Shown: positions 1 through 64,000 of the stretch, one piece after another
How the letters are laid out: every line of letters starts with the position of its first letter
Numbering within the stretch: position 1 is the stretch's first letter
From: Acidobacteriota bacterium
GTDB lineage: Bacteria > Acidobacteriota > Vicinamibacteria > Vicinamibacterales > CAVVIG01
Assembly: GCA_003222395.1 (NCBI GenBank)
Contig: QHWB01000040.1
Location: 250,573 to 314,572, forward strand
Direction: 5' to 3'
Length of the DNA stretch: 64,000 nucleotides
The notes under the pieces: model-generated
The model's database searches: none
What the model saw: only the letters and a program-made list of their open reading frames with translations
What the model was told of the DNA's origin: nothing
Program-made: the position numbers and the translations under genes

Positions 1-244
1 CGATGGCCAGAGCGATCGCCTCCCACTCTCCATCACCCAGCCGCCCTCGCGAGGCGAGCAGCGACGGCGACCCTGAAGGCGCTCGTACTTGTAACCAATC
101 CGGAAGGTCCGGAATCGAAGGGTGAATCTCGCGAGCGACGGCCGGCGGAATCAGAACGGACTCGAGAATTGTTGGAACGAGATCGAGGCGCTGAATTCTA
201 GCCAGAGCGATGAGCGGGCTGGAGTTCGAGACGACGAGACTCAA
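1..244 (-). CDS. DUF3368-type PIN-domain toxin, C-terminus cut by window edge
   Basis: A reading frame on the minus strand begins at a TTG overlapping the stop of the upstream UPF0175 gene by 3 bases and runs off the window. The visible 81 residues read as the start of a DUF3368 PIN-like protein: an N-terminal VVSNSSPLIAL strand with the first acidic/Ser site, a PPAVAREI segment, and LGDGEWEAIALA, the usual second acidic site. PIN proteins of this type are putative RNases paired with UPF0175 antitoxins, which is exactly the neighbour here. The TTG start is inferred from the overlap and the domain start; no ATG or GTG fits. The last acidic residues of the active site lie outside the window, so activity cannot be judged. 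Confidence 0.8.
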   Translation of the reverse strand, partial: MSLVVSNSSPLIALARIQRLDLVPTILESVLIPPAVAREIHPSIPDLPDWLQVRAPSGSPSLLASRGRLGDGEWEAIALAI

Positions 245-501
245 AGTTTCTTGATTGCGTCAAGCTCCCGCTGCAATTCCTCACCATCGAGCTGGAAGTA
301 CGGAATGCCCAGTTTCGAGGCGTATCGAATGAACTCCTCGCGTCCGAGTCCCATCAACTGCGCCGCTCTTCCGCTTGACACCTCACCCTGGCGATAGAGC
401 TCCAGCACGATCAGCTCGCGAGCGGCCTCTTTCGCGGGTCGCTGTAGCTCCTCAAGGAGATCTACGAGGTCTCGATCAAGTTCGACGGGGGCAGCTCCCA
501 T
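241..501 (-). CDS. UPF0175 family antitoxin-like protein
   Basis: An 86-residue protein matching the UPF0175 pattern: a helical N-terminal half with EAARELIVLELYRQGEVSSG, then RAAQLMGLGREEFIRYASKLGIP, a helix-turn-helix-like segment, and a short acidic tail. The ATG at 501 is preferred over the GTG at 528 because an AGGAAAG sequence lies about 7 bases upstream of it. The family is usually the upstream partner of DUF3368 PIN proteins, and here its stop overlaps the PIN start, so the two are probably translationally coupled as a toxin-antitoxin-like pair. DNA binding and autoregulation are family inferences. The location in a tRNA-adjacent island fits mobile cargo. Confidence 0.85.
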   Translation of the reverse strand: MGAAPVELDRDLVDLLEELQRPAKEAARELIVLELYRQGEVSSGRAAQLMGLGREEFIRYASKLGIPYFQLDGEELQRELDAIKKL

Positions 502-562
502 GCAAGTCTTTCCTGATCGATTGTACACCGCTGGTGAGCGTGGTCAGCGCAAGCAGCGAGGG

Positions 563-664
563 TTAAACGCGCGGTTCGGCCGGACTGGTCCGAGCATCCG
601 TCTTTCCGCCGATGACCTCGCGTTTCAGACAACCCGGCATGTGCTCGTCAAGCAGGACGTGCAC
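563..664 (-). pseudogene. truncated DUF5615 (PIN-like) toxin remnant
   Basis: Immediately downstream of the DUF433 gene, and overlapping its end by 17 bases, a GTG-initiated frame reads VHVLLDEHMPGCLKREVIGG and stops at 33 residues. The LLDEHMP segment is the N-terminal signature of DUF5615 PIN-like proteins, normally about 110-120 residues and encoded directly after DUF433. The rest of the domain is absent from all frames downstream, so this is a broken toxin partner. The antitoxin-like gene survives intact. Confidence 0.7.
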
Positions 665-881
665 GGGCGAGGAGCGCCTCCTTGGCCTGCTCCAGGGCCG
701 CGACGGCCTGCTCCCGGGTTACGGTCGGGAAATCCTCGAGAAACTCGGACAGCGGTTGGCCCGCTTCGAGGTAGTCCAGCAGCGTCGCGAGCGGCACACG
801 CGTGCCGACGAACACGGGGGTGCCGCCCATGATTTCCGGATCGCTGTGAATGACGGGGTCGCTCTGCTTCATGCGGCTCAA
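648..881 (-). CDS. DUF433 domain protein (antitoxin-like)
   Basis: A complete 77-residue DUF433 protein: HSDPEIMGGTPVFVGTRVPL is the family signature, followed by LLDYLEAG and a C-terminal helix FPTVTREQAVAAL. Family members resemble a winged or ribbon DNA-binding fold and usually precede a DUF5615 PIN-like gene, read as a VapBC-like pair. Here the partner gene is cut to 33 codons. An antitoxin without its toxin can persist as a neutral relic or still repress its own promoter; the sequence does not decide which. Confidence 0.85.
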   Translation of the reverse strand: MSRMKQSDPVIHSDPEIMGGTPVFVGTRVPLATLLDYLEAGQPLSEFLEDFPTVTREQAVAALEQAKEALLARARPA

Positions 882-962
882 CTCTTGGTCGCGGCGACCA
901 CCCGAGTCAGTTTATCGCAGCTCCGATCCGCGGCAGTGACAAGGGCGTCGACGAGCGCGGCG

Positions 963-1221
963 ATGCGCGCGAAAAGAGTTCCTGGCAGATTGATGGACCC
1001 TCGAACAGCAGCTGCGTACCTCGGATGCAGCTACTGGACGTTGCGCGATCTCGTGCTCAACGGCTACGTTCCTGCCGTACGAATTCCGAGCCCGCGCGCA
1101 CGGGATGGCCGCGCGCTACGTCGAACGCTCATCGACTCGCGAGATCTCGAGCTGTTGATCGAACGCTGGAAGGAGGGAAACACGGCCGCTTCAACCAACC
1201 GGATACAACCAGGAGGACGAA
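963..1221 (+). CDS. helix-turn-helix excisionase-like protein, 3' end open into integrase
   Basis: From ATG 963 the frame gives a short basic leader and then DPRTAAAYLGCSYWTLRDLV, a MerR/excisionase-type helix-turn-helix, and a C-terminal helix SRDLELLIERWKEG. Such small proteins normally sit just upstream of a tyrosine integrase and act as recombination directionality factor or regulator. No stop codon occurs before the integrase start at 1222. The same frame continues to 1832 and, past about 1263, encodes the integrase N-terminal domain because of a frameshift there. The end given is where the integrase begins; the true end is undefined. A GTG at 936 is an alternative start. Confidence 0.6.
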
Positions 1222-2448
1222 ATGGGAATGCTCTACAAGCGAGGCGCAGTGTGGTGGATCAAGACTACCGGAACGGGCGCGGCCTGCGCGAGTCGTCGCA
1301 CAGCACGAAGGAAGGCGACGCCAGGCGCCTGCTCAAATTGCGCGAGGGCGACATCGAGCACGGCCTACCAGTAGATCCGAAGCTGAATCGGATCCGTTTC
1401 GAGGAAGCGGCGGAGGACCTGAAGATGGAGTACGCCGTGAACGGCCGCCGTTCGGCCGACGAGCTCGAGCGGCGGATTCGGCTGCACCTAATGCCGCACT
1501 TCGGCGGCCGTCGCCTGGCGGCGATCGCGACGACGGACATCAACAAATTCATTCTGACGCGGCAAGCTGACGTGATGGTCGCCGGCGAGCGCCCGCGGCC
1601 AGCGCGAGGCGCAGAGTCGCCGAGCGCGAGCGAGCGGGGGTGGGGCCCCGCGAGCAGTGAGAAAAGTGACGACCGCAAAGAGCGGAGGTTCTCGAACGGC
1701 GAGATCAATCGCGAACTGAACGACGCTCAAGCGGATCTTCAACCTGGCGCGGCAGAACGGGAAGCTCACGCAGGTGCCGCACATTCCGATGCTCAAGGAG
1801 CGGAACGTACGAACCGGCTTCTTCGAGCGTGAACAGATCGAGCGAGTGCTGGATCATCTGCCGGCGGCAGTCCGGCCAGTCGTCCGATTCGCCTACATCA
1901 CGGGCTGGCGGATTCCGAGCGAGGTCTTGCCGCTGCAGTGGCGACACATCGACTTCGAAGCACGCGTGATCCGCCTCGACCCGCACACGACGAAGAACGA
2001 CGAAGGCCGCACCTTCCCCTTCACCGACGTGTTACAGCATCTTCTGGAGGCTCAGAAGGTCGAGCACGACCGCATCAGAGCCGAAGGAGTGCTTTGCCCC
2101 TGGGTATTTCACCGGACGGGCAAGAAGGTCAAAGGCAAGCCGATCGTGCGATTCACGAAGGCGTGTGGAGGAAGGGCATGCGCGCAGGCTGGCTGCCCTG
2201 GCCGGATTCCGCACGACCTTCGACGAACGGCGGTGCGGAATCTCGTGCGCGCTGGCATCCCTGAACGCGTGGCGATGCAGATGACTGGCCACAAGACGCG
2301 ATCGGTGTTCGAGCGCTACAACATCGTGAGCGAATGCGATCTCGTCGAGGCTGCGAAGAAGCTCAACGCGATTCAGCCGGTGCAACTCCCCGCCGATTCG
2401 GATCCTCACGGGCAGTCGCCCATCAAAACGACTCCCGCCGATCAGTGA
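1222..2448 (+). pseudogene. tyrosine integrase of tRNA-Cys island, two frameshifts
   Basis: The start is firm: ATG 1222 follows a perfect AGGAGG and gives MGMLYKRGAVWWIK, the usual N-terminus of this integrase type. The homologous reading then shifts frame near 1262 (one base short) to continue DYRNGRGLRES through the SAM-like core-binding domain. It shifts back near 1732 (one extra A after INREL) into the catalytic domain. There GWRIPSEVLPLQW carries catalytic Arg I, HDLRR is box II, GHKTRSVFERY gives the His and the Tyr nucleophile. All catalytic residues survive, so decay is recent or the indels are assembly errors. A GC-palindrome repeat is inserted in the linker before SNGEINREL. The gene points at the att repeat 15 bases beyond its stop. 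Confidence 0.85.
1590..1672 (+). repeat. GGGGCCCC-centred dispersed repeat inside the integrase
   Basis: A GC-rich block built around GGTGGGGCCCCGCG, followed by an AGTGAGAAAAGTGACG tail, interrupts the region between the core-binding and catalytic domains of the integrase. Related blocks with the same palindromic centre and an A-rich tail occur near 33.7-33.9 kb. It adds about 27 residues rich in Arg, Ser and Glu where related integrases have a short linker. Confidence 0.6.
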
Positions 2449-2462
2449 GCCTCTGATTTCTT

Positions 2463-2514
2463 AGGGAAATTGGAGGCGCCGCCCGGATTTGAACCGGGGG
2501 TGGAGGTTTTGCAG
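2463..2514. repeat. att site copy: 52-bp direct repeat of tRNA-Cys 3' end
   Basis: Identical over 52 bases to 4459-4510. The shared block covers the CCA end, acceptor 3' strand, T arm and part of the anticodon arm of tRNA-Cys. The copy lacks the 5' part of the tRNA, so it is a scar of site-specific integration and not a gene. It lies 15 bases after the integrase stop. The following 229 bases up to 2744 hold no gene I can recognise. Confidence 0.93.
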
Positions 2515-2743
2515 TTTGCCTCTCCACTCCGGAACCCTCGACGAAACGCGATTTTTCTCAGCTTTTCAGCCGATCGTCGTGTGCCGGGTGGTGCCGAATG
2601 GTGCTGAATTCGGCCGGGTTGGTGACACCGGAGTGACAGCTACCGACGACGATCACGTGTGCAGCTCGCGTGAGATAGACTGGCGACGCAGGACAAAAAG
2701 GCACAGTACCCGGCGTCGTACTGACGCTGAAGAAGGGGCGGAA

Positions 2744-2998
2744 ATGAAAATCACGAAGCTGCAGTTGGTGATCGTGCTGGCCGTGATGCTCATGTTCGGC
2801 GCGTTGCGTGGCTTAATAGCGAATGACCACCCGATGGCGAACGCGAACGATCACCGGTTCGAGCGGATCACCGGGTACGCCACGCTCGACCGGCTGTCGA
2901 TCGTCCGTGAAACCAAGAGCGGCGCGTGCTTCGTCGTCGTGCAGGTCGCCGCGTCGAGCGTGGCGATTACGCAGGCGCCGAGGGAGGCGTGCGAGTGA
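2744..2998 (+). CDS. small single-pass membrane or secreted protein, unknown
   Basis: An 84-residue frame starting at ATG 2744, with AAGGGGCGG upstream as a plausible ribosome site. Residues 5-27 (LQLVIVLAVMLMFGALRGL and neighbours) form one hydrophobic helix; the remainder is a short soluble domain with ITGYATLDRLSIVRETKSGACFVVVQ and one cysteine. I do not recognise a family. It lies between the two att copies, so it is probably island cargo. The topology may be a signal anchor with the C-terminus outside. Confidence 0.45.
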   Translation: MKITKLQLVIVLAVMLMFGALRGLIANDHPMANANDHRFERITGYATLDRLSIVRETKSGACFVVVQVAASSVAITQAPREACE

Positions 2999-3099
2999 AC
3001 GGGGATGATCGTGAACGCAGGGTGGGCGTCGAGAGAAAGGCCAGGAAAGTCATGGCTGGGATTTCTACGGCTCGCGTCGTCGATCAGGCGGCGCAGGGG

Positions 3100-3363
3100 T
3101 CAGCCGTCCAACTCCAGATAGCGGTCAAACGCGTCGTCGGGCACGTTGCTCACCTCCACCCACTCGTCGCGGTACCAGACCTCGATGCTTCGCACGAGGC
3201 GGAACGGCACCGGTTGGTCGGTCGCCAGCCACTCGGTGGGATTCCCCAAGTCCGCGACCGCATCCCGCATCAACCGAGGGGTCGCGTTAACCGCCAGGTA
3301 GTCGGACCATCGCAGGGTCGCAACTGAGGCGGGCACGCCGACGCGCATCAGGCCCTCGCCCAT
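3100..3363 (-). CDS. hypothetical small protein between att copies
   Basis: An 87-residue frame, MGEGLMRVGVPASVATLRW onward, ending in a Trp- and Asp-rich segment (EVWYRDEWVEVSNVPDDAFD). No domain is recognised and no transmembrane segment is present. The composition looks like a real protein, unlike the Arg-rich shadow frames around it. It lies head-to-tail opposite the integrase relic and inside the att-bounded segment. Confidence is limited by length and lack of homology. Confidence 0.4.
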   Translation of the reverse strand: MGEGLMRVGVPASVATLRWSDYLAVNATPRLMRDAVADLGNPTEWLATDQPVPFRLVRSIEVWYRDEWVEVSNVPDDAFDRYLELDG

Positions 3364-3387
3364 GCGCTCGCGTGCGGCCTTGCCGAT

Positions 3388-3507
3388 GAACGGACGCGCT
3401 CGGTATTCGAGCGCTACAACATCGTCAGCGATGGCGATCTGCGCGATGCGGCCCGTCGGCTCGACGCGGCGACGTTGACCGCGCCATTGTCACGGGGCAA
3501 GATCTAG
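3388..3507 (+). pseudogene. C-terminal remnant of a second tyrosine integrase
   Basis: The frame reads ERTRSVFERYNIVSDGDLRD, closely parallel to the end of the first integrase (KTRSVFERYNIVSECDLVE), including the Tyr nucleophile, then ends at TAG 3505. Upstream of 3388 the similarity stops abruptly and no other integrase part is found. It is therefore the tail of a separate, diverged integrase left by deletion. Its stop overlaps the stop of the convergent gene 3504-4346 within a CTAG. Confidence 0.85.
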
Positions 3508-4346
3508 GTCTTCAACTGCTTGAGTCTCGCGACTGCGCTTTTCAACTCGTTTTGATCTTTCAGCACGTCCGCGATGTTCTCCAGCAAGGCCGTCAGCACC
3601 ATGCGAATGTCGGCGGCCTGCTGGAGGCACTCTTCGTCGGTGAGGTTGTGAAGGCCCACGCTCGTTACCTTGTAGAGCAGCGTCAACGGATTCTCGCCGT
3701 CGAGAATGAGGAGCTTCTGCGGGATCGCGTCCTTCAGCATGTCCACGGCTTTTGAGAACTGAGTCTCCTTCACCGCCGCATCGAACACGCTCAAGTCCTT
3801 GGCGCCGAGTTTGGCAGCCGCGTCGCGAATTTCGGTGACCAGCAACTGCCATTTGTTGTCGACGATCCGCCGAAAATACGTGGCCGCGCCGATGCCGAGT
3901 CCCTGTGCCTCGGCGCGCGTGCCCTGCCGATACAACTCCAAATCATCTTTTTCGAGTAGCTTCGAAATTCGCTTGGAAATCGGGGCAGAAAACGGCAAGT
4001 ACTCGCCGAGCTTCATGACGGTGACATTCGCCTCTTCGCTCTCAGGCTTCGTCACGAACACGGCAAACACCTTCATGAATCTGTTGCAGTTCCGACAGGT
4101 ATAGCGGAGAAACTGATAGCCCAGCCCGGTCGACTTTTCTTGCGGATCGAACCACCGAACTCCGCTGTCGATCTCACAATGAAGCTCAAGCGGTAACACG
4201 GGAATCGTCCACTCGATGGCGCTGCTGGAGTACTTCCGCGCCGTCGCCAAATGCGGAATGAGGAGCGCTGTGTTCGGTGGCGTCGATTGGAGAAAGCGCT
4301 TCCATAGCAGCCTAGCGTTCGCTTGGGTGATGTCGCCGTTTGACAT
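3504..4346 (-). CDS. unrecognised 280-residue protein, island cargo
   Basis: ATG 4346 is chosen because the frame further upstream runs into the att repeat and tRNA and is not protein-like. Residues 1-60 carry LLWKRFLQSTPPNTALLIPHL. Near residues 75-100 a LHCEID plus RYTCRNCNRFMKVFAVF segment suggests a small metal-binding or Cys-paired site. The C-terminal third is helical, with VTSVGLHNLTDEECLQQAADIR and a closing coiled-coil-like helix. That tail resembles helical tails seen in DUF4145/HEPN-like proteins, but no RxxxxH nuclease motif is visible. I cannot assign a function. It is the main cargo of the 1.9-kb segment between the two att copies, a place where defence or regulatory genes are common. 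Confidence 0.65.
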   Translation of the reverse strand: MSNGDITQANARLLWKRFLQSTPPNTALLIPHLATARKYSSSAIEWTIPVLPLELHCEIDSGVRWFDPQEKSTGLGYQFLRYTCRNCNRFMKVFAVFVTKPESEEANVTVMKLGEYLPFSAPISKRISKLLEKDDLELYRQGTRAEAQGLGIGAATYFRRIVDNKWQLLVTEIRDAAAKLGAKDLSVFDAAVKETQFSKAVDMLKDAIPQKLLILDGENPLTLLYKVTSVGLHNLTDEECLQQAADIRMVLTALLENIADVLKDQNELKSAVARLKQLKT

Positions 4347-4458
4347 GTCCGCTGCGGATTTTTGCACGTCCCGACCGCTCGTGGCCGGTCTGGTGACAGT
4401 TTGGTGACAGTACGACGATTTTGCCGATCGTCGGCCGACCAGACTCACCGAATCATTG

Positions 4459-4510
4459 AGGGAAATTGGAGGCGCCGCCCGGATTTGAACCGGGGGTGGA
4501 GGTTTTGCAG
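4459..4510. repeat. att site copy at the intact tRNA-Cys 3' end
   Basis: The partner of 2463-2514, identical over 52 bases, then diverging where this copy continues into the rest of tRNA-Cys. This is the reconstituted integration site. Confidence 0.93.
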
Positions 4511-4540
4511 ACCTCTGCCTTACCTCTTGGCGACGGCGCC
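4467..4540 (-). tRNA. tRNA-Cys (GCA), CCA encoded
   Basis: The minus strand folds as a 74-base cloverleaf. The acceptor stem is GGCGCCG paired with CGGCGCC, with U discriminator and encoded CCA. The D arm has GCC/GGC, the anticodon stem GAGGT/ACCTC with loop CTGCAAA (anticodon GCA), and the T arm CCCGG/CCGGG with TTCAAAT. Its 3' half is the att sequence of the island. Confidence 0.97.
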
Positions 4541-4576
4541 CCTCTAATGGCTCGCGGGCTTGTAAGGTGCGCGCGA

Positions 4577-4662
4577 CGAAGTCACAGCAGCACGCGCAGC
4601 GGCGTGGGCGTCGGGGCCCCACGGAGCGGAGCGTGCGGCGCGGGGCGAGGGGCCCCCGCGAC
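4577..4662. repeat. GGGGCCCC-centred repeat between two tRNAs
   Basis: The spacer between tRNA-Cys and tRNA-Gly contains GTCGGGGCCCCACGG and a second GAGGGGCCCCCGCG block, with the same centre as the dispersed GC palindromes near 1.6, 21.2, 33.7, 37.6 and 57.5 kb. No gene is seen here. Confidence 0.55.
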
Positions 4663-4668
4663 TAAAAT

Positions 4669-4743
4669 TGGAGCGGGAAACGGGATTCGAACCCGCGACT
4701 TCGACCTTGGCAAGGTCGCACTCTACCACTGAGTTATTCCCGC
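4669..4743 (-). tRNA. tRNA-Gly (GCC), CCA encoded
   Basis: A 75-base cloverleaf on the minus strand: acceptor GCGGGAA/TTCCCGC, D arm ACTC/GAGT with AGTGGTA loop, anticodon stem CGACC/GGTCG with loop TTGCCAA (anticodon GCC), T arm GCGGG/CCCGT with TTCGAAT, discriminator U and CCA. It lies directly upstream of tRNA-Cys in the same orientation, so the two may be co-transcribed. Confidence 0.97.
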
Positions 4744-4940
4744 CCGAACGCTCAAAGTACCACACGGTCGGGGTGGCTTTCAAGCGGAGCCGCGCGATCC
4801 GCGGTCGGCTAAAGCCTCGTGCTGGCGGCAAACCAGCAAGCCTCCGTGGCTGCAGCGACGCATACGCGTCTCCGCGCCCGGCCAGAGGATCGCGCTCGGA
4901 ACAACTTGCTGTGCGCTCTCCGCGCCCGCTCACGTTGCTT

Positions 4941-5945
4941 TCATGAGAGTCTCACGTTCCGCAGCACCTGCGCCGCTTCCTCCGGCGACGTCGGGTTGAT
5001 GTAGAAGCCGGTCCCCCACTCGAACCCCGCAACGCGAGTCAGCTTCGGCAGGATCTCGACATGCCAGTGGTACACATCCGTCGTATCGCCGACGAACGGC
5101 GACGTGTGGACGATGAGGTTGTAGGCCGGATGTTCGAGCGCGCGGTCCATGCGCAGCAGCAGCTGCTTGAGGATCCGCGCGAGCGCCTCGTACTCGTGGC
5201 GCGGCGCTTCCTCGAACCGCGCGCCGTGCCGCTTCGGCAGCAGCCACGTTTCGAACGCGAACCGCGGCGCGTACGGCGCGAGCGCGACAACGTCGGCGTT
5301 CTCGAGGATCACGCGGCGATGGTCCGCCAGATCCTGATGCACGATGTCGCAGAAGACGCAGCGCTCCTTGACCTCGAAGTGACGCTGGGCGCCGTCGATC
5401 TCCTCGCGCACGAAGTCGGGCACGATCGGCAGCGCGATCAGCTGCGAATGCGTGTGCTCGAGCGTCGCGCCCGCGGCGGCGCCGTGGTTCTTGAAGACCA
5501 GAATGTGCTTCAGCCGCCGATCCTGCTTCAGATCGAGGATGCGCTCGCGATACGCCGAGAGGACGCGCTCGATCTCCGTGTCCGCCATCATCGCCAGCGT
5601 CCGATCGTGATTCGGCGTCTCGATGATCACTTCGTGCGCGCCGATGCCGTTCATGCGATCGAACATCCCCTCGCCGTGCCGATCGAAGCTTCCCTCGACC
5701 TGCAGCGCAGGAAACTTGTTCGGCACGACGCGGATGTCCCACCCGGGCGCGTTCGGCGCGGTGCCGTTCTCGCGGTACGCCATCACCTCGTGCGGCGTCA
5801 TCTGCTCGTGCCCCGGGCAGAACGGACACTGCTCGCGCCCGATCGTGTTCGCGCGCTCGAACCGGAAATCGTTCGGACGCTTCTGCCGATCGGTCGAGAT
5901 GATGACCCACCGGCCGGTGACGGGATCTTTGCGGAGCTCAGGCAA
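4941..5945 (-). CDS. galT: galactose-1-phosphate uridylyltransferase
   Basis: A 334-residue protein of the GalT/HIT superfamily, which transfers UMP from UDP-glucose to galactose-1-phosphate in the cytosolic Leloir pathway. It begins with PELRKDPVTGRWVIIST, has a zinc-type CPFC at residues 40-43, and H164-T-H166-S-Q168, the active-site HxHxQ with the nucleophilic His second. A second CVFC follows at 196-199, and YHWHVEILPKLTRVAGFEWG lies near the end, typical for bacterial and archaeal-type enzymes. The only start fitting the domain is TTG 5945. It ends the minus-strand run yraN-galT after a 141-bp gap. No other Leloir gene is nearby, so the substrate could be another sugar-1-phosphate. Confidence 0.9.
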   Translation of the reverse strand: MPELRKDPVTGRWVIISTDRQKRPNDFRFERANTIGREQCPFCPGHEQMTPHEVMAYRENGTAPNAPGWDIRVVPNKFPALQVEGSFDRHGEGMFDRMNGIGAHEVIIETPNHDRTLAMMADTEIERVLSAYRERILDLKQDRRLKHILVFKNHGAAAGATLEHTHSQLIALPIVPDFVREEIDGAQRHFEVKERCVFCDIVHQDLADHRRVILENADVVALAPYAPRFAFETWLLPKRHGARFEEAPRHEYEALARILKQLLLRMDRALEHPAYNLIVHTSPFVGDTTDVYHWHVEILPKLTRVAGFEWGTGFYINPTSPEEAAQVLRNVRLS

Positions 5946-6086
5946 GTCTAGAAGCTGGACGTCGGTAGTTCGACGGTTGAAGTTCGAAACCCGGGGGTCT
6001 GGAAATCGGCAAAGATGATCTCCGGTTTCGAATAATACATTACCGTAATAATGCCGCCGCGCGGCATCCGCTCACATCGTTCGAAG

Positions 6087-6461
6087 TCACACGTAGCCGG
6101 CGGCCTCGAACGCATTCGGAAACACCTCGATGACCGGCGTTGCTTCGTCGAAGTGGATCGAGACGACGTCGAACCGACAGGGACGATCGGTCAAATGATG
6201 CCGCATCACGTAATCGACGGCGAGCCGCGTCATCTTGCGCTGCTTCCAGGCCGTCACGGCTTCGCTCGCCTCGCCGAACTCGCGTCCCTCGCGCGCTTTG
6301 ACCTCGACGAACACGATCGTCGGTCCGTCGCGCGCGACGATGTCCAATTCTCCACCCCTACGGCGGTACCGCCTGTCAAGAATTTCGTACCCGCGCCGTT
6401 CCAGCTCACGGCACGCGAGATCTTCGCCCGTTTTTCCGAAGGCGATTCGTTTGCTGGTCAT
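6087..6461 (-). CDS. yraN: YraN family (UPF0102) endonuclease-like protein
   Basis: A 124-residue protein with the full UPF0102 pattern: GKTGEDLACRELERRGYEIL near the start, GELDIVARDG at 37-46 and FVEVKAR at 51-57. The D-ExK-type arrangement recalls restriction-endonuclease-like folds. The family is widespread, its job is not settled, and it often lies near cell-wall or tRNA genes. The length is normal. Here it follows the aminotransferase by 76 bases, a gap filled with 9-mer-like AACGCAAAG repeat sequence. Confidence 0.92.
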   Translation of the reverse strand: MTSKRIAFGKTGEDLACRELERRGYEILDRRYRRRGGELDIVARDGPTIVFVEVKAREGREFGEASEAVTAWKQRKMTRLAVDYVMRHHLTDRPCRFDVVSIHFDEATPVIEVFPNAFEAAGYV

Positions 6462-6537
6462 GTGCCACCCACGGCGAGCAAGAACTCAGCCAGAGGCGAA
6501 CGCCGAGAACGCAAAGAACCCGGAGACCATCACCACA

Positions 6538-7911
6538 CTACCGCGCGCGTTCGACCTCCGCCAGCGCCTCGTCGAAGATGCGGACCGCGACGTCGGCCTG
6601 CTCGCGCGTGAGCACGAGCGGCGGCGAAAAGCGGACCGCATTCTTCCCTGCGCCGAGCAGCAGCAGCCCGCGGCGGAACGCGGCATCGACCACCTTGTCG
6701 CGCTCGTCGGTCGCACGCTCCTTCGTCGTTCGGTCGCGCACGAGCTCGACGCCGATCATCAGGCCGCGCCCGCGGACGTCGCCGATCAGCCGGTGCCTGT
6801 CGGCAAGCTCGCGCAGTCCGTTCATCAGGTGACCGCCGACCTCCGCCGCGTTCGCGACGAGGCGATCCCGCAGCAGCTTGATTGTGGCGAGCGCCGCGGC
6901 GCACGAGACGGGGTTGCCGCCGAACGTGCTCGCATGCGCGCCGGGCGGCCACGCCATCAGCCCCGCGCGCGCAACGGCGACGCCGAGCGGCATCCCCGAC
7001 GCGATCCCTTTGGCGATCGACATCGCATCGGGTTCGACGCCGCAGTACTCGATCGCGAACATCTTGCCCGAGCGCCCCATCCCCGACTGCACTTCGTCGG
7101 CGACGAGCAGGATGCCGTGCTTCTGCGTCAGCTCGCGCAGCCGCTGCAGGAACTGCTCGGGCGCCACCACATAGCCGCCTTCGCCCTGGATTGGTTCGAC
7201 GACGATCGCCGCGACTTCGTCGGGCGTGACGAGGTGCGCGAACAGCTGATCATCGATGAAGCCGAGGCACTCGGCGGCGCACGTCTCCGGATTCAGACCG
7301 AGTGGACAGCGATAGCAATCCGCGTACGGCGCGTGATACACGCCCGGCATCAGCGGACCGAACCCGCGGCGCTGGACCGCCTTGCTCGCCGTCAGCGCCA
7401 GCGAGCCCATCGTCCGGCCGTGGAAACCGCCGAGGAACGCGATGATGTTCTGCCGTCCGGTCGTATATCGCGCGAGCTTCACGCACGCTTCGACCACTTC
7501 GGTGCCGGAATTGCCGAAAAAAGTCCGCACGCCGCCGGAGATCGGCGCGATCGCGGCCATCTCCTCGGCCAGCCGCACCTGCGGCTCGTAGTAGAAGTCG
7601 GTTCCCGACATGTGCAGGAACTTCTGCGCCTGATCTGTAATCGCCGTGACGACGGCGGGATGCGAGTGACCGGTGGAATTGACGGCGATGCCGGCCGCGC
7701 AGTCGAGGAAGATGTTGCCGTCGACGTCCTCGACGAAGGCGCCGGATCCGCGCTCTATGACCAGTGGATAGCACCGCGTGTAGGAGGGGGACACGACCGA
7801 ACGATCGCGCTCGATGAGGGCTTTGGCGCGCGGCCCAGGGAGCGCCGTTTTGATGTCGGGACCGGTCATTGTGTCGACAGGCCTGGAAGCCTGCGCTACT
7901 TTCGTTTCCAC
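6538..7911 (-). CDS. class III PLP aminotransferase (GabT/acetylornithine type)
   Basis: A 457-residue fold-type I PLP enzyme of the acetylornithine/4-aminobutyrate group. Visible are NSGTEVVEACVKLAR for phosphate binding, LGGFHGRTMGSLALTAS, VVEPIQGEGGY, LLVADEVQSGMGRSG, and the PLP lysine (about residue 301) in SIAKGIASGMPLG. The C-terminal GDVRGRGLMIGVELV is typical. The GTG start at 7911 has a GGAGG 7 bases upstream and overlaps the cysS end by 16 bases, so translation may be coupled. A hairpin repeat at 7879-7900 supplies the first residues (KVAQASRPVD) and the cysS stop; ATG 7869 is the alternative start without that repeat. The substrate cannot be read from sequence; GABA or another omega-amino acid is likely. 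Confidence 0.9.
   Translation of the reverse strand: METKVAQASRPVDTMTGPDIKTALPGPRAKALIERDRSVVSPSYTRCYPLVIERGSGAFVEDVDGNIFLDCAAGIAVNSTGHSHPAVVTAITDQAQKFLHMSGTDFYYEPQVRLAEEMAAIAPISGGVRTFFGNSGTEVVEACVKLARYTTGRQNIIAFLGGFHGRTMGSLALTASKAVQRRGFGPLMPGVYHAPYADCYRCPLGLNPETCAAECLGFIDDQLFAHLVTPDEVAAIVVEPIQGEGGYVVAPEQFLQRLRELTQKHGILLVADEVQSGMGRSGKMFAIEYCGVEPDAMSIAKGIASGMPLGVAVARAGLMAWPPGAHASTFGGNPVSCAAALATIKLLRDRLVANAAEVGGHLMNGLRELADRHRLIGDVRGRGLMIGVELVRDRTTKERATDERDKVVDAAFRRGLLLLGAGKNAVRFSPPLVLTREQADVAVRIFDEALAEVERAR
7879..7900. repeat. hairpin repeat with GCGCTAC tail forming the cysS stop
   Basis: An imperfect stem AGGCCTGG/AAGCCTG followed by GCGCTACT. Read on the minus strand the tail is AGTAGCGC, whose TAG (7898-7896) is the cysS stop; the same bases are in frame near the N-terminus of the aminotransferase. 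Confidence 0.7.
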
Positions 7912-9317
7912 CGTGTACCTCCGGCGGAGTCTTCCAGAAGCACACCGCGTGCCGCCAGCTCCTGCCGGATGCGATCCGCGGCCGCGAAATCGCGCCGCCG
8001 GCGGGCGGCCTGACGATCTTCGATTAACCGCTCGATTTCGTCGACCGGCACCGGCGGCCGCGCATCTTCGGCGCGCCGCAGGCTGATCACGCCCAGCACG
8101 CGATCGAATTCGTCGAACGCCTGCCGGATGACCGGCACGTCGCCGGCGCCCACGTCGCCGGCGTCGATCGACGAGTTCAAGGCGCGCACCAGCTCGAAGA
8201 TTGCGCCAAGCGCGGCGGCCGTGTTCAAGTCGTCCTGCATCGCCGCGGCGAAGGCGCGCCGGGCATCGTCGACGCGCGATTGAACGGCGTCGTGGCTGCC
8301 GTCACCCGCGACGGTGTCGAGGCGCGCGAGAAAGTCGGTCAGGCGCCGCAGTGATTCCTCGTGCGCGGCGAGGCTGTCCCACGTGAAGTTCAACTGCTTC
8401 CGGTAGTGCGCCGACAGGAGCAGCAACCGGACCGCGGACGGCCGGAATCCCTTGGCCATGACGTCGGGAATCGTGTAGGTGTTGCCGAGTGATTTCGACA
8501 TCTTCTGTTCGTCGACGATCAAGTACTCGACGTGGACCCAGAAGCGCGAGAACGGCTTGCCCGTTGCGCCTTCGCTCTGAGCGATTTCGTTCTCGTGGTG
8601 CGGGAAAATCAAGTCGACGCCGCCGGCATGAATATCGATCGTGTCGCCGAGCAGCCGCTGCGCCATCGCCGAGCACTCGAGGTGCCATCCGGGCCGACCC
8701 GCCGTGATGCCGAGCGCGGGATACTCCCAGAACGGCTCGCCGTCGCGATGGCCTTTCCACAGGACGAAGTCGCGCGCGTCTTCCTTCGCGTAGCTGTCGG
8801 TGTCGACGCGGGCACCCGGCTTCATCCCCTCATGATCGAGCCGCGCGAGCCGGCCGTACGACGGCAGCGTCGAAATCTTGAAGTAGATCGAGTCGTCGCT
8901 GCGGTAGGTGTGGCCGTTGCGATCGAGCATCGAAATCATCTTCGCCATTGCGGCGAGGTTCGGCTCGTCGGTGGCGCGCGGCATTTCTTCGACGGGCTCG
9001 AGCCCGAGCGCCTGCGCGTCCTCGCGGAACATGGCGATGTACTGATCGGTGTACGCGCGCAGATCCATGCCGGCCTTCTCGGCGCCGGCAATCGTACGAT
9101 CGTCGACGTCGGTGAAATTCATCACCTGCTTCACGTCGTAACCGAGGAGGTACTTCAGCGTCCGGCGCAGAACGTCGGTGCAGACGAACGTGCGAAAGTT
9201 GCCGATGTGGCCGCGCGCGTACACGGTGAGGCCGCACGTGTACATGCGCACGGCGTTGTGGGTGGCCGGGGCGAACGGCTCTTCGCTGCGCGTCAGGGTG
9301 TTGTAGAGGCGCATCAT
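7896..9317 (-). CDS. cysS: cysteinyl-tRNA synthetase
   Basis: A class I aminoacyl-tRNA synthetase charging tRNA-Cys. The N-terminal MYTCGLTVYARGHIGNFRTF contains the zinc Cys and the HIGH-equivalent at residues 34-40. PGWHLECSAMA and DIHAGGVDLIFPHHENE bind cysteine and zinc, and KMSKSLGNT lies near residue 272. The C-terminal DALR-like region ends GTRWKRK, the normal terminus. The start is ATG 9317 or the adjacent ATG 9314; the ATGA overlap with the upstream small gene favours 9317. The stop is TAG inside a hairpin repeat. The gene lies in the same strand run as ribF, about 3.4 kb from tRNA-Cys. Confidence 0.97.
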   Translation of the reverse strand: MMRLYNTLTRSEEPFAPATHNAVRMYTCGLTVYARGHIGNFRTFVCTDVLRRTLKYLLGYDVKQVMNFTDVDDRTIAGAEKAGMDLRAYTDQYIAMFREDAQALGLEPVEEMPRATDEPNLAAMAKMISMLDRNGHTYRSDDSIYFKISTLPSYGRLARLDHEGMKPGARVDTDSYAKEDARDFVLWKGHRDGEPFWEYPALGITAGRPGWHLECSAMAQRLLGDTIDIHAGGVDLIFPHHENEIAQSEGATGKPFSRFWVHVEYLIVDEQKMSKSLGNTYTIPDVMAKGFRPSAVRLLLLSAHYRKQLNFTWDSLAAHEESLRRLTDFLARLDTVAGDGSHDAVQSRVDDARRAFAAAMQDDLNTAAALGAIFELVRALNSSIDAGDVGAGDVPVIRQAFDEFDRVLGVISLRRAEDARPPVPVDEIERLIEDRQAARRRRDFAAADRIRQELAARGVLLEDSAGGTRWKRK

Positions 9318-9598
9318 GACCCATCGGGCAGCGGCCGCGTCATTTCCCACCCGGCGACGCCCTCTTGCGTGATCGACACCTTCAGCACGGCGCCGACGAC
9401 GCGAAACCGGAGCTCGCAGCGGCCGCCCTTCCGGCCATCGTCGCCGAACGCGCGGCACACGTCGCCCGCGACGCCGGCGATCGCCGTCCCGTCGAAGCCG
9501 ACGGAGCCGAGAAGGCCCGCCACGAGGCCGGTGAGCATCTTGTCGTACTGATGATTGCTCGACAGCTCCAGCACGAACACGAAATCGTAGTCGGGCAC
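9314..9598 (-). CDS. small hypothetical protein between ribF and cysS
   Basis: A 94-residue protein starting at GTG 9598 with PDYDFVFVLELSSNHQYDKM, an alternating helix and strand pattern, then GRCELRFRVVGAVLKVSI and a Pro-ending tail. The overall shape recalls small SpoIIAB/RsbW-like anti-sigma ATP-binding proteins, but no N-box or G-box motif is clear, so this is only a suggestion. It starts 11 bases after ribF and its TGA overlaps the cysS ATG, so it is an operon member. No membrane segment is present. Confidence 0.6.
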   Translation of the reverse strand: MPDYDFVFVLELSSNHQYDKMLTGLVAGLLGSVGFDGTAIAGVAGDVCRAFGDDGRKGGRCELRFRVVGAVLKVSITQEGVAGWEMTRPLPDGS

Positions 9599-9609
9599 GT
9601 GGACGGATC

Positions 9610-10548
9610 TTATAGTGAAAGGCGGTCGAATAGCGCACGCGCGCGCTGGCAGTCGGCCGCGATCTGCGCGCGCAGCAGATCCAGCGATTCGAATGCGCGC
9701 TCGTCCCGCAGCCGCTGCACGAAGCCGACGCGGATGCTGCTGCCGTACAAGTCGCGATCGAAATTGAAGACGTGCGTTTCGACCGTCGTGCGTCCGGAGC
9801 TGTCGACCGTCGGCCGCGTGCCGATGTTCGTCACCGACGGCAACACGATTTCGCCAATCCTGATTGTCGTCGCATAGACGCCGTGCGGCGGCAGCAGTTC
9901 GTTCTCGGTGCAGAGATTTGCCGTCGGAAATCCAATCGTGCGCCCACGCTGGTCGCCGCGCATCACGGTGCCGTCGAGGCAGTACTGATGGCCGAGCAGC
10001 GCGCCGGCCTCGTCGACGCGGCCCTCGCCGACCAGACGCCTGATGCGCGTGCTGCTGACGACGAACTCCTTGTAGCGGACGGGATCGATCTTCTCGGCGC
10101 GGAAGCCGTACCGGCCGCCGAGCACGCGCAGCATCGAGAAGTTCCCGGCGCGGTCGTGGCCGAACAGGAAGTTCGCGCCCACCCACACCTCGGACACATG
10201 CAGCCACTCGACGAGCACCGCCCGCACGAACATTTCGGGATCCCACCGCGACAGCGCCCGCGTGAACCGCACGATCGCGGCGCCGTGCACGCCGGTGGCG
10301 GCAATCGCTTCGAGCTTCTGTGCTTTGGTCATCAGCAGCGGCGGCGCCTTGTCGGGACGGACGACGCGTGGCGGGTGCGGATCGAACGTCATCACGATCG
10401 CCGAGGCGCCGCGCTCGCTGGCGACGCGGCGGACGCGATCGAGAATCTTGCGATGGCCGCGATGGACCCCGTCGAAATTGCCGAGCGCGAGCACCGGCTG
10501 GTTCCAGCGCGCTGGGCGCGGGTCGTCTGGGAAGTGGATTACGTCCAC
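9610..10548 (-). CDS. ribF: bifunctional riboflavin kinase / FMN adenylyltransferase
   Basis: RibF phosphorylates riboflavin to FMN and adenylates it to FAD. The N-terminal nucleotidyltransferase half shows LGNFDGVHRGH at residues 22-32 and a later VSSTRIRRLV element; the C-terminal kinase half shows GRTIGFPTANL and THVFNFDRDLYGSSIRVGF. GTG 10548 is chosen as start: it gives VDVIHFPDD, the usual length, and has GGAG 6 bases upstream. An ATG 24 bases further up adds MCPPWWRA, which is encoded by a dispersed CCACGGAGGAC repeat and is unlikely to be native. Confidence 0.95.
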   Translation of the reverse strand: MDVIHFPDDPRPARWNQPVLALGNFDGVHRGHRKILDRVRRVASERGASAIVMTFDPHPPRVVRPDKAPPLLMTKAQKLEAIAATGVHGAAIVRFTRALSRWDPEMFVRAVLVEWLHVSEVWVGANFLFGHDRAGNFSMLRVLGGRYGFRAEKIDPVRYKEFVVSSTRIRRLVGEGRVDEAGALLGHQYCLDGTVMRGDQRGRTIGFPTANLCTENELLPPHGVYATTIRIGEIVLPSVTNIGTRPTVDSSGRTTVETHVFNFDRDLYGSSIRVGFVQRLRDERAFESLDLLRAQIAADCQRARALFDRLSL

Positions 10549-10552
10549 AGCT

Positions 10553-10590
10553 CTCCACCACGGAGGACACATAATCCTCCGCGTCCTCCG
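10553..10590. repeat. inverted CCACGGAGGAC repeat upstream of ribF
   Basis: CCACCACGGAGGACACA and TCCTCCGCGTCCTCCGTGG face each other and can form a hairpin. The repeat abuts the ribF ribosome-binding site, which may partly derive from it. Confidence 0.55.
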
Positions 10591-10603
10591 TGGTGATCAG
10601 GCC

Positions 10604-11401
10604 TCAAGCAACCTCCAGAACCAACCCATCATAAGCCAACTCCATCCCGGCGGGCAGTCGCGCGTTGGTTGCCGCGTGCGCGAGATCGTGCGAGATGTGC
10701 GTGAAGTACGCGCGCTCGGCGCCGAGCCGCCGTACGACGGCGATGGCCTGGTCGACGCTGAAATGCGTCGAGTGCGGACGTTGGCGCAACGCGTCGACAA
10801 TGAGCGTGCGCGTCCCCTCGAGCAGCGGCCACGACGCATCGGGAATGCGATTGCAGTCGGTGAGGTACGCGAACGCGCCGATACGGAACCCGAGGACCGG
10901 CAGCTGTCCGTGCCACAGCGGAACGGGCACGATGTCGACCGCAGCGACCGAGAACGAACCGTCGATCTCGCACAGCTCCAGCTGCGGCAGGCCGCCGCCG
11001 ACCTGCTTCGGAGGATTGAAGACGTACGCGAACATCTGGCGCAGGTTCTCGAGGGTCTGTCGATCCGCATAGCACGGGATCGATCGCTTCTGCATCTGGT
11101 TGTACCGCCGCACATCGTCGAGTCCCATAACGTGATCGGCGTGGCTGTGCGTGAAGAGAATCGCATCGACGCGGCGTACGTCGTTGGCGAGCGCCTGCGT
11201 CCGTAGATCGGTCGACGTGTCGACGAGGATCGCAGTGGCCGTCCGCGGGTCGTAGGTCGGCTCGCTGCGGCCGGGCGCTTCGATGTAGATCGACGGCCGC
11301 GTCCGCTTGTCGCGAACGTCGGTCGACGTGCAGACGGCGCAATCGCAGCCGATCGCCGGAACGCCGTGGGACGTCCCGCTGCCGAGGACCGTGACCCTCA
11401 C
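10604..11401 (-). CDS. PhnP-like metallo-beta-lactamase-fold hydrolase
   Basis: A 265-residue cytosolic hydrolase. MRVTVLGSGTSHGVPAIGC opens the fold, with Cys-rich CDCAVCTS following, a feature of PhnP-type and related proteins. The metal motif HSHADHVMGLDD is at residues 85-96, and later His and Asp ligands sit in YLTDCNRIPD and THISHDL. PhnP cleaves 5-phosphoribosyl 1,2-cyclic phosphate. No phn genes are near, so a general phosphodiesterase role is equally possible. GTG 11401 overlaps the DUF1844 stop by 4 bases, suggesting coupling. Confidence 0.88.
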   Translation of the reverse strand: MRVTVLGSGTSHGVPAIGCDCAVCTSTDVRDKRTRPSIYIEAPGRSEPTYDPRTATAILVDTSTDLRTQALANDVRRVDAILFTHSHADHVMGLDDVRRYNQMQKRSIPCYADRQTLENLRQMFAYVFNPPKQVGGGLPQLELCEIDGSFSVAAVDIVPVPLWHGQLPVLGFRIGAFAYLTDCNRIPDASWPLLEGTRTLIVDALRQRPHSTHFSVDQAIAVVRRLGAERAYFTHISHDLAHAATNARLPAGMELAYDGLVLEVA

Positions 11402-11676
11402 GGCGTGATGATGCGTTTTTCGCCGCTCTTCGCTTCGACGTACCGCAGCCGCAGTTCGTACAGCACCTGCTCGAGCACCTGACGCTCTTCGGCCGTCAGG
11501 TTGCCGCGCGTTTTCTGATCGAGCAGCGTGAGAATCTCGATCATCTGCGCCGCGCCGTCGAGATTCGGCTCCGCGCGCCCGCCGGAGACGGGGTCGGGCA
11601 GGTCGCCGAAATGAATCGCAGCCGTGCTCGCGAGCGATAGCACGAACGCCGTGAAGCTCAATTGCGGCTCAGACAT
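11398..11676 (-). CDS. DUF1844 domain protein
   Basis: A 92-residue protein with the DUF1844 pattern: SFTAFVLSLASTAAIHFGDLPDP, then AQMIEILTLLDQKTRGNLTAEE and a C-terminal helix. The family is small and uncharacterised, common in deltaproteobacteria and acidobacteria. ATG 11676 is chosen. The frame upstream (YPITRLPDYPITRLPD) is only the octamer repeat read as protein. It overlaps the downstream hydrolase by GTGA. Confidence 0.88.
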   Translation of the reverse strand: MSEPQLSFTAFVLSLASTAAIHFGDLPDPVSGGRAEPNLDGAAQMIEILTLLDQKTRGNLTAEERQVLEQVLYELRLRYVEAKSGEKRIITP

Positions 11677-11681
11677 CGGAG

Positions 11682-11745
11682 ATCGAGTATCGGGTAATCG
11701 GGTAATCGGGTAATCGGGTAATCGGGTAATCGGGTAATCGAGTAA
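11682..11745. repeat. GGGTAATC octamer tandem array, left part
   Basis: About seven copies of an 8-base unit GGGTAATC, with minor variants, upstream of DUF1844. The IS element is inserted at its right edge and the array continues in phase after the element. Confidence 0.9.
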
Positions 11746-13038
11746 CACTACTTTGTTAGTTTCACTTGTACAAACACGGCGGATTCCGTACCCTCTGATG
11801 CGTGACGGAGGCCCGGGCGCGCGCGCTGTTGACGCGGCTTGGGACGTTTCTCGATCAGTTCACGACGTGCTTCAGTCGCCGAGCGCATCGCACCTACGCC
11901 AGTCGGTACCTGCAGGGGCTGCTGAACGACAGCTGCCGGAAATCGATGCAGCCGATGCATGGCCGGCTGAGCGATCCCGGGTCCTATCAAGGCCTGCAGC
12001 ACTTCATCACGCATTCGACGTGGGAGGCCCGCCCGTTCTGGCGACGGCTCCGCGAGATGATTCCAGTGCGATCCGGCATCTTGGCGATCGACGACACCGG
12101 CCTGCCGAAGCAAGGGACGGCGTCGGTCGGTGTGCAGCGGCAGTACTGCGGGGCGCTCGGCAAGATCGCCAATTGCCAGGTCGCGGTCTCGACGGCGTTG
12201 ATCGCCGGCAAGTTGGCGTGGTTGACGTCGATGGAGTTGTATCTCCCGCAGTTGTGGCTGGACGAGGAGCATCGCGCGCCGGCGCGCATTCCGCGTCCAA
12301 TGGCCTTCCGCGAGAAATGGCGCATCGCGGTCGCGCACGTGCGGACGGTGCTCGCGGCCGGCTTCGCATTGGAGGCGGTCGTCGCCGATGCCGCCTATGG
12401 GGCCATCGCGGAGTTTCGTGCGGCGCTCGAGCGGCTCGGTATCGCCTACGTCGTGGCGGTCCCGTATTTCGTGGGCGCCCGACTGATGGGGACCACGACG
12501 CGCGAGTCGCTGGCGGCGATCGCCAACAGCTTGGCACCGTCGGCGTGGCATCGCATTCGGTGGGGCCACGGGACAAAGGGCCCGCTCGAAGCCCGCTTCG
12601 CCGCCGTGCGGGTCGTGATCCCCAAGAGCCGCAGCGAGCGCTGGCTGCTCTGTCAGGAATCGCTCGTCGATGGCGAGCGGCAGTACTACTTCAGCAACCT
12701 GCCGTCGGACACGCCGCTCAAGACCTTGGTCCGCATCGCGCGCAGCCGGTGGGCGATCGAGGTGCAGTATCGCGACCTCAAGACCGAGTTGGGGCTCGAC
12801 CACTTCGAGGGCCGCAGTTATCCCGGCTGGAATCATCACGCGGTCCTCGCCGCGATGACGTTCAACTTCCTGCAGCTCGAACGCCGCCGCCGCCGGGAAC
12901 CGCTACCCACATTTCCCGAGATTCGGGATCTCATACGCGAGGTCATGGCCGCGTTGTTATGGACCGCGCGCCCGGGTTGGTTAAAGCTCGCCATCAGTTT
13001 TCAGCGGAATCCGCCGCTGCGAATCTGACAATGTAGTG
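11746..13038 (+). mobile_element. IS701-like insertion sequence, 1293 bp
   Basis: Both ends are visible. The left end CACTACTTTGTTAGTTTC and the reverse complement of the right end CACTACATTGTCAGATTC match at 15 of 18 positions. The element is flanked by GTAA on both sides (11742-11745 and 13039-13042), a 4-base target duplication as expected for IS701 elements. Removing the element and one GTAA restores the octamer array in phase. Confidence 0.9.
11802..13028 (+). CDS. IS701-family DDE transposase
   Basis: A 408-residue DDE_5-type transposase. ILAIDDTGLPKQG carries the first acidic residue, VVADAAYG the second, and RWAIEVQYRDLKTELGLDHF the glutamate helix of the RNase H-like core. N-terminal YLQGLLNDSCRKSMQPM and PGSYQGLQHFITHS are typical of IS701 enzymes. 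The GTG start lies 56 bases from the left end. The frame is complete with no stop or frameshift, so the element may still be active. Confidence 0.95.
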   Translation: MTEARARALLTRLGTFLDQFTTCFSRRAHRTYASRYLQGLLNDSCRKSMQPMHGRLSDPGSYQGLQHFITHSTWEARPFWRRLREMIPVRSGILAIDDTGLPKQGTASVGVQRQYCGALGKIANCQVAVSTALIAGKLAWLTSMELYLPQLWLDEEHRAPARIPRPMAFREKWRIAVAHVRTVLAAGFALEAVVADAAYGAIAEFRAALERLGIAYVVAVPYFVGARLMGTTTRESLAAIANSLAPSAWHRIRWGHGTKGPLEARFAAVRVVIPKSRSERWLLCQESLVDGERQYYFSNLPSDTPLKTLVRIARSRWAIEVQYRDLKTELGLDHFEGRSYPGWNHHAVLAAMTFNFLQLERRRRREPLPTFPEIRDLIREVMAALLWTARPGWLKLAISFQRNPPLRI

Positions 13039-13116
13039 GTAATCGAGTAATCGGGTAATCTGATAATCGCAAACCGCGTTGACAATTACTCAATTACCAG
13101 ATTACCAGATTACCAG
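13039..13116. repeat. octamer tandem array, right part, ending as inverted ATTACCAG units
   Basis: After the IS the octamers continue (GTAATCGAGTAATCGGGTAA), then three inverted ATTACCAG units run up to the mazG ATG. The two orientations can pair as a hairpin between DUF1844 and mazG, which are divergent. Confidence 0.85.
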
Positions 13117-13923
13117 ATGAAAGAATTTGACCGGCTTGTCGCAATCATGGCCACCCTCAGAGGACCGGACGGCTGTCCATGGGACCGCGAACAGACGATC
13201 GACACCCTGAAGCCGTTCGTGCTGGAAGAAACGTACGAGGTGCTCGAAGCGATCGATCGCCACGATCATGCGTCGCTCTGCGAGGAGCTGGGCGACTTCG
13301 TGTTCGAGGCCGTGTTCCTGGCTCAGCTCGAGTCGGAGGAGGGGCGGTTCGATATCGCCGATTCGTTGACAAGCGTCGCCGACAAGCTCGTTCGGCGGCA
13401 TCCGCACGTCTTCAGGCGCGACCAGGGCGAGGCAGCGCTCGACTCCGCGGGCCAGGTGCGGACCCGGTGGGAGGAGATCAAGGCGGAAGAACGCGAAGGC
13501 GGCATGAAACCGAAGACGCTGCTCAGTGGAATTGCGCCAGCGCTGCCCGCCCTTCTGCGCGCCTACCAGATCGGGGTCCGCACGGCATCGGTCGGCTTCG
13601 ATTGGGCGATTCCGGGCGAGGTGGTGGAGAAGATTCAGGAGGAAGTCGACGAGCTGCGAGAAGTGGTGAATGCCGAGACGATCGACCAGAGCCGCGCCGA
13701 GGAGGAGATGGGCGATCTGCTCTTCTCGATCGCCCAGTTGTCGCGGAAGCTCGGGATCGAGCCGGAAACGGCGCTGCGAAAAGCGAACGATAAGTTCACG
13801 AAGCGGTTTACGGCGATGGAACGGGCGATCGCGGCTTCTGGAGCCAACATGTCATCGATGGCACTGGAACAGATCGAGCACCAGTGGCAACAGACGAAAT
13901 CGGAGCAAGAAACTGATTCGTGA
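13117..13923 (+). CDS. mazG: nucleoside triphosphate pyrophosphohydrolase MazG
   Basis: A 268-residue two-domain all-alpha NTP pyrophosphohydrolase that hydrolyses NTPs to NMP and pyrophosphate in the cytosol and helps clear aberrant nucleotides. The first domain has GCPWDREQT, LEETYEVLEAID and CEELGDFVFE, the EExxE and ExxD metal motifs. The second has EEVDELREV and EEEMGDLLFSIAQLSRKL. The length is normal. The ATG lies directly after the last octamer repeat unit, so its ribosome-binding region is repeat sequence and no Shine-Dalgarno is seen. Confidence 0.95.
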   Translation: MKEFDRLVAIMATLRGPDGCPWDREQTIDTLKPFVLEETYEVLEAIDRHDHASLCEELGDFVFEAVFLAQLESEEGRFDIADSLTSVADKLVRRHPHVFRRDQGEAALDSAGQVRTRWEEIKAEEREGGMKPKTLLSGIAPALPALLRAYQIGVRTASVGFDWAIPGEVVEKIQEEVDELREVVNAETIDQSRAEEEMGDLLFSIAQLSRKLGIEPETALRKANDKFTKRFTAMERAIAASGANMSSMALEQIEHQWQQTKSEQETDS

Positions 13924-13978
13924 CGTTCTTTCTTTGCCACGACGACATGAAGACACGAAGAAGATCGCAATTCACAAA

Positions 13979-16528
13979 TTAGGGACTCGGTGAAAATCGC
14001 CGACCAGCGAATGTGTGCACCGACAGCGACACTCCATCCGCATCAACCATCACCGCCCCATCGACATCCGTCCTGAAGATCGCCGCGCCGGCCTCGCGGT
14101 AACGCTCCACCACCTCCGGCACGGGATGTCCGAAGTGATTCCCGCGCCCCACGCTGAACACGGCAACAGTCGGATGAACCGCCTCGATGAACTCCGTCGT
14201 GCTCGACGTCAGGCTGCCGTGATGCGGCACCTTCAGGACCCGCAGACGCGCGGGCGGAATCGTTGCCGCGAGCGTGTGCTCGATCGCTTTTCCGATGTCG
14301 CCGGTGAGCAGCACCGACACATCGCGCCAGCGCAGCTCGAGGACGAGGGAGTCGTCGTTGCGCACCTTCTGCCGTTCCCATTCGGCCGGCAACGGGTGGT
14401 ACGCGATGAGGTCGACGCCGTCGATCGCGATCCGATTGCCGGCATACACATTCGCCCAGCGCGCGCCTGACGCCTGCGCCGCGATACGGAGCCGCATCAA
14501 CGGCTCGAAACGAGGGACTGGGATTCCCTCCCAGACCTCGCGCGGCCGGAACTCGCGCACGATTGAGAGCGCGCCGCCAATGTGATCGGGGTCGCCGTGC
14601 GTGAGCGCCATAGAATCGAGGCGCCGGAAGGCCGCGTCGCGAATGACGGGCGCAACGACGCGGTCGCCAATGTCGAACGTGCCGGACGAGGCGAGGCCGC
14701 CGGCGTCGACGAGCAGCGTGCCGCCGTGCGGGAAGCGCACGAACGCCGAGTCGCCCTGGCCGACGTCGATGAAGGTGACGTGCAGCAGCCCGTCGCCGCG
14801 AGCGGCGACGAGCGTGCGCGGGTCGACGAGAATCCAGAGCGCGGCAATCGTTGCGGCAACGGCCCACGCTCGGCGAACGCTTCGCGCTCCAGATCGCCGG
14901 AGTGACCACGCTGCAACGAGCCCGACGTAATAAATGATGACGATGGGCCAGGGGGGCGGCGCGACGCGAAACGCGACCGCTGGCGCGAGCCGCACGAGAT
15001 CGGCCGACCGAACCAGGCCGTCGGCGCCGATATGCGCGATCCAGCCGGTGGCCGCAGCCGCCGTGTGCGACACGAGCGCGATCGGGACCACGGCCATGCC
15101 CGCAATCTGCGCGACCGCCATCATCGGGATCGCCAGGAAGTTGAGCGCAAGGCCCGCGAAGGTGACGCGCGAGAACACGAGGGCGCCAACCGGGAAGAGC
15201 ATCGCCTCGGCGGCAACCGACGCGGCGAACATCGCGATCAAGGACCGCCGGATCCCAGCGAGATTTTTCTTTGCGTTCTTTGCGTTCTTTGCGTTTTGTG
15301 CGGCCGTTCCAGCGGGAATCCCCGACGTCACAACCGGCACCACGACGATAATCGCGAGCGTGGCGCCGAACGTGAGGATGAACGCGGGATCGACGACCGA
15401 CAACGGATCGGCGCCGACGAGCAGCGCCGCGACCAAGGCGAGCGTGTTCAGCGGCGGGCTGCGCTGATCGAACGCCCGGCCGGCGAAGTACACGACGGCC
15501 ATCAGCGTCGCGCGATCGACGGAGGCGCCGCCGCCAACCAGTCGGGCGTACACGACGAGCAGCGCGATTGACGAGAGCATGGCCGACCGGCCGAGCCAGC
15601 CGGCAGTGCGAAACGCGCCGAGCAGCAAGCCGGCGAGGATCGCGATGTTGCCGCCCGAGATGGCGATGACATGATAGGTGCCGGCCTCCTGCAGCCGGCG
15701 CTGGACATCGGGATCGAGGCCGGCCCGATCGCCGACGGCGATCGCCGCCACGATCGCGGCCGACTGGGCGCTCCAGCGGCCGACGCTCTCGGCGATGACA
15801 CGCCGCGCGAACGCGCGCACCGCCGACAGCCACTCGTCGATCCACCCGCCGCGCGCGACAATCTCCACGAGCGCTCCGCTCTTCACCGTCCCGACCAGCG
15901 TCGTCCCCCGCCGCGCGAGCTCGCGCTCGTGATCCGGCACACCGGGATCGAGGTACCGCGAGGGACGGCGAAGCACCACAGGCATCCGGACGCGGCGTCC
16001 GGCGCGCCAGTCCGTCACCTGTTGCGAGGCAAGCGATCCGACGACGGTGACGAGAATGCCCCCGCTCGCCTGAAAGGCTCGCGCTCCATCGGTACTGTAG
16101 GGCGAGGCTTTCAGCCGAGCCGGATCGGGCGGCTGCGAGGTTTCGCTCGCTTGAAAGGCTCGCGCTAGGTCGACATCAACGCGGAGAGAAACGCCCGCGG
16201 CGGTCCGTACTGCGTCGCTCCGAACGACGCCTTCGAGGACCATGAACGCTTCGTCGCGATCGGCGATCTGCTCGAATGCGATCCGAAGCGGCGGACGCCA
16301 CGCGTGCCGCCATGCATCGCCGCCGAGCAGCGCGCCGCCGCTGAAAAACAACGCCGCGATCGCGAAGGCGAACCACCGCGTGCGGCCGAGCATCCACGCG
16401 AACATGACCGCCACGAACGACGCGGAGAGCGTGACGTAGAAGAAAGCGTCATGCGGATCAGAGAGGATGAGACCAGACACGGCGCCGGCGAGCAGACCGG
16501 TCGCCGGAACCGCGGCGATGGTGCGCAC
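13979..16528 (-). CDS. comEC: ComEC/Rec2 DNA-uptake channel protein
   Basis: An 849-residue inner-membrane protein that moves single-stranded DNA into the cytosol. Order: two N-terminal membrane helices and a DUF4131 region (to about residue 220); a Competence domain with RLQEAGTYHVIAISGGNIAI and many helices (about 250-560); a C-terminal metallo-beta-lactamase-like domain with FIDVGQGDSAFVRFPHGG, LTHGDPDHIGG and LKVPHHGS. Two parts look foreign. Residues about 120-157 are encoded by three copies of the hairpin repeat (two RAFQAS peptides), and an NAKNAKNAK run is encoded by a 9-mer tandem repeat. Both keep the frame. It lies 164 bp downstream of carB. Confidence 0.93.
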   Translation of the reverse strand: MRTIAAVPATGLLAGAVSGLILSDPHDAFFYVTLSASFVAVMFAWMLGRTRWFAFAIAALFFSGGALLGGDAWRHAWRPPLRIAFEQIADRDEAFMVLEGVVRSDAVRTAAGVSLRVDVDLARAFQASETSQPPDPARLKASPYSTDGARAFQASGGILVTVVGSLASQQVTDWRAGRRVRMPVVLRRPSRYLDPGVPDHERELARRGTTLVGTVKSGALVEIVARGGWIDEWLSAVRAFARRVIAESVGRWSAQSAAIVAAIAVGDRAGLDPDVQRRLQEAGTYHVIAISGGNIAILAGLLLGAFRTAGWLGRSAMLSSIALLVVYARLVGGGASVDRATLMAVVYFAGRAFDQRSPPLNTLALVAALLVGADPLSVVDPAFILTFGATLAIIVVVPVVTSGIPAGTAAQNAKNAKNAKKNLAGIRRSLIAMFAASVAAEAMLFPVGALVFSRVTFAGLALNFLAIPMMAVAQIAGMAVVPIALVSHTAAAATGWIAHIGADGLVRSADLVRLAPAVAFRVAPPPWPIVIIYYVGLVAAWSLRRSGARSVRRAWAVAATIAALWILVDPRTLVAARGDGLLHVTFIDVGQGDSAFVRFPHGGTLLVDAGGLASSGTFDIGDRVVAPVIRDAAFRRLDSMALTHGDPDHIGGALSIVREFRPREVWEGIPVPRFEPLMRLRIAAQASGARWANVYAGNRIAIDGVDLIAYHPLPAEWERQKVRNDDSLVLELRWRDVSVLLTGDIGKAIEHTLAATIPPARLRVLKVPHHGSLTSSTTEFIEAVHPTVAVFSVGRGNHFGHPVPEVVERYREAGAAIFRTDVDGAVMVDADGVSLSVHTFAGRRFSPSP
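15268..15305. repeat. in-frame 9-bp tandem repeat in comEC
   Basis: Three TTCTTTGCG units plus a degenerate fourth. On the coding strand each encodes Asn-Ala-Lys, giving a soluble basic loop between membrane helices. Confidence 0.85.
16063..16166. repeat. three hairpin-repeat copies inside comEC
   Basis: Copies CGCTCGCCTGAAAGGCTCGC (16064 on), an inverted GGCGAGGCTTTCAGCCGAGC (16101 on) and CGCTCGCTTGAAAGGCTCGC (16144 on). All are read in frame without stops in the N-terminal part of comEC. Confidence 0.85.
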
Positions 16529-16692
16529 GCGCGGCGGCCGTGCAATCGGTCAGCCACGGCTCGCCACGAAGCGCACGAAAACACGAAACCCTCGGAACCC
16601 GCTTCTAACAGAGAGGTTTTCGTGTGTTCAGTGTTTTGGGGTTTCGTGGCGGCGCGTGGACGGCTTGTGGATGTTGAAATTCTTGCCCGCGG
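16529..16692. repeat. inverted CACGAAA-type repeat between carB and comEC
   Basis: This gap contains GCCACGAAGCGCACGAAAAC and its approximate inverse GGTTTTCGTGTG...GGGGTTTCGTGGC around a short centre, so a long imperfect hairpin can form in the carB-comEC transcript. No gene is present. Confidence 0.6.
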
Positions 16693-20001
<3,309 letters not shown>

Positions 20002-20004
20002 CGT

Positions 20005-21126
20005 CTAACGGTCCTCGATCATCCGAAGAAAATCGTCAAAGAGGTAATCCGCGTCGTGCGGGCCCGGTGAGGCTTCGGGATGATACTGCACGCAGAACAC
20101 CGGACGCGTGCGATGGCGGAGGCCTTCGACGGTTCCGTCGTACAGATTGAGATGCGTCACCTCGACGTCCCCGGGCAGCGTCGTCGGGTCGACGGCGAAG
20201 CCGTGGTTCTGCGAAGTGATTTCGACCTTCCCGGTCTCGAGCTTCTTCACCGGATGATTCGCGCCGCGATGACCGAATTTCAGCTTGAACGTCTTGCCCC
20301 CCATCGCGAGGCCGAGGATCTGATGACCGAGGCAGATGCCGAAGACCGGGACGTCGGACCCGACGAGCCGTCTTGCGTTGTCGATCGCGTACGGCAGGGC
20401 GGCAGGATCGCCCGGCCCGTTGCTCAGGAACACACCGTCGGGTTTCGTCACGAGCAGTTCCGCTGCCGGCGTTCCGGCAGGATAGACGCGCACGTCGCAG
20501 CCGTGCGCGCTCAGCCGGCGCAGGATGTTCCACTTCATGCCGAAATCGTAGGCGGCAATCTTCAGCCGCTGCTTCGCGCGGCGTGCCGGCGTGATGCCGA
20601 ACTGGTCGGGATCCTCCTGCGGCCAGTCGAAGGCTCTGTCCGATGTGACGCCGATGACCAGATCCGATCCTTCCATCTGCGGGATCGATCTGGCGCGTTC
20701 CACGAACGCCGCCGGGTCGAGCCCGCTGCCGGTTGCGACGACGCCGCGCATCACCCCGCCCGATCGCAGCCGGCGCGTGAGCGCGCGCGTGTCGATGTCG
20801 GAGATCGCGACGATGTCGTTGGCGATGAGGTACTCGCGGAGCGTGCCGCTCGCGCGCCAGTTGCTCGCGACCGGCGATTCGTCGCGGATGATGAATCCCG
20901 CCACCTGCGGCTTGCGCGACTCGACGTCTTCAGACGACACGCCGTAGTTGCCGATCTCCGGACACGTCATCGTGACGATCTGTCCGGCATACGACGGATC
21001 GGTGAGCACCTCCTGATACCCGGTCATGCTCGTGTTGAACACGACTTCGCCGGACGTCTCGCCTTGCGCGCCGGCTGCTACGCCTTCGAACCAGGTGCCG
21101 TCTTCTAACGCGAGAATTGCCCGCAT
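20005..21126 (-). CDS. carA: carbamoyl-phosphate synthase small (glutaminase) subunit
   Basis: A 373-residue class I glutamine amidotransferase subunit supplying ammonia to CarB. The N-terminal domain begins [14 protein letters not shown] and has [20 protein letters not shown]. The C-terminal triad is visible: Cys in [16 protein letters not shown], and His and Glu in [14 protein letters not shown]. It is first in carA-carB-comEC. The upstream 179 bp to the pseudokinase gene contain a GC-palindrome repeat, so the promoter lies in or next to repeat sequence; I see no clear attenuator. Confidence 0.98.
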
Positions 21127-21164
21127 GTTTTTCCCCGTGCTCGGGGACCCATCATTTCTTACTT

Positions 21165-21241
21165 CGCGTGGGACCCCACCCCCACGCCCTGACGCGCGCG
21201 GGCCGTAGCCCGCGCGCGTATCTAGAAAAGAACGTCACCAC
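21165..21241. repeat. GC-palindrome dispersed repeat upstream of carA
   Basis: Reads GTGGGACCCCACCCCCACGC, then a CGCGCGGGC/GCCCGCGCG stem and a TAGAAAAGAACGTCACC tail. Its reverse complement parallels the 78-79 bp units at 57.3-57.5 kb. Confidence 0.75.
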
Positions 21242-21305
21242 ACTGTCTTATCGCGCGGCTCCACCGAGGACCAAGGACGGATCAAGGACCAAGCACCAAG
21301 GACCA

Positions 21306-23276
21306 TCATCGTTCGAGTGACGCGGTCACGCGGTTCGCTTCGTTCGCAACCACACGCACCACGGACGACCATCGACGGTAGCCGTCGTACTCCAGGCGCA
21401 CGGCGTGCTCACCGGCGCGGACGGCTGGAATCGACAGCGGCGTCATGCCGATCAACTTGCCGTCGAGAAACACTTTCGCGCCGGTTGGACGCGACTGCAC
21501 CGTCAGATCGCCGACGAACCGGCCGTTGGTCGCCACGGCGGGCGACAGCAGGACGGTGATCGAGACGGCCTCCCGCCGCGGCGCGATGACAATGCGCCGT
21601 TCTTCGGCGATGTAGCCGTCGCGGGTCACGCGCACGCTATGCGAGCCGCGCGCGAGATCGCGGACCACTGCGGGCGTCACGCCGCCGTCGCGGCCGTCGA
21701 TCGAAACGCGGGCGCCCGCCGGCGTCGATCGCACGAGCAGGCGGCCCGGTGTAGCCGTATTGGCGGCATCCGGCTTTGGCCGGATTTCTGAGGCAGATTT
21801 CGCGTTCTCCGCCTGAAGGCCGACGCCACTGTTTGCGGCCGGCGCCGCAACACCACTGTTTGCGGCAGGCGCAGCCGCGCTCGTACCTGTACCCGCACCC
21901 GCAGCCGTACCCGCAGCCGTACCTGCACCCGCAGCCGTACTCGTGGTCGCACCAGTGGCGTCCGGCTTGACCCGGACTTCAGGGATCGTGCTTTCCGTGA
22001 ACTCGCGGCCCGCCGGCGGCGCAGGCGCGGCCGCCTCGGACGACGATCGATCATGCATGCCGAGGCCGTATCCGCCCGCAAATCCCATCGCGAGACCGAT
22101 CCCGAGCGCCGCGATGAGCGGCCACATGGCCGATCGCGCTCGATCGGACCGATCGGCGATCAGAACCGGAGCCGGCGGTTCGGAGCTGCGGCGTTCGTCA
22201 AGCCCCAGGCTCCGCGCCGCGAGCGGCGACCGATCCATCGCTCCGCCGACGATCGCCGGCGCGATTTCTACGTCGCGATACCTCTCCTGCTCCGCTTCGG
22301 CGATCTCGGCAAACCGCCGTTCAGTGGAATCCGCGACGTCACTGGCAACCGGCTTCAATTGGATGTCAGCGACTTCGGACTCTGGTCGGATAATCGGATC
22401 GATCGCGTCACGACGAGATGTACCTTCCGGTTCGGCCAGCGGCACCATCGCCTCGCGCTCGACGCGCGTCGCCGATGTCGCGGTGGACGGTTGCCCGAAC
22501 GCCGTCTCCAATGCGTCGACGAACGAAAGCGCGGTCTGGTATCGATCGGACGGATTGTCGGCGAGCGCGCGCGCGAACACGAGGCTCAGTGCGTCCGCGT
22601 CGGCGCCGGGAATGTCGTCGAGCGACAGCGACGCGTGCGTGCCGGTGCCGCTGATACGGCGGCCCGAGATCAATTCGTAGATCAGCGCCGCGAGGCTGAA
22701 GATGTCGGCGCGTCGATCCCAGTCGGCGCCCGCGATGCGTTCCGGCGCGCTGTAGGGACGACGCACCGGCGCCACGACGCCGACGTCTTCGAGCGACTGC
22801 GCGATTCCGAGACCGGTCACGCCTGTGTCGTCGGCCGACAGCAACACATCGCGTGGATGAAGCGCGCCGTGATACACGCCGGCCGCCGCCGCGAAGTCGA
22901 GCGCGCCCGCCAACTGCGCGGCGACGCGCAGCGCATCCGACGCCGGTGCCGGACCGTACTCGCGAATCGCCAGATCGAGCGATTCGCCGGCGACGAACTC
23001 GTGCGCGAAATACGGGCCGCTGACGCCGGCGGCGAGCGGCGCGGCAATCGAGGGATGCGTCAGGTTCGACGCGATGAGCCGCTCGAATCGACCGACGAGC
23101 CGGCGCACGCGGTCGGGCGCGAGCTCGATTGTGAAGAGCTTGATGGCAACGAGCCGCTCGCGTTCCGCGTCATAACCGCGAAACACGGGTCCGAGTGTTC
23201 CCGCACCGATCTGATGAAGAACACGGAACGGTCCGAACGCGTCAGGGGGCGCAGTGCCGGCAGCTTCCGTGTGCAG
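21306..23276 (-). CDS. membrane pseudokinase with two PEGA domains
   Basis: A kinase-like domain, one membrane helix and two C-terminal PEGA domains. With CTG 23276 as residue 1: glycine-rich loop IGAGTLGPVF at 23-32, VAIK lysine K46, and a retained APE (177-179). HRDLKPxN is HGALHPRD (catalytic Asp replaced by A138, Asn by D143), and DFG is G155-L-G157, so catalysis is very unlikely. The helix MWPLIAALGIGLAMGFAGGY is followed by an Ala/Gly/Thr-rich linker holding two hairpin repeats, then PEGA domains (STPAGARVSIDG and SRPTGAKVFLDG) presumably outside. No ATG, GTG or TTG lies upstream of the glycine loop before a stop. CTG, 7 bases after CAGGAG, is the best start; GTG 23186 would cut the loop. 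Confidence 0.82.
   Translation of the reverse strand: MHTEAAGTAPPDAFGPFRVLHQIGAGTLGPVFRGYDAERERLVAIKLFTIELAPDRVRRLVGRFERLIASNLTHPSIAAPLAAGVSGPYFAHEFVAGESLDLAIREYGPAPASDALRVAAQLAGALDFAAAAGVYHGALHPRDVLLSADDTGVTGLGIAQSLEDVGVVAPVRRPYSAPERIAGADWDRRADIFSLAALIYELISGRRISGTGTHASLSLDDIPGADADALSLVFARALADNPSDRYQTALSFVDALETAFGQPSTATSATRVEREAMVPLAEPEGTSRRDAIDPIIRPESEVADIQLKPVASDVADSTERRFAEIAEAEQERYRDVEIAPAIVGGAMDRSPLAARSLGLDERRSSEPPAPVLIADRSDRARSAMWPLIAALGIGLAMGFAGGYGLGMHDRSSSEAAAPAPPAGREFTESTIPEVRVKPDATGATTSTAAGAGTAAGTAAGAGTGTSAAAPAANSGVAAPAANSGVGLQAENAKSASEIRPKPDAANTATPGRLLVRSTPAGARVSIDGRDGGVTPAVVRDLARGSHSVRVTRDGYIAEERRIVIAPRREAVSITVLLSPAVATNGRFVGDLTVQSRPTGAKVFLDGKLIGMTPLSIPAVRAGEHAVRLEYDGYRRWSSVVRVVANEANRVTASLER
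21768..21785. repeat. ATCCGGC/GCCGGAT hairpin in pseudokinase linker
   Basis: A perfect 7-base stem with a 4-base loop, read in frame as part of IRPKPDAANTATP in the linker before the first PEGA domain. Confidence 0.7.
21960..21977. repeat. GTCCGG/CCGGAC hairpin in pseudokinase linker
   Basis: A second copy of the same type, read in frame as VRVKPDATGATT. Both encode a KPDA peptide, as expected if the same repeat inserted twice in the same frame. Confidence 0.7.
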
Positions 23277-23355
23277 TGAAGGGCTCCTGTGGGAAGGCGC
23301 TTAAGTTTAACATGGTTGACAGTTTACGCAACGCTTTGAGACAGTAGGTTTCCTG

Positions 23356-25014
23356 GTGCGCGTCAACTCATCCTCGGTGACAGACGAGTCGTCCGTACGG
23401 ATTCCGGTCGACGTCCGCCGATTCCCCTGGATTCGCCGGCTCGCGGCCGACTACGCGTACGATTTTGGCGCGGTCGCCCCATTTTTTTCCGGCGATCCAT
23501 CCGATCGGACCGCGTGGGCGGACGCGATCGCGCGCTCGCAGGCGTACGAACGGCGCCGTGCCGACATCGCCGCGGTGATTGCCGGTCAGCAGCAACGCCG
23601 CAACGCGCCTCCGCGCGCACGCGAGGCGGGCCGTCTGCTCGCTGATTCGCGCACGGTCGCCATCGTCACCGGTCAGCAGGCCGGTCTGTTCGGCGGTCCG
23701 CTGTTCACGCTGCTCAAGGCGTTGACGGCGCTCAAGCTTGCCAACCAGGTGTCACGCGATCACAGCGTGCCGGTCGTCGCCATTTTCTGGATCGACGCCG
23801 AGGATCACGACTGGGAAGAAATCCGTTCGTGTACGGTGTTCGACGCCGATCTGACTTCGCGGACCGTCTCGCTTCCGCCGCGTCCCGGCGCCGAACCTGC
23901 CCCCGTCGCCACCATCAAGCTGGACGACGCCGTCGTCGGCGTGCTCGACGAGACCGAGCGCGTCCTGCCGCCGACAGCATTCCGTGAAGATCTTCTGGCG
24001 GAACTGCGCCGCTCCTACGCGCCCGGCACCGGCATGGCCGACGCGTTCGGCCAGTGGCTCGAGCAAGTGCTCGGCGGCCGCGGTCTGGTCGTGTACGACT
24101 CGTCTGACGCTCGGTCCAAACCGCTCGTCAGCAGCGTGTTCGCGCGCGAGCTGTCGATGCCGGGTCAAACCGTCAAGCTGGCGTCGCTGGCCGGTTCGGA
24201 TCTGATCGCGCGCGGTTATCACGCGCAGGTGCATCCGCAGGACGACAGCGCCGCGCTGTTTCGCATCGAAGGCGGCCGCCGCGCCATCCGTCGCCAGGAC
24301 GGTCAGTTCATCGTGGGCGACGAGCGGTTCCCGACCGATGCGCTGCTCCGCCAGGCGACGGAGCGGCCGACCGGTTTCAGCCCGAACGTCCTGCTGCGTC
24401 CCGTGGTGCAGGACACGATTTTCCCGACCATTTGCTACGTCGCCGGCCCGAACGAGCTCGCGTATCTGGGGCAGCTGCGCGGTGTGTATCAGCACTTCGG
24501 CGTGCCGATGCCGCTGATGTATCCGCGCGCCTCGGCGACGCTGCTCGATTCGGCGGCGGTACGTTTTCTCACCAAGTACAAGCTGCCGCTCGAGGCGCTG
24601 CAGGCGCAGGACGAAGCGGCGTTGAACGAGCTGCTGCGGGCGCAGATTCCGCCGGTCGTCGAAGAATCGTTCACCGTCGCGTCGCAGACGATCGAACAAC
24701 AGATGACGCGTCTCGTCGAAGCGATCCCCGCCCTCGATCCGACGCTCGAAGGCGCCGCGCGATCGACGCTCGCCCGCATGCAGCACGATCTCCAGACGCT
24801 GCACGGCAAGATGATCCAGGCGGCCAAGCGCCGCGACGAGACGCTGCGGCGCCAGTTCATTCGCGCCCGCGCGCTGGCCTTCCCCGGTGGCCACGCGCAG
24901 GAGCGCACGATCGGCTTCGTGTCCTTCCTCAATCAGTACGGGCCCGCGCTCGTAGAACGGCTGGACGGGGAGCTCCCCCTCGACCTGGGACGGCATTGGA
25001 TTGTCACGATATAG
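23356..25014 (+). CDS. bshC: bacillithiol biosynthesis cysteine-adding enzyme BshC
   Basis: A 552-residue protein of the BshC family, which joins cysteine to glucosaminyl-malate in the last step of bacillithiol synthesis. Key segments are IVTGQQAGLFGGPLFTLLKA, a Rossmann-like entry, VPVVAIFWIDAEDHDWEEI, and LRPVVQDTIFPTICYVAGPN. A C-terminal coiled-coil portion carries QTIEQQMTRLVEAIPALDP. The length is family-typical. The GTG start has no clear Shine-Dalgarno. It is divergent from the pseudokinase across 79 bp. No bshA or bshB gene is in the window. The stop overlaps the PBP start by 14 bases. Confidence 0.93.
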   Translation: MRVNSSSVTDESSVRIPVDVRRFPWIRRLAADYAYDFGAVAPFFSGDPSDRTAWADAIARSQAYERRRADIAAVIAGQQQRRNAPPRAREAGRLLADSRTVAIVTGQQAGLFGGPLFTLLKALTALKLANQVSRDHSVPVVAIFWIDAEDHDWEEIRSCTVFDADLTSRTVSLPPRPGAEPAPVATIKLDDAVVGVLDETERVLPPTAFREDLLAELRRSYAPGTGMADAFGQWLEQVLGGRGLVVYDSSDARSKPLVSSVFARELSMPGQTVKLASLAGSDLIARGYHAQVHPQDDSAALFRIEGGRRAIRRQDGQFIVGDERFPTDALLRQATERPTGFSPNVLLRPVVQDTIFPTICYVAGPNELAYLGQLRGVYQHFGVPMPLMYPRASATLLDSAAVRFLTKYKLPLEALQAQDEAALNELLRAQIPPVVEESFTVASQTIEQQMTRLVEAIPALDPTLEGAARSTLARMQHDLQTLHGKMIQAAKRRDETLRRQFIRARALAFPGGHAQERTIGFVSFLNQYGPALVERLDGELPLDLGRHWIVTI

Positions 25015-27379
25015 AACAAGGGTTCAACGCTTCATTCTTCTCATCAGGATTCTCTGGCGGAAGCGCTGGGTGCGGTACGCCGCGCTCGCCGCTTCGGTTC
25101 CGCTCGTCATTCTGTGGTTCATCGCCGGCTACTACTACGTCAGCTTCGCGCGTCTGATCGACGCGCGGCTGCACGGCGAGCGCGACACGGTGTTTCCGCG
25201 CGTGTTCGCGCGGCCGCTCGAGCTGCGCCGCGGCCAATCGCTGACCGATCGACAGCTGATCGATCGACTCAATGATCTTGGATACGCACAGCGGCCGCAG
25301 CTGGAGAAGCCGGGCGAATTCGCCCTCGGCCAGGGAAGCGTCGCGATTTTGCCGCGCGGACCGGAGTTCAAGGGCAAGGCGGTCCGCGTCGTCTTTCAGC
25401 GGACGCCGGCTTCGGACGTGCGCAGCGCCGCGCGGCGGACGGCGCCGCCGCGTCCGGCCGATCGCGTGCTGCAGCTCGAGCTCGCCACGCGTCCGAGCGA
25501 GCGCCTGACGCTCGACGCGCCGGTGCTCACGGCGCTCGGCGGCGAGCGCGAGAAGCGGCGGCCGGTCGCGCTGTCCGCGATTCCGGAGCGGATGGTCCAG
25601 GCGGTGCTGGCCATCGAGGATCATCGCTTCTACGAGCATCCGGGCATCGATCCGATCGGCGTCGTCGGCGCCTTTGCGTCGTACGTCACCGGCCGGCGCG
25701 CCTACCTCGCCGGCGGCAGCACGATCACGCAGCAGCTCGTACGCAACGTCTTCCTGCCGAAGTTCGGCATGACGCTGCAGACCGCACGCGAGCGATCGCT
25801 GCGGCGCAAGATCCTCGAGATGTGGGTGTCGATCGTGCTCAACGAGCGCGCGTCGAAGGACGCGATCCTCGAGATGTACTTGAACGACATCCCGCTCGGG
25901 CAGCGCGGCTCGTTCGCGATCTACGGCATCGCCGAAGCGTCGCGCCTCTTCTTCGGCAAGGACGTCAGCAACGTGACGCTCGCCGAAGCGGCGACGATCG
26001 CCGGTGTCATCCAGTCGCCGTCGGCGCTGTCGCCGTTCAACAACCCGGCCCGCTGCCGCGAACGGCGCAACGTCGTCCTCGGCGCGATGGTCGACGCCGG
26101 CTACGTCACGGCGGACGTGGCGGAACGCGCCTCGAAGGAGCCGCTGCTCGTCGTGCAGCGCGCGCTCGAAGCCGAGGCGCCGTACTTCGTCGACTACGTC
26201 GGTCAGACGCTCGACAGCCAGTATCCCGGTTTGACGACGACGACGAATCAGGCCGTCGACGTGTACACGACGCTGGATCTGCATCTGCAGCGGCTCGCGC
26301 AGGATGCGGTCCGCGACGGCCTGACGAAGGTGGATCAGCTGCTGTCGCGCCGCCACCGCAAGGGCAAGGCGGAAGCGGCGCTGATCGCGGTGGACCCGCG
26401 CACCGGCGAGATCCTCGCGTTCGTCGGCGGCCGTTCGTACAACCAGTCGCAGTACGATCGCGCCATCGTCTCGCGCCGGCAGCCGGGGTCGGTGTTCAAG
26501 CCGTTCGTATATCTCACCGCCTTCGAGCACGCGCTCGAAGAAGGGCGCACCGACGTGACGCCGGCGTCGATCACCAACGACGAACCGGAAACGTTCGAGT
26601 TCGACGATCAGGTGTGGACGCCGGAGAATTACGAGGGGACCTACGACGGCGCGATTACGTTCCGCCGTGCGCTCGCGCACTCGCGCAACCTCGCGACGAT
26701 TCACGTCGCGCAGCAGGCGGGCTACGATCACATCGCCAGCCTCTGGAAATCGCTCGGCGTCGGCAATCCGCCGAAGCCCTATCCGTCGATTACGCTCGGC
26801 GTGTTCGAGGCGACGCCGTACGAGATCGCGACGGCCTACACGCTCTTCCCGAACGGCGGAATCGTGCGGCCGCTGAAGAACGTCCTTCACATTCTCAAAG
26901 GCGGCGTGAACGTGACGAAGAAGGCCGTCGGCGAATCGCGGCGCGTTGCGAGACCGGAGACGGCGTTCCTCGTCACCAACATGATGCGCAGCGTGCTGAA
27001 CGAAGGGACCGCGGCCGGTGCGCGCGCCGCCGGCTTCACGCTCGACGCGGCCGGCAAGACCGGCACGACCAACGACCTTCGCGACGCGTGGTTCGCGGGC
27101 TTCACGCCCGAGCTCCTCACCGTGGTGTGGGTGGGCTTCGACGACAATCAGCCCGTCGGCCTGAGCGGCGCGCAGGCGGCGCTGCCGATCTGGACGCAGT
27201 TCATGAAGGGCGCGCTCGCCGGCCGGGCCAGCGTCCCGTTCGATGTCCCCGAGAACATCAGCTTCGTCGAGATCTGCGCGGAAAGCGGCAAGCTCGCCGG
27301 TCCCGCGTGTCCGAAGACGTTCAGCGAATCGTTCATCGCTGGGACGGAGCCGACCCAGGCGTGCGAGATTCATCGGTAA
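25001..27379 (+). CDS. class A penicillin-binding protein (PBP1B-like)
   Basis: A 792-residue bifunctional murein synthase anchored by one N-terminal helix (about 26-44) and acting in the periplasm. A PBP1B-type UB2H-like region precedes the glycosyltransferase, which has EDHRFYEHPGIDPIGVVGAF (about 205) and GGSTITQQLVRNVFLP. The transpeptidase has the serine in PGSVFKPFVY (about 497), SRN (about 559) and KTGTTND (about 684). The TTG start lies within the end of bshC. The stop TAA is immediately followed by repeat-like GCGCGCCGAAGGCGC. Confidence 0.95.
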   Translation: MSRYRTRVQRFILLIRILWRKRWVRYAALAASVPLVILWFIAGYYYVSFARLIDARLHGERDTVFPRVFARPLELRRGQSLTDRQLIDRLNDLGYAQRPQLEKPGEFALGQGSVAILPRGPEFKGKAVRVVFQRTPASDVRSAARRTAPPRPADRVLQLELATRPSERLTLDAPVLTALGGEREKRRPVALSAIPERMVQAVLAIEDHRFYEHPGIDPIGVVGAFASYVTGRRAYLAGGSTITQQLVRNVFLPKFGMTLQTARERSLRRKILEMWVSIVLNERASKDAILEMYLNDIPLGQRGSFAIYGIAEASRLFFGKDVSNVTLAEAATIAGVIQSPSALSPFNNPARCRERRNVVLGAMVDAGYVTADVAERASKEPLLVVQRALEAEAPYFVDYVGQTLDSQYPGLTTTTNQAVDVYTTLDLHLQRLAQDAVRDGLTKVDQLLSRRHRKGKAEAALIAVDPRTGEILAFVGGRSYNQSQYDRAIVSRRQPGSVFKPFVYLTAFEHALEEGRTDVTPASITNDEPETFEFDDQVWTPENYEGTYDGAITFRRALAHSRNLATIHVAQQAGYDHIASLWKSLGVGNPPKPYPSITLGVFEATPYEIATAYTLFPNGGIVRPLKNVLHILKGGVNVTKKAVGESRRVARPETAFLVTNMMRSVLNEGTAAGARAAGFTLDAAGKTGTTNDLRDAWFAGFTPELLTVVWVGFDDNQPVGLSGAQAALPIWTQFMKGALAGRASVPFDVPENISFVEICAESGKLAGPACPKTFSESFIAGTEPTQACEIHR

Positions 27380-27441
27380 CGCGCGCCGAAGGCGCACGCT
27401 CGATTCAGGGCAGAGGAGCGCGAGGCTTTAGCCGAGCGTCC
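27380..27441. repeat. hairpin repeats after the PBP stop
   Basis: GCGCGCCGAAGGCGCACGCT follows the TAA directly, then GAGCGCGAGGCTTTAGCCGAGC forms a second stem. The latter lies where the -35 region of xdhC would be. Confidence 0.65.
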
Positions 27442-27449
27442 CACACCGA

Positions 27450-27455
27450 TATAAT
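27450..27455 (+). promoter_or_regulatory. TATAAT -10 box of xdhC
   Basis: A consensus TATAAT with only 9 bases to the xdhC ATG, so transcription should begin at or next to the start codon. The -35 position is weak (TTTAGC, in the hairpin repeat). Confidence 0.6.
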
Positions 27456-27464
27456 CCGATCGGA

Positions 27465-28289
27465 ATGAACCGCGAAGTCTTCGCCGCCGTCTCCGACGCG
27501 CTCGAACGCGGCGAGCCGGCGGCGCTCGTCACGATCGTTTCAACCACCGGATCGACGCCGCAGCGCGTCGGCGCCAAGATGCTCGTGTACTCGGATGGGC
27601 GGATCGTCGGCACCATTGGCGGCGGCTGTTACGAGAACGACGCGTTCTGGAAAGCGCGCGAAGCCATCACGAGCCGGAAGCCGCAGATCGTGCACTACGA
27701 GCTGTCGGACGATTTCGCACAGGAAACCGGATTGATCTGCGGCGGACAAATGGACGTCTACATCGAGCCGATCGAGCCGTCGCCGGAGCTGTACATCGTC
27801 GGCGCCGGCCACGTCGGCTTTCATCTGGCCCGCCTCGCGCATGAAGTCGGCTTCCGCGTCCACGTCGTCGACGATCGCGAGAAGTTCGCCAATAGCGAGC
27901 GCTTCCCGAACGCGGTCGAGATCGTCGTCGACGACATCCCTGCGTGGATCGGCCGGGCGAGTCTGCAGGCGCATGCCTATGCGGTGATCGTCACGCGCGG
28001 CCACACGAACGATCTCGAAGCGCTGCGCGCTCTGGCGCCGCGCGAGCTGCGTTACCTCGGGCTCATCGGCAGCCGCGCCAAGGTCGCGCGCATTTACGAC
28101 GCGCTCGTCGAAGACCGGATGTCGCCCGACGCGCTCAAGCGCGTGCATGCGCCCATAGGCCTCGACATCGGCGCCGTGACGCCGCAGGAAATCGCCGTCA
28201 GCATCCTCGCGGAGCTGATCGCGGTAAAGCACGGCAAAGAACATCCCGGCGCGATGCAGTGGACGCCTCCCCAGCTCGCTAAACCGTAG
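27465..28289 (+). CDS. XdhC/CoxI family protein
   Basis: A 274-residue XdhC-type protein. Members insert or sulfurate molybdenum cofactor in xanthine dehydrogenase-like hydroxylases. The N-terminal part has LVTIVSTTGSTPQRVGAKML and GTIGGGCYENDAF. The C-terminal Rossmann part has LYIVGAGHVGFHLARLA, VIVTRGHTNDLEALRAL and LGLIGSRAKVARI. No molybdenum hydroxylase subunits are adjacent, but the next gene is a purine-type amidohydrolase, which fits purine catabolism. The stop TAG is the first part of a hairpin repeat. Confidence 0.93.
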   Translation: MNREVFAAVSDALERGEPAALVTIVSTTGSTPQRVGAKMLVYSDGRIVGTIGGGCYENDAFWKAREAITSRKPQIVHYELSDDFAQETGLICGGQMDVYIEPIEPSPELYIVGAGHVGFHLARLAHEVGFRVHVVDDREKFANSERFPNAVEIVVDDIPAWIGRASLQAHAYAVIVTRGHTNDLEALRALAPRELRYLGLIGSRAKVARIYDALVEDRMSPDALKRVHAPIGLDIGAVTPQEIAVSILAELIAVKHGKEHPGAMQWTPPQLAKP

Positions 28290-28312
28290 GGGCCGAGCTT
28301 GCTCGGCCCTCC
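28286..28312. repeat. GGCCGAGC hairpin repeat forming the xdhC stop
   Basis: GTAGGGGCCGAGCTTGCTCG and its completion form a stem GGGCCGAGC/GCTCGGCCC. Its leading GTAG supplies the xdhC TAG stop at 28287-28289. Confidence 0.8.
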
Positions 28313-28339
28313 CGTGGCCGACGCCGACGTCGCGGCCGA

Positions 28340-29665
28340 ATGTCTTCTCTTCTTATCCGCTCTGGTTTGATCCTGACGATGAACGATCGCTTCGACGTCG
28401 TCGAGGGCGACGTCTCGATCAAAGACGGCCGAATCGCTGCCATCGCGCCGCACATCGACGAGCCGCACGACCGCATCGTCGACGCGCGCGGTGGCTACGT
28501 GCTTCCCGGGCTCATCCAGACGCACATCCATCTGTGCCAGACGCTCTTCCGCGGCTACGCCGACGACCTGCCGCTGATGGACTGGCTGCGCCGCCGTGTG
28601 TGGCCGATGGAAGCGGCGCACACGCCGGAGACGCTCCGCGCGGCGACGCGGCTCGCGGCGACCGAGCTCCTCGCGAGCGGGACGACGGCCGTCCTGACGA
28701 TGGAGACCGTGCACGACACCGACGCGGTGTTCGAGGCGGTCGCGCAGAGCGGACTGCGCGCGACGATCGGCAAGTGCATGATGGATTCCGACGCGCAGGT
28801 GCCGCGGCGGCTGCGGGAGCGTATGCGCGACTCGATCGACGAGAGCATCGCCATCCGGAAACGCTGGCACGGCGCGGCCAACGGACGCCTGCGCGCGGCG
28901 TTCGCGCCGCGATTCGCCGTGTCGTGCTCGCGCGATCTGCTCGAAGCGGTTGCGAGCCTTTCGCGCGAACAGCAGGCGATTGTCCACACCCACGCCTCCG
29001 AATCGCGCGACGAGATTGCCATCGTGAAGCAGATGTCGGGCGGCCTCAGCAACCTCGAATATCTCGCGAGCGTCAGGCTCACGTCTCCGCATCTGTGCGC
29101 CGCCCACTGCGTCTGGGTGGACGATCGCGAGCAGCAGCTGCTCGCCGATCGCGACGTCAAGGTGCTGCACTGTCCCGGCTCGAACCTGAAGCTGGGATCG
29201 GGAATCGCGCCGGTGGCGGAAATGCGCGCCCGCGGCATCACGGTGTCGCTCGGCGCCGATGGCGCCGCGTGCAACAACCGGCTCGACATGTTCGAAGAGA
29301 TGCGGCTCGCCGCCGTCCTTCAGGCGATGCGAATGCAGCCGGGCGTCCTGCCGGCGCGCGACGTCCTCGCGATGGCGACGCGCGCCGGCGCGCGCACGCT
29401 CGGTCTCGATGCAGAAATCGGATCGATCGAGGCGGGTAAACGCGCCGACGTCATCGTCGTCGATCGCGATCGGCCGCACCTCGCGCCGGGGCCCGATCCG
29501 TACTCGACGCTCGTCTATGCGGCGCGCGGCAGCGACGTCCGCACGACCATCGTCGACGGCGAGCCGCTCGTCGACGACTTCACGCCGTTGCGCATCGATC
29601 GCGCAGAGGCAGCCGCCCAGGCGCGTATCGCCGCACGCGACCTCTTATTGCGAGCAGAACTGTAA
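28340..29665 (+). CDS. amidohydrolase (8-oxoguanine/adenosine deaminase-like)
   Basis: A 441-residue metal-dependent amidohydrolase of the chlorohydrolase/deaminase (AtzB, SsnA, DadD) group. LPGLIQTHIHLCQTLFRG carries the HxH pair, VHTHASESRDE the third His, AAHCVWVDD the fourth, and VSLGADGAACNNRLDMFEEM the active-site Asp. The C-terminal GSIEAGKRADVIVVD returns to the small sandwich domain. Substrates in the group include guanine derivatives, 5'-deoxyadenosine and S-adenosylhomocysteine. Its place 50 bp after xdhC suggests purine catabolism, but the exact substrate is not visible. Confidence 0.92.
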   Translation: MSSLLIRSGLILTMNDRFDVVEGDVSIKDGRIAAIAPHIDEPHDRIVDARGGYVLPGLIQTHIHLCQTLFRGYADDLPLMDWLRRRVWPMEAAHTPETLRAATRLAATELLASGTTAVLTMETVHDTDAVFEAVAQSGLRATIGKCMMDSDAQVPRRLRERMRDSIDESIAIRKRWHGAANGRLRAAFAPRFAVSCSRDLLEAVASLSREQQAIVHTHASESRDEIAIVKQMSGGLSNLEYLASVRLTSPHLCAAHCVWVDDREQQLLADRDVKVLHCPGSNLKLGSGIAPVAEMRARGITVSLGADGAACNNRLDMFEEMRLAAVLQAMRMQPGVLPARDVLAMATRAGARTLGLDAEIGSIEAGKRADVIVVDRDRPHLAPGPDPYSTLVYAARGSDVRTTIVDGEPLVDDFTPLRIDRAEAAAQARIAARDLLLRAEL

Positions 29666-29721
29666 ACCGATTACAAACCTGGCGGGTTACGACTGCAGAG
29701 CTTTCGGCTAGAGTTTCTGCG

Positions 29722-30141
29722 ATGGTCCGCAAACGTCGGGCGAAACCCTCAGCAGTGCGAATCCTGATCGTAGACGACGAACCGTCAATCATCAGTTTCG
29801 TCGATCAGACCATGCGCCTCGCCGGCTATCGCACCTACACCGCGCCGAACGCCAAAGCAGCGCTCGAGATTTGCGAGCACAACGGCCTCCCCGATCTGTT
29901 GCTCACCGATTTCAAGATGCCCGGAATGGATGGCGACGCGCTCGCCGCGCGGCTGCGCCAGCGCGAACCCGATCTGAAAGTGCTCTACCTCACGGGGTTT
30001 GCCGATCAGTTGTTCACCGAACGCGGCGCGCTGTGGCGCGACGAGGCATTTCTCGAAAAGCCTTGCACCGTCAACGGTCTCCTCGAAGCCGTGTCGATGA
30101 TCCTCTCTGGCGATTACGGCGACTATCAGGACCATGTATAA
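29722..30141 (+). CDS. stand-alone response regulator receiver domain
   Basis: A 139-residue CheY-like protein without an output domain. RILIVDDEPSI gives the acidic pocket, LLLTDFKMPGMDGD the phosphoacceptor Asp, YLTGFAD the conserved Thr position, and FLEKP the Lys. It is cytosolic. No histidine kinase is adjacent. A TAGAGT hexamer lies 7 bases before the ATG, hinting at a very short leader. The end of the gene overlaps the hrcA promoter. Confidence 0.93.
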   Translation: MVRKRRAKPSAVRILIVDDEPSIISFVDQTMRLAGYRTYTAPNAKAALEICEHNGLPDLLLTDFKMPGMDGDALAARLRQREPDLKVLYLTGFADQLFTERGALWRDEAFLEKPCTVNGLLEAVSMILSGDYGDYQDHV

Positions 30142-30142
30142 T
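30137..30142 (+). promoter_or_regulatory. TATAAT -10 box of the hrcA operon
   Basis: A perfect TATAAT that overlaps the stop codon of the response regulator. Transcription would start around 30149, inside the CIRCE element. No good -35 is seen at 17 bases (TTACGG). Confidence 0.6.
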
Positions 30143-30147
30143 TCTCA

Positions 30148-30174
30148 TTAGCAGTCTCTCGGCCAGAGTGCTAA
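30148..30174 (+). promoter_or_regulatory. CIRCE operator overlapping the hrcA start codon
   Basis: TTAGCAGTC, nine bases, GAGTGCTAA: the CIRCE inverted repeat with one mismatch to consensus TTAGCACTC in the left arm. The last A is the first base of the hrcA ATG. HrcA binding here would block initiation, and as RNA it would cover the ribosome-binding region. Confidence 0.93.
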
Positions 30175-31208
30175 TGGAAGCTCAGGATCGATCGAAGCGC
30201 GTGCTGGCGGCGCTCGTCCGCGAGTTCATCTCGTCGGGCGAGCCCGTGGCCTCGTCGCTGCTCGTCAGCGCGGCAGGGCTCGGTGTGTCGTCCGCGACGG
30301 TTCGCAGCATTCTCGCAAGGCTCGAAGAAGAAGGGTTCGTCCAGCAGCCGCATACATCGGCCGGCCGCATTCCCACCGATCGCGGATACCGGTTCTACGT
30401 CGATCTGCTTCTCGAAGTAAAGCGTCCGAACCGTACGGCGACGGCCGTCGAGGCGCGGCTGCGGCGCGAGAGTCCCGACCGTCTGCTCGATTCGATGCTG
30501 CCGCAGGTGTCGCATGTGCTGTCACAAGCCTCGCGAAGCGTGGGGTTTGCCGTCGGTCCGGCTCATGAGGTCGCGGTGTTCGATCGCGTGGAATTCGTTC
30601 CAATCGCCGCAGCGCGCGTGCTCGTCGTCATCGTCGCGCGCGGCGGCCACGTCGTGCAGAAAGTGATCGATACGGGCGAGCCGCTCGGCGCGGACGATCT
30701 GCGCCAGGCGGCCAACTACCTCAATGCAGAGTTCACGGGTCTGCCGCTGCACCGCGCGCGTGAAGCCGTGCTCGAACGGATTCAGGCGGAGCGTCTGCTC
30801 TACGATGCGCTGCTCGCCCGCGCAATGCGGCTGGCCACCTCGACCTTTTCCGATTTCCCGGACGACCGCATGGTGTACGTCGAAGGGACGTCATCGCTCC
30901 TCGAGGACGGCAGCGGCTTGACGCTCGGCACGCTGCAGATGCTGCTGCAGATGATCGACGAGAAGCAGACGCTCGTCCGGGTGTTGAACGAATACATCGA
31001 CGGACCCGGTCTGACCGTCGTCATCGGCGCGGAGCATCTCGACCCCACGCTTCGTCCGTTCAGCCTCGTCGCGTCCACCTACGACGACGGCGCCGGAACC
31101 GGCACGGTAGGCGTCATCGGTCCGACCCGCATGCGCTATTCTCGTGCGATTGCGGTCGTCGACGGCGCTGCCCAAGCCGTGTCGCGTCTGCTGCGCGACC
31201 CCAATTAG
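30174..31208 (+). CDS. hrcA: heat-inducible transcription repressor HrcA
   Basis: A 344-residue repressor that binds CIRCE and holds heat-shock genes down until chaperone demand rises. The N-terminal winged helix has RVLAALVREFISSGEPVAS and SSATVRSILARLEEEGF, then SAGRIPTDRGYRFYVD. The GAF-like C-terminal half ends GTVGVIGPTRMRYSRAIAVV. ATG 30174 is at the family-typical position, and the CIRCE ends on it, leaving no separate Shine-Dalgarno. Downstream grpE follows by 7 bases. Autoregulation is evident from the operator. Confidence 0.97.
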   Translation: MEAQDRSKRVLAALVREFISSGEPVASSLLVSAAGLGVSSATVRSILARLEEEGFVQQPHTSAGRIPTDRGYRFYVDLLLEVKRPNRTATAVEARLRRESPDRLLDSMLPQVSHVLSQASRSVGFAVGPAHEVAVFDRVEFVPIAAARVLVVIVARGGHVVQKVIDTGEPLGADDLRQAANYLNAEFTGLPLHRAREAVLERIQAERLLYDALLARAMRLATSTFSDFPDDRMVYVEGTSSLLEDGSGLTLGTLQMLLQMIDEKQTLVRVLNEYIDGPGLTVVIGAEHLDPTLRPFSLVASTYDDGAGTGTVGVIGPTRMRYSRAIAVVDGAAQAVSRLLRDPN

Positions 31209-31215
31209 GAACTCT

Positions 31216-31731
31216 ATGCCCGACGAACCGATTACTGAGCCGACCCCCGAGGCGAGCGGCGGCGAGGCGATGGTCTCGACCGATCCCGTTGCCGATCTGC
31301 AACGCGAGCGCGACGACTACTACGACCGGTGGATGCGCAAGGCCGCGGAGTTCGACAACTACCGCAAGCGCGTGGAGCGCGAGCGCCGCGAGCAGCGCGA
31401 TCAGGCCGTTGTCGATCTGCTGCTGGAGCTGCTGCTCGTCGTCGACGATTTCGATCGCGCGCTGACCGCCGAGGTCGGCGGAGAGCGCGGCGAGGCGTAC
31501 CGCCGCGGCATCGAGCTGATTCACGCGAAGCTGTACGAGGTGCTGAAGAAGTACGGCGTCCGGCCGATCGACGCGCTCGGCGCCGATTTCGATCCGAACT
31601 TCCATCAGGCTGTTATTCAGGAATCGAGTCCCGATCACCGCGAAGGCGAAGTGATCGGCGAGCTGCTCAAGGGATACATGATTGGCGATCGGCTGCTGCG
31701 CCCCGCCATGGTGAAGGTGGCAACGGCGTGA
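31216..31731 (+). CDS. grpE: nucleotide exchange factor GrpE
   Basis: A 171-residue co-chaperone that releases ADP from DnaK. It has an acidic N-terminal tail, a long coiled-coil with LQRERDDYYDRWMRKAAEFD, then ALGADFDPNFHQAVIQE and the signature EGEVIGELLKGYMIGDRLLR. The length is typical. It overlaps dnaJ by GTGA, so the two are coupled. Regulation is through the CIRCE upstream of hrcA. Confidence 0.97.
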   Translation: MPDEPITEPTPEASGGEAMVSTDPVADLQRERDDYYDRWMRKAAEFDNYRKRVERERREQRDQAVVDLLLELLLVVDDFDRALTAEVGGERGEAYRRGIELIHAKLYEVLKKYGVRPIDALGADFDPNFHQAVIQESSPDHREGEVIGELLKGYMIGDRLLRPAMVKVATA

Positions 31732-32882
31732 GCAAGCGAGATTATTACGAAGTGCTCGGCGTCGGACGATCCGCGAACGATACCGAGTTGAAGAGCGCGT
31801 ACCGCAAGCTGGCCATGAAGTACCACCCGGATCGTAATCCGGGCGACAAAGTGGCCGAGGACCGCTTCAAGGAAGCGGCCGAAGCGTACGCCGTGCTCGC
31901 CGACGGCGAGAAGCGCAGCTTGTACGACCGCTTCGGTCATGCCGGCGTGAGCTCGGCGACCGGCGGCGGCGGCGGATTCGACCCGAGCGTGTTCGCCGAG
32001 TTCGGCGACTTCGCCGACATCCTCGGGAACATGTTCGGCTTCGGCGATCTGTTCGGCGGCGGCGGACGCCGCCGCGGCGGGCCGCAGCGCGGCGCCGACT
32101 TGCGCTACGACCTCGAGATTGCCTTCGAGGAAGCGGCGCGCGGCACCGAAACGACGATTCAGATTCCGCGGCAGGAACAGTGTGAAACCTGTCACGGTTC
32201 CGGCGCCGCTCCAGGCACGACCCCGACCACGTGCGGCATGTGCCGCGGCGTCGGACAAATCCGGCGCCAGCAAGGGTTCTTCACGCTCGCTCAGACGTGC
32301 CCGCAGTGCCGCGGCAACGGCAAGATCGTCAGCAAGCCGTGCCCGTCGTGCCACGGCGCCGGACGCGTGACACGCGAGCGAAAGATCACGGTCAAGATCC
32401 CGCCGGGTATCGCGACCGGCCAGCAGCTGCGTCTGCAGGGTGAAGGCGAGTCGGGATCGGCCGGCGGTCCGGCCGGACACCTCTTCGTCGTCGTTCACGT
32501 TCATGAACATGAGTACTTCCGCAGAGACGGCAACAATCTGTTCTGTGAAGTGCCGGTCAACTTCACGACCGTGGCGCTCGGGGGCGATATCCAGGTGCCG
32601 ACGCTCGACGGCACGGAAACCGTGAAGGTGCCGGAAGGAACGCAGACGGGCACCACGCTGCGGCTGCGCGGCAAAGGGATGCCGGATGTGAGCGGCCGAG
32701 GCCGCGGCGATCTCTTCGCGACCATCCAGGTGCAGACGCCGAAGAAGCTGAACAAGGATCAGCGGCGGCTCCTCGAGGATCTCGCGAAGGCGCTGCCGAA
32801 GGAGCGGTTCGAACCGCGGCCGCGCGGCGACGAACAGGATGAGCGGAACCTGTTCGATCGCGTCAAAGACATGTTTGGCTAA
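31728..32882 (+). CDS. dnaJ: chaperone DnaJ
   Basis: A full-length 384-residue Hsp40. The J domain contains DYYEVLGVGRSANDTELKSA and YHPDRNPG (HPD motif). A Gly/Phe-rich linker follows. The zinc region has four CxxCxGxG-type repeats (CETCHGSG, CGMCRGVG, CPQCRGNG, CPSCHGAG). The C-terminal substrate domains have VKIPPGIATGQQLRL. It starts at GTG within grpE's TGA and ends overlapping prmA by 8 bases. No dnaK lies between grpE and dnaJ, the usual place. Confidence 0.98.
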   Translation: MSKRDYYEVLGVGRSANDTELKSAYRKLAMKYHPDRNPGDKVAEDRFKEAAEAYAVLADGEKRSLYDRFGHAGVSSATGGGGGFDPSVFAEFGDFADILGNMFGFGDLFGGGGRRRGGPQRGADLRYDLEIAFEEAARGTETTIQIPRQEQCETCHGSGAAPGTTPTTCGMCRGVGQIRRQQGFFTLAQTCPQCRGNGKIVSKPCPSCHGAGRVTRERKITVKIPPGIATGQQLRLQGEGESGSAGGPAGHLFVVVHVHEHEYFRRDGNNLFCEVPVNFTTVALGGDIQVPTLDGTETVKVPEGTQTGTTLRLRGKGMPDVSGRGRGDLFATIQVQTPKKLNKDQRRLLEDLAKALPKERFEPRPRGDEQDERNLFDRVKDMFG

Positions 32883-33687
32883 GAACTACCCCGCCGTCGA
32901 GGTCGCCGCGCCCGGCGATCTCGACCTGATCCTCGCGATCGCCGACGATTTCTCTCCGACGGCCGTCGAAGAACGCGCCGACGCCGTGCGCCTGTTCTTC
33001 GCGAGCGCTGCCGCGCGAGACGCCGCCCTCACGACGCTCGCCTCGCGCTTTCGCGTCGAGCCGATCGACGTCAGCGACGAAGACTGGGCGCGGCGTTCGC
33101 AGGAACATCTTTCTCCCGTGACGGTCGGCCGAATCACGATCTTCCCGAATCCCGAGTCGCGAATCCCGAATCCCAAATCCCAAATCCCGATAGTCATAGT
33201 CCCATCGATGGGATTCGGAACGGGCCATCACGCGACGACGCGGCTCTGCCTAGCGGCGCTGCAGACGATCGATCTCGACGGAAAGACTGTGCTGGATGTC
33301 GGCACGGGATCGGGTGTGCTGGCAATTGCGGCCGATCGCCTGGGCGCTGCGCGTGCAGTCGGCATCGACATCGATCCGGACGCGATTCAATCCGCCAATG
33401 AGAATCTGCTCCTCAATCCGGAAGCGCAGCGGGTATCGTTTGCAGTCGGGGATCTGAATGTTGTGAACCCCGGGACTGCTGATGTCGTGATCGGAAATCT
33501 GAGCGGCGCGCTGCTCGTTCGTTCGGCATCGACGCTGCTCGCCGCCGCGCGCGGCGGCGGCGGCGGCGTGATAGTCAGCGGCCTGCAGGCCCACGAGCGC
33601 GAGCGGGTCCGTGACGCGCTCGCGTCTCCGGTCGTGTGGGAACGCGAAGACGACGGGTGGCTCGCGCTGATACTGAGCGTTGAATGA
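32875..33687 (+). CDS. prmA: ribosomal protein L11 methyltransferase
   Basis: A 270-residue SAM-dependent enzyme that trimethylates ribosomal protein L11. VLDVGTGSGVLAIAADRLGA is motif I, VGIDIDPDAIQSANEN the acidic loop, and DVVIGNLSGALL the motif IV region. MGFGTGHHATTRLCL is the family-specific entry. Before it, about 14 residues (PNPESRIPNPKSQIP) are encoded by heptamer tandem repeats and are absent from normal PrmA. TTG 32875 inside the end of dnaJ is the chosen start; it gives AKNYPAVEV, a plausible N-terminus. The hrcA-grpE-dnaJ-prmA order is common. Confidence 0.92.
   Translation: MAKNYPAVEVAAPGDLDLILAIADDFSPTAVEERADAVRLFFASAAARDAALTTLASRFRVEPIDVSDEDWARRSQEHLSPVTVGRITIFPNPESRIPNPKSQIPIVIVPSMGFGTGHHATTRLCLAALQTIDLDGKTVLDVGTGSGVLAIAADRLGAARAVGIDIDPDAIQSANENLLLNPEAQRVSFAVGDLNVVNPGTADVVIGNLSGALLVRSASTLLAAARGGGGGVIVSGLQAHERERVRDALASPVVWEREDDGWLALILSVE
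33141..33190. repeat. in-frame AATCCCG heptamer array in prmA
   Basis: Six to seven units of GAATCCC or AAATCCC with small variants. Six heptamers are 42 bases, exactly 14 codons, so the frame is kept. Confidence 0.85.
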
Positions 33688-33704
33688 GCGAACAGATGCC
33701 GCGA

Positions 33705-33780
33705 ATATCGCGGCGAGCCGAGAGGCGACAGGCACCGCAGGGTGGGGCCCCCGGCGCAAAGTGAAAAAAAGATGACAACT
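33705..33780. repeat. GGGGCCCC repeat, first of a facing pair
   Basis: GGTGGGGCCCCCGGCGC followed by AAAGTGAAAAAAAGATGAC, between prmA and the next gene. Confidence 0.65.
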
Positions 33781-33812
33781 AACCCGTCAGCCGCGCATTT
33801 GGTTTAATAAAG

Positions 33813-35717
33813 GTGATGCTGCATCGCGTCGCCACCAACATTTTTTACTTTGTGCGCGGGGCCCCGCCCCCGCGCACCTGTCGCGCCTCGCTCTTTCGCT
33901 CGGCGCGATGGCTAGTGGCAATTTGCTACTTGGGGAGCATCGCGGCGCAGGCACAGCAAACGTCCCCTTCCGGAGTACTGCAGCAGCCGTCTCGCGATGC
34001 GTCGGCACATCAGAATCAAAGCAAGGACCCTCCACCGACGCCGGCCGGCCGCATCACGGGACGCGTGCTCGCGGCCGACAACGGACGGCCGATCAGGCGC
34101 GCGCGTGTGTTCGTGAGCGCGACCGAGCTGCCCGGCGGGCGCGGCGCGATGACCGACGATCAGGGCGTCTACGACATCACGGAGCTCCCCGCCGGCCGCT
34201 ACACGGTGACTGTTTCGAAGTCCGGCTTCGTGTCGCTCGCCTACGGACAGCGCCGGCCCCTTCAGTCCGGCACGCCGCTGCAGCTCCTCGACAATCAGCA
34301 GCTCAAAGGCGTCGATTTCCGCCTGCCGCGCGGCAGCGTCATCGCGGGCACGATCGTCGACGAAGTCGGCGATCCGATGCCGGGTGTGACGGTCCGCGTG
34401 ATGCGCTATCAGTACTTACAAGGCGATCGGCGGCTGGCGCCCGCCGGCGGCGGGCAAACCGACGACAAAGGTCAGTTCCGTGTATGGGGCTTGATGCCGG
34501 GCGAGTACTACGTCAACGCCATCGCCCGCAACTTCAACATCGGCAACCTCGCCGGCCGCGGCGGACCCGGAGGCTTCGGCGGACCGGGCGGACCCGGAGG
34601 CTTCGCCGGTCCTGGCGGACCAGGCGGCGGCCGCAGCGGATTCGGCGGACGCGGCGGTTTCGGTCCGCCAGCCGACGACGAAGAGCAGCTCGCGTACGCG
34701 CCGACGTACTACCCTGGAGTCGCCGCCATGGCCGAAGCCAAACCGATCACCGTGGGGCTCAGCCAGGAAGTGCTCGACATCAACTTCGGGATGCAGCTCG
34801 TGCGCGCGGCGCGCATCTCCGGCCGCGTCACCAATCCCGACGGCACGGAGACGACGAGCGGCAACGTGAACCTCACGAGCGATGGTGCGACGACGCGCGG
34901 CCAGATCGGCGGGAACTTCGGCAGCCGCATCGATTGGGACGGCAGTTTCAGCATCGCGAACGTGCCACCGGGGCGCTACATCCTTCGGGCGCGTGGTATG
35001 GATTCCGAAGTGCCGCAGTTCGCGGCGCAGCCGCTGACGGTGAACGGACAGGACGTCGACGATGTGACCATTGTCCTCGTGCCGGGCGCGCGGTTCTCGG
35101 GCACCGTGTCGTTCCTGCCGGGATCGACGCCCGCGCCCGACATCACCGGCGTGCGCATCACCGCGCCCGCGACCGACCAGGATTCGTTCGGCCCACAGCA
35201 GAACGCCCGCGTCGACCGGGAGGGTCACTTCACGCTCGACGGCGTCGCCGCCGGAAATCACCTGATTCGGCCGAACGGCAACATGCGCGGCTGGGCGCTG
35301 AAATCGGTGACGATCGACGGCCGCGACGTCACCGACACGCCGATCGCCGTGCGAAGCGGCCAGACGATTTCAGACGTCGCGATCGTCTTCACCGACAAGG
35401 TCGCGGAAATCAACGGCACGATCACCGATTCGCAGGGAACGCCGGTTCCGGACTTCACGGTGCTCGCCTTTTCGACCGATCCGTCGTTGTGGCGGCCGCA
35501 GTCGCGTCAGATCATGACGGCGCGGCCGGACCAGACGGGCAAATTCAGAATCCGCGGCCTGCCGCCTGGCGATTACTATCTGGCGACGGTCGATCCCGCG
35601 CAACAGGGCGAATGGTTCGAACCGACATATCTCGACGAGCATCGCGTCGGCGCCTCCCGTATCACCCTCAGCGAGGGAGACGTCAAGACTCATGATTTCC
35701 GTGTGAGTCTCAAGTAA
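33813..35717 (+). CDS. secreted carboxypeptidase-regulatory-like repeat protein
   Basis: A 634-residue exported protein made mainly of beta-sandwich carboxypeptidase-regulatory-like domains. These appear as repeated GxVxxxxGxPxxxxxV and G-x-F-x-x-x-x-L-P-x-G-x-Y patterns: AGRITGRVLAADNGRPIRRA, QFRVWGLMPGEYYVNA, SFSIANVPPGRYILRARG and KFRIRGLPPGDYYLATVD. A Gly/Phe/Pro-rich stretch lies near residues 246-285. The signal peptide core ARWLVAICYLGSIAAQAQ ends in a plausible AQA cleavage site. Upstream of it, residues 12-22 are encoded by a GGGGCCCC repeat, so the true start may be later. The start is GTG 33813 or ATG 33816. Such proteins are abundant in acidobacteria; the ligand is unknown. Confidence 0.8.
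   Translation: MMLHRVATNIFYFVRGAPPPRTCRASLFRSARWLVAICYLGSIAAQAQQTSPSGVLQQPSRDASAHQNQSKDPPPTPAGRITGRVLAADNGRPIRRARVFVSATELPGGRGAMTDDQGVYDITELPAGRYTVTVSKSGFVSLAYGQRRPLQSGTPLQLLDNQQLKGVDFRLPRGSVIAGTIVDEVGDPMPGVTVRVMRYQYLQGDRRLAPAGGGQTDDKGQFRVWGLMPGEYYVNAIARNFNIGNLAGRGGPGGFGGPGGPGGFAGPGGPGGGRSGFGGRGGFGPPADDEEQLAYAPTYYPGVAAMAEAKPITVGLSQEVLDINFGMQLVRAARISGRVTNPDGTETTSGNVNLTSDGATTRGQIGGNFGSRIDWDGSFSIANVPPGRYILRARGMDSEVPQFAAQPLTVNGQDVDDVTIVLVPGARFSGTVSFLPGSTPAPDITGVRITAPATDQDSFGPQQNARVDREGHFTLDGVAAGNHLIRPNGNMRGWALKSVTIDGRDVTDTPIAVRSGQTISDVAIVFTDKVAEINGTITDSQGTPVPDFTVLAFSTDPSLWRPQSRQIMTARPDQTGKFRIRGLPPGDYYLATVDPAQQGEWFEPTYLDEHRVGASRITLSEGDVKTHDFRVSLK
33838..33905. repeat. GGGGCCCC repeat inside the signal-peptide region
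   Basis: An inverted partner of 33705-33780: TTTTTTACTTTGTGCGCGGG followed by GCCCCGCCCCC. It encodes FYFVRGAPPPRTC before the hydrophobic core. Confidence 0.65.
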
Positions 35718-35790
35718 GAAGTACGAAGTCGGAAGTACCGAAGTCGGAAGTCCGAAAGTCAGAAAACGCAGAGCTCGCAAAGAACGCAGG
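35714..35790. repeat. AAGTCGGAAGT short tandem repeats between convergent genes
   Basis: Units of about 8-9 bases (GAAGTCGGAAGTACC and variants), then AACGCAGAGCTCGCAAAGAACGC-like sequence. The TAA stop of the upstream gene is already within the AAGTAAGAAGT repeat text. No gene. Confidence 0.75.
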
Positions 35791-35794
35791 ACGT

Positions 35795-36532
35795 TCACAA
35801 GTCCTTCCACAGAAATTGCAGCACGCTGATTGCCGCGATCGGCACCGCGTCAGCTCGCAGTGTCCGGTGACCGAGCGTGACGAGGCGCACGCCGTGAGCG
35901 AGCGCGGCTGCGCACTCCTCGTCGGTCCACCCGCCTTCAGGCCCGACGAGGACTGACGCGTCGGGTGGAATCGGCTGGTCCTGGAGCCGCGACACCGGAT
36001 TGCCGCCGCCGTTGGACGGCTCGACCAGCATCAGCCGCAGCGACGCGGCCGGTTCTTCGAGAAAGTTCTCGAACGTCAGCGGGGTGCGCACGTCGGGCAG
36101 GACCGCGCGCCGCGACTGCTTCACCGAGGCCAGCGCGACGCGCCGCCAGCGCTCAACGCGGGCCGACCTGATCAGGGCTGCCACGGTCGTCTCGGTGCGC
36201 TTCGTCACGATTGGCTGGATGGCGGCGACGCCCAGCATCACGCCGTCGCGCACCACGTCGTCCATCTTGTCGCCCTTCAGGACGGCCTGTGCGAGCGTGA
36301 GCGCGACCGTCGGCTCGGGCGGCGGCTCCACGCGCGATTGAATCTGCAGGCGGACGTCGCGCCGCACGACGCTGGCGACGCGCGCGAGGAACTCGTGTCC
36401 GCGTCCGTCGAACACGGCGACCGGGTCGCCGACGCCGAGCCGCAGCACGCGGCGCAGATGTTCCGCTTCGTCGCGCGGCAGCGTCACGATCTCGTCGCCG
36501 GCGTCGAGGCCCGGCGCGAAGAATCGGTGCAC
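35795..36532 (-). CDS. rsmE: 16S rRNA (uracil1498-N3)-methyltransferase
   Basis: A 245-residue SPOUT methyltransferase that modifies U1498 of 16S rRNA. HRFFAPGLDAGDEIVTLP and EAEHLRRVLRLGVGDPVAVFDG form the N-terminal PUA-like part. LTLAQAVLKGDKMDDVVRDG, VLVGPEGGWTDEE and LGHRTLRADAVPIAAIS are the trefoil-knot SAM site. The GTG start lies 25 bases from the divergent kinase start, so the promoters must overlap. Confidence 0.96.
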   Translation of the reverse strand: MHRFFAPGLDAGDEIVTLPRDEAEHLRRVLRLGVGDPVAVFDGRGHEFLARVASVVRRDVRLQIQSRVEPPPEPTVALTLAQAVLKGDKMDDVVRDGVMLGVAAIQPIVTKRTETTVAALIRSARVERWRRVALASVKQSRRAVLPDVRTPLTFENFLEEPAASLRLMLVEPSNGGGNPVSRLQDQPIPPDASVLVGPEGGWTDEECAAALAHGVRLVTLGHRTLRADAVPIAAISVLQFLWKDL

Positions 36533-36542
36533 GGGCGAATGT

Positions 36543-36548
36543 TATACT
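36543..36548 (+). promoter_or_regulatory. TATACT -10 box of the kinase gene
   Basis: TATACT lies 9 bases before the ATG at 36558, leaving at most a few bases of leader. Confidence 0.5.
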
Positions 36549-36557
36549 CGCGCCCGG

Positions 36558-37538
36558 ATGTTTTTTCGCGGACAAATCATCGGGAAATACAAGATCCTCG
36601 CGACGATCGGCAGCGGCGGCTTCGGGACGGTCTACCTCGCGGACGACACGTGGATCGACAAGAAGGTCGCGCTCAAGGTCCCGCACAAACAAGGCGTCGA
36701 CTTCGGCGAGCTGCTGCGCGAGCCGCGCCTGCTCGCGAGCCTCAATCACCCCAACATCGTCGCGATCCTCACCGCGGAAAAACAGGACAACGTCTTCTTC
36801 ATCGTCATGGAGTTCGTGCCGGGCGAGACGCTCGAGTCGATCATCGCGCGCCAGGGCGCGCTCGATCTCGCGCGCGCGCTCGACTACACGTGCCAGATCT
36901 CGAACGCCGTCGATCACGCGCACCGCCACGGCGTGCTCCATCGCGACCTGCGACCGTCGAACGTGCTCGTCGCCGAGAGCGGCCTGCTGAAGGTGGCCGA
37001 CTTCGGCACCTCGCGGTTCCTCGAGATCGCGGCGCACGGCACGACCGTGATCGGCAGCCCGCCGTACATGGCGCCGGAACAGTTCCACGGCAAGGCGGTG
37101 TTCGCCTCCGACGTCTACTCGCTTGGCGTGACGATGTATCAGATCCTCACCGGCGGGCTGCCGTACGACACGCCGTCGCCAGCCGATCTCGATCGGCTGA
37201 TGAAGGGCGACCGCGTGACGGCGCCGCGCCTGCGCAATCCGAAGATTCCAAAAGCGATCAGCGACATCGTGATGAAAGCGATGGCGCCGCAGATCCACGA
37301 TCGCTACCAGCGCGCCAGCGAGCTGCTCGACGATGTGATCGCGGCTCGCGCCCTCGGCCCGCGTCGCACGCCGAAGCCCGCCGCGTTCGAGCCCGAAGCC
37401 GTTCTCGTCGACGTGGCGCAGGAAATTCAGAGCCGCCTCAAGGCGCGCGACGCGCCGCAGCCGCGATTCTGCTGGCACTGCCGCAAGCCGCTGCACGCCC
37501 GATCGGATCGCTGTCCCTTCTGCGGCGAAGCGCAGTGA
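36558..37538 (+). CDS. serine/threonine protein kinase with C-terminal zinc ribbon
   Basis: A 326-residue Hanks-type kinase without a membrane helix. All catalytic parts are present: glycine loop IGSGGFGTVYLA (17-28), K40 in VALK, HRDLRPSN (128-135), DFG (148-150) and a MAPE motif before SDVYSLGVTMYQILTGGLPYD. After a Pro- and Ala-rich linker the last 24 residues carry FCWHCRKPL and CPFCGEAQ, a treble-clef-like zinc ribbon. Such C-terminal ribbons are unusual in small soluble kinases and may recruit a partner. It is divergent from rsmE. Confidence 0.95.
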   Translation: MFFRGQIIGKYKILATIGSGGFGTVYLADDTWIDKKVALKVPHKQGVDFGELLREPRLLASLNHPNIVAILTAEKQDNVFFIVMEFVPGETLESIIARQGALDLARALDYTCQISNAVDHAHRHGVLHRDLRPSNVLVAESGLLKVADFGTSRFLEIAAHGTTVIGSPPYMAPEQFHGKAVFASDVYSLGVTMYQILTGGLPYDTPSPADLDRLMKGDRVTAPRLRNPKIPKAISDIVMKAMAPQIHDRYQRASELLDDVIAARALGPRRTPKPAAFEPEAVLVDVAQEIQSRLKARDAPQPRFCWHCRKPLHARSDRCPFCGEAQ

Positions 37539-37752
37539 CAGCGCGCCGAGCGTGAGCGAGGCGCGATCAGTGCGCGACAACCCTGAGCCCGAGCGAGCGC
37601 GAATGCGCGAGCGAGAGCGCCTGGGCGGGGCCCCAGGCGCCGTGGAGAACGCAGGGCCCTTCGCACATACTAAGTAACGGTGTGTCGTTTCGTGTCTTCG
37701 CGGTCTTCGTGTTTTCGCCGCGCAGACGGTACAATTGTTTCCAGGAGATTCG
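37539..37752. repeat. GC-palindrome and CTTCGTG-type repeats between kinase and ilvE
   Basis: Contains GGGCGGGGCCCCAGGCGCC with GAGCGAGCG runs, then TTTCGTGTCTTCGCGGTCTTCG repeat text. A TACAAT (37730-37735) and a strong CAGGAG before ilvE end the gap. No gene is seen. Confidence 0.6.
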
Positions 37753-38727
37753 ATGGCCTTCCCCGGCACCGGCAAGATCTGGATGAACGGCAAGCTCGTC
37801 GAGTGGAAGGACGCGACGATCCACGTCGCGTCGCACGTGATCCACTACGGCAGCGGCGTCTTCGAAGGCGCGCGCTGCTACGCGACGCCGCGCGGGTCGG
37901 CGTGCTTCCGCCTCGACGCGCACATGCGCCGGCTGCAGCACTCGATGAAGATCTACCGCATGGAGTATCCGCTCGATCTCAGCGGCTGGATCGATGCCGT
38001 CACCACGACGATCCGCACCAATCAGATGAAGGCGTGCTACATCCGGCCGATCGTGTATCGCGGCTACGAGACGCTCGGCGTCAACCCGTTCACCTGCCCT
38101 GTCGACGCCGCAATCATCCTCTGGGAATGGGGCACGTATCTCGGGCAGGAGGCGCTCGAGCTCGGCGTCGACGTGAAAGTGGCGACGTGGTCGCGCGTGG
38201 CGCCGAACACGCTGCCCGCCATGGCGAAGAGCTCCGCGAACTACGCGAACTCCGGCCTGATCAAGATGGAAGCGATCACCGACGGCTACGCCGAAGGCAT
38301 CGCGCTCGACGTGTACGGCAACGTCAGCGAAGGCAGCGGCCAGAACCTCTTCATCGTCCGCGACGGCGAGTTGTATACGCCGGCGCTGGGCTCCTCGATT
38401 CTCGGCGGCATCACTCGCGATTCGATCATCAGGCTGGCGCGCGAGCACGAGCTGAAGGTCACCGAGACGACGATTCCGCGCGAGGCCTTGTACCTCGCCG
38501 ACGAGGTGTTCTTCGTCGGAACCGCCGCAGAGGTGACGCCGATTCGCTCGATCGACAAGATTGAGGTCGGCGGCGGCCGCCGCGGTCCGATCACCGAACG
38601 GCTCCAGCGCGCGTTCTTCGACGTCATCAACGGCGAGGTTCCCGATCGCCACGGGTGGCTGACGTACGTATATCAAGACGAGGCGCTGCGCCGAGCGCCG
38701 CAGAGCGCCGTGGAAGCGCGAGGCTAG
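37753..38727 (+). CDS. ilvE: branched-chain amino acid aminotransferase
   Basis: A 324-residue fold-type IV PLP enzyme that transaminates leucine, isoleucine and valine. KIWMNGKLVEWKDATIHVAS and YGSGVFEGARCYATPRGSA open the protein. The PLP lysine is expected in SANYANSGLIKMEA. GYAEGIALDVYGNVSEGSGQNLF carries the Glu and phosphate residues, and TRDSIIRLA and ADEVFFVGTAAEVTPI complete the pattern. ATG 37753 is preferred over the upstream in-frame start since CAGGAG lies 5-6 bases before it. The stop TAG follows GCGCGAGGC, a fragment of the hairpin repeat. Confidence 0.96.
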   Translation: MAFPGTGKIWMNGKLVEWKDATIHVASHVIHYGSGVFEGARCYATPRGSACFRLDAHMRRLQHSMKIYRMEYPLDLSGWIDAVTTTIRTNQMKACYIRPIVYRGYETLGVNPFTCPVDAAIILWEWGTYLGQEALELGVDVKVATWSRVAPNTLPAMAKSSANYANSGLIKMEAITDGYAEGIALDVYGNVSEGSGQNLFIVRDGELYTPALGSSILGGITRDSIIRLAREHELKVTETTIPREALYLADEVFFVGTAAEVTPIRSIDKIEVGGGRRGPITERLQRAFFDVINGEVPDRHGWLTYVYQDEALRRAPQSAVEARG

Positions 38728-38751
38728 GCGCCGCCGGGACGCCACACCATC

Positions 38752-39909
38752 ATGCACGTCAACGATCTGCTCAAAATCGCCGTCGACAACGGCGCGTCGG
38801 ATCTCCATCTCAAGGTCGGCACCTTTCCGATGATGCGCGTTCGCGGAACGCTGCTGCCCGTCACGGAGGAAAAACGCCTAGATCACGAGGATGTCGTCGC
38901 GATGAGCGCGGCGATCATGTCGACGCAGCAGCGGCAGAAGTTCAAGGAAACGCAGGAAGTCGATCTCGCGTACAGCGTCGCAGGGCTGGGACGCTTCCGC
39001 TGCAACATCTTCCAGCAGCGCGGCACCGTCGGACTGGTGCTTCGCGTCATCCCGATGCAGATCCGCACGGTCGACGAGCTCGGTCTGCCGCACGTCCTGA
39101 AGAAGATCGCCGAAGAAGAACGCGGCCTCGTGCTCGTCACCGGGACGACCGGCAGCGGCAAGAGCACCACGCTCGCCGCGTTGATCGACTTCATCAACAA
39201 GTCCCGCGCCGCCCACATCATGACGGTCGAGGACCCGATTGAATTCCTGCACCGCGATGCCAAGTCGATGGTGAATCAGCGCGAGGTGGCGGTCGATACG
39301 CGATCGTTCGCCCAGGCGCTGCGCAGCGCGCTGCGCCAGGACCCGGACGTCATTCTGGTCGGCGAGATGCGCGACTTCGAGACGATCGAAACCGGTCTGC
39401 TCGCCGCAGAGACCGGGCATCTTGTGTTCTCGACCCTCCACACGCTCGACGCGACCGAAACGATCAACCGCATCATCGCGGTCTTTCCGCCGCATCAGCA
39501 GAAGCAGATCCGCCTGCAGCTGGCGAGCGTGCTGAAGGCGGTCATCTCGCAGCGACTTCTGCCGCGCACCGACGGACAAGGACGCGCGCCGGCCGTTGAA
39601 GTGATGATCAGCACGCCGTTCATTCGCGACTGCATCGTCGACAAGGAAAAGACGCACCTCATTCACGGCGCCATTGCAGCCGGGACGTCACAGTACGGGA
39701 TGCAGACGTTCGATCAATCGATTTTCGGGTTGTACTCACAGGGCCTCGTCGCCTACGAAGAAGCGCTGCGCTGGGCGAGCAACGTCGACGAGTTCAAGCT
39801 GAAGGTGCAGGGCATACAGACCACAACCGACGCGAGCCGCGAGCAGATGGCCAGGCAGGTCACGGGGGCAGCCAGCGCCACACCCGAGGTCACCAGATTC
39901 GGACGATAA
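38752..39909 (+). CDS. pilT: type IV pilus retraction ATPase PilT/PilU-like
   Basis: A 385-residue hexameric ATPase for pilus retraction. The N-terminal PAS-like part has NDLLKIAVDNGASDLHLKVG. Walker A GTTGSGKST is near residue 129, the Asp box MTVEDPIEF, Walker B DVILVGEMRD, and the His box TGHLVFSTLHTLDA. AIRNLIRE, typical near the C-terminus of PilT, is not seen, so PilU-like or a variant PilT is possible. No pilus structural genes are in the window. recX begins one base after the stop. Confidence 0.93.
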   Translation: MHVNDLLKIAVDNGASDLHLKVGTFPMMRVRGTLLPVTEEKRLDHEDVVAMSAAIMSTQQRQKFKETQEVDLAYSVAGLGRFRCNIFQQRGTVGLVLRVIPMQIRTVDELGLPHVLKKIAEEERGLVLVTGTTGSGKSTTLAALIDFINKSRAAHIMTVEDPIEFLHRDAKSMVNQREVAVDTRSFAQALRSALRQDPDVILVGEMRDFETIETGLLAAETGHLVFSTLHTLDATETINRIIAVFPPHQQKQIRLQLASVLKAVISQRLLPRTDGQGRAPAVEVMISTPFIRDCIVDKEKTHLIHGAIAAGTSQYGMQTFDQSIFGLYSQGLVAYEEALRWASNVDEFKLKVQGIQTTTDASREQMARQVTGAASATPEVTRFGR

Positions 39910-39910
39910 C

Positions 39911-40357
39911 GTGGGCGCATATCTCGATGCGCTGAAGATGCTCGCGCGCCGGGAGCTTTCCGAAGCGCAGGTCCGCCAGCGGCTCGCCCGCCGCGGACAT
40001 CCGTCCGACGACATCGAGGACGCGATCGCGCGCTTGCGTGAAGAGCGGGCCATTGACGACACCCGCGTCGCCGAGTCGATCGCGCGGACTCAGACGGCGC
40101 TCAAGAAGCGCGGCAAACTCCGCGTGCGGCGACAAATCGAGAGCGCCGGGATTGCGGGCGCGACCGCGAAGCGCGCCGTCGACGACGTGTGTTCGAGCAT
40201 CGATGATGCGGCGCTCCTTGAAGCCTCACTGCTGAAGCGGCTGCACGGCCGCGAGCGGATTGCCGACGATCGGGAGTTCCAGCGGCTGTATCGATACCTC
40301 ATCGGTCAGGGCTTCGATCCCGATCAGGTGCTCGGGATATTGCGCAAGCGCAGTTGA
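39911..40357 (+). CDS. recX: RecX regulatory protein
   Basis: A 148-residue three-helix-repeat protein that modulates RecA filaments. AYLDALKMLARRELSEAQVR begins the first repeat; IARLREERAIDDTRVAESIA and KKRGKLRVRRQIESAGI the second; FQRLYRYLIGQGFDPDQVL the third. The GTG start follows the pilT stop by one base. recA is not in the window. Confidence 0.9.
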   Translation: MGAYLDALKMLARRELSEAQVRQRLARRGHPSDDIEDAIARLREERAIDDTRVAESIARTQTALKKRGKLRVRRQIESAGIAGATAKRAVDDVCSSIDDAALLEASLLKRLHGRERIADDREFQRLYRYLIGQGFDPDQVLGILRKRS

Positions 40358-40391
40358 CTTTTCGCCTTTTGTTCGCCTACGCTCCCTCCTC

Positions 40392-41183
40392 GTGGAGCGC
40401 TTCTCCCTTCGCGGTCAGGTTGCGCTGGTAACCGGCGCGAGCCGTGGCATCGGCCGCGGCGTCGCGCTCGCGCTGCGCCACTCGGGCGCGATCGTCTACG
40501 CCACCGGGCGTACTATCGCCCGCGCCGATCTCGAGCCGTCGATTCACCGCGTTCGCTGCGATCACACCGACGATGCCGCAGTGCGTCAGGCGTTCGAGCG
40601 AATTCAATCGGAGCAGGGCACTCTGCACATCCTCGTCAACAACGCCTGGGGTGGCTACGAGCGGATGGTAGACGAGACGGGCCGATTCACGTGGACGGCG
40701 CCGTTCTGGGAGCAGCCGGCGTGGCGGTGGGACGCTATGATGTCGGCCGGCGTCCGCGCGGCATTCGTCGCCAGCCAGCACGCGGCGCGGATGATGACGC
40801 CGCTCCACCGCGGACTCATCGTCAACATTTCCTTCTGGGCGGCCCAAAAGTATCTCCGCAACGTCATCTACGGTATCTCGAAGGCCGCAACCGACAAGCT
40901 CACCAGCGATACTGCAGAGGAGCTGAACTCGTACGGCGTCAGCGTCGTGTCGCTGTATCCGGGATTGGTGAAGACCGAAGCGGTCGTGGGCGCCGGCGTA
41001 TTCGATCTCTCGACCGCGGAAACGCCTGAGTTCGTCGGCCGGGCCGTCGCCGCGCTCGCGAGCGATCCGAAAGTTGAGCGCTGGAGCGGGCGCGTCCTCG
41101 TCGCCGCGACGCTCGCGCGCGAGTACGGGTTCACCGATCTGGACGGGCGGCTGCCGCCTGTGCTCACGCGCGACGACGTGTAG
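40392..41183 (+). CDS. short-chain dehydrogenase/reductase
   Basis: A 263-residue classical SDR. GTG 40392 gives VERFSLRGQVALVTGASRGIG with the TGxxxGIG nucleotide motif at the usual distance. NNAWGGYE is the NNAG-like motif, NISFWAAQKYLRNVIYGISKAA carries the YxxxK site preceded by Ser, and PGLVKTE closes the pocket. Members similar to human DHRS1 have this NNAWGGYE form. The substrate is unknown. It lies between recX and alaS on the same strand. Confidence 0.9.
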   Translation: MERFSLRGQVALVTGASRGIGRGVALALRHSGAIVYATGRTIARADLEPSIHRVRCDHTDDAAVRQAFERIQSEQGTLHILVNNAWGGYERMVDETGRFTWTAPFWEQPAWRWDAMMSAGVRAAFVASQHAARMMTPLHRGLIVNISFWAAQKYLRNVIYGISKAATDKLTSDTAEELNSYGVSVVSLYPGLVKTEAVVGAGVFDLSTAETPEFVGRAVAALASDPKVERWSGRVLVAATLAREYGFTDLDGRLPPVLTRDDV

Positions 41184-41198
41184 CGAGGACGTGTCGTC

Positions 41199-41204
41199 TA
41201 AAAT
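41199..41204 (+). promoter_or_regulatory. TAAAAT -10-like box before alaS
   Basis: TAAAAT ends 7 bases before the alaS ATG, as at xdhC and the kinase gene, pointing to a leaderless or nearly leaderless transcript. Confidence 0.45.
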
Positions 41205-41211
41205 AGTCCGG

Positions 41212-43872
41212 ATGACCTCGAATGAAATCCGCTCGTCCTTCCTGAAGTTCTTCGAGCGGAACGGCCACCGCATCGTGCCGAGCTCGTCGCTCGTCCCCGG
41301 CGACGATCCGACGCTGCTTTTCACGAACGCCGGGATGAACCAGTTCAAGGACCTGTTCCTGGGACGCGAGAAGCGGGACTACAGGCGGGCGACGACGTCC
41401 CAGAAGGTGATGCGCGTCAGCGGCAAGCACAACGACCTCGACAACGTCGGGCCGTCGTTCCGCCACCACACGTTCTTCGAGATGCTCGGCAACTTCTCGT
41501 TCGGCGACTACTTCAAGAAGGAAGCGATCGAATACGCGTGGACGGTGCTCACCGACGTGTGGAAGATGCCGGCCGACAAGCTCGTCGTCTCGATCTTCAA
41601 AGGCGGGCACGGCATCCCGCGCGACGACGAGGCGTTCGAGATCTGGCGGAAGTTCGTGTCGCGCGACCGCATCCTCGAGCTCGGCCTCGACGACAACTTC
41701 TGGCAGATGGGCGACACCGGTCCGTGCGGCCGCTGCTCGGAGATTTACTACGTGCGCGGCACGGGCGTGGATCCCGAAATCGAGGTCTGGAACAACGTGT
41801 TCATGGAGTTCGAGCGCAGCGCGGAGGGCGTGCTGAAGCCGCTGCCCGCGCCGTCGATCGACACCGGCATGGGTCTCGAGCGCGTCACCGCTGTCCTGCA
41901 GCAGAAGGATTCCAATTACGACACCGACCTGTTCATGCCGCTGCTCCGTCAGATTGGCTCGCTGTCGGGCCGGACCTACGCAGGCAGCATGAGTCCCGAC
42001 GACGTCTCGATGCGCGTCGTCGCGGACCACATCCGGTCGACGACGTTTCTGATCGCCGACGGCGTCACTCCTTCCAACGAATGGCGCGGCTACGTGCTGC
42101 GCAAGATCATGCGCCGCGCGATGCGACATGGGAAGCATCTCGGTCTGAACGAGGCGTTCCTGCATCGTCTCGTCGCGGTGCTCGACCGCGAGATGGGCGA
42201 CGCGTATCCCGAGGTGCGCCGCAACCGCGAGATGGTCGAGAAGACCATCCTTGCCGAGGAGCACCGCTTCGAAGCGGTCCTGAACGAAGGGCTCCCGCGC
42301 CTCGAAGCGGAGCTGGCGAAGGTGTCGGATACGAAGTCGAAGGTGCTGCCGGGCGAGATCGCATTTCGCCTGTACGACACGTTCGGCATTCCGTTCGACT
42401 TCATCGAAGACACGGCCACGACGCAGGGGATCACGATCGATCGCGAGGGGTACGATCGAGCGATGGAGGCGCAACGCGACAAGGCGCGCGCGCAGAGCGC
42501 CTTCGGCGGCAGGAAGGGACAGGAGTTCGACGTCGAGGCGGACGACCGCCTGAAGGAAGTCGGCGACCGTTTCGAGGGGTACACGACGACGCGGGTCAGC
42601 GGCGTACCGATCGTCAGCTTGTTCGACGAGAAGCGGACGCCGGTCGACGCGCTGGCCAGCGGCGAGAGCGGATTCGTCGCGCTGGCGAAGACGCCCTTCT
42701 ATCTCGAGGCCGGCGGGCAGGTGTCGGACTCCGGACGGATTTTCAGCGAGGCGGGCGGCGCATCGGCGACGGTCGAAGGAATGGTCCGCATCCGCGCCGG
42801 TCTGCCGCGCGCGCATCACGTACGCGTCACGTCAGGATCGCTGCGCGTGCGGGATCTCGTCACCGCCGAAGTCGACGCGGAGGTACGGAACGCGACGCGG
42901 CGAAACCACACTGCAACGCATTTGCTGCACGCCGCGCTTCGCGAGGTGCTCGGCACGCACGTGACGCAGAAAGGATCGCTCGTCGCCCCGGACCGGCTGC
43001 GCTTCGATTTCGTCCACTTTCAGCCGGTCTCGCGCGAAGAGCTCGAGCGGATCGAGCGGATCGTCAACGAGCAAATCGTACGCAACACGCCGGTCGAGAC
43101 GGACGTGCGGCCGACGCAGGAGGCGATCGCAGCCGGCGCCATGGCGCTCTTCGGTGAAAAATACGGCGACACGGTTCGCGTCGTCAGCGTGCCCCGCTTC
43201 AGCATGGAGTTGTGTGGCGGCACCCATGTCTCCGCCACCGGCGACATCGGCTTCTTCGCGATCGTCGCCGAGGGCGGCGTCGCCGCTGGTGTGCGGAGGA
43301 TCGAAGCCGTGACCGGCAACGGCGCCGTCGCGTGGGCACAGCGCCAACGCGGCGTGCTCACCGAAATCCTCGACGCGCTGCACGCGCCGGACGATCAGGC
43401 CGTCGAGGCGATCGAGAAACTGCAGAGCGAAGCCAAGCGCCTCGGGCGCGAGGTCACCCAGCTGAAGACCAAGCTCGCAATGGGCGGTGGCGGCTCAGCG
43501 GAGGACACCGATACCGTCGAGGTCGCGGGCGTGAAGCTCGCGCGTCGCAAGGTCGAGGATCTCGACAAAGATGCCCTGCGCGGTCTCTCCGACTCGTTGA
43601 AGGCCAGGATCAAGAGCGGCGTCGTCGTCTTGGCGTCGGCCAGCGACGGGAAGGTTCAGATCGTCGTGGCTGTCACGCCGGACCTGACCTCCCGTGTCAA
43701 AGCGGGTCAAATCGTGAAGGAAATCGCGCCAATCGTCGGCGGCGGCGGCGGCGGCAGGCCCGATTTCGCTGAAGCCGGCGGCAAGCAACCCGAGAAAATC
43801 GACGAAATGCTCGGCGCCAGCGAAGGCGTGCTGGCGAGGCTGCTCGGGCACTCGACTCCAAGCCCGGCCTGA
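41212..43872 (+). CDS. alaS: alanyl-tRNA synthetase
   Basis: An 886-residue class II synthetase. The catalytic domain has SSLVPGDDPTLLFTNAGMNQ, KHNDLDNVGPSFRHHTFFEM and NVFMEFER. The editing domain shows HTATHLLHAALREVLG and the zinc CGGTHVSATGDIG. The C-terminal oligomerisation/C-Ala domain is Gly-rich with VGGGGGGRPDFAEAGG. ATG 41212 fits the family start; the long frame upstream belongs to the SDR region in another frame. No Shine-Dalgarno is visible. Confidence 0.98.
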   Translation: MTSNEIRSSFLKFFERNGHRIVPSSSLVPGDDPTLLFTNAGMNQFKDLFLGREKRDYRRATTSQKVMRVSGKHNDLDNVGPSFRHHTFFEMLGNFSFGDYFKKEAIEYAWTVLTDVWKMPADKLVVSIFKGGHGIPRDDEAFEIWRKFVSRDRILELGLDDNFWQMGDTGPCGRCSEIYYVRGTGVDPEIEVWNNVFMEFERSAEGVLKPLPAPSIDTGMGLERVTAVLQQKDSNYDTDLFMPLLRQIGSLSGRTYAGSMSPDDVSMRVVADHIRSTTFLIADGVTPSNEWRGYVLRKIMRRAMRHGKHLGLNEAFLHRLVAVLDREMGDAYPEVRRNREMVEKTILAEEHRFEAVLNEGLPRLEAELAKVSDTKSKVLPGEIAFRLYDTFGIPFDFIEDTATTQGITIDREGYDRAMEAQRDKARAQSAFGGRKGQEFDVEADDRLKEVGDRFEGYTTTRVSGVPIVSLFDEKRTPVDALASGESGFVALAKTPFYLEAGGQVSDSGRIFSEAGGASATVEGMVRIRAGLPRAHHVRVTSGSLRVRDLVTAEVDAEVRNATRRNHTATHLLHAALREVLGTHVTQKGSLVAPDRLRFDFVHFQPVSREELERIERIVNEQIVRNTPVETDVRPTQEAIAAGAMALFGEKYGDTVRVVSVPRFSMELCGGTHVSATGDIGFFAIVAEGGVAAGVRRIEAVTGNGAVAWAQRQRGVLTEILDALHAPDDQAVEAIEKLQSEAKRLGREVTQLKTKLAMGGGGSAEDTDTVEVAGVKLARRKVEDLDKDALRGLSDSLKARIKSGVVVLASASDGKVQIVVAVTPDLTSRVKAGQIVKEIAPIVGGGGGGRPDFAEAGGKQPEKIDEMLGASEGVLARLLGHSTPSPA

Positions 43873-43921
43873 AGAAATGTGAAGGAGCTGCCGATAAGGT
43901 AAACTGTTGACCTTACGGCAG

Positions 43922-44659
43922 ATGCTCAACAATTTCCGCGGCCGTGAACGGCTGCGCTTTGCGGTGACGGCGGCGGCTCTGCTTGTCGGCATTGCGGCGC
44001 CGGCGCACGCGCAGATTTACTCCTGGCGCGACACGAACGGCAACCTGGTCCTGTCGGATCGAAGGCCCGCGCAGAGCGGCGTCGAAGCCCGGACGTTTGC
44101 GGTGCCGCAGGCGCAGAAGGTGCGCGCCACGCGGTATGCGGCGACGGAGCGGAGCCGCGCCTACGACGATCTGATTCTCGAGCACTCGCGCACTCACGGC
44201 GTCCGTGCCGACCTGGTGCGCGCCGTCATGCAGGTGGAGTCCGCCTTCAACCCGTTCGCGCGCTCGCCAAAGGGAGCGCTCGGCCTGATGCAGCTGATGC
44301 CGGCGACAATCCGGCAATTCGGTGTGCTGAATCCGTTCAACCCGGCCGAGAACATCCGCGCGGGCGTCGCCTATCTTCGCGAGCTCCTCGATCGCTATCG
44401 GAACAACGAAGTGCTCGCCCTCGCCGCCTACAACGCCGGACCCGGCGCCGTGGACAACCACGGCAACAACGTGCCGCCCTACCGCGAGACGCGCAACTAC
44501 GTTGCGCACGTCAACCAGCTCGCGGGACGGCCGATCACGGTCGAGCGGCGCAGCGGCTCAATCTACAAGGTCACCGAATACATCGACGGCAGGGCTGTCG
44601 TCCGCTACACGGACAAGCGGCCGACGATCGGCGGGTTCGAGATCCTCGGCGGACGCTAA
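43922..44659 (+). CDS. lytic transglycosylase with DUF4124 domain
   Basis: An exported murein lytic enzyme. A signal peptide (LRFAVTAAALLVGIAAPAHA) precedes DUF4124-like IYSWRDTNGNLVLSDRRP. The SLT domain then has VRAVMQVESAFNPFARSPKG with the catalytic Glu, ALGLMQLMPATIRQFGV, and VLALAAYNAGPGAV. ATG 43922 is favoured over the in-frame TTG 43907, since a TAAACT (43900-43905) would place the transcript start between them. Confidence 0.92.
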   Translation: MLNNFRGRERLRFAVTAAALLVGIAAPAHAQIYSWRDTNGNLVLSDRRPAQSGVEARTFAVPQAQKVRATRYAATERSRAYDDLILEHSRTHGVRADLVRAVMQVESAFNPFARSPKGALGLMQLMPATIRQFGVLNPFNPAENIRAGVAYLRELLDRYRNNEVLALAAYNAGPGAVDNHGNNVPPYRETRNYVAHVNQLAGRPITVERRSGSIYKVTEYIDGRAVVRYTDKRPTIGGFEILGGR

Positions 44660-44695
44660 AGACCGTCAATTTCACCATCGCCACACGCGAGCCCT

Positions 44696-46438
44696 TCAAT
44701 CGGCGCGCTCGACAGCAAGCACGTCGAGCCGCTCGTATAACGGCGCGAGCAGCTCGGTGCAGACCAGAATCTCGAGCACGACCAGCGACAAGCACACCAA
44801 CGCAGCCGGAAGCAGAATCGGCGGTCCGACCCATCGCTGGAAGGCGAACCAGATGACGCCGCCGGCAACCGTGCCGGGCAGCATCATCAACGCGACGGAT
44901 AGCAGAACGCCGCCGAGGAGGATGAGCCGCTGGCCGAGCGCATCCACGCCGCGGGGGCGCTCGTTGCCGAGCGGCACCCACGCCGGAAACAGCACGGCCG
45001 CGGCGTTCTGAATCAGCAATTGCGCGAACACCAGCGAAGGCGCGATCACGACCGCGGCGGCCGCGATCGACAGCCGCCACGACAACGAGAGCGCCGGAAA
45101 ACCGGCCGCCGACAGTATCGCTGCGCACGTGAGGGCGAGCCACGCGACACCGGTCAGCGCGATGCCTGGCGCCAGCATCTCACCGCGCATGACGGCCGCA
45201 GAAGCGACCGGCCACGCCTTCAACAGATCGAGATGGCGGAGATCGCTGCGCAGGTCGGTACGCACAATCTGCGGGCCGAGCACGACTGAAAATCCGGCGA
45301 CGCCAATCGCCAGCGAACACAGCGTCATCGCAAGCCCGCGCGCCTGGGTCGCCGAGCTGATCGCCGCGCTCGCCGCCACGGCAATCACCGTCAACGCGAC
45401 GGCGTAGCGAAGCAGCGCGACGCCGGTCGTCGCGCGAACCATCTGCACCGCGTTTTTCCAGAAGAACACGAACTCGGGGCGACCGACAGGCGCCAGCGTG
45501 AGGCCCGTCGCGCGCGCACGCGCCGCCGGCTTGTCGCGCGCCCGACCGCGCGCCGCCCGACGCGCCGCCGCGTCGGCTGCGGCCTCCTGGAGCGCCTCGT
45601 CCGAATGAAGGACCCACGCGAACAGCGACGTCAGCACAACCAGCGCGACGGCGATTGCTGCGGCGAATGGACGGCCGCCCTGCGCGAATAGCGGTCGGGA
45701 CACTGCGACGAAGGGCCACAGCACCCATGCGGCCGCTCCGGACGACAGCGCGTCGTGCACCGCGGTGATTGCCGGTCCGAGAGCCGACGGCTGTTCGCGA
45801 ACGAGCGTGCGCACGAGCGATTGCCCCACGATCGCGACGGCGGCGAGCGCGACCGCAACCGGCGCCCAGGCGACGGGACGAACCGACGCGTCGCCGAGCA
45901 GCAGGCGTCCGCGCGCGAGCGTGACGCCGGTGAAGTACACGCGAACCGTGGTCAGCATCACCCACACGGCGACGACCCACGCCACCGGATTCGGCCTCGC
46001 CGTCGGAAACACGAGCGCCGTCACCAGCGAGGTGAAGATCACTCCGAGCTGCGCGCGCATCAGCCGATGCACCAACAGCGCGCGCCTCGACACCGGAGCC
46101 GTGAAGAGGAAGTCCGTTTCCGCGTCGGAGAATTCCAGCATGCTGCTGTTGAACGGCAGCAGCCACGAAAGGGCCGCAAGGGCGAAGAGACCAAGGGCGA
46201 CGAGCGATCCGCCAGCCTGGACGAAAAATGCCGGCAGCTCCGGCGGTCTTCCCGACCGCCGGCGTCCGGACGCGATCGACGCGCGCGCGCCACGCATGCG
46301 CGCGAAAAAGGAAAAGTACATGTAGGCGACGCCGACGATCGCGCCGACCAGGTAGCGCGGCTCGCGAAGCCGCCGCAGGCGCCGCCGGATGCGGTTCTTC
46401 GTGCTGCAGACGATGATGTAGAGGCTCGCGCTAATCAT
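44696..46438 (-). CDS. ABC exporter permease
   Basis: A 580-residue integral membrane protein with about 10-12 hydrophobic helices, an Arg-rich cytosolic N-terminus (NRIRRRLRRLREPRYLVGAI) and a large loop with AAADAAARRAARGRARDKPA. FSDAETDFLFTAPVSRRALL is a motif of a class of putative ABC exporters. It starts inside the end of the ATPase gene, so the two make one transporter. The cargo is unknown. Confidence 0.85.
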   Translation of the reverse strand: MISASLYIIVCSTKNRIRRRLRRLREPRYLVGAIVGVAYMYFSFFARMRGARASIASGRRRSGRPPELPAFFVQAGGSLVALGLFALAALSWLLPFNSSMLEFSDAETDFLFTAPVSRRALLVHRLMRAQLGVIFTSLVTALVFPTARPNPVAWVVAVWVMLTTVRVYFTGVTLARGRLLLGDASVRPVAWAPVAVALAAVAIVGQSLVRTLVREQPSALGPAITAVHDALSSGAAAWVLWPFVAVSRPLFAQGGRPFAAAIAVALVVLTSLFAWVLHSDEALQEAAADAAARRAARGRARDKPAARARATGLTLAPVGRPEFVFFWKNAVQMVRATTGVALLRYAVALTVIAVAASAAISSATQARGLAMTLCSLAIGVAGFSVVLGPQIVRTDLRSDLRHLDLLKAWPVASAAVMRGEMLAPGIALTGVAWLALTCAAILSAAGFPALSLSWRLSIAAAAVVIAPSLVFAQLLIQNAAAVLFPAWVPLGNERPRGVDALGQRLILLGGVLLSVALMMLPGTVAGGVIWFAFQRWVGPPILLPAALVCLSLVVLEILVCTELLAPLYERLDVLAVERAD

Positions 46439-47159
46439 GTCCCGTGACCCGCATGAAGATCTGTTCCAGGTTCGAGCCGGCCGCCGCCAGGTCGGCGCGG
46501 GACGCGAGCTCGGCGAAGGTGCCGTCGGCCACTTTTTTTCCTCCGGCCATGATAATCACGCGCGAGCAAATCTCTTCGACCAGATGCAGCAGGTGCGACG
46601 ACAGCAGCACGGCGGCGCCGCCGCGCGCGCGCGCGATGATCGTCTCGCGCATTCGCCGGATGCCGATCGGATCGAGTCCCGTCAACGGTTCGTCGAACAG
46701 CAGCGTCGTCGCGTTCCTGACGAGGCCGCAGGCGATGACGACTTTCTGCCGCATGCCGCGCGACAGCTCGTCCGGCAGCGACTGCTCCTTCCCTTTCAAC
46801 TCGAGCTCCTCGATGAGACCTCGTGCGCGTCCCTCGAAATCCGGCACCGAGTACAGACGCGCGACCAGCCGCAGATGCTCTTCGACGGTGAGGTACTCGA
46901 ACAGGCGCGGCTCGTCGGGCATGAAGGCGAGACGCCGCTTCGCCTCGAGAGGATCGGCGGCCAGATCGTGGCCGTCGATCCGGATACGGCCCGACGTCGG
47001 CCTCAGGATACCGGCGAGCGACCGCAGCGTCGTCGTCTTCCCGGCGCCGTTGGGACCGATGAGGCCGACGATCTCCCCCGCCGCGACCTCGAATGAGAGA
47101 TCGTCGACGGCCGCGAACGAGCCGTAGACGCGTCGCAGGTGCTCGACGGTAACAGGCAT
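46431..47159 (-). CDS. ABC transporter ATP-binding protein
   Basis: A 242-residue ATPase. GLIGPNGAGKTTTLRSL is Walker A, LPDELSRGMRQKVVIACGL the signature, LLFDEPLTGLDPIG Walker B, and LLSSHLLHLVEE the His loop. It resembles Ccm/Nat-type ABC-2 exporter ATPases. It overlaps the permease by 8 bases and is divergent from rpsT across 34 bp. Confidence 0.95.
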   Translation of the reverse strand: MPVTVEHLRRVYGSFAAVDDLSFEVAAGEIVGLIGPNGAGKTTTLRSLAGILRPTSGRIRIDGHDLAADPLEAKRRLAFMPDEPRLFEYLTVEEHLRLVARLYSVPDFEGRARGLIEELELKGKEQSLPDELSRGMRQKVVIACGLVRNATTLLFDEPLTGLDPIGIRRMRETIIARARGGAAVLLSSHLLHLVEEICSRVIIMAGGKKVADGTFAELASRADLAAAGSNLEQIFMRVTGHD

Positions 47160-47193
47160 GTTAAGATTGGTGGTTCCGGAGGTAGAGAATTAC

Positions 47194-47457
47194 GTGGCTT
47201 CGCATGCATCCGCGCTGAAGGCGCATCGTCAGGGTCTGAAGAACCGCGAGCACAACCGTCAATTCCGATCGCGGCTGCGTACCGCGCTGAAGAACGTGCG
47301 GACGGCGATCGCCGGCAACGATCTGCCCGGCGCGCGCTCGGCTCTCAAGCAGACGATCTCGCTGATCGATCGGATGGCGAGCAAGGGAATCATTCACAGG
47401 AACGCGGCGGGACGGTACAAGTCGCGTCTAAGCACGCGTCTGGCCGCCCGGTCCTAA
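47194..47457 (+). CDS. rpsT: 30S ribosomal protein S20
   Basis: An 87-residue basic three-helix protein of the small subunit. ASHASALKAHRQGLKNREHN starts the first helix, then SRLRTALKNVRTAIAGND and SLIDRMASKGIIHRNAAGRY, the S20 signature. GTG 47194 is chosen because GGAGGT (47178-47183) lies 10 bases upstream and gives the normal length. Its TAA overlaps the convergent holA stop. Confidence 0.95.
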   Translation: MASHASALKAHRQGLKNREHNRQFRSRLRTALKNVRTAIAGNDLPGARSALKQTISLIDRMASKGIIHRNAAGRYKSRLSTRLAARS

Positions 47458-48452
47458 CGCCGCGAGCGTCTCGCGCACAATTCCACTATCAGCCGCTCGA
47501 GCAGCACTCGCGAATCGCCGGCTGATCGTTTCAGATCGAGATCTGTCCGAAAAACAGCCTCGACGGAACCGCGCACTGCATGCGGCGCAATCGCCGCGAA
47601 CTTCGATCGGACGAGCCATCCGAGCTGCCCCAGAATCATCTCGGGAATGCCGCCCGCGTCGAGCATCAGCGCGAGCTGACGCACCGCTTCTCCGGCCTGA
47701 CCGGCCTCGATGGCATTGGCCATCGCCCAGTCGTCCTGCAGCGCCGCGGGACCCGCAACCTGCCGCACGTCGTCCAGCGTGATCCGCTTCTGCCCCAGGG
47801 CATACAGCATCAGCCTCTCGACTTCGCCGCGCAGCCGCGCGACGTCGCCTTTGGGCCCTTTGTCGCGGCCATAGGCAGGAAAGCCGGCCAGCTCGCCGAG
47901 CGACCGGGCGGCGGCCGGATCGATCTCGATGCCGTCCTTCGCCAGCCTCGTGCGGATCCATTGCTGCGCCGCCGCCAAGTCCTCGATGACGCCGCACTGC
48001 ACGATGGTGGCCTGCTGGTCGAGCAGCCGCCACATTTTCGTGCGCTTGTCGAGCGGAGCGGCAACGAAGACGATGGTGCTTCCCTTTTCCGGATTCTTGA
48101 TCAGCGCGGCGAGCTGCTCCAGCGCACGGTCTGCGGCCTCGCTCTCGCGCTTGGGCATCAGCAGCGTTTCGGCCCGGAGCACGACGACGACACGCCGCGG
48201 CGCCATCATCGGCAGCGTGCGGACGGCGGCAGCCAGCGAGCCGACGCCATCGGCGAGTTTGTCGCCCGTGGTCCAGTCGCCGGCATGAATGCGGTCGACG
48301 TTGAACGCGCGCAGTCCTTCCTCGACGAGATCGGCGAACTCCGCAGCCAGCGCCGACTTCTCGACGTCGTCTTCTCCCTGCAGGAGGTAGATCGGATCGA
48401 CCTCGCCCGAGGCGATCTGCTGTCGAACGGCGGAAATCGTGAGAGTCGGCAT
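47454..48452 (-). CDS. holA: DNA polymerase III delta subunit
   Basis: A 332-residue clamp-loader subunit that opens the sliding clamp. PIYLLQGEDDVEKSALAAEF is the N-terminal P-loop-like start, RRVVVVLRAETLL and STIVFVAAPLDKRTKMWRLL are the middle, and LMLYALGQKRITLDDVRQVA and LLERLIVELCARRSRR end it. Members lack a working Walker A, as here. It lies between lptE and the convergent rpsT, the common lptE-holA-rpsT neighbourhood. Confidence 0.93.
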   Translation of the reverse strand: MPTLTISAVRQQIASGEVDPIYLLQGEDDVEKSALAAEFADLVEEGLRAFNVDRIHAGDWTTGDKLADGVGSLAAAVRTLPMMAPRRVVVVLRAETLLMPKRESEAADRALEQLAALIKNPEKGSTIVFVAAPLDKRTKMWRLLDQQATIVQCGVIEDLAAAQQWIRTRLAKDGIEIDPAAARSLGELAGFPAYGRDKGPKGDVARLRGEVERLMLYALGQKRITLDDVRQVAGPAALQDDWAMANAIEAGQAGEAVRQLALMLDAGGIPEMILGQLGWLVRSKFAAIAPHAVRGSVEAVFRTDLDLKRSAGDSRVLLERLIVELCARRSRR

Positions 48453-48460
48453 GGTCTCGG

Positions 48461-48568
48461 CAGCCCTAAAGGGCTGCGCTACGGTATCGGTTTCGCTAGC
48501 GCAGACGGTAGCGGTTTCGCTGGCGCAGACGGTCGCGGTTTCGGTAGCGCAGGCGTTCAGGCCTGCTC
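48461..48568. repeat. hairpin repeats flanking a three-unit 24-bp array
   Basis: GCAGCCCTAAAGGGCTGCGC at the left, three exact 24-bp periods (48483-48506, 48507-48530, 48531-48554; unit like GGTAGCGGTTTCGCTGGCGC), and AGGCGTTCAGGCCTGC at the right, whose edge forms the lptE TGA. Confidence 0.85.
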
Positions 48569-49154
48569 AAAAAGCCTCCAGAATCGCGCTCACGATCGTC
48601 CGTGCGAAGTCGGTGCTCATGCGCTCGAGCGCGCTCGCATCCTGCTGAAAAAATGCCACCGGATCGACGAGACCGCCCGATCCGGGCGCCCGGCCGCTCG
48701 TCGCCTCGTAATCCTGCCTGAACATGACGCCGGGATTCTCCCAGAGCACCTTGTTCTCGCGCAGATCGCGCAGCTCGATGCGGGCCGTCATCGTGATCAC
48801 GTAGCGCGACGCGAGGTTCTGCGTCGTGAAGCTGGCGGGCGTGATGGAGACGGCCGTGACCTCGCCGTTCAGCAGCGCATCGACGCCGCTCGTCTGCGGC
48901 AGAATCTGATACTTGCCGCGGCCGATGAATTCGGAGCGAACCTTCTGCGTGACGAGCGTCTCGAGGTTGAAGACCGTCGTCCGGTTCACGAACGTCGGGA
49001 TGCCGATGGTGCGGATGTAGGACGGCAGGAACGCGCCGCGGCCCGCGAGGGAGTAGCCGCATGAGGCGCCTGCGACGCTTGCACAAAGGACACCAAGGAC
49101 ACACAGGACATTAAGAACAAGAACCTTTGTATCTTTTGGGTCCATTGGGTCCAT
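48567..49154 (-). CDS. lptE: LPS-assembly lipoprotein LptE
   Basis: A 195-residue outer-membrane lipoprotein partner of LptD. After the signal peptide, CGYSLAGRGAFLPSYIRTIG is the family entry (CGYxLxG). FVNRTTVFNLETLVTQKVRS and LNGEVTAVSITPASF follow. The lipidated Cys is probably that of ASCGYS. The signal peptide (MDPMDPKDTKVLVLNVLCVL) is encoded by a 9-base repeat text. ATG 49154, 49145 and 49169 are all possible starts. It follows leuS closely, with holA behind it. Confidence 0.88.
   Translation of the reverse strand: MDPMDPKDTKVLVLNVLCVLGVLCASVAGASCGYSLAGRGAFLPSYIRTIGIPTFVNRTTVFNLETLVTQKVRSEFIGRGKYQILPQTSGVDALLNGEVTAVSITPASFTTQNLASRYVITMTARIELRDLRENKVLWENPGVMFRQDYEATSGRAPGSGGLVDPVAFFQQDASALERMSTDFARTIVSAILEAF
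49077..49154. repeat. 9-bp degenerate tandem repeat encoding the LptE signal peptide
   Basis: On the coding strand ATGGACCCA occurs twice, and GTCCTGTGT, GTCCTTGGT, GTCCTTTGT follow in the same 9-base phase, coding the hydrophobic VLCVLGVLC core. Confidence 0.75.
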
Positions 49155-49177
49155 TATGTCGGCCGTCATCGTCGCCG

Positions 49178-51703
49178 CTATCTCACCACCACGCTGACGA
49201 GCGGCCCTTTCGCGACGACGACCTTGACGATCGTCCTGCCGGTCGTGTGGTTTCTGATCGACGCGTCGGCCAGCGCCAGCTCGCGCATCTGATCTTCGGA
49301 CGCGTCGGCCGGCGCAGTGACGCGCGCGCGCACCTTGCCGTTCACCTGCACCGGCACGACGACCTCGTCGGCCTTGGCGACCGCGGGATCGTACGACGGC
49401 CAGCTCGTTTTCGTCAGCGCCTCGGGATGGCCGAGCATCTGCCACAGCTCCTCGGCCATGTGCGGCGCGAACGGCGAAATCATGACGACCAGCGCATCGA
49501 TTGCCTCCTTCAGGACCGCAATCGTCTGCTGGCGCTCGACTCGTCCTACCGGCGGCTCGCCGCGCGTCGGCGCGCCGTGCTCGGTCGTGTCGCTGAACGC
49601 GTACAGCTCGTTCACGAGCTCCATCAGCGACGACACGCCGGTGTTCAGGTGCATGCGCTCTTCGATGTCAGTGGTCACACGCCGAATCGTGTCGTGCGTT
49701 TTTCTACGCAGCGAGCGCTCGGCCCCCGTGCAGTCATCGCTGCACGCCGGCATGCCTTCGCCGCCAATCGTCTCGCACCAGTGGTCGACGATGCGCCACA
49801 CGCGGACCAGGAAACGGAAGCTCCCTTCGAGGCCGGCGTCGCTCCATTCGACTTCCTTCTCGGGCGGCGCAACGAACATCACGTAGAGCCGCAGCGCGTC
49901 GGCGCCGTACTTCTCGCGCATGTCGTCCGGATCGACGACGTTGCCCTTCGACTTCGACATGACGGCGCCGTTCTTCAGCACCATCCCCTGCGTCAGCAGC
50001 CGCTTGAACGGCTCGTCGAAGTTCACCAGCCCGACGTCGCGCAGCACGCGCGTGACGAAGCGCGAATACAGCAAGTGAAGAATCGCGTGCTCGACGCCGC
50101 CACTGTAGAAATCGACCGGCATCCAGTACGCCGCCGGCACCGGATCGAACGGCAGCTCCTTGTTGTGCGGATCGGCGAATCGCAGAAAGTACCACGACGA
50201 GTCGACGAACGTGTCCATCGTGTCGGTCTCGCGCCGGGCGGGACCTCCGCACTTGGGACACTTCACGTTGACGAACTCGGGCACCTGCGCCAGCGGCGAA
50301 TCGCCGCGGCCGGTCAACGTCGTCACCTTCGGGAGCTCGACCGGCAGATCCTTGTCGGGCACCGCCACGACGCCGTCCCTGTCGCAGTAGATCACCGGGA
50401 TCGGCGTGCCCCAGTACCGCTGCCGCGAGATGCCCCAATCCTTCAGGCGATACTGGACTTCGCCCATGCCGATGCCGCGCTTCTCGGCGTCGGCGATCAT
50501 CTTCGTGATGACGGCGGGCGCTTCCTGGCCATTCCATTCACCGGAATTCACCATGCGGCCGTAGTTGGTCGTGGCTTCGGTCATCGATTCGGCCGATGGC
50601 GTATCCGGTCCGGCCTGAACCACGATCCGGATCGGCAGGTCGTACTTGCGCGCGAACTCGAAGTCGCGCTCGTCGTGCGCCGGAACCGCCATGATCGCGC
50701 CGGTGCCGTACTCGGCCAGAACGAAGTTCGCGATCCAAATCGGGACGTCTTCCCTGGTGAACGGGTTGATCGCCTTTCGTCCCGTATCGAATCCTTCCTT
50801 CTCGATCGCGCCTGTCAACCGCGATTCGCGGTCGAGGGCGCGGAACTTCGCGACCTTATCGCGGAACGCCTTTGAATCGGGGCTTTCGACGGCGAACCGA
50901 TCGACCATCGGATGCTCGGGCGCCAGCAGCACGAACGTGGCGCCGTAGATCGTGTCGATGCGCGTCGTGAAGATCTCGATCGGGTCGCCGCCGCCGGCGA
51001 CCGGGAACTTGATCCGCGCGCCTTCCGAGCGGCCGATCCAGTTCCGCTGCATGACGACGACCTTCTCGGGCCATGCCGTCAGCGTCTCGAGTCCTTTCAG
51101 CAGCTCGTCGGCGTACGCCGTGATGCGGAAGAACCACTGCTCCAGCTCGCGCGCGACGACGGTCGTGCCACAGCGCCAGCAGGCGCCGTCGATCACCTGT
51201 TCGTTGGCCAGCACCGTCTCGTCGACCGGACACCAGTTGACCGTCGAGCGCCGCCGGTACGCCAGCCCGCGCTCGAACATCCGCAGGAAGATCCACTGGT
51301 TGAACTTGTAGTACTCCGGCTGGCACGTCGCGATCTCCCGGTCCCACGCGTAGCTGATCCCGAGACGCTGCAGCTGCCCTTTCATGTGGGCGATGTTGTC
51401 GAGCGTCGACGTCTCGGGGTGGGTGCCGCTCTTGATCGCCGCGTTCTCAGCAGGGAGGCCGAACGCGTCCCAGCCGAAGGGATGCAGCACGTTGTAGCCG
51501 CGCATCCGCTTCGTGCGCGCCATGATGTCGCCGATGATGTAGTTGCGGACGTGGCCGACGTGCGCGTACCCGGAGGGGTACGCGAACATCTCCAGACAAT
51601 AGAACTTCTGACGCGAGGGATCGACGTCGACCTCGAATGCCTTCGCCGATGTCCACGCCTGCTGCCATTTCTTGTCCAGCTGCTGCGGTTTGAACTCGGT
51701 CAT
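49178..51703 (-). CDS. leuS: leucyl-tRNA synthetase
   Basis: An 841-residue class I synthetase. [19 protein letters not shown] has the HIGH-equivalent HVGH. The CP1 editing domain has [19 protein letters not shown] and [20 protein letters not shown] zinc [20 protein letters not shown] follows, then [13 protein letters not shown] as KMSKS. The anticodon domain and C-terminal [11 protein letters not shown] are intact. The stop is nine bases before the furthest lptE start. Confidence 0.98.
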
Positions 51704-51822
51704 CGCGACTCGACAACCATTGTACCTTCACGGCCGCGGACCGAAATGCGGAGCGGGTTTGCAGGCTTCGAGCGCGCCGACGTCGGGCGCCCGTCCGCTG
51801 AAATTGTCGTTGACGTTGGGCC

Positions 51823-51854
51823 AAAAAAAAAGAGCCGGACGGCTTGCGTCCGGC
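51823..51854 (-). terminator. rho-independent terminator of the TonB receptor gene
   Basis: On the minus strand GCCGGACG, five-base loop, CGTCCGGC, then TCTTTTTTTTT: a perfect 8-bp GC stem and a long U tract, 30 bases after the receptor stop. It is the only strong intrinsic terminator I see in the window. Confidence 0.95.
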
Positions 51855-51883
51855 CCAATCCTCACATCCTCAATCGCTTCAGA

Positions 51884-54859
51884 TCAGAACGCGAATCGGG
51901 CACCCATCATCGCCTGCCGCGGGAACCCGCCGCCGCCAAACAGGTTCGTCAGCACGAGGAAGTTCGCCGGCGTCCGCAGATCCCGATTCGCAGTGATCGG
52001 CGGATCGAAATTCGCGTGGTTCGTGATGTTGTAGATATCGAGGAACAGCTCGAGGGTCTGCTGCCCGCGAACGCGGGTGTGCCAGCCGGCGCGCACGTCG
52101 GCCTGGAACATGTTCGGGGCTCGCGCGCCGTTGCGCTTGCCGTCGAACGCCACGTTCTGCATCGCGTCGGTCGCGGTGCCGCTGTACGTCCCGGCCGGCA
52201 CCGGATCGACGAGCTCACCGTTGCGATTCACGTCAACGGCACTGTTGTAGATGGTAAACGGGAAGCCGGTCATGTAGCGGATCGTCGTCGACAGGTTGGC
52301 TCCGTGCGTCTTCGGAATTTCGGCGCGCGCGCCGATCGACAGGATGTGGGTGCGGTCGACGCTGCTCGGACCACGCCACAGGTCGAGGTTCATGTCCGTC
52401 AATGTTTGATAGGTGTTCTTATCGGCCTGATCCTCCGCCGTGCCGCGCGACTTCGATAGCGAGTACGAGACGCGGCCCGACCAGTTGTTCGCGTACCGTT
52501 TCTCGAGCGACAGATTGAGGCCGTCGTACGTCGACTCGCCGGTGTTCTCCATCACCCAGACCTGCTGGCTGTATCGCTCGCCGAGCACGCCGAATGCATC
52601 GAAGCGATCAACCCTGCCGGTACGGCTCGTGTCGACACGCAGCCCCGGGTTGAGATTGCGCGCGAGGAACATGTCCTTGTTCACCATCCGGACGTAGTCG
52701 ACGTGCGCGGCGAGCGAGGGCAACAGCTCGCGGACGTAGCCGATCGTGAACTGATGCGCGTACGGCGTGCTCCGATTCGGCGAGTCGAAAATCACCACCC
52801 CGTCGTTCTTCACCGGCACGCCGGGCGGATACATCGAGTTGAGCAGCGCGCGGTTGACGAACGGACCGTTGACGAGGAACGGATCCGTCGGGAATCGCCC
52901 GGCGCTCGGACCTGGATCGGCGGCGCTGGTCGGGAACTGGACCACGGCTGACGACGTCAACTTGCCGAACTCCAGCGTGTCGTCCACCGCCCCGAGAATC
53001 GTCCGGTTGTAGAAGATGCCGTATCCCCCGCGGATCAGAGACTTGCCGGCGTCGTCGAGCGCGTGCGTGAAGTTCACGCGCGGCGAGACGTTGTTCTTGT
53101 CGACCGGATAGGCGTTCGTCTTGAACAGTGGATTGCCGGTCTCGTCGAGAGGAATGATCTCGAGATCGTAGCGGACGCCCAGGCCGATCGTCGTCCGCGG
53201 GGTCACGCGCCACTTGTCCTGCGCGAACGCCTCGTAGGTGTGATTCTTGATGAACTCGTTGAACGTGCCGGTGCGGATGGTGAAGCGTTCCGGATACGTG
53301 CGCGGGTTCGTTGCATCGAACGGCAGATCGGTGTTGAAGCGGAACGTGCCGTTGGAATTCACCTGCGACACGCGGCGCAATTCAGTGTAGTTGTAACGGA
53401 ATCCGAACTTCATGTCGTGGTCGCCCTTCTTCCCGGGAAGGAACCACGAATAGTCGTCCTCGATCTGATAGTTGGAGTCCCACGGGCCCTGCGACTCGGT
53501 GCTCGCCTGCGCGAGGAAGCTCAGATAATCGAGCTGCGGCGGGCAGAGCGCCTGATTGCCCTCCGGTTCCTGCTTGAAGATGAAGCCTTCCCTCCCGCCC
53601 TGCGGTCCCTGCGCGCGGAAACACTCGTTGCCGTGCCACCAGTGCTCCCACGTTCTCGCCAAGCGTACCGTGTTGACACGCGAGTTGCTGAGGACGCTGG
53701 TCAGCGTGCCGACGGCCGTCTGATCGAGGTCGGTCTCGTCCTGATACGACTCCAGCGTCGTACGGTTTTGGCTGAAGGTGTACCACTGCGGCGCCCACTC
53801 GCGCAGCCAGCGGACCGCCCACGTGTTGTTCGCGTTGATCTGATGATCGAAGCGGATGAGCGTGTTCCAGTCGGTGCGATCCTCAGCCTTCGAGAAGGTC
53901 AACGACGGCCGCGTCGGGAATACGCGGGTCCGGTTCGGGTTGTCCACCTGTCGCTCGAGGCTGAAGAAGAAATGCGCTTTGTTCCTGACAATCGGCCCGC
54001 CGATCACGCCGCCCCAATCCCGCCTGACGGCCGACGGCTTGGTCAGGTTCTGGGTTCGGACGAAATAATCCGCGGCCGTCAGTTTGTTGCTGGCCGCTTC
54101 CGCGAACAGCACGCCCTTGAACTGGTTCGTGCCCGACTTGGTGACGGCGTTGAGGATGGCACCGCTTGCGCGGCCATACTCCGCGTCGTACATGCTCGTG
54201 ATGACCTGGAACTCCTGGATCGCCTCGATTGGCACACGCACCTGCGCGCCTGCGCTGGTGCCGAGCGCATCGTCGGCGTCGTAACCCCCATCGACCGAGA
54301 CGTTGTTGTTCTGAGTGGTCTGGCCGGACGCAACCAGCGTGTCATTGCCCATCTGGTTCGACGGCGCAAACTGAATGCCTGGCAGGAGGGCGACCGCGGC
54401 AAAGTAGTTGCGGTTCATCGCCGGCAGCTCGCTGAGCTCGTCAGTCCCGATGTTGCCGCCCACTTTGGCGCTCGTCATGTCGACCAGCGGCGACTCTGCG
54501 GTGACGCGAACGGTTTCCTCGAGCGTGCCGACAGCCATCGTGATGTTGATCGTCAGCGTCTTCCCCACGGCCGCGATCAGGCCGCCGCGCTCGAACGTTT
54601 TGAAGCTGGCGAGCTTCGCAGAGATCTTGTAGCGCCCGGGAATCAACTGCGGCGCGAAATAGTTGCCGTCAGCGCCGGTGACGATGTCGCGATAGACGCC
54701 TGACTCTTCGTTGGTGATGACAATCGCGACACCGGGCAACGCCGCACCGGTTTCGTCGACGACGCGACCGCCCATTTCCGCCGTTCCCTGTTGAGCAATC
54801 GCGGGTAGCGCGAGCGCCAGCAACAGCGGAATGCCCAATCCGACGATACGTATGCGCAT
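51884..54859 (-). CDS. Oar-like TonB-dependent receptor
   Basis: A 991-residue outer-membrane protein. The signal peptide (residues 1-22, ending AIAQ) is followed by a carboxypeptidase-regulatory domain GGRVVDETGAALPGVAIVIT to about residue 110. The plug has VTAESPLVDMTSAKVGGNI, NNNVSVDGGYDADD and MYDAEYGRASGAILNAVTKS. The rest is a beta-barrel ending in ARFAF, with the terminal aromatic needed for assembly. The ATG has GAGGAGG 7 bases upstream. It is a single gene with its own terminator. The ligand is unknown; acidobacteria carry many paralogues for polymers or peptides. Confidence 0.95.
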   Translation of the reverse strand: MRIRIVGLGIPLLLALALPAIAQQGTAEMGGRVVDETGAALPGVAIVITNEESGVYRDIVTGADGNYFAPQLIPGRYKISAKLASFKTFERGGLIAAVGKTLTINITMAVGTLEETVRVTAESPLVDMTSAKVGGNIGTDELSELPAMNRNYFAAVALLPGIQFAPSNQMGNDTLVASGQTTQNNNVSVDGGYDADDALGTSAGAQVRVPIEAIQEFQVITSMYDAEYGRASGAILNAVTKSGTNQFKGVLFAEAASNKLTAADYFVRTQNLTKPSAVRRDWGGVIGGPIVRNKAHFFFSLERQVDNPNRTRVFPTRPSLTFSKAEDRTDWNTLIRFDHQINANNTWAVRWLREWAPQWYTFSQNRTTLESYQDETDLDQTAVGTLTSVLSNSRVNTVRLARTWEHWWHGNECFRAQGPQGGREGFIFKQEPEGNQALCPPQLDYLSFLAQASTESQGPWDSNYQIEDDYSWFLPGKKGDHDMKFGFRYNYTELRRVSQVNSNGTFRFNTDLPFDATNPRTYPERFTIRTGTFNEFIKNHTYEAFAQDKWRVTPRTTIGLGVRYDLEIIPLDETGNPLFKTNAYPVDKNNVSPRVNFTHALDDAGKSLIRGGYGIFYNRTILGAVDDTLEFGKLTSSAVVQFPTSAADPGPSAGRFPTDPFLVNGPFVNRALLNSMYPPGVPVKNDGVVIFDSPNRSTPYAHQFTIGYVRELLPSLAAHVDYVRMVNKDMFLARNLNPGLRVDTSRTGRVDRFDAFGVLGERYSQQVWVMENTGESTYDGLNLSLEKRYANNWSGRVSYSLSKSRGTAEDQADKNTYQTLTDMNLDLWRGPSSVDRTHILSIGARAEIPKTHGANLSTTIRYMTGFPFTIYNSAVDVNRNGELVDPVPAGTYSGTATDAMQNVAFDGKRNGARAPNMFQADVRAGWHTRVRGQQTLELFLDIYNITNHANFDPPITANRDLRTPANFLVLTNLFGGGGFPRQAMMGARFAF

Positions 54860-55017
54860 CTGCGGCCTCCTCGTGGGTACGGGTTAGGAAGATAACGAGG
54901 GCGACGCGCCAACGGGATGAATTGGCGGCATTAGACACCCCGCCCTTACGGGAATCAACTCGTTTTCTTGCAAGTCGTTCACACGGTTGCCCGTGGAACC
55001 ACTGGATTGGATCGGAG

Positions 55018-56058
55018 TCAGCGGTGGCCGTCCAGCTTCCAGAATCCGGTAAGCGCCTGCGCGACCGCCTGGGCCGCGGAACGGCCACGAGAGGACGCGA
55101 TGCCGCTCGACGGCCAGCGGGGCGGCGAAACAGGTCCACTCAATGTCGTAATCACGGCGTCGAGCGACGTTCCCAGCGCCTGCAGGTCGTATCCGCCTTC
55201 GGTCACCGCAATCAGTCGACCGCGACAAGATTCCTCGGCGACGGCTCGCAGCTCGAGCGTCATCGCGGCAAACGACTCGGCCGTGAGGCGCATGCCGCCG
55301 AGCGGATCGCTTTCGTGGGCGTCGAAACCGGCAGACACCATCAACAGGTCCGGCTCGAACTGACGGAGCACGGGACTTACGACGCGCGCGAAGACGAGCT
55401 CGTAGTCCTCGCTGACCGCCCCAGCGTCGAGCGGCACGTTCACCGTGAATCCTCGCCCAGCGTCGCGGCCGATTTCATCGGCGGCGCCGGTGCCGGGATA
55501 GTACGGATACTGATGCGTCGAGATGTACAGCACGTGCGGATCGACGTCAAAGATGTGATGCGTGCCGTTTCCGTGATGCACGTCGTAGTCGACGATCGCG
55601 ACACGGCGCGCGCCGAGCGTGCGTGCGTGAGCAGCGCCGCACGCGACGTTGTTGAACAGACAGAACCCCATCGCGCGGCTGCGTTCCGCGTGATGGCCGG
55701 GCGGCCGCACCATCGCCACCGCCGCGCGATTGGTTCCGGCCATAACGCGCTCGACCGCATCGATCGTGGCGCCGGCGGCGAGCCGCGCGATTTCGTACGA
55801 CTCGGGCGACGTGTACGTGTCGGGGTCGAGCGCCACCGCGCGCCCCGTCGTTTCCGAAATGCGACGGATGTAATCGGGATCGTGCACGCGCGCGAGCTGC
55901 TCGTCGGTCACGGCGCGCGGCGCCACGATTTCGGTTCCCTTCCTGCGCCAGCGATTCGCGACGGCATCGAACACTTCGGCGCGCTCGGGCCGTTCGGGAT
56001 GGCCCGGCGGCGTCTGATGCTCCGCAAAACGGTCGGTGTGAACCAGGATGACCGACAA
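55018..56058 (-). CDS. histone deacetylase-like (acetoin utilisation family) amidohydrolase
   Basis: A 346-residue zinc deacetylase. HQTPPGHPERPERAEVFDAV opens the fold, VRPPGHHAERSRAMGFCLFN carries the charge-relay His pair, VDYDVHHGNGTHHIFDVDP supplies zinc Asp and His, and MVSAGFDAHESDPLGG the second Asp. EGGYDLQALG closes the site. Bacterial members deacetylate acetyl-lysine or polyamines. TTG 56058 is the chosen start: no ATG or GTG fits and the sequence upstream is repeat text. The metallopeptidase gene ends 37 bases upstream. Confidence 0.9.
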   Translation of the reverse strand: MSVILVHTDRFAEHQTPPGHPERPERAEVFDAVANRWRRKGTEIVAPRAVTDEQLARVHDPDYIRRISETTGRAVALDPDTYTSPESYEIARLAAGATIDAVERVMAGTNRAAVAMVRPPGHHAERSRAMGFCLFNNVACGAAHARTLGARRVAIVDYDVHHGNGTHHIFDVDPHVLYISTHQYPYYPGTGAADEIGRDAGRGFTVNVPLDAGAVSEDYELVFARVVSPVLRQFEPDLLMVSAGFDAHESDPLGGMRLTAESFAAMTLELRAVAEESCRGRLIAVTEGGYDLQALGTSLDAVITTLSGPVSPPRWPSSGIASSRGRSAAQAVAQALTGFWKLDGHR

Positions 56059-56059
56059 C

Positions 56060-56100
56060 GTATCGCGGATTGTAGATTGCGCGATGCGGATTGCGCTACG
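56060..56100. repeat. GCGGATT heptamer text forming a stop codon
   Basis: GCGGATTGTAGATTGCGCGA and GCGGATTGCGCTAC. On the minus strand the edge is GTAGCGCAATCCGC, whose TAG (56098-56096) is the stop of the metallopeptidase gene. Confidence 0.65.
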
Positions 56101-57223
56101 GTCGGGCCACGCGGCGCGCGAGGCCGCGCTCGAACTCCGCGAAGGTGAAACCGAAACGTTCGACCGCCTGGTCGACCGACTGGCCGCCGTCGAGATCCTG
56201 CAGGAGCAGGCCGACGTTGGCGGTGCCGATCCGCGTGATGAGCGCGTGCGCCGCAAACGCGCTCATTTCGTAGGCGAGCGAGGCTTCCGCCGCGCCGAGC
56301 GTCGTGAACCCGTCGCGTAGCGCCGCAAGCGGCACGAAGACGCGCGCGGCCGCGAGGCGGCGCCCGGACGCCGCGCCGTCGCTGCCATCGAAGTACATCG
56401 CCAGCCCTTCGTTCAGCCACGCCGGCATGTTCCGCGGCGCGAGGCTTTTCAGCATCGCGTGCGTGAGCTCGTGCGTCAGCACGCGATCGAATTCCGTGAG
56501 ATTCTGCGCGGCGCCGCCGACTGGCATCCGAATCTGCCCATCGAAACCGCCGCCCGACCACTCCGGCGCACCGGTCACGTCCCTGAATTGTTTGTCCGTA
56601 TAGAGAATCACGCTGATCGAATCCGACGGATACGCGCCAAGCGTTCGGCCGATGCGCCAGAACGCCGCGCCAAGCACGGTGGTCGCGCGCGCGGCCAGCT
56701 TGTGATTGACCGGTCCCTCGAACAGGATTGAGAACCGGTCGTCCTTGTACGCTTCGAATCCATGATGGAGGTCGGCTTCGCCGCGCCACGTCGCGAGCCG
56801 CTGCCTCAGGGCGACATTCGACGGCGCGTACGTGAGCGCGGTCTCGTAGGTTTTGATCGCCAGATCGAGATCGCCTTCGTGGTACGCGATCTCGCCGAGG
56901 AGCGCCGATGCGAGCGTCAGCCTCGGCTCGGCATCGAGCGCCGCTTTGAGCAGGCGCGACGCGTCGTGCTCGCGTCCCTGAAGATGAGCGGCGGCGCCGG
57001 CACCGTACAGCAGGGCCGGATCCTCAGGATGCCGATCGAGCGCATCTTTGAAGATCGACGCCGCCTTGTCCGCGTCGCCGCGCTGCAGCGCCGTAAAGCC
57101 CGCCTGCGCCGCGTCGTTGGCGGCCGACTGAGCGCCTGCCGTTGACGCGGCAGCAACGATGAGCAACCCGCAAACGACCGAGCGACACCACGACATGATG
57201 TGTCGGATGAGGGCAACCTCCAT
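56096..57223 (-). CDS. TPR-containing secreted zinc metallopeptidase (gluzincin/MA-like)
   Basis: An exported protein of about 375 residues. The signal peptide has CRSVVCGLLIVAAASTAGAQ. Three TPR-like units follow (AAQAGFTALQRGDADKAASI, ALLYGAGAAAHLQGREHDAS, LLGEIAYHEGDLDLAIKTYE). The peptidase part has VLTHELTHAML, an HExxH site, then MPAWLNEGLAMYFDG, the downstream Glu of the peptidase-MA group. The C-terminal helix GFTFAEFERGL resembles the end of this family. ATG 57223 or 57196 are likely starts; the frame to 57274 adds Arg-rich sequence. The target is unknown. Confidence 0.87.
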   Translation of the reverse strand: MEVALIRHIMSWCRSVVCGLLIVAAASTAGAQSAANDAAQAGFTALQRGDADKAASIFKDALDRHPEDPALLYGAGAAAHLQGREHDASRLLKAALDAEPRLTLASALLGEIAYHEGDLDLAIKTYETALTYAPSNVALRQRLATWRGEADLHHGFEAYKDDRFSILFEGPVNHKLAARATTVLGAAFWRIGRTLGAYPSDSISVILYTDKQFRDVTGAPEWSGGGFDGQIRMPVGGAAQNLTEFDRVLTHELTHAMLKSLAPRNMPAWLNEGLAMYFDGSDGAASGRRLAAARVFVPLAALRDGFTTLGAAEASLAYEMSAFAAHALITRIGTANVGLLLQDLDGGQSVDQAVERFGFTFAEFERGLARRVARP

Positions 57224-57306
57224 GCCGTGAGACGATTCAGGCAGCGGTGCGCGGCCGCGTAGCGATCGATGCACACTTTCGTCGCCCTCCGATCAATGTC
57301 GTATCG

Positions 57307-57548
57307 TGTGGTGACGTTCTGTTCTAAATACGCGCGAGCGGTCTACGCCGCGAGCGCGTCAGCGCGTGGGGTGGATTCCCCACCTGTGGTGACGTTCTGT
57401 TCTAAATACGCGCGAGCGGTCTACGCCGCGAGCGCGTCAGCGCGTGGGGGTGGATTCCCCACCTGTGGTGACGTTCTGTTCTAAATACGCGCGAGCGGTC
57501 TACGCCGCGAGCGCGTCAGCGCGTGGGGGTGGGGCCCCACGCGTTTAA
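57307..57548. repeat. three tandem 78-79 bp units of a dispersed GC-palindrome repeat
   Basis: Unit starts at 57307, 57385 and 57464, each GTGGTGACGTTCTGTTCTAA followed by ACGCGCGAGCGGTCTACGCC and a GCGTGGGG centre. The third ends in GTGGGGCCCCACGCG, the full palindrome, as in the single copy at 21165-21241. The gap 57224-57595 holds this array and no gene. Confidence 0.92.
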
Positions 57549-57595
57549 ATGATGTTGGCTGCTTGCTGGTGCTGGGCGCCGTTCTCGTCCACCAA

Positions 57596-57922
57596 CTACC
57601 TCCCAGCGACCAGCAGCCGCGAACGGCCGCAGACTTCGTAATGACGGACCGTGTCGTCGAACGACGTGAGGACGCGGCGCGCCTCGTCGGCGACGACGGC
57701 GCGCTCGAAGTCGTCGCCCGCGAACCCGCGAATCGCCTCCTCGGAGATCCACCAGCTGATGACGACGAGCTCGGTCGACTCGCCGCGCGCGCGGCGGAGC
57801 AGCGTCGCGCCCTGATAGCCGTCGACCGCCTCGAGGGCCGGCAGGACGTGATCGTTGAAGTGCGCGGCGTACGCATCGGCGCCGTCGGGCCGCGCCCGCG
57901 CCGTCCACACGCGCGCGATCAT
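57596..57922 (-). CDS. antibiotic biosynthesis monooxygenase (ABM) domain protein
   Basis: A 108-residue ferredoxin-like barrel protein: ARVWTARARPDGADAYAAHF, VLPALEAVDGYQGATLLRR, ELVVISWWISEEAIRGFAG and a C-terminal strand HYEVCGR. Family members range from quinone monooxygenases to heme-degrading and regulatory proteins. ATG 57922 overlaps the upstream YciI gene by ATGA, so the two small barrels are coupled. No catalytic residues can be singled out. Confidence 0.8.
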   Translation of the reverse strand: MIARVWTARARPDGADAYAAHFNDHVLPALEAVDGYQGATLLRRARGESTELVVISWWISEEAIRGFAGDDFERAVVADEARRVLTSFDDTVRHYEVCGRSRLLVAGR

Positions 57923-58212
57923 CGCGGCGGCTCCTCCGACGGCACGACGACGGTCCACGGCCTGATTTCGACGCGCTTCACGAGGCCGTTGTTCGGATAT
58001 GGATCCTGTTCGACGAACCGGTCCACGACCGATCGGTCGGCGGTCTTGAACACGAGCAGCGCGCGGTCGACCGGATCGGCCAGCGCGCCGGCGAGCAGGA
58101 TCTCGCCGCGCGCGTGGGCGGCGCGCACGAGATCGAGGTGCGCGGCGCGGAACGGCGTGCGGCGCGACGCGAAGTCGTCGACGGTGTCGTAGAACAGCGC
58201 GAAGTAGGGCAC
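57919..58212 (-). CDS. YciI-like protein
   Basis: A 97-residue YciI-type dimeric barrel: VPYFALFYDTVDDFASRRTP, then HLDLVRAAHARGEILLAGAL, where the His and the later Asp (ADPVDRALLVF) are the conserved pair, and VEQDPYPNNGLVKRVEIRPW at the end. YciI relatives include dehydrochlorinases and muconolactone-isomerase-like enzymes. The GTG start at 58212 gives the usual length. It overlaps the ABM gene by 4 bases. Confidence 0.85.
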   Translation of the reverse strand: MPYFALFYDTVDDFASRRTPFRAAHLDLVRAAHARGEILLAGALADPVDRALLVFKTADRSVVDRFVEQDPYPNNGLVKRVEIRPWTVVVPSEEPPR

Positions 58213-58228
58213 GATGCCTCCTGAAGAA

Positions 58229-58906
58229 TTATCGCGGCTGATCGAGCATCGCGTTCGCGCGCGTCTCGAGCGCCTGCAGCCGCTCCTCGAGCGAGCGCCG
58301 GGCTCGATCGATCGCCGCCGCATCGGCGTCCCTCGGAACGTCGAACGGCTCGCCGATCGCGATCGCGATCGTCGCGAACGGCTTCGGAATCTGCGTGCGA
58401 TCCCAGCTGTTCATCGACCAGCTGCGATCGGCCTCGATATGGAACGGCACCACCGGATTGCCGGTCGCCTTCGCCAGCCACACGGCGCCGGGCTGTGCGA
58501 TGCGCGCGGGGCCGCGCGGTCCGTCCACGGTGAACGCAGCGGGCCTGCCGGCCGCCATGTCGCGCGTCAGCTGCAGCAACGCCCTGCGTGCGCCGCGCGA
58601 GGTCGACCCGCGCGCCGTCCCGTAGCCGAAGCGCTCGATGATGCCGGCAATCCACTCGCCGTCGAAGTTCTCGCTCGTGATCACCACGATGCCGCGCCGC
58701 CGGAAATAGTACGTCGCGGAAAGGATGCGGCCGTGCCAGAACGCCATGATCGGCTGCCGGCCGCTCCCGACGACGCGGTCGTAGTGATCGACGCCGTCGC
58801 TCTTCCAGCGAAGCGTCGATCCGAGCAGCGCAACCAGCCGGTAGCCGACGATCGAGATCAGCTTCGCCTGAACCCGTTTCAATCTCGACGCGCGCCAGTC
58901 GGTCAT
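58229..58906 (-). CDS. DUF374 lysophospholipid-acyltransferase-family protein
   Basis: A 225-residue protein of the DUF374 group related to lipid A and lysophospholipid acyltransferases. PIMAFWHGRILSATYYF contains the HxxxxD-like region, VVITSENFDGEWIAGIIERF follows, RGSTSRGARRALLQL and FTVDGPRGPARIAQPGAVWL form the acyl pocket, and SWDRTQIPKPFATIAIAIGE closes it. It is presumably bound to the inner membrane face. It lies 16 bases upstream of the YciI gene. Confidence 0.9.
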   Translation of the reverse strand: MTDWRASRLKRVQAKLISIVGYRLVALLGSTLRWKSDGVDHYDRVVGSGRQPIMAFWHGRILSATYYFRRRGIVVITSENFDGEWIAGIIERFGYGTARGSTSRGARRALLQLTRDMAAGRPAAFTVDGPRGPARIAQPGAVWLAKATGNPVVPFHIEADRSWSMNSWDRTQIPKPFATIAIAIGEPFDVPRDADAAAIDRARRSLEERLQALETRANAMLDQPR

Positions 58907-58933
58907 TTCCGGGGTCGCTTGGCTACGAGGATT

Positions 58934-59101
58934 CGCTCGCCTGAAAGGCTCGCGCTACGGTGGGCCCGCGGGCCCGCAACGCTCGTCGCGCGAGCCTCCC
59001 AGACGCTTGTAACGCCAGGCTCGCAGACGCTGGTAGCGCCAGGCTCGCAGATGCTGGTAGCGCGAGGCTCGCAGACGCTGGTAGCGCGAGGCTTTCAGCC
59101 G
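58934..59101. repeat. hairpin repeat plus four-unit 24-bp array
   Basis: A single copy CGCTCGCCTGAAAGGCTCGC ending in GCTAC (58934-58958), then four 24-bp units (59006-59029, 59030-59053, 59054-59077, 59078-59101), unit like CTGGTAGCGCGAGGCTCGCA. The last unit turns into GGCTTTCAGCCG and forms the TGA stop of the next gene. Confidence 0.88.
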
Positions 59102-60159
59102 AGCGGCTGCATCCTGCCATTGACATACGTCATCAGGTCGACGAACTGGATATCGCCCACAGGGCCGCCGGCAGCGCCTGCGCTCGCCGAGGCGCCCTTG
59201 AGCATGATCGAGCAAAACGGGCACGCCGTGACGACGGTCGTCGCACCGGTCTCGCGCAGTTGCCTGAAGCGAACGTCGCTGATGCGCGATCCGGGCTCTT
59301 CTTCCTTGTCGGCGAACAGCAGTCCGCCGCCGGCGCCGCAGCAGTAAGGGTTCTCGCGATTCCGCACGGGCTCTTTGACGTCGGCGCCGAAACGCTCCAG
59401 CAGCTCGCGCGGCTCGTCCACCTTCCCGGCGTACCGACCGAGGTAGCACGGATCGTGGAAGGTGACCCTTTCGCGCGCCGTGCCAGATGGCTCGCTCGCG
59501 CCGCCGGATCGCTCGCCTGAAAGGCTCGCGCTACCTGTCGCAGAGCCGCGCGTGAGTCGCGCGACGAAGTCGGCGGAGTGAACGACCTCGACGTCGTAAC
59601 CGAATCGTTTGTAATCGAATCCGATCGTCTTCACGCAGTGCGGGCACGACGTCAGGATCTTCACCGCCTTGCTCGCTCGAAGATCTTCGATGTTCTGCGT
59701 GGCCAGTTCCTGAAAGATGTATTCGTTGCCGGTGCGCTTGGCCGGATCGCCGTTGCATTTCTCCTTCGCGAGGACGCCGAAGCTGACCTTCTTCTTGCGC
59801 AGGATGTCGAACAGCGATCGCAGCGACTTTTGATAGTCCGCTTCGAACGATCCGGCGCAGCCCAGCCAGACCAGGTACTCGTGCTTCGCCGGATCGAACG
59901 TCTCAACGGCGACCGCTTGCACGAACTTCTGACGCTGGTCGTACCCGAGCCCCCAGATATTGCTGCGGCGTTCGAGGTTGTTGTACATCGCGCCGAGGTA
60001 ATCGGGCGCGTCGCCGTTCGAGACGAGGCCGCGCCGCGCGCCGATCAGCAGCGGCAGGTGCTCGATGCCGACGGGACACTGGTTCTCGCAGGCGCCGCAC
60101 GTCGTGCACTGCCACAGCACTTTCTCCGTGTAGAGCTCGGCGGGCCCCGTGTCATTCAA
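59095..60159 (-). CDS. EtfBA-linked Fe-S oxidoreductase, C-terminal half (CCG domains)
   Basis: A 354-residue cytosolic half of what is usually one protein. WQCTTCGACENQCPVGIEHL binds a 4Fe-4S cluster. Then come two DUF224/CCG-type modules, with LVWLGCAGSFE, SCPHC, FHDPCYLGRYAGK, NPYCCGAGGG and ACPFCSIML, as in heterodisulfide reductase HdrD/GlpC. TTG 60159 is the apparent start, in the same frame as the N-terminal half and just after its TAG. A hairpin repeat adds about 18 Ser/Gly/Thr-rich residues near SATGSASLSGERSGGASE. It is probably part of ETF:menaquinone oxidoreductase. Confidence 0.88.
   Translation of the reverse strand: MNDTGPAELYTEKVLWQCTTCGACENQCPVGIEHLPLLIGARRGLVSNGDAPDYLGAMYNNLERRSNIWGLGYDQRQKFVQAVAVETFDPAKHEYLVWLGCAGSFEADYQKSLRSLFDILRKKKVSFGVLAKEKCNGDPAKRTGNEYIFQELATQNIEDLRASKAVKILTSCPHCVKTIGFDYKRFGYDVEVVHSADFVARLTRGSATGSASLSGERSGGASEPSGTARERVTFHDPCYLGRYAGKVDEPRELLERFGADVKEPVRNRENPYCCGAGGGLLFADKEEEPGSRISDVRFRQLRETGATTVVTACPFCSIMLKGASASAGAAGGPVGDIQFVDLMTYVNGRMQPLG
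59511..59534. repeat. hairpin repeat in frame inside the Fe-S gene
   Basis: GCTCGCCTGAAAGGCTCGCG ending in CTAC, read through as GSASLSGER without a stop, since the TAG falls out of frame. Confidence 0.8.
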
Positions 60160-60162
60160 AAT

Positions 60163-60990
60163 CTAAAGCAGGCCGTCCTGCGTCTGCAGAATGATGGCTT
60201 TCGGATTGAGCTCCTTGCCGGCGCCCCACGCGGGACAGTTCACCTGACAGCGCCCGCACTCGACGCAGGTGAAGGCGTCGAGCACCGTCTTGCTGCCGAG
60301 ATCCTTCAGCGTCTCGAGCCCGACCTGCTCTTTCTCGAAATCGAGGTTCGGCACCGTCCCGAGCTCCGGCGACTTCAGAAAGACCGTAATCGGCGACACC
60401 ACGAGATGGAAGTGTTTCGACGCCGGGATCAGCGCCATGAAGGCGAGGATCACCAGCATGTGCAGCCACCAGTTCAGGTGCCCCGCCATCCTCGTTTCAT
60501 CGAGGCGAAACGTGAGCAGGTACGTGATCATCAGCATCGCAATGAAGAGACCGATGACGATCGATTCGGCCGATACGTGCGAACCGAGCGCGACCGGGCG
60601 GAGAAACGCGCGACGGACGAGCAGAACGAGGATGCCCGCGAGCACCGCGGCCGCAAACGGCGTGAGCGCCATTCGGTACTTGTGGAACCACGATGTCGCC
60701 GTGAGATCGACGATGCCGAGACCCTTCAGGAATTCGACGGTCGTGTAGCCGGCGAACGCGATGAAGCCCCAGAACACCAGCGCGTGCGCGACACCGGGAA
60801 TCGGGCGCTCCAGGATCGTCCTGCGTTGAAACAGCACGTCGCCGAGCCACCGGCCCGCACGAACGGCGATGCGGTCGACGTTGAACGTGTTCGGTGCGGC
60901 GAGGATCAGCCGCACACGCCGCGCGACCTGCGCCGCGAACGCGCCGATGAAGATGACGAACAGGAGCCAGAAGACCAGTACAGGAATCAT
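60163..60990 (-). CDS. EtfBA-linked membrane oxidoreductase, N-terminal half
   Basis: A 275-residue membrane half with about five to six helices (IPVLVFWLLFVIFIGAFAAQ at the start), a nitrate-reductase-gamma-like layout with His residues (HALVFWGFIAF, HLNWWLHMLVILAF) that could hold heme b, and a C-terminal CVECGRCQVNCP for a 4Fe-4S cluster. It ends at TAG 60165-60163, after which the same frame continues into the CCG half. ATG 60990 is chosen; the frame upstream is heptamer repeat text. With etfA and etfB upstream it should pass electrons from ETF to menaquinone. Confidence 0.87.
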   Translation of the reverse strand: MIPVLVFWLLFVIFIGAFAAQVARRVRLILAAPNTFNVDRIAVRAGRWLGDVLFQRRTILERPIPGVAHALVFWGFIAFAGYTTVEFLKGLGIVDLTATSWFHKYRMALTPFAAAVLAGILVLLVRRAFLRPVALGSHVSAESIVIGLFIAMLMITYLLTFRLDETRMAGHLNWWLHMLVILAFMALIPASKHFHLVVSPITVFLKSPELGTVPNLDFEKEQVGLETLKDLGSKTVLDAFTCVECGRCQVNCPAWGAGKELNPKAIILQTQDGLL

Positions 60991-61069
60991 TGCGGATCGC
61001 GGATTGCGGACTGCGGATTGACTTTGCGGTTGCCATCCGCAATCGGCAATCCGCAATCCGCGATTCTGG
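60991..61069. repeat. inverted GCGGATT heptamer arrays between etfA and the Fe-S gene
   Basis: About four GCGGATT units face about four AATCCGC units across TTTGCGGTTGCC. They can form a long stem in the transcript just before the start of the membrane subunit, and leave it without a Shine-Dalgarno. Confidence 0.85.
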
Positions 61070-62029
61070 TCACTGCTTCAACGCGTCGATCATGGCTGGA
61101 ACGATCTCGAACAGATCGCCGACGATGCCGTAGTCGGCGATCTCGAAGATCGGGGCATCGGGATCCTTGTTGATGGCGACGATCGTGTTCGCGCCTTTCA
61201 TGCCGACGAGATGCTGAATGGCGCCGGAGATGCCGAGCGCGAGATACAGCTTCGGCGCGACCGTCTGGCCCGAGCTGCCGACCTGACGCTCCATCGGCAG
61301 CCATCCCGAGTCGCAGATCGGACGCGACGCGGCGAGCTCGGCGCCGAGCGCCCGCGCCAGCTCCTCGGCGACCTTGATGTTCGCCTGTTCCTTGATGCCG
61401 CGCCCCACCGACACGATCCGCTCGGCCTGTGAGAGATCGACCGCCTGCTTCGCCTGCTGAAACGGCGCGTCGGGCTTCTGGCGGATCGCCGACGCGTCGA
61501 GGTTCACCGTCAACGCCCGGACCGGCGCCGGCGCGGAACCCTTGACTGCCTGATCGATGCGGTAGGCGCCAATCTGAAACGTCACGAAGTGCGGCGGCTG
61601 ACCCTGGGGCACGACGTCGGCGGTCAGCTTTCCCTGAAACATCGGCCGGACGAACGCCGTGTCGCTGCCGGCCCTCTTGATGGCGACGACATCGGTGATG
61701 ATGGCGCGATCGAGCCGCGCGGCCAGCTTCGGAGCGAAGTCGCGCGTCTGATACGTGTGCGGCAGCAGCACATACGTCGGCGACAGTTGCGCGATCGCGT
61801 CCTGCAGCGCCGCCGTGAACCCATCCGGCGTGTAAGGTTCGAGCGACCGATGCTCGACCGGGACGACTTCTTTCACCTGCGCCGCCGCCAGCTCGCCCGC
61901 GACGTTTCGGACGCTGCCGCCCGGGACGAGCACGGTGATGTCGCCGTCCATCTGCTGCGCGGCGGCAATCGTTTCCCACGTCGCGCGATTGAGCTTCCCG
62001 TCGCGCTGTTCGGCAATGACGATGATCAC
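61070..62029 (-). CDS. etfA: electron transfer flavoprotein alpha subunit
   Basis: A 319-residue ETF alpha subunit, FAD-binding partner of EtfB. VIIVIAEQRDGKLNRATWET starts the protein, VLLPHTYQTRDFAPKLAARL and VAIKRAGSDTAFVRPMFQGK follow. The FAD domain has ERIVSVGRGIKEQANIKVAE, SGQTVAPKLYLALGISGAIQ and INKDPDAPIFEIADYGIVGD. GTG 62029 overlaps the etfB TGA, giving tight coupling. The C-terminus is normal. Confidence 0.96.
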   Translation of the reverse strand: MIIVIAEQRDGKLNRATWETIAAAQQMDGDITVLVPGGSVRNVAGELAAAQVKEVVPVEHRSLEPYTPDGFTAALQDAIAQLSPTYVLLPHTYQTRDFAPKLAARLDRAIITDVVAIKRAGSDTAFVRPMFQGKLTADVVPQGQPPHFVTFQIGAYRIDQAVKGSAPAPVRALTVNLDASAIRQKPDAPFQQAKQAVDLSQAERIVSVGRGIKEQANIKVAEELARALGAELAASRPICDSGWLPMERQVGSSGQTVAPKLYLALGISGAIQHLVGMKGANTIVAINKDPDAPIFEIADYGIVGDLFEIVPAMIDALKQ

Positions 62030-62820
62030 GGGATAACCCGGACTTCCTCGCGCAGCTTGCGCACCAGCTCTTTCGCGGCTTCGGCGGGCGAGCCGCCGAT
62101 GATCTGCGTCTTCTTGCCCTTCTCCGGAACGTAAAGGCTGACGATCCTCTGTTTGGCCGCCGACGCTCCCGAAGGGAGCGAAGGCGGGACCTTTTTGATC
62201 TCTTTCTTCTTCGCCGCCATGATGCCCTTCAGCGTGGCGTAGCGAAGCTGATTGATGCCGCTCTGAATCGTCAGCACTGCCGGCAGCGGCATGGAGACGA
62301 ACTGAAACCAACCGCCTTCGAGCTCTCGTTTCACGCGCAGCGTTGCCGCTCGCCCTGACCCTGTCGAAGGGTCCGCCTGCACCTCCATGATGATCGTCGC
62401 GTGCGGCAGGCCGAGCTTCTCGGCCAGGATGACGCCGACCTGCGCGAATCCCTGGTCGTCGGACTGGAGTCCCGTGAGGACGAGATCGAACGTCTCGTCG
62501 CGCATCGCCGACGCGAGCGCGCCGGCCGTGACGAACGCATCGGCGCTCGCCAGAAGGTCGTGTTCGACGTGGATGGCGCGATCGGCGCCGCGCGCGAGCG
62601 CTTCGCGAATCACCTGCGCGACGCGCGCCGGCCCGGCCGAGCAGACGACGACCTCCCCGCCGTGTTTCTCCTTCAGCCGCAGCGCCTCTTCGAGCGCGTA
62701 CGCGTCGGGCTCGTTCATCTCGAAGCTGGCGTCCTGCTCACGAATCCATGTTTTCGAGTCGTCGAGGCGGGGCTGCCACTCGCGGGTGGGCACCTGCTTG
62801 ATGCAGACGGCTATATGCAT
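62026..62820 (-). CDS. etfB: electron transfer flavoprotein beta subunit
   Basis: A 264-residue ETF beta subunit. HIAVCIKQVPTREWQPRLDD begins it, NEPDAYALEEALRLKEKHGG and GLQSDDQGFAQVGVILAEKL bind the nucleotide, and AVLTIQSGINQLRYATLKGI is the recognition-loop region. In MEVQADPSTGSGRAATLRVK the ADPSTGSGRA piece is encoded by a hairpin repeat inserted in frame in a surface strand. ATG 62820 fits the family start. It begins four bases after the fabF stop. Confidence 0.96.
   Translation of the reverse strand: MHIAVCIKQVPTREWQPRLDDSKTWIREQDASFEMNEPDAYALEEALRLKEKHGGEVVVCSAGPARVAQVIREALARGADRAIHVEHDLLASADAFVTAGALASAMRDETFDLVLTGLQSDDQGFAQVGVILAEKLGLPHATIIMEVQADPSTGSGRAATLRVKRELEGGWFQFVSMPLPAVLTIQSGINQLRYATLKGIMAAKKKEIKKVPPSLPSGASAAKQRIVSLYVPEKGKKTQIIGGSPAEAAKELVRKLREEVRVIP
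62351..62374. repeat. GACCCT/AGGGTC hairpin repeat inside etfB
   Basis: CGCCCTGACCCTGTCGAAGG and following GTCC form a 6-bp stem with GTCGA loop. On the coding strand it encodes DPSTGSG. Confidence 0.85.
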
Positions 62821-62824
62821 GCCC

Positions 62825-64000
62825 TTAGCCGGTGAATCGCTTGAACACGAGGGCGGCATTGGTGCCACCGAAGCCGAACGAATTCGACAGCGCGTACTCG
62901 ATCGGGAACCTCCGCGCCTTGTTCGGCACGTAATCGAGATCGCAGTCCTCGTCCGGGTTCTCGAGGTTGATGGTGGGCGGCGCCGTCTGGTGGTGCACGG
63001 CGAGCGCGGTGATGCCCGCCTCGAGGCCGCCGGCCGCGCCGAGCAGATGTCCCGTCATCGACTTGGTCGACGACACCGCGACCTTCCGCGCGCACTCGCC
63101 GAAGCAGCGCCTGATCGCGAGCGTCTCCACCTTGTCGCCGTGCGGCGTCGACGTGCCATGCGCGTTGATGTAGTTGATCTGGGACGCGTCGATGCCCGCG
63201 CTCTTGATCGCTTTGCCCATCACGCGCAGCGGTCCGTCGCCGTCCTCTGACGGCGCCGTGATGTGATACGCGTCGGCCGACATGCCGTAGCCGACCAGCT
63301 CCGCGTAGATCCGCGCGCCCCGCGTCCGCGCCATCTCGTACTCTTCGAGGATGAGGACGCCCGATCCCTCGCCGACGACGAAGCCGTCGCGATCCTTGTC
63401 GAAGGGACGGCTTGCGCGTTCGGGCTCCTCGTTGCGCGTCGACAGCGCGCGCAGCGCGCCGAAGCCGCCGACGCCCATCGGCGTAATCGCCGCCTCGGAC
63501 CCACCGGCGATCATCACGTCCGCGTCGCCGCGGCGGATGATCTCGAACGCGTCGCCAATCGCGTGCGCCGACGCCGAGCACGCCGTGCATGTCGAGGAAT
63601 TCGGTCCCTTGGCGCCGAAGCGGATCGACACCTGACCGGCCGCCAGATTGATGATCGCCGACGGGATGAAGAACGGGGAGATCTTCCGCGGTCCCCCTTC
63701 GATGAGGGCCTTGTGCTCGCGTTCGATGGTGGTGAATCCGCCGATGCCCGACGCGATGAAGACGCCGACGTTCGGCGCGAGAGCCGGCGTGATCTGGAGC
63801 GCCGCGTCGTCCATCGCGAACTGCGAGGCCGCGATGGCGTACTGGATGAAGACGTCCATTTTCTTGACGTCTTTCTTCTCGATGAAGCGCAGCGGATCGA
63901 ATCCCCGCACTTCGCCGGCGATGCGCGTGGAGAACTGCGCCGCGTCGAAATGCGTGATCGGCCCGATGCCGCTCCTGCCGCCGATGAGCGCCGCCCAGTT
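62825..64000 (-). CDS. fabF: beta-ketoacyl-ACP synthase II, N-terminus beyond window
   Basis: A condensing enzyme of fatty acid synthesis, 391 residues visible with the frame open at the window edge. GPNSSTCTACSASAHAIGDA carries the active-site Cys, INAHGTSTPHGD the first His, KSMTGHLLGAAGGLEAGITA the second His region, and NSFGFGGTNAALVFK the C-terminal glycine loop. The edge reads NWAALIGGRSGIGPITHFDA, so only about the first 20 residues are missing. It is directly upstream of etfBA. Confidence 0.97.
   Translation of the reverse strand, partial: NWAALIGGRSGIGPITHFDAAQFSTRIAGEVRGFDPLRFIEKKDVKKMDVFIQYAIAASQFAMDDAALQITPALAPNVGVFIASGIGGFTTIEREHKALIEGGPRKISPFFIPSAIINLAAGQVSIRFGAKGPNSSTCTACSASAHAIGDAFEIIRRGDADVMIAGGSEAAITPMGVGGFGALRALSTRNEEPERASRPFDKDRDGFVVGEGSGVLILEEYEMARTRGARIYAELVGYGMSADAYHITAPSEDGDGPLRVMGKAIKSAGIDASQINYINAHGTSTPHGDKVETLAIRRCFGECARKVAVSSTKSMTGHLLGAAGGLEAGITALAVHHQTAPPTINLENPDEDCDLDYVPNKARRFPIEYALSNSFGFGGTNAALVFKRFTG

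Follow-up and report, generated by a model that had tools for sequence, protein, structure and literature searches.

The window, the 64,000-nt stretch of DNA analyzed here, sits within a 7.74-Mb draft genome and carries on its reverse strand a gene that is predicted to encode a membrane pseudokinase and to be translated from a CTG codon at position 23276. Taken jointly, the pseudokinase assignment and the CTG start are given a probability of about 0.85 on comparative sequence evidence. The window holds one copy of a family of predicted single-pass membrane pseudokinases that extends through one bacterial order. Since the altered residues and the CTG are shared by members throughout that order, chance is ruled out as their source, and shared ancestry accounts for part of the conservation of both. 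Pseudokinases in bacteria and non-AUG starts are already known kinds; of the two features, the CTG start is the greater surprise here.

Gene Structure and Domain Organization

Re-derived base by base, the pseudokinase reading frame opens after the TAA at 23303-23301 and closes at the TGA at 21308-21306 (Table 1). With the CTG counted as residue 1, GAGTLGPV begins at residue 24, VAIK occupies residues 43-46, HGALHPRD residues 136-143, TGLG residues 154-157, and APE residues 177-179, followed by DIFSL from residue 191. An earlier reading of this DNA from its letters alone (the sequence-only reading) had described replacement of the catalytic Asp, the metal-binding Asn, and the DFG Asp by A138, D143, and G155 alongside a retained glycine loop, lysine, and APE. 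All three residue numbers are correct on the re-derived translation, and the retained elements are present at residues from 24, 46, and 177-179.

The kinase region matches Pfam Pkinase (PF00069; E 1.5e-17, 64.3 bits, cut-off 31.7), and two stretches match Pfam PEGA (PF08308; E 1.8e-32, 111.5 bits, cut-off 20.8). The AF2 model of the domain has a complete kinase fold (pLDDT 93.8, pTM 0.89), for which Foldseek returns PknB and PknA as the best PDB matches. The membrane helix and outer PEGA domains described in the sequence-only reading are likewise recovered, the former at about residues 383-407 and the latter as the two Pfam stretches. The linker between helix and PEGA domains is Ala/Gly/Thr-rich and of low complexity, and is encoded by a repetitive, short GGTACGGCTGCGGGTGCGGG-like stretch at window positions 21840-21950 (-). 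The PEGA domains are expected to lie outside the membrane and the kinase domain inside. The predicted architecture is thus a cytoplasmic kinase-fold domain followed by one helix, the low-complexity linker, and, beyond the membrane, two PEGA domains. A second kinase-like gene of the window, at 36576-37436 (+), has 32% identity to the pseudokinase.

Table 1. Features of the pseudokinase locus in window coordinates
Feature	Position	Strand	Remarks
Pseudokinase gene	21306..23276	-	CTG to TGA, 656 codons plus stop
In-frame stops TAA 23309 and TAA 23303	23301..23309	-	Frame closed upstream of CTG
Extended -10-like TGtTAAACT	23304..23312	-	By eye; TGTTACGAT or similar in many same-family orthologs
CAGGAG Shine-Dalgarno (SD)	23284..23289	-	7 nt before CTG
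CTG start codon (probable)	23274..23276	-	Kept across the order
Pseudokinase domain	22467..23240	-	About residues 13-270; predicted bilobal fold, pLDDT 93.8
VAIK, β3 lysine K46	23139..23150	-	Retained in 97/97 orthologs
HGALHPRD in place of HRDxKPxN	22848..22871	-	Catalytic Asp to Ala138, metal Asn to Asp143
TGLG in place of DFG region	22806..22817	-	Asp to Gly155
Single transmembrane helix	22056..22130	-	About residues 383-407
First PEGA domain	21537..21746	-	From about residue 511; predicted periplasmic
Second PEGA domain	21312..21512	-	From about residue 589
carA	20005..21126	-	Next gene in probable operon; 179-nt gap
carB	16693..20001	-
Divergent neighbor called bshC	23356..25014	+	Synteny checked

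Distribution and Gene Neighborhood

A search of 60 relatives gave strong matches in 45 genomes, the window's own included, and further loci were gathered by an HGxLHPRD DNA pattern and alignment of the domain. The resulting comparison covers 97 orthologs with an intact N-lobe from 57 genera and 14 families, all within the order of Luteitalea, which is taken to be Vicinamibacterales of the class Vicinamibacteria, Acidobacteriota. In several family f2 genera, no match was obtained at the thresholds used. A search for related loci in the contigs of the genome returned one distant kinase only. Other Acidobacteriota gave only much lower-scoring matches, at the level of ordinary kinases. Spread of the family past the order was considered and rejected, as none of the HGxLHPRD pattern matches in other parts of the phylum corresponds to a kinase.

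With few exceptions, the pseudokinase gene is divergent from bshC and lies upstream of carA-carB wherever the stretches reach these genes; the window's divergent neighbor is putatively bshC. A median of 2.5 nt separates the pseudokinase gene from carA, and in 21 of 62 loci the two genes overlap by 4 nt, which makes a common transcript likely in most species. The pseudokinase gene is therefore probably the first gene of a predicted pseudokinase-carA-carB operon. In the window, the 179 nt separating it from carA contain strong hairpins. Two of these, GC-rich and located at 21160-21240 (-), have a folding z-score of -3.5 with no T run after them, and could represent an attenuator, a processing site, or a repeat element.

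Loss of Catalytic Residues and Conservation of the Pocket

Among the 97 orthologs, the catalytic Asp position holds Ala in 71, Ser in 20, Gly in 2, Thr in 2, Val in 1, and Asp in 1. The HRD Arg is replaced by Gly and the metal-binding Asn by Asp (D143) in all 97, and the DFG Asp position is Gly (G155) in 96 and Asp in the remaining one. None of the 97 has both the catalytic Asp and the DFG Asp. A protein is classed as a pseudokinase when at least one of the β3 Lys, HRD Asp, and DFG Asp is missing (PMC12599244), and here two of the three are missing. In terms of an active Ser/Thr kinase, the catalytic Asp, metal Asn, and DFG Asp are absent, and the glycine loop and β3 Lys are present. The pseudokinase reading first proposed from the window alone holds order-wide, as the catalytic Asp and the DFG Asp are each absent from 96 of the 97 orthologs. 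Of the HGALHP motif, whose conservation the sequence-only reading proposed to check, the Gly at the HRD Arg position is found in all 97 orthologs, H140 in 96, and Ala138 in the 71 noted above. Orthologs with an intact HRD and DFG, which the sequence-only reading had regarded as contrary evidence, occur only outside the order, as a syntenic kinase of the sister order, and leave the reading uncontradicted. At individual loci, L140 (family f2, genus g68) has HGDLHPRD at the catalytic loop, the sole case of an acidic residue at that site, and L070 (family f9) has DLG at the DFG site.

Other parts of the pocket have been retained. The three loop glycines are present in 91, 97, and 97 of the orthologs, K46 in 97, H140 in 96, and R172 and P174 in 97 each, and by this near or full invariance the pocket is conserved and not decaying. 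Ligand binding or a fixed conformation fits this pattern better than loss of function. It is also conceivable that the domain is catalytic with an altered active site, in the manner of non-canonical kinase-fold enzymes that perform AMPylation or other chemistry. The invariance of K46, H140, R172, and P174, to which D143 (97/97) and G155 (96/97) may be added, is stricter than would be expected of a merely decaying pocket. However, both kinase metal ligands are changed, the αC Glu is a Glu in just 26 of the 97 orthologs, and the N-lobe is missing altogether from some members, so that an altered catalytic activity is considered unlikely. The members without an N-lobe are L175-L177 (family f2, genus g32), which have lost the glycine loop and lysine with it and have kept the C-lobe, the membrane helix, and the place beside carA, with HGxLHPQN as catalytic loop. 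Their existence implies that the nucleotide pocket is not essential in all members.

The CTG Start Codon

In the window frame, the CTG at 23276 is the sole NTG codon found from the upstream stop to the glycine loop, and the next canonical in-frame codon, GTG 23186, is the valine of the glycine loop itself. The frame re-derivation thus agrees with the sequence-only claim that no in-frame ATG, GTG, or TTG precedes the loop and that only a CTG with CAGGAG upstream does. The CTG start had been called probable on that ground, and codon conservation across the orthologs now backs it far more strongly. The codon at this position is CTG in 81 of the 97 orthologs, in about 50 genera, GTG in 9, and TTG in 5; ATG, CTC, CTT, CTA, and TTA are each found in none of the 97. 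In two members of genus g86, NTG is missing from the position and a shifted TTG is apparently used. Across the domains of the same orthologs, Leu is encoded by CTG in 42% and CTC in 38% of cases, and the share of CTG lies between a quarter and a half at eight Leu columns that are well conserved.

An alignment on the start codon, with one sequence per genus, places a purine-rich SD block at -9 to -13, and T2 and G3 of the start codon are invariant in it. Codon positions 1 and 2 are more conserved than position 3 directly downstream of the CTG, and upstream of it no codon-position bias is found, the SD block aside. A GGAG-like purine-rich block occupies the SD place in most orthologs. Since the flanks of the CTG are variable, a DNA-binding site is an unlikely cause of its conservation.

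It might be argued that translation starts elsewhere, at GTG 23186 or, in other species, at a canonical codon upstream, and that the CTG is an ordinary Leu codon or present by chance. No canonical codon comes before GTG 23186 in the window frame, and many orthologs have some upstream ATG, GTG, or TTG in the open frame; in L060, L062, L132, L133, and L184, an ATG or GTG is available two or three codons ahead of the CTG. However, a start at 23186 would cut the glycine loop, though this loop and the block preceding it are conserved. The internal start that the sequence-only reading had weighed against its own proposal is unlikely because the coding sequence upstream of it is conserved. In addition, NTG stands at the start position in 95 of 97 orthologs while other Leu codons vary freely, and lineages in which the codon has changed have TTG or GTG at the same place. 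In 29 orthologs, no ATG, GTG, or TTG at all is found between the upstream stop and the domain, and several have a TGA five codons upstream of the CTG. The ortholog of Luteitalea sp. TBR-22 (L082), a cultured isolate, has an open frame without a canonical start. A start elsewhere is accordingly regarded as very improbable.

Upstream of the gene, the extended -10-like element recognized by eye (Table 1) is not scored by a strict promoter scan; given this putative element, the predicted 5′ UTR is about 20 nt. The upstream ATG at 23313-23311 was rejected as a start, since it is out of frame, lies within the promoter-like sequence, and is unconserved. A structured leader that masks the CTG was also rejected, as the folding energy is no better than that of shuffles, and an Rfam search of the leader gave no match. 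Seven GTG-started loci of family f2 (L139, L142-L144, L146, L147, and L171) lack an SD; an extended -10-like sequence precedes their GTG by about 14-20 nt, and these loci look leaderless or nearly so.

Initiation in the Lineage

In vitro, changes of the initiator tRNA anticodon stem can lower discrimination against CUG (PMC11497404). This raises the alternative that start recognition is relaxed in the lineage through a variant initiator tRNA, in which case many genes would start with CTG. However, the three G-C pairs of a normal initiator tRNA are all present in the corresponding gene of the window's genome. An altered initiator stem suggested by a first pattern, CCGGCTCATAACCGG, was discarded, as the matches are elongator tRNA-Met and the true initiator genes are normal. 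Other genes also start canonically: carB of the orthologous loci begins with ATG in 36 cases and GTG in 2, a canonical codon is present near the start of every carA, and seven kinase paralogs of the window's genome have canonical start candidates. A kinase paralog, L004, had been considered as a second gene without a canonical start and was rejected on finding an ATG 83 codons before the loop. In a comparison by eye of two Luteitalea chromosomes over 200 kb each, with noisy automatic flags and thus as a weak background estimate, the pseudokinase gene is the only conserved coding sequence without a canonical start among 140 ORF pairs. A coding-potential scan for other CTG genes over 464 kb of the window's genome was insensitive, missing the pseudokinase gene itself. 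Relaxed recognition is thus judged highly unlikely.

CUG is a poor start in general. CUG initiation complexes are less stable and CUG initiates at a low level (PMC11497404). A switch from AUG to CUG was recorded for 2 of 61,358 reconstructed ancestral AUG starts in a large survey, CUG-started genes being too few for part of its analysis, and reversion of GUG and UUG to AUG is more frequent than the opposite change (PMC5622118). In the literature covered, which is incomplete, no family of bacterial genes was found to use a CUG start throughout an order. A tree built from 101 domains and rooted on the sister-order kinases requires at least six changes of start codon, and inside the order none leads to ATG. 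Two readings of this persistence may be weighed. The CTG could be merely tolerated, having arisen once and drifted with a strong SD as compensation and its weakness unselected, for which the common GGAG-like SD and the occurrence of low-level CUG initiation speak. Against this, no reversion to ATG is seen over 57 genera despite several first-base changes to T or G, and the survey figures above describe a codon that AUG rarely becomes and weak starts that tend to return to AUG. Mere tolerance is a serious possibility that falls somewhat short of even odds, and selection for weak initiation at the CTG is put at about one chance in two.

Origin of the Family

In the sister order, which belongs to the same class, the place divergent from bshC is taken by a PEGA kinase (L225, L239, and L240) that likewise combines a kinase domain, a helix, and PEGA. 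It differs from the window family in its intact HRDIKPSN and DFG and in an ATG slightly upstream of the kinase domain, from which it is probably started. L241 encodes a similar PEGA kinase with carA 1.7 kb downstream, on a stretch without bshC; where seen in sister-order loci, carA is 1.7-7 kb distant. The presence of an intact syntenic kinase in the sister order gives the direction of change, and both the loss of catalysis and the CTG start are thus probably derived. By parsimony, an ancestral active and canonically started PEGA kinase would have become a pseudokinase in the stem of the order, where the CTG start would also have been acquired and the gene placed next to carA. Since an intact relative occupies the same locus, the two changes, in catalysis and in start codon, lend themselves to study as a pair.

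Proposed Function

The protein is most likely a membrane pseudokinase that serves as an adaptor or sensor, and the scaffold or sensor role suggested in the sequence-only reading fits the predicted anatomy. Its role would not involve phosphotransfer: it would act as an adaptor in the membrane or as an allosteric regulator, and its partner may be CarAB or an active kinase encoded in the genome. Contacts made by the PEGA domains outside the membrane may set its state, with a possible contribution from a ligand bound in the N-lobe pocket, which has been retained. Any direct link with CarAB is doubtful. The weak CTG start may have been retained since the dose is thereby held low, as suggested by the generally poor initiation of CUG together with the absence of ATG.

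A more elaborate proposal would have the CTG be a regulatory element for weak or switchable initiation, under order-wide selection, that fixes how much product the leading gene of the carAB operon yields. Under this proposal, the invariant K46, H140, D143, and G155 would form a repurposed ligand-binding or catalytic site. If true, a membrane sensor would tie the cell envelope to the carbamoyl-phosphate supply for pyrimidine and arginine; this combination is speculative and rather unlikely.

Relation to Known Systems

The pseudokinase resembles PknB and PknA of M. tuberculosis and Stk1 in its kinase fold, single helix, and extracytoplasmic sensor region. However, those kinases bear PASTA domains where PEGA is found here, and the present family has lost the catalytic and metal-binding residues and starts at CTG. 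The NCBIfam PASTA-kinase model scores the pseudokinase at 97.6 bits against a cut-off of 450.

Bacterial pseudokinase families, as described in a 2025 review, comprise five that are wholly pseudokinase (ActPs1, ActPs2, ActPs3, GLW, and DLHK) and two that are mixed (CP1 and DYD); some of these have diverged from all three motifs, and the others retain HRD and/or DFG but have lost the motifs for ATP and metal binding (PMC12599244). As described there, they share with the window family a kinase fold without catalytic residues and, in some cases, a membrane location with a helix after the domain. The window family differs in having kept VAIK and the glycine loop and lost the HRD Asp, the Asn, and the DFG Asp, and it is marked by a signature of its own, HGxLHPRD and RRPY. 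GLW pseudokinases have GLW for HRD and have lost the β3 Lys, whereas the window family has HGA and keeps the Lys. Set against the available motif descriptions of ActPs1-3, CP1, DYD, and DLHK, this third combination of motifs likely defines a new pseudokinase family.

With regard to the start codon, infC is known for a conserved AUU start. The GTG starts of cra and mlc are conserved in Enterobacteriaceae (PMC11445065). In these three genes, as in the pseudokinase gene, a suboptimal start is retained across a family, which is read as dose control; the difference is that the present codon is CUG, rarer than GUG or UUG, and is retained through an order. Kept in so many genera and swapped only for UUG or GUG, never AUG, it constitutes a natural experiment on the persistence of suboptimal starts, and the gene offers a test case for both the roles of dead kinases and the preservation of poor starts. 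Annotation that admits only ATG, GTG, and TTG would truncate or misplace this gene order-wide. A possible second CTG-started gene is an ORF on G000:C14 near 603691-603766 (+), within L258 (EALLRLILRDRDRDTINGDLLEEYRE...), where an SD-preceded CTG lies 25 codons ahead of the first canonical codon.
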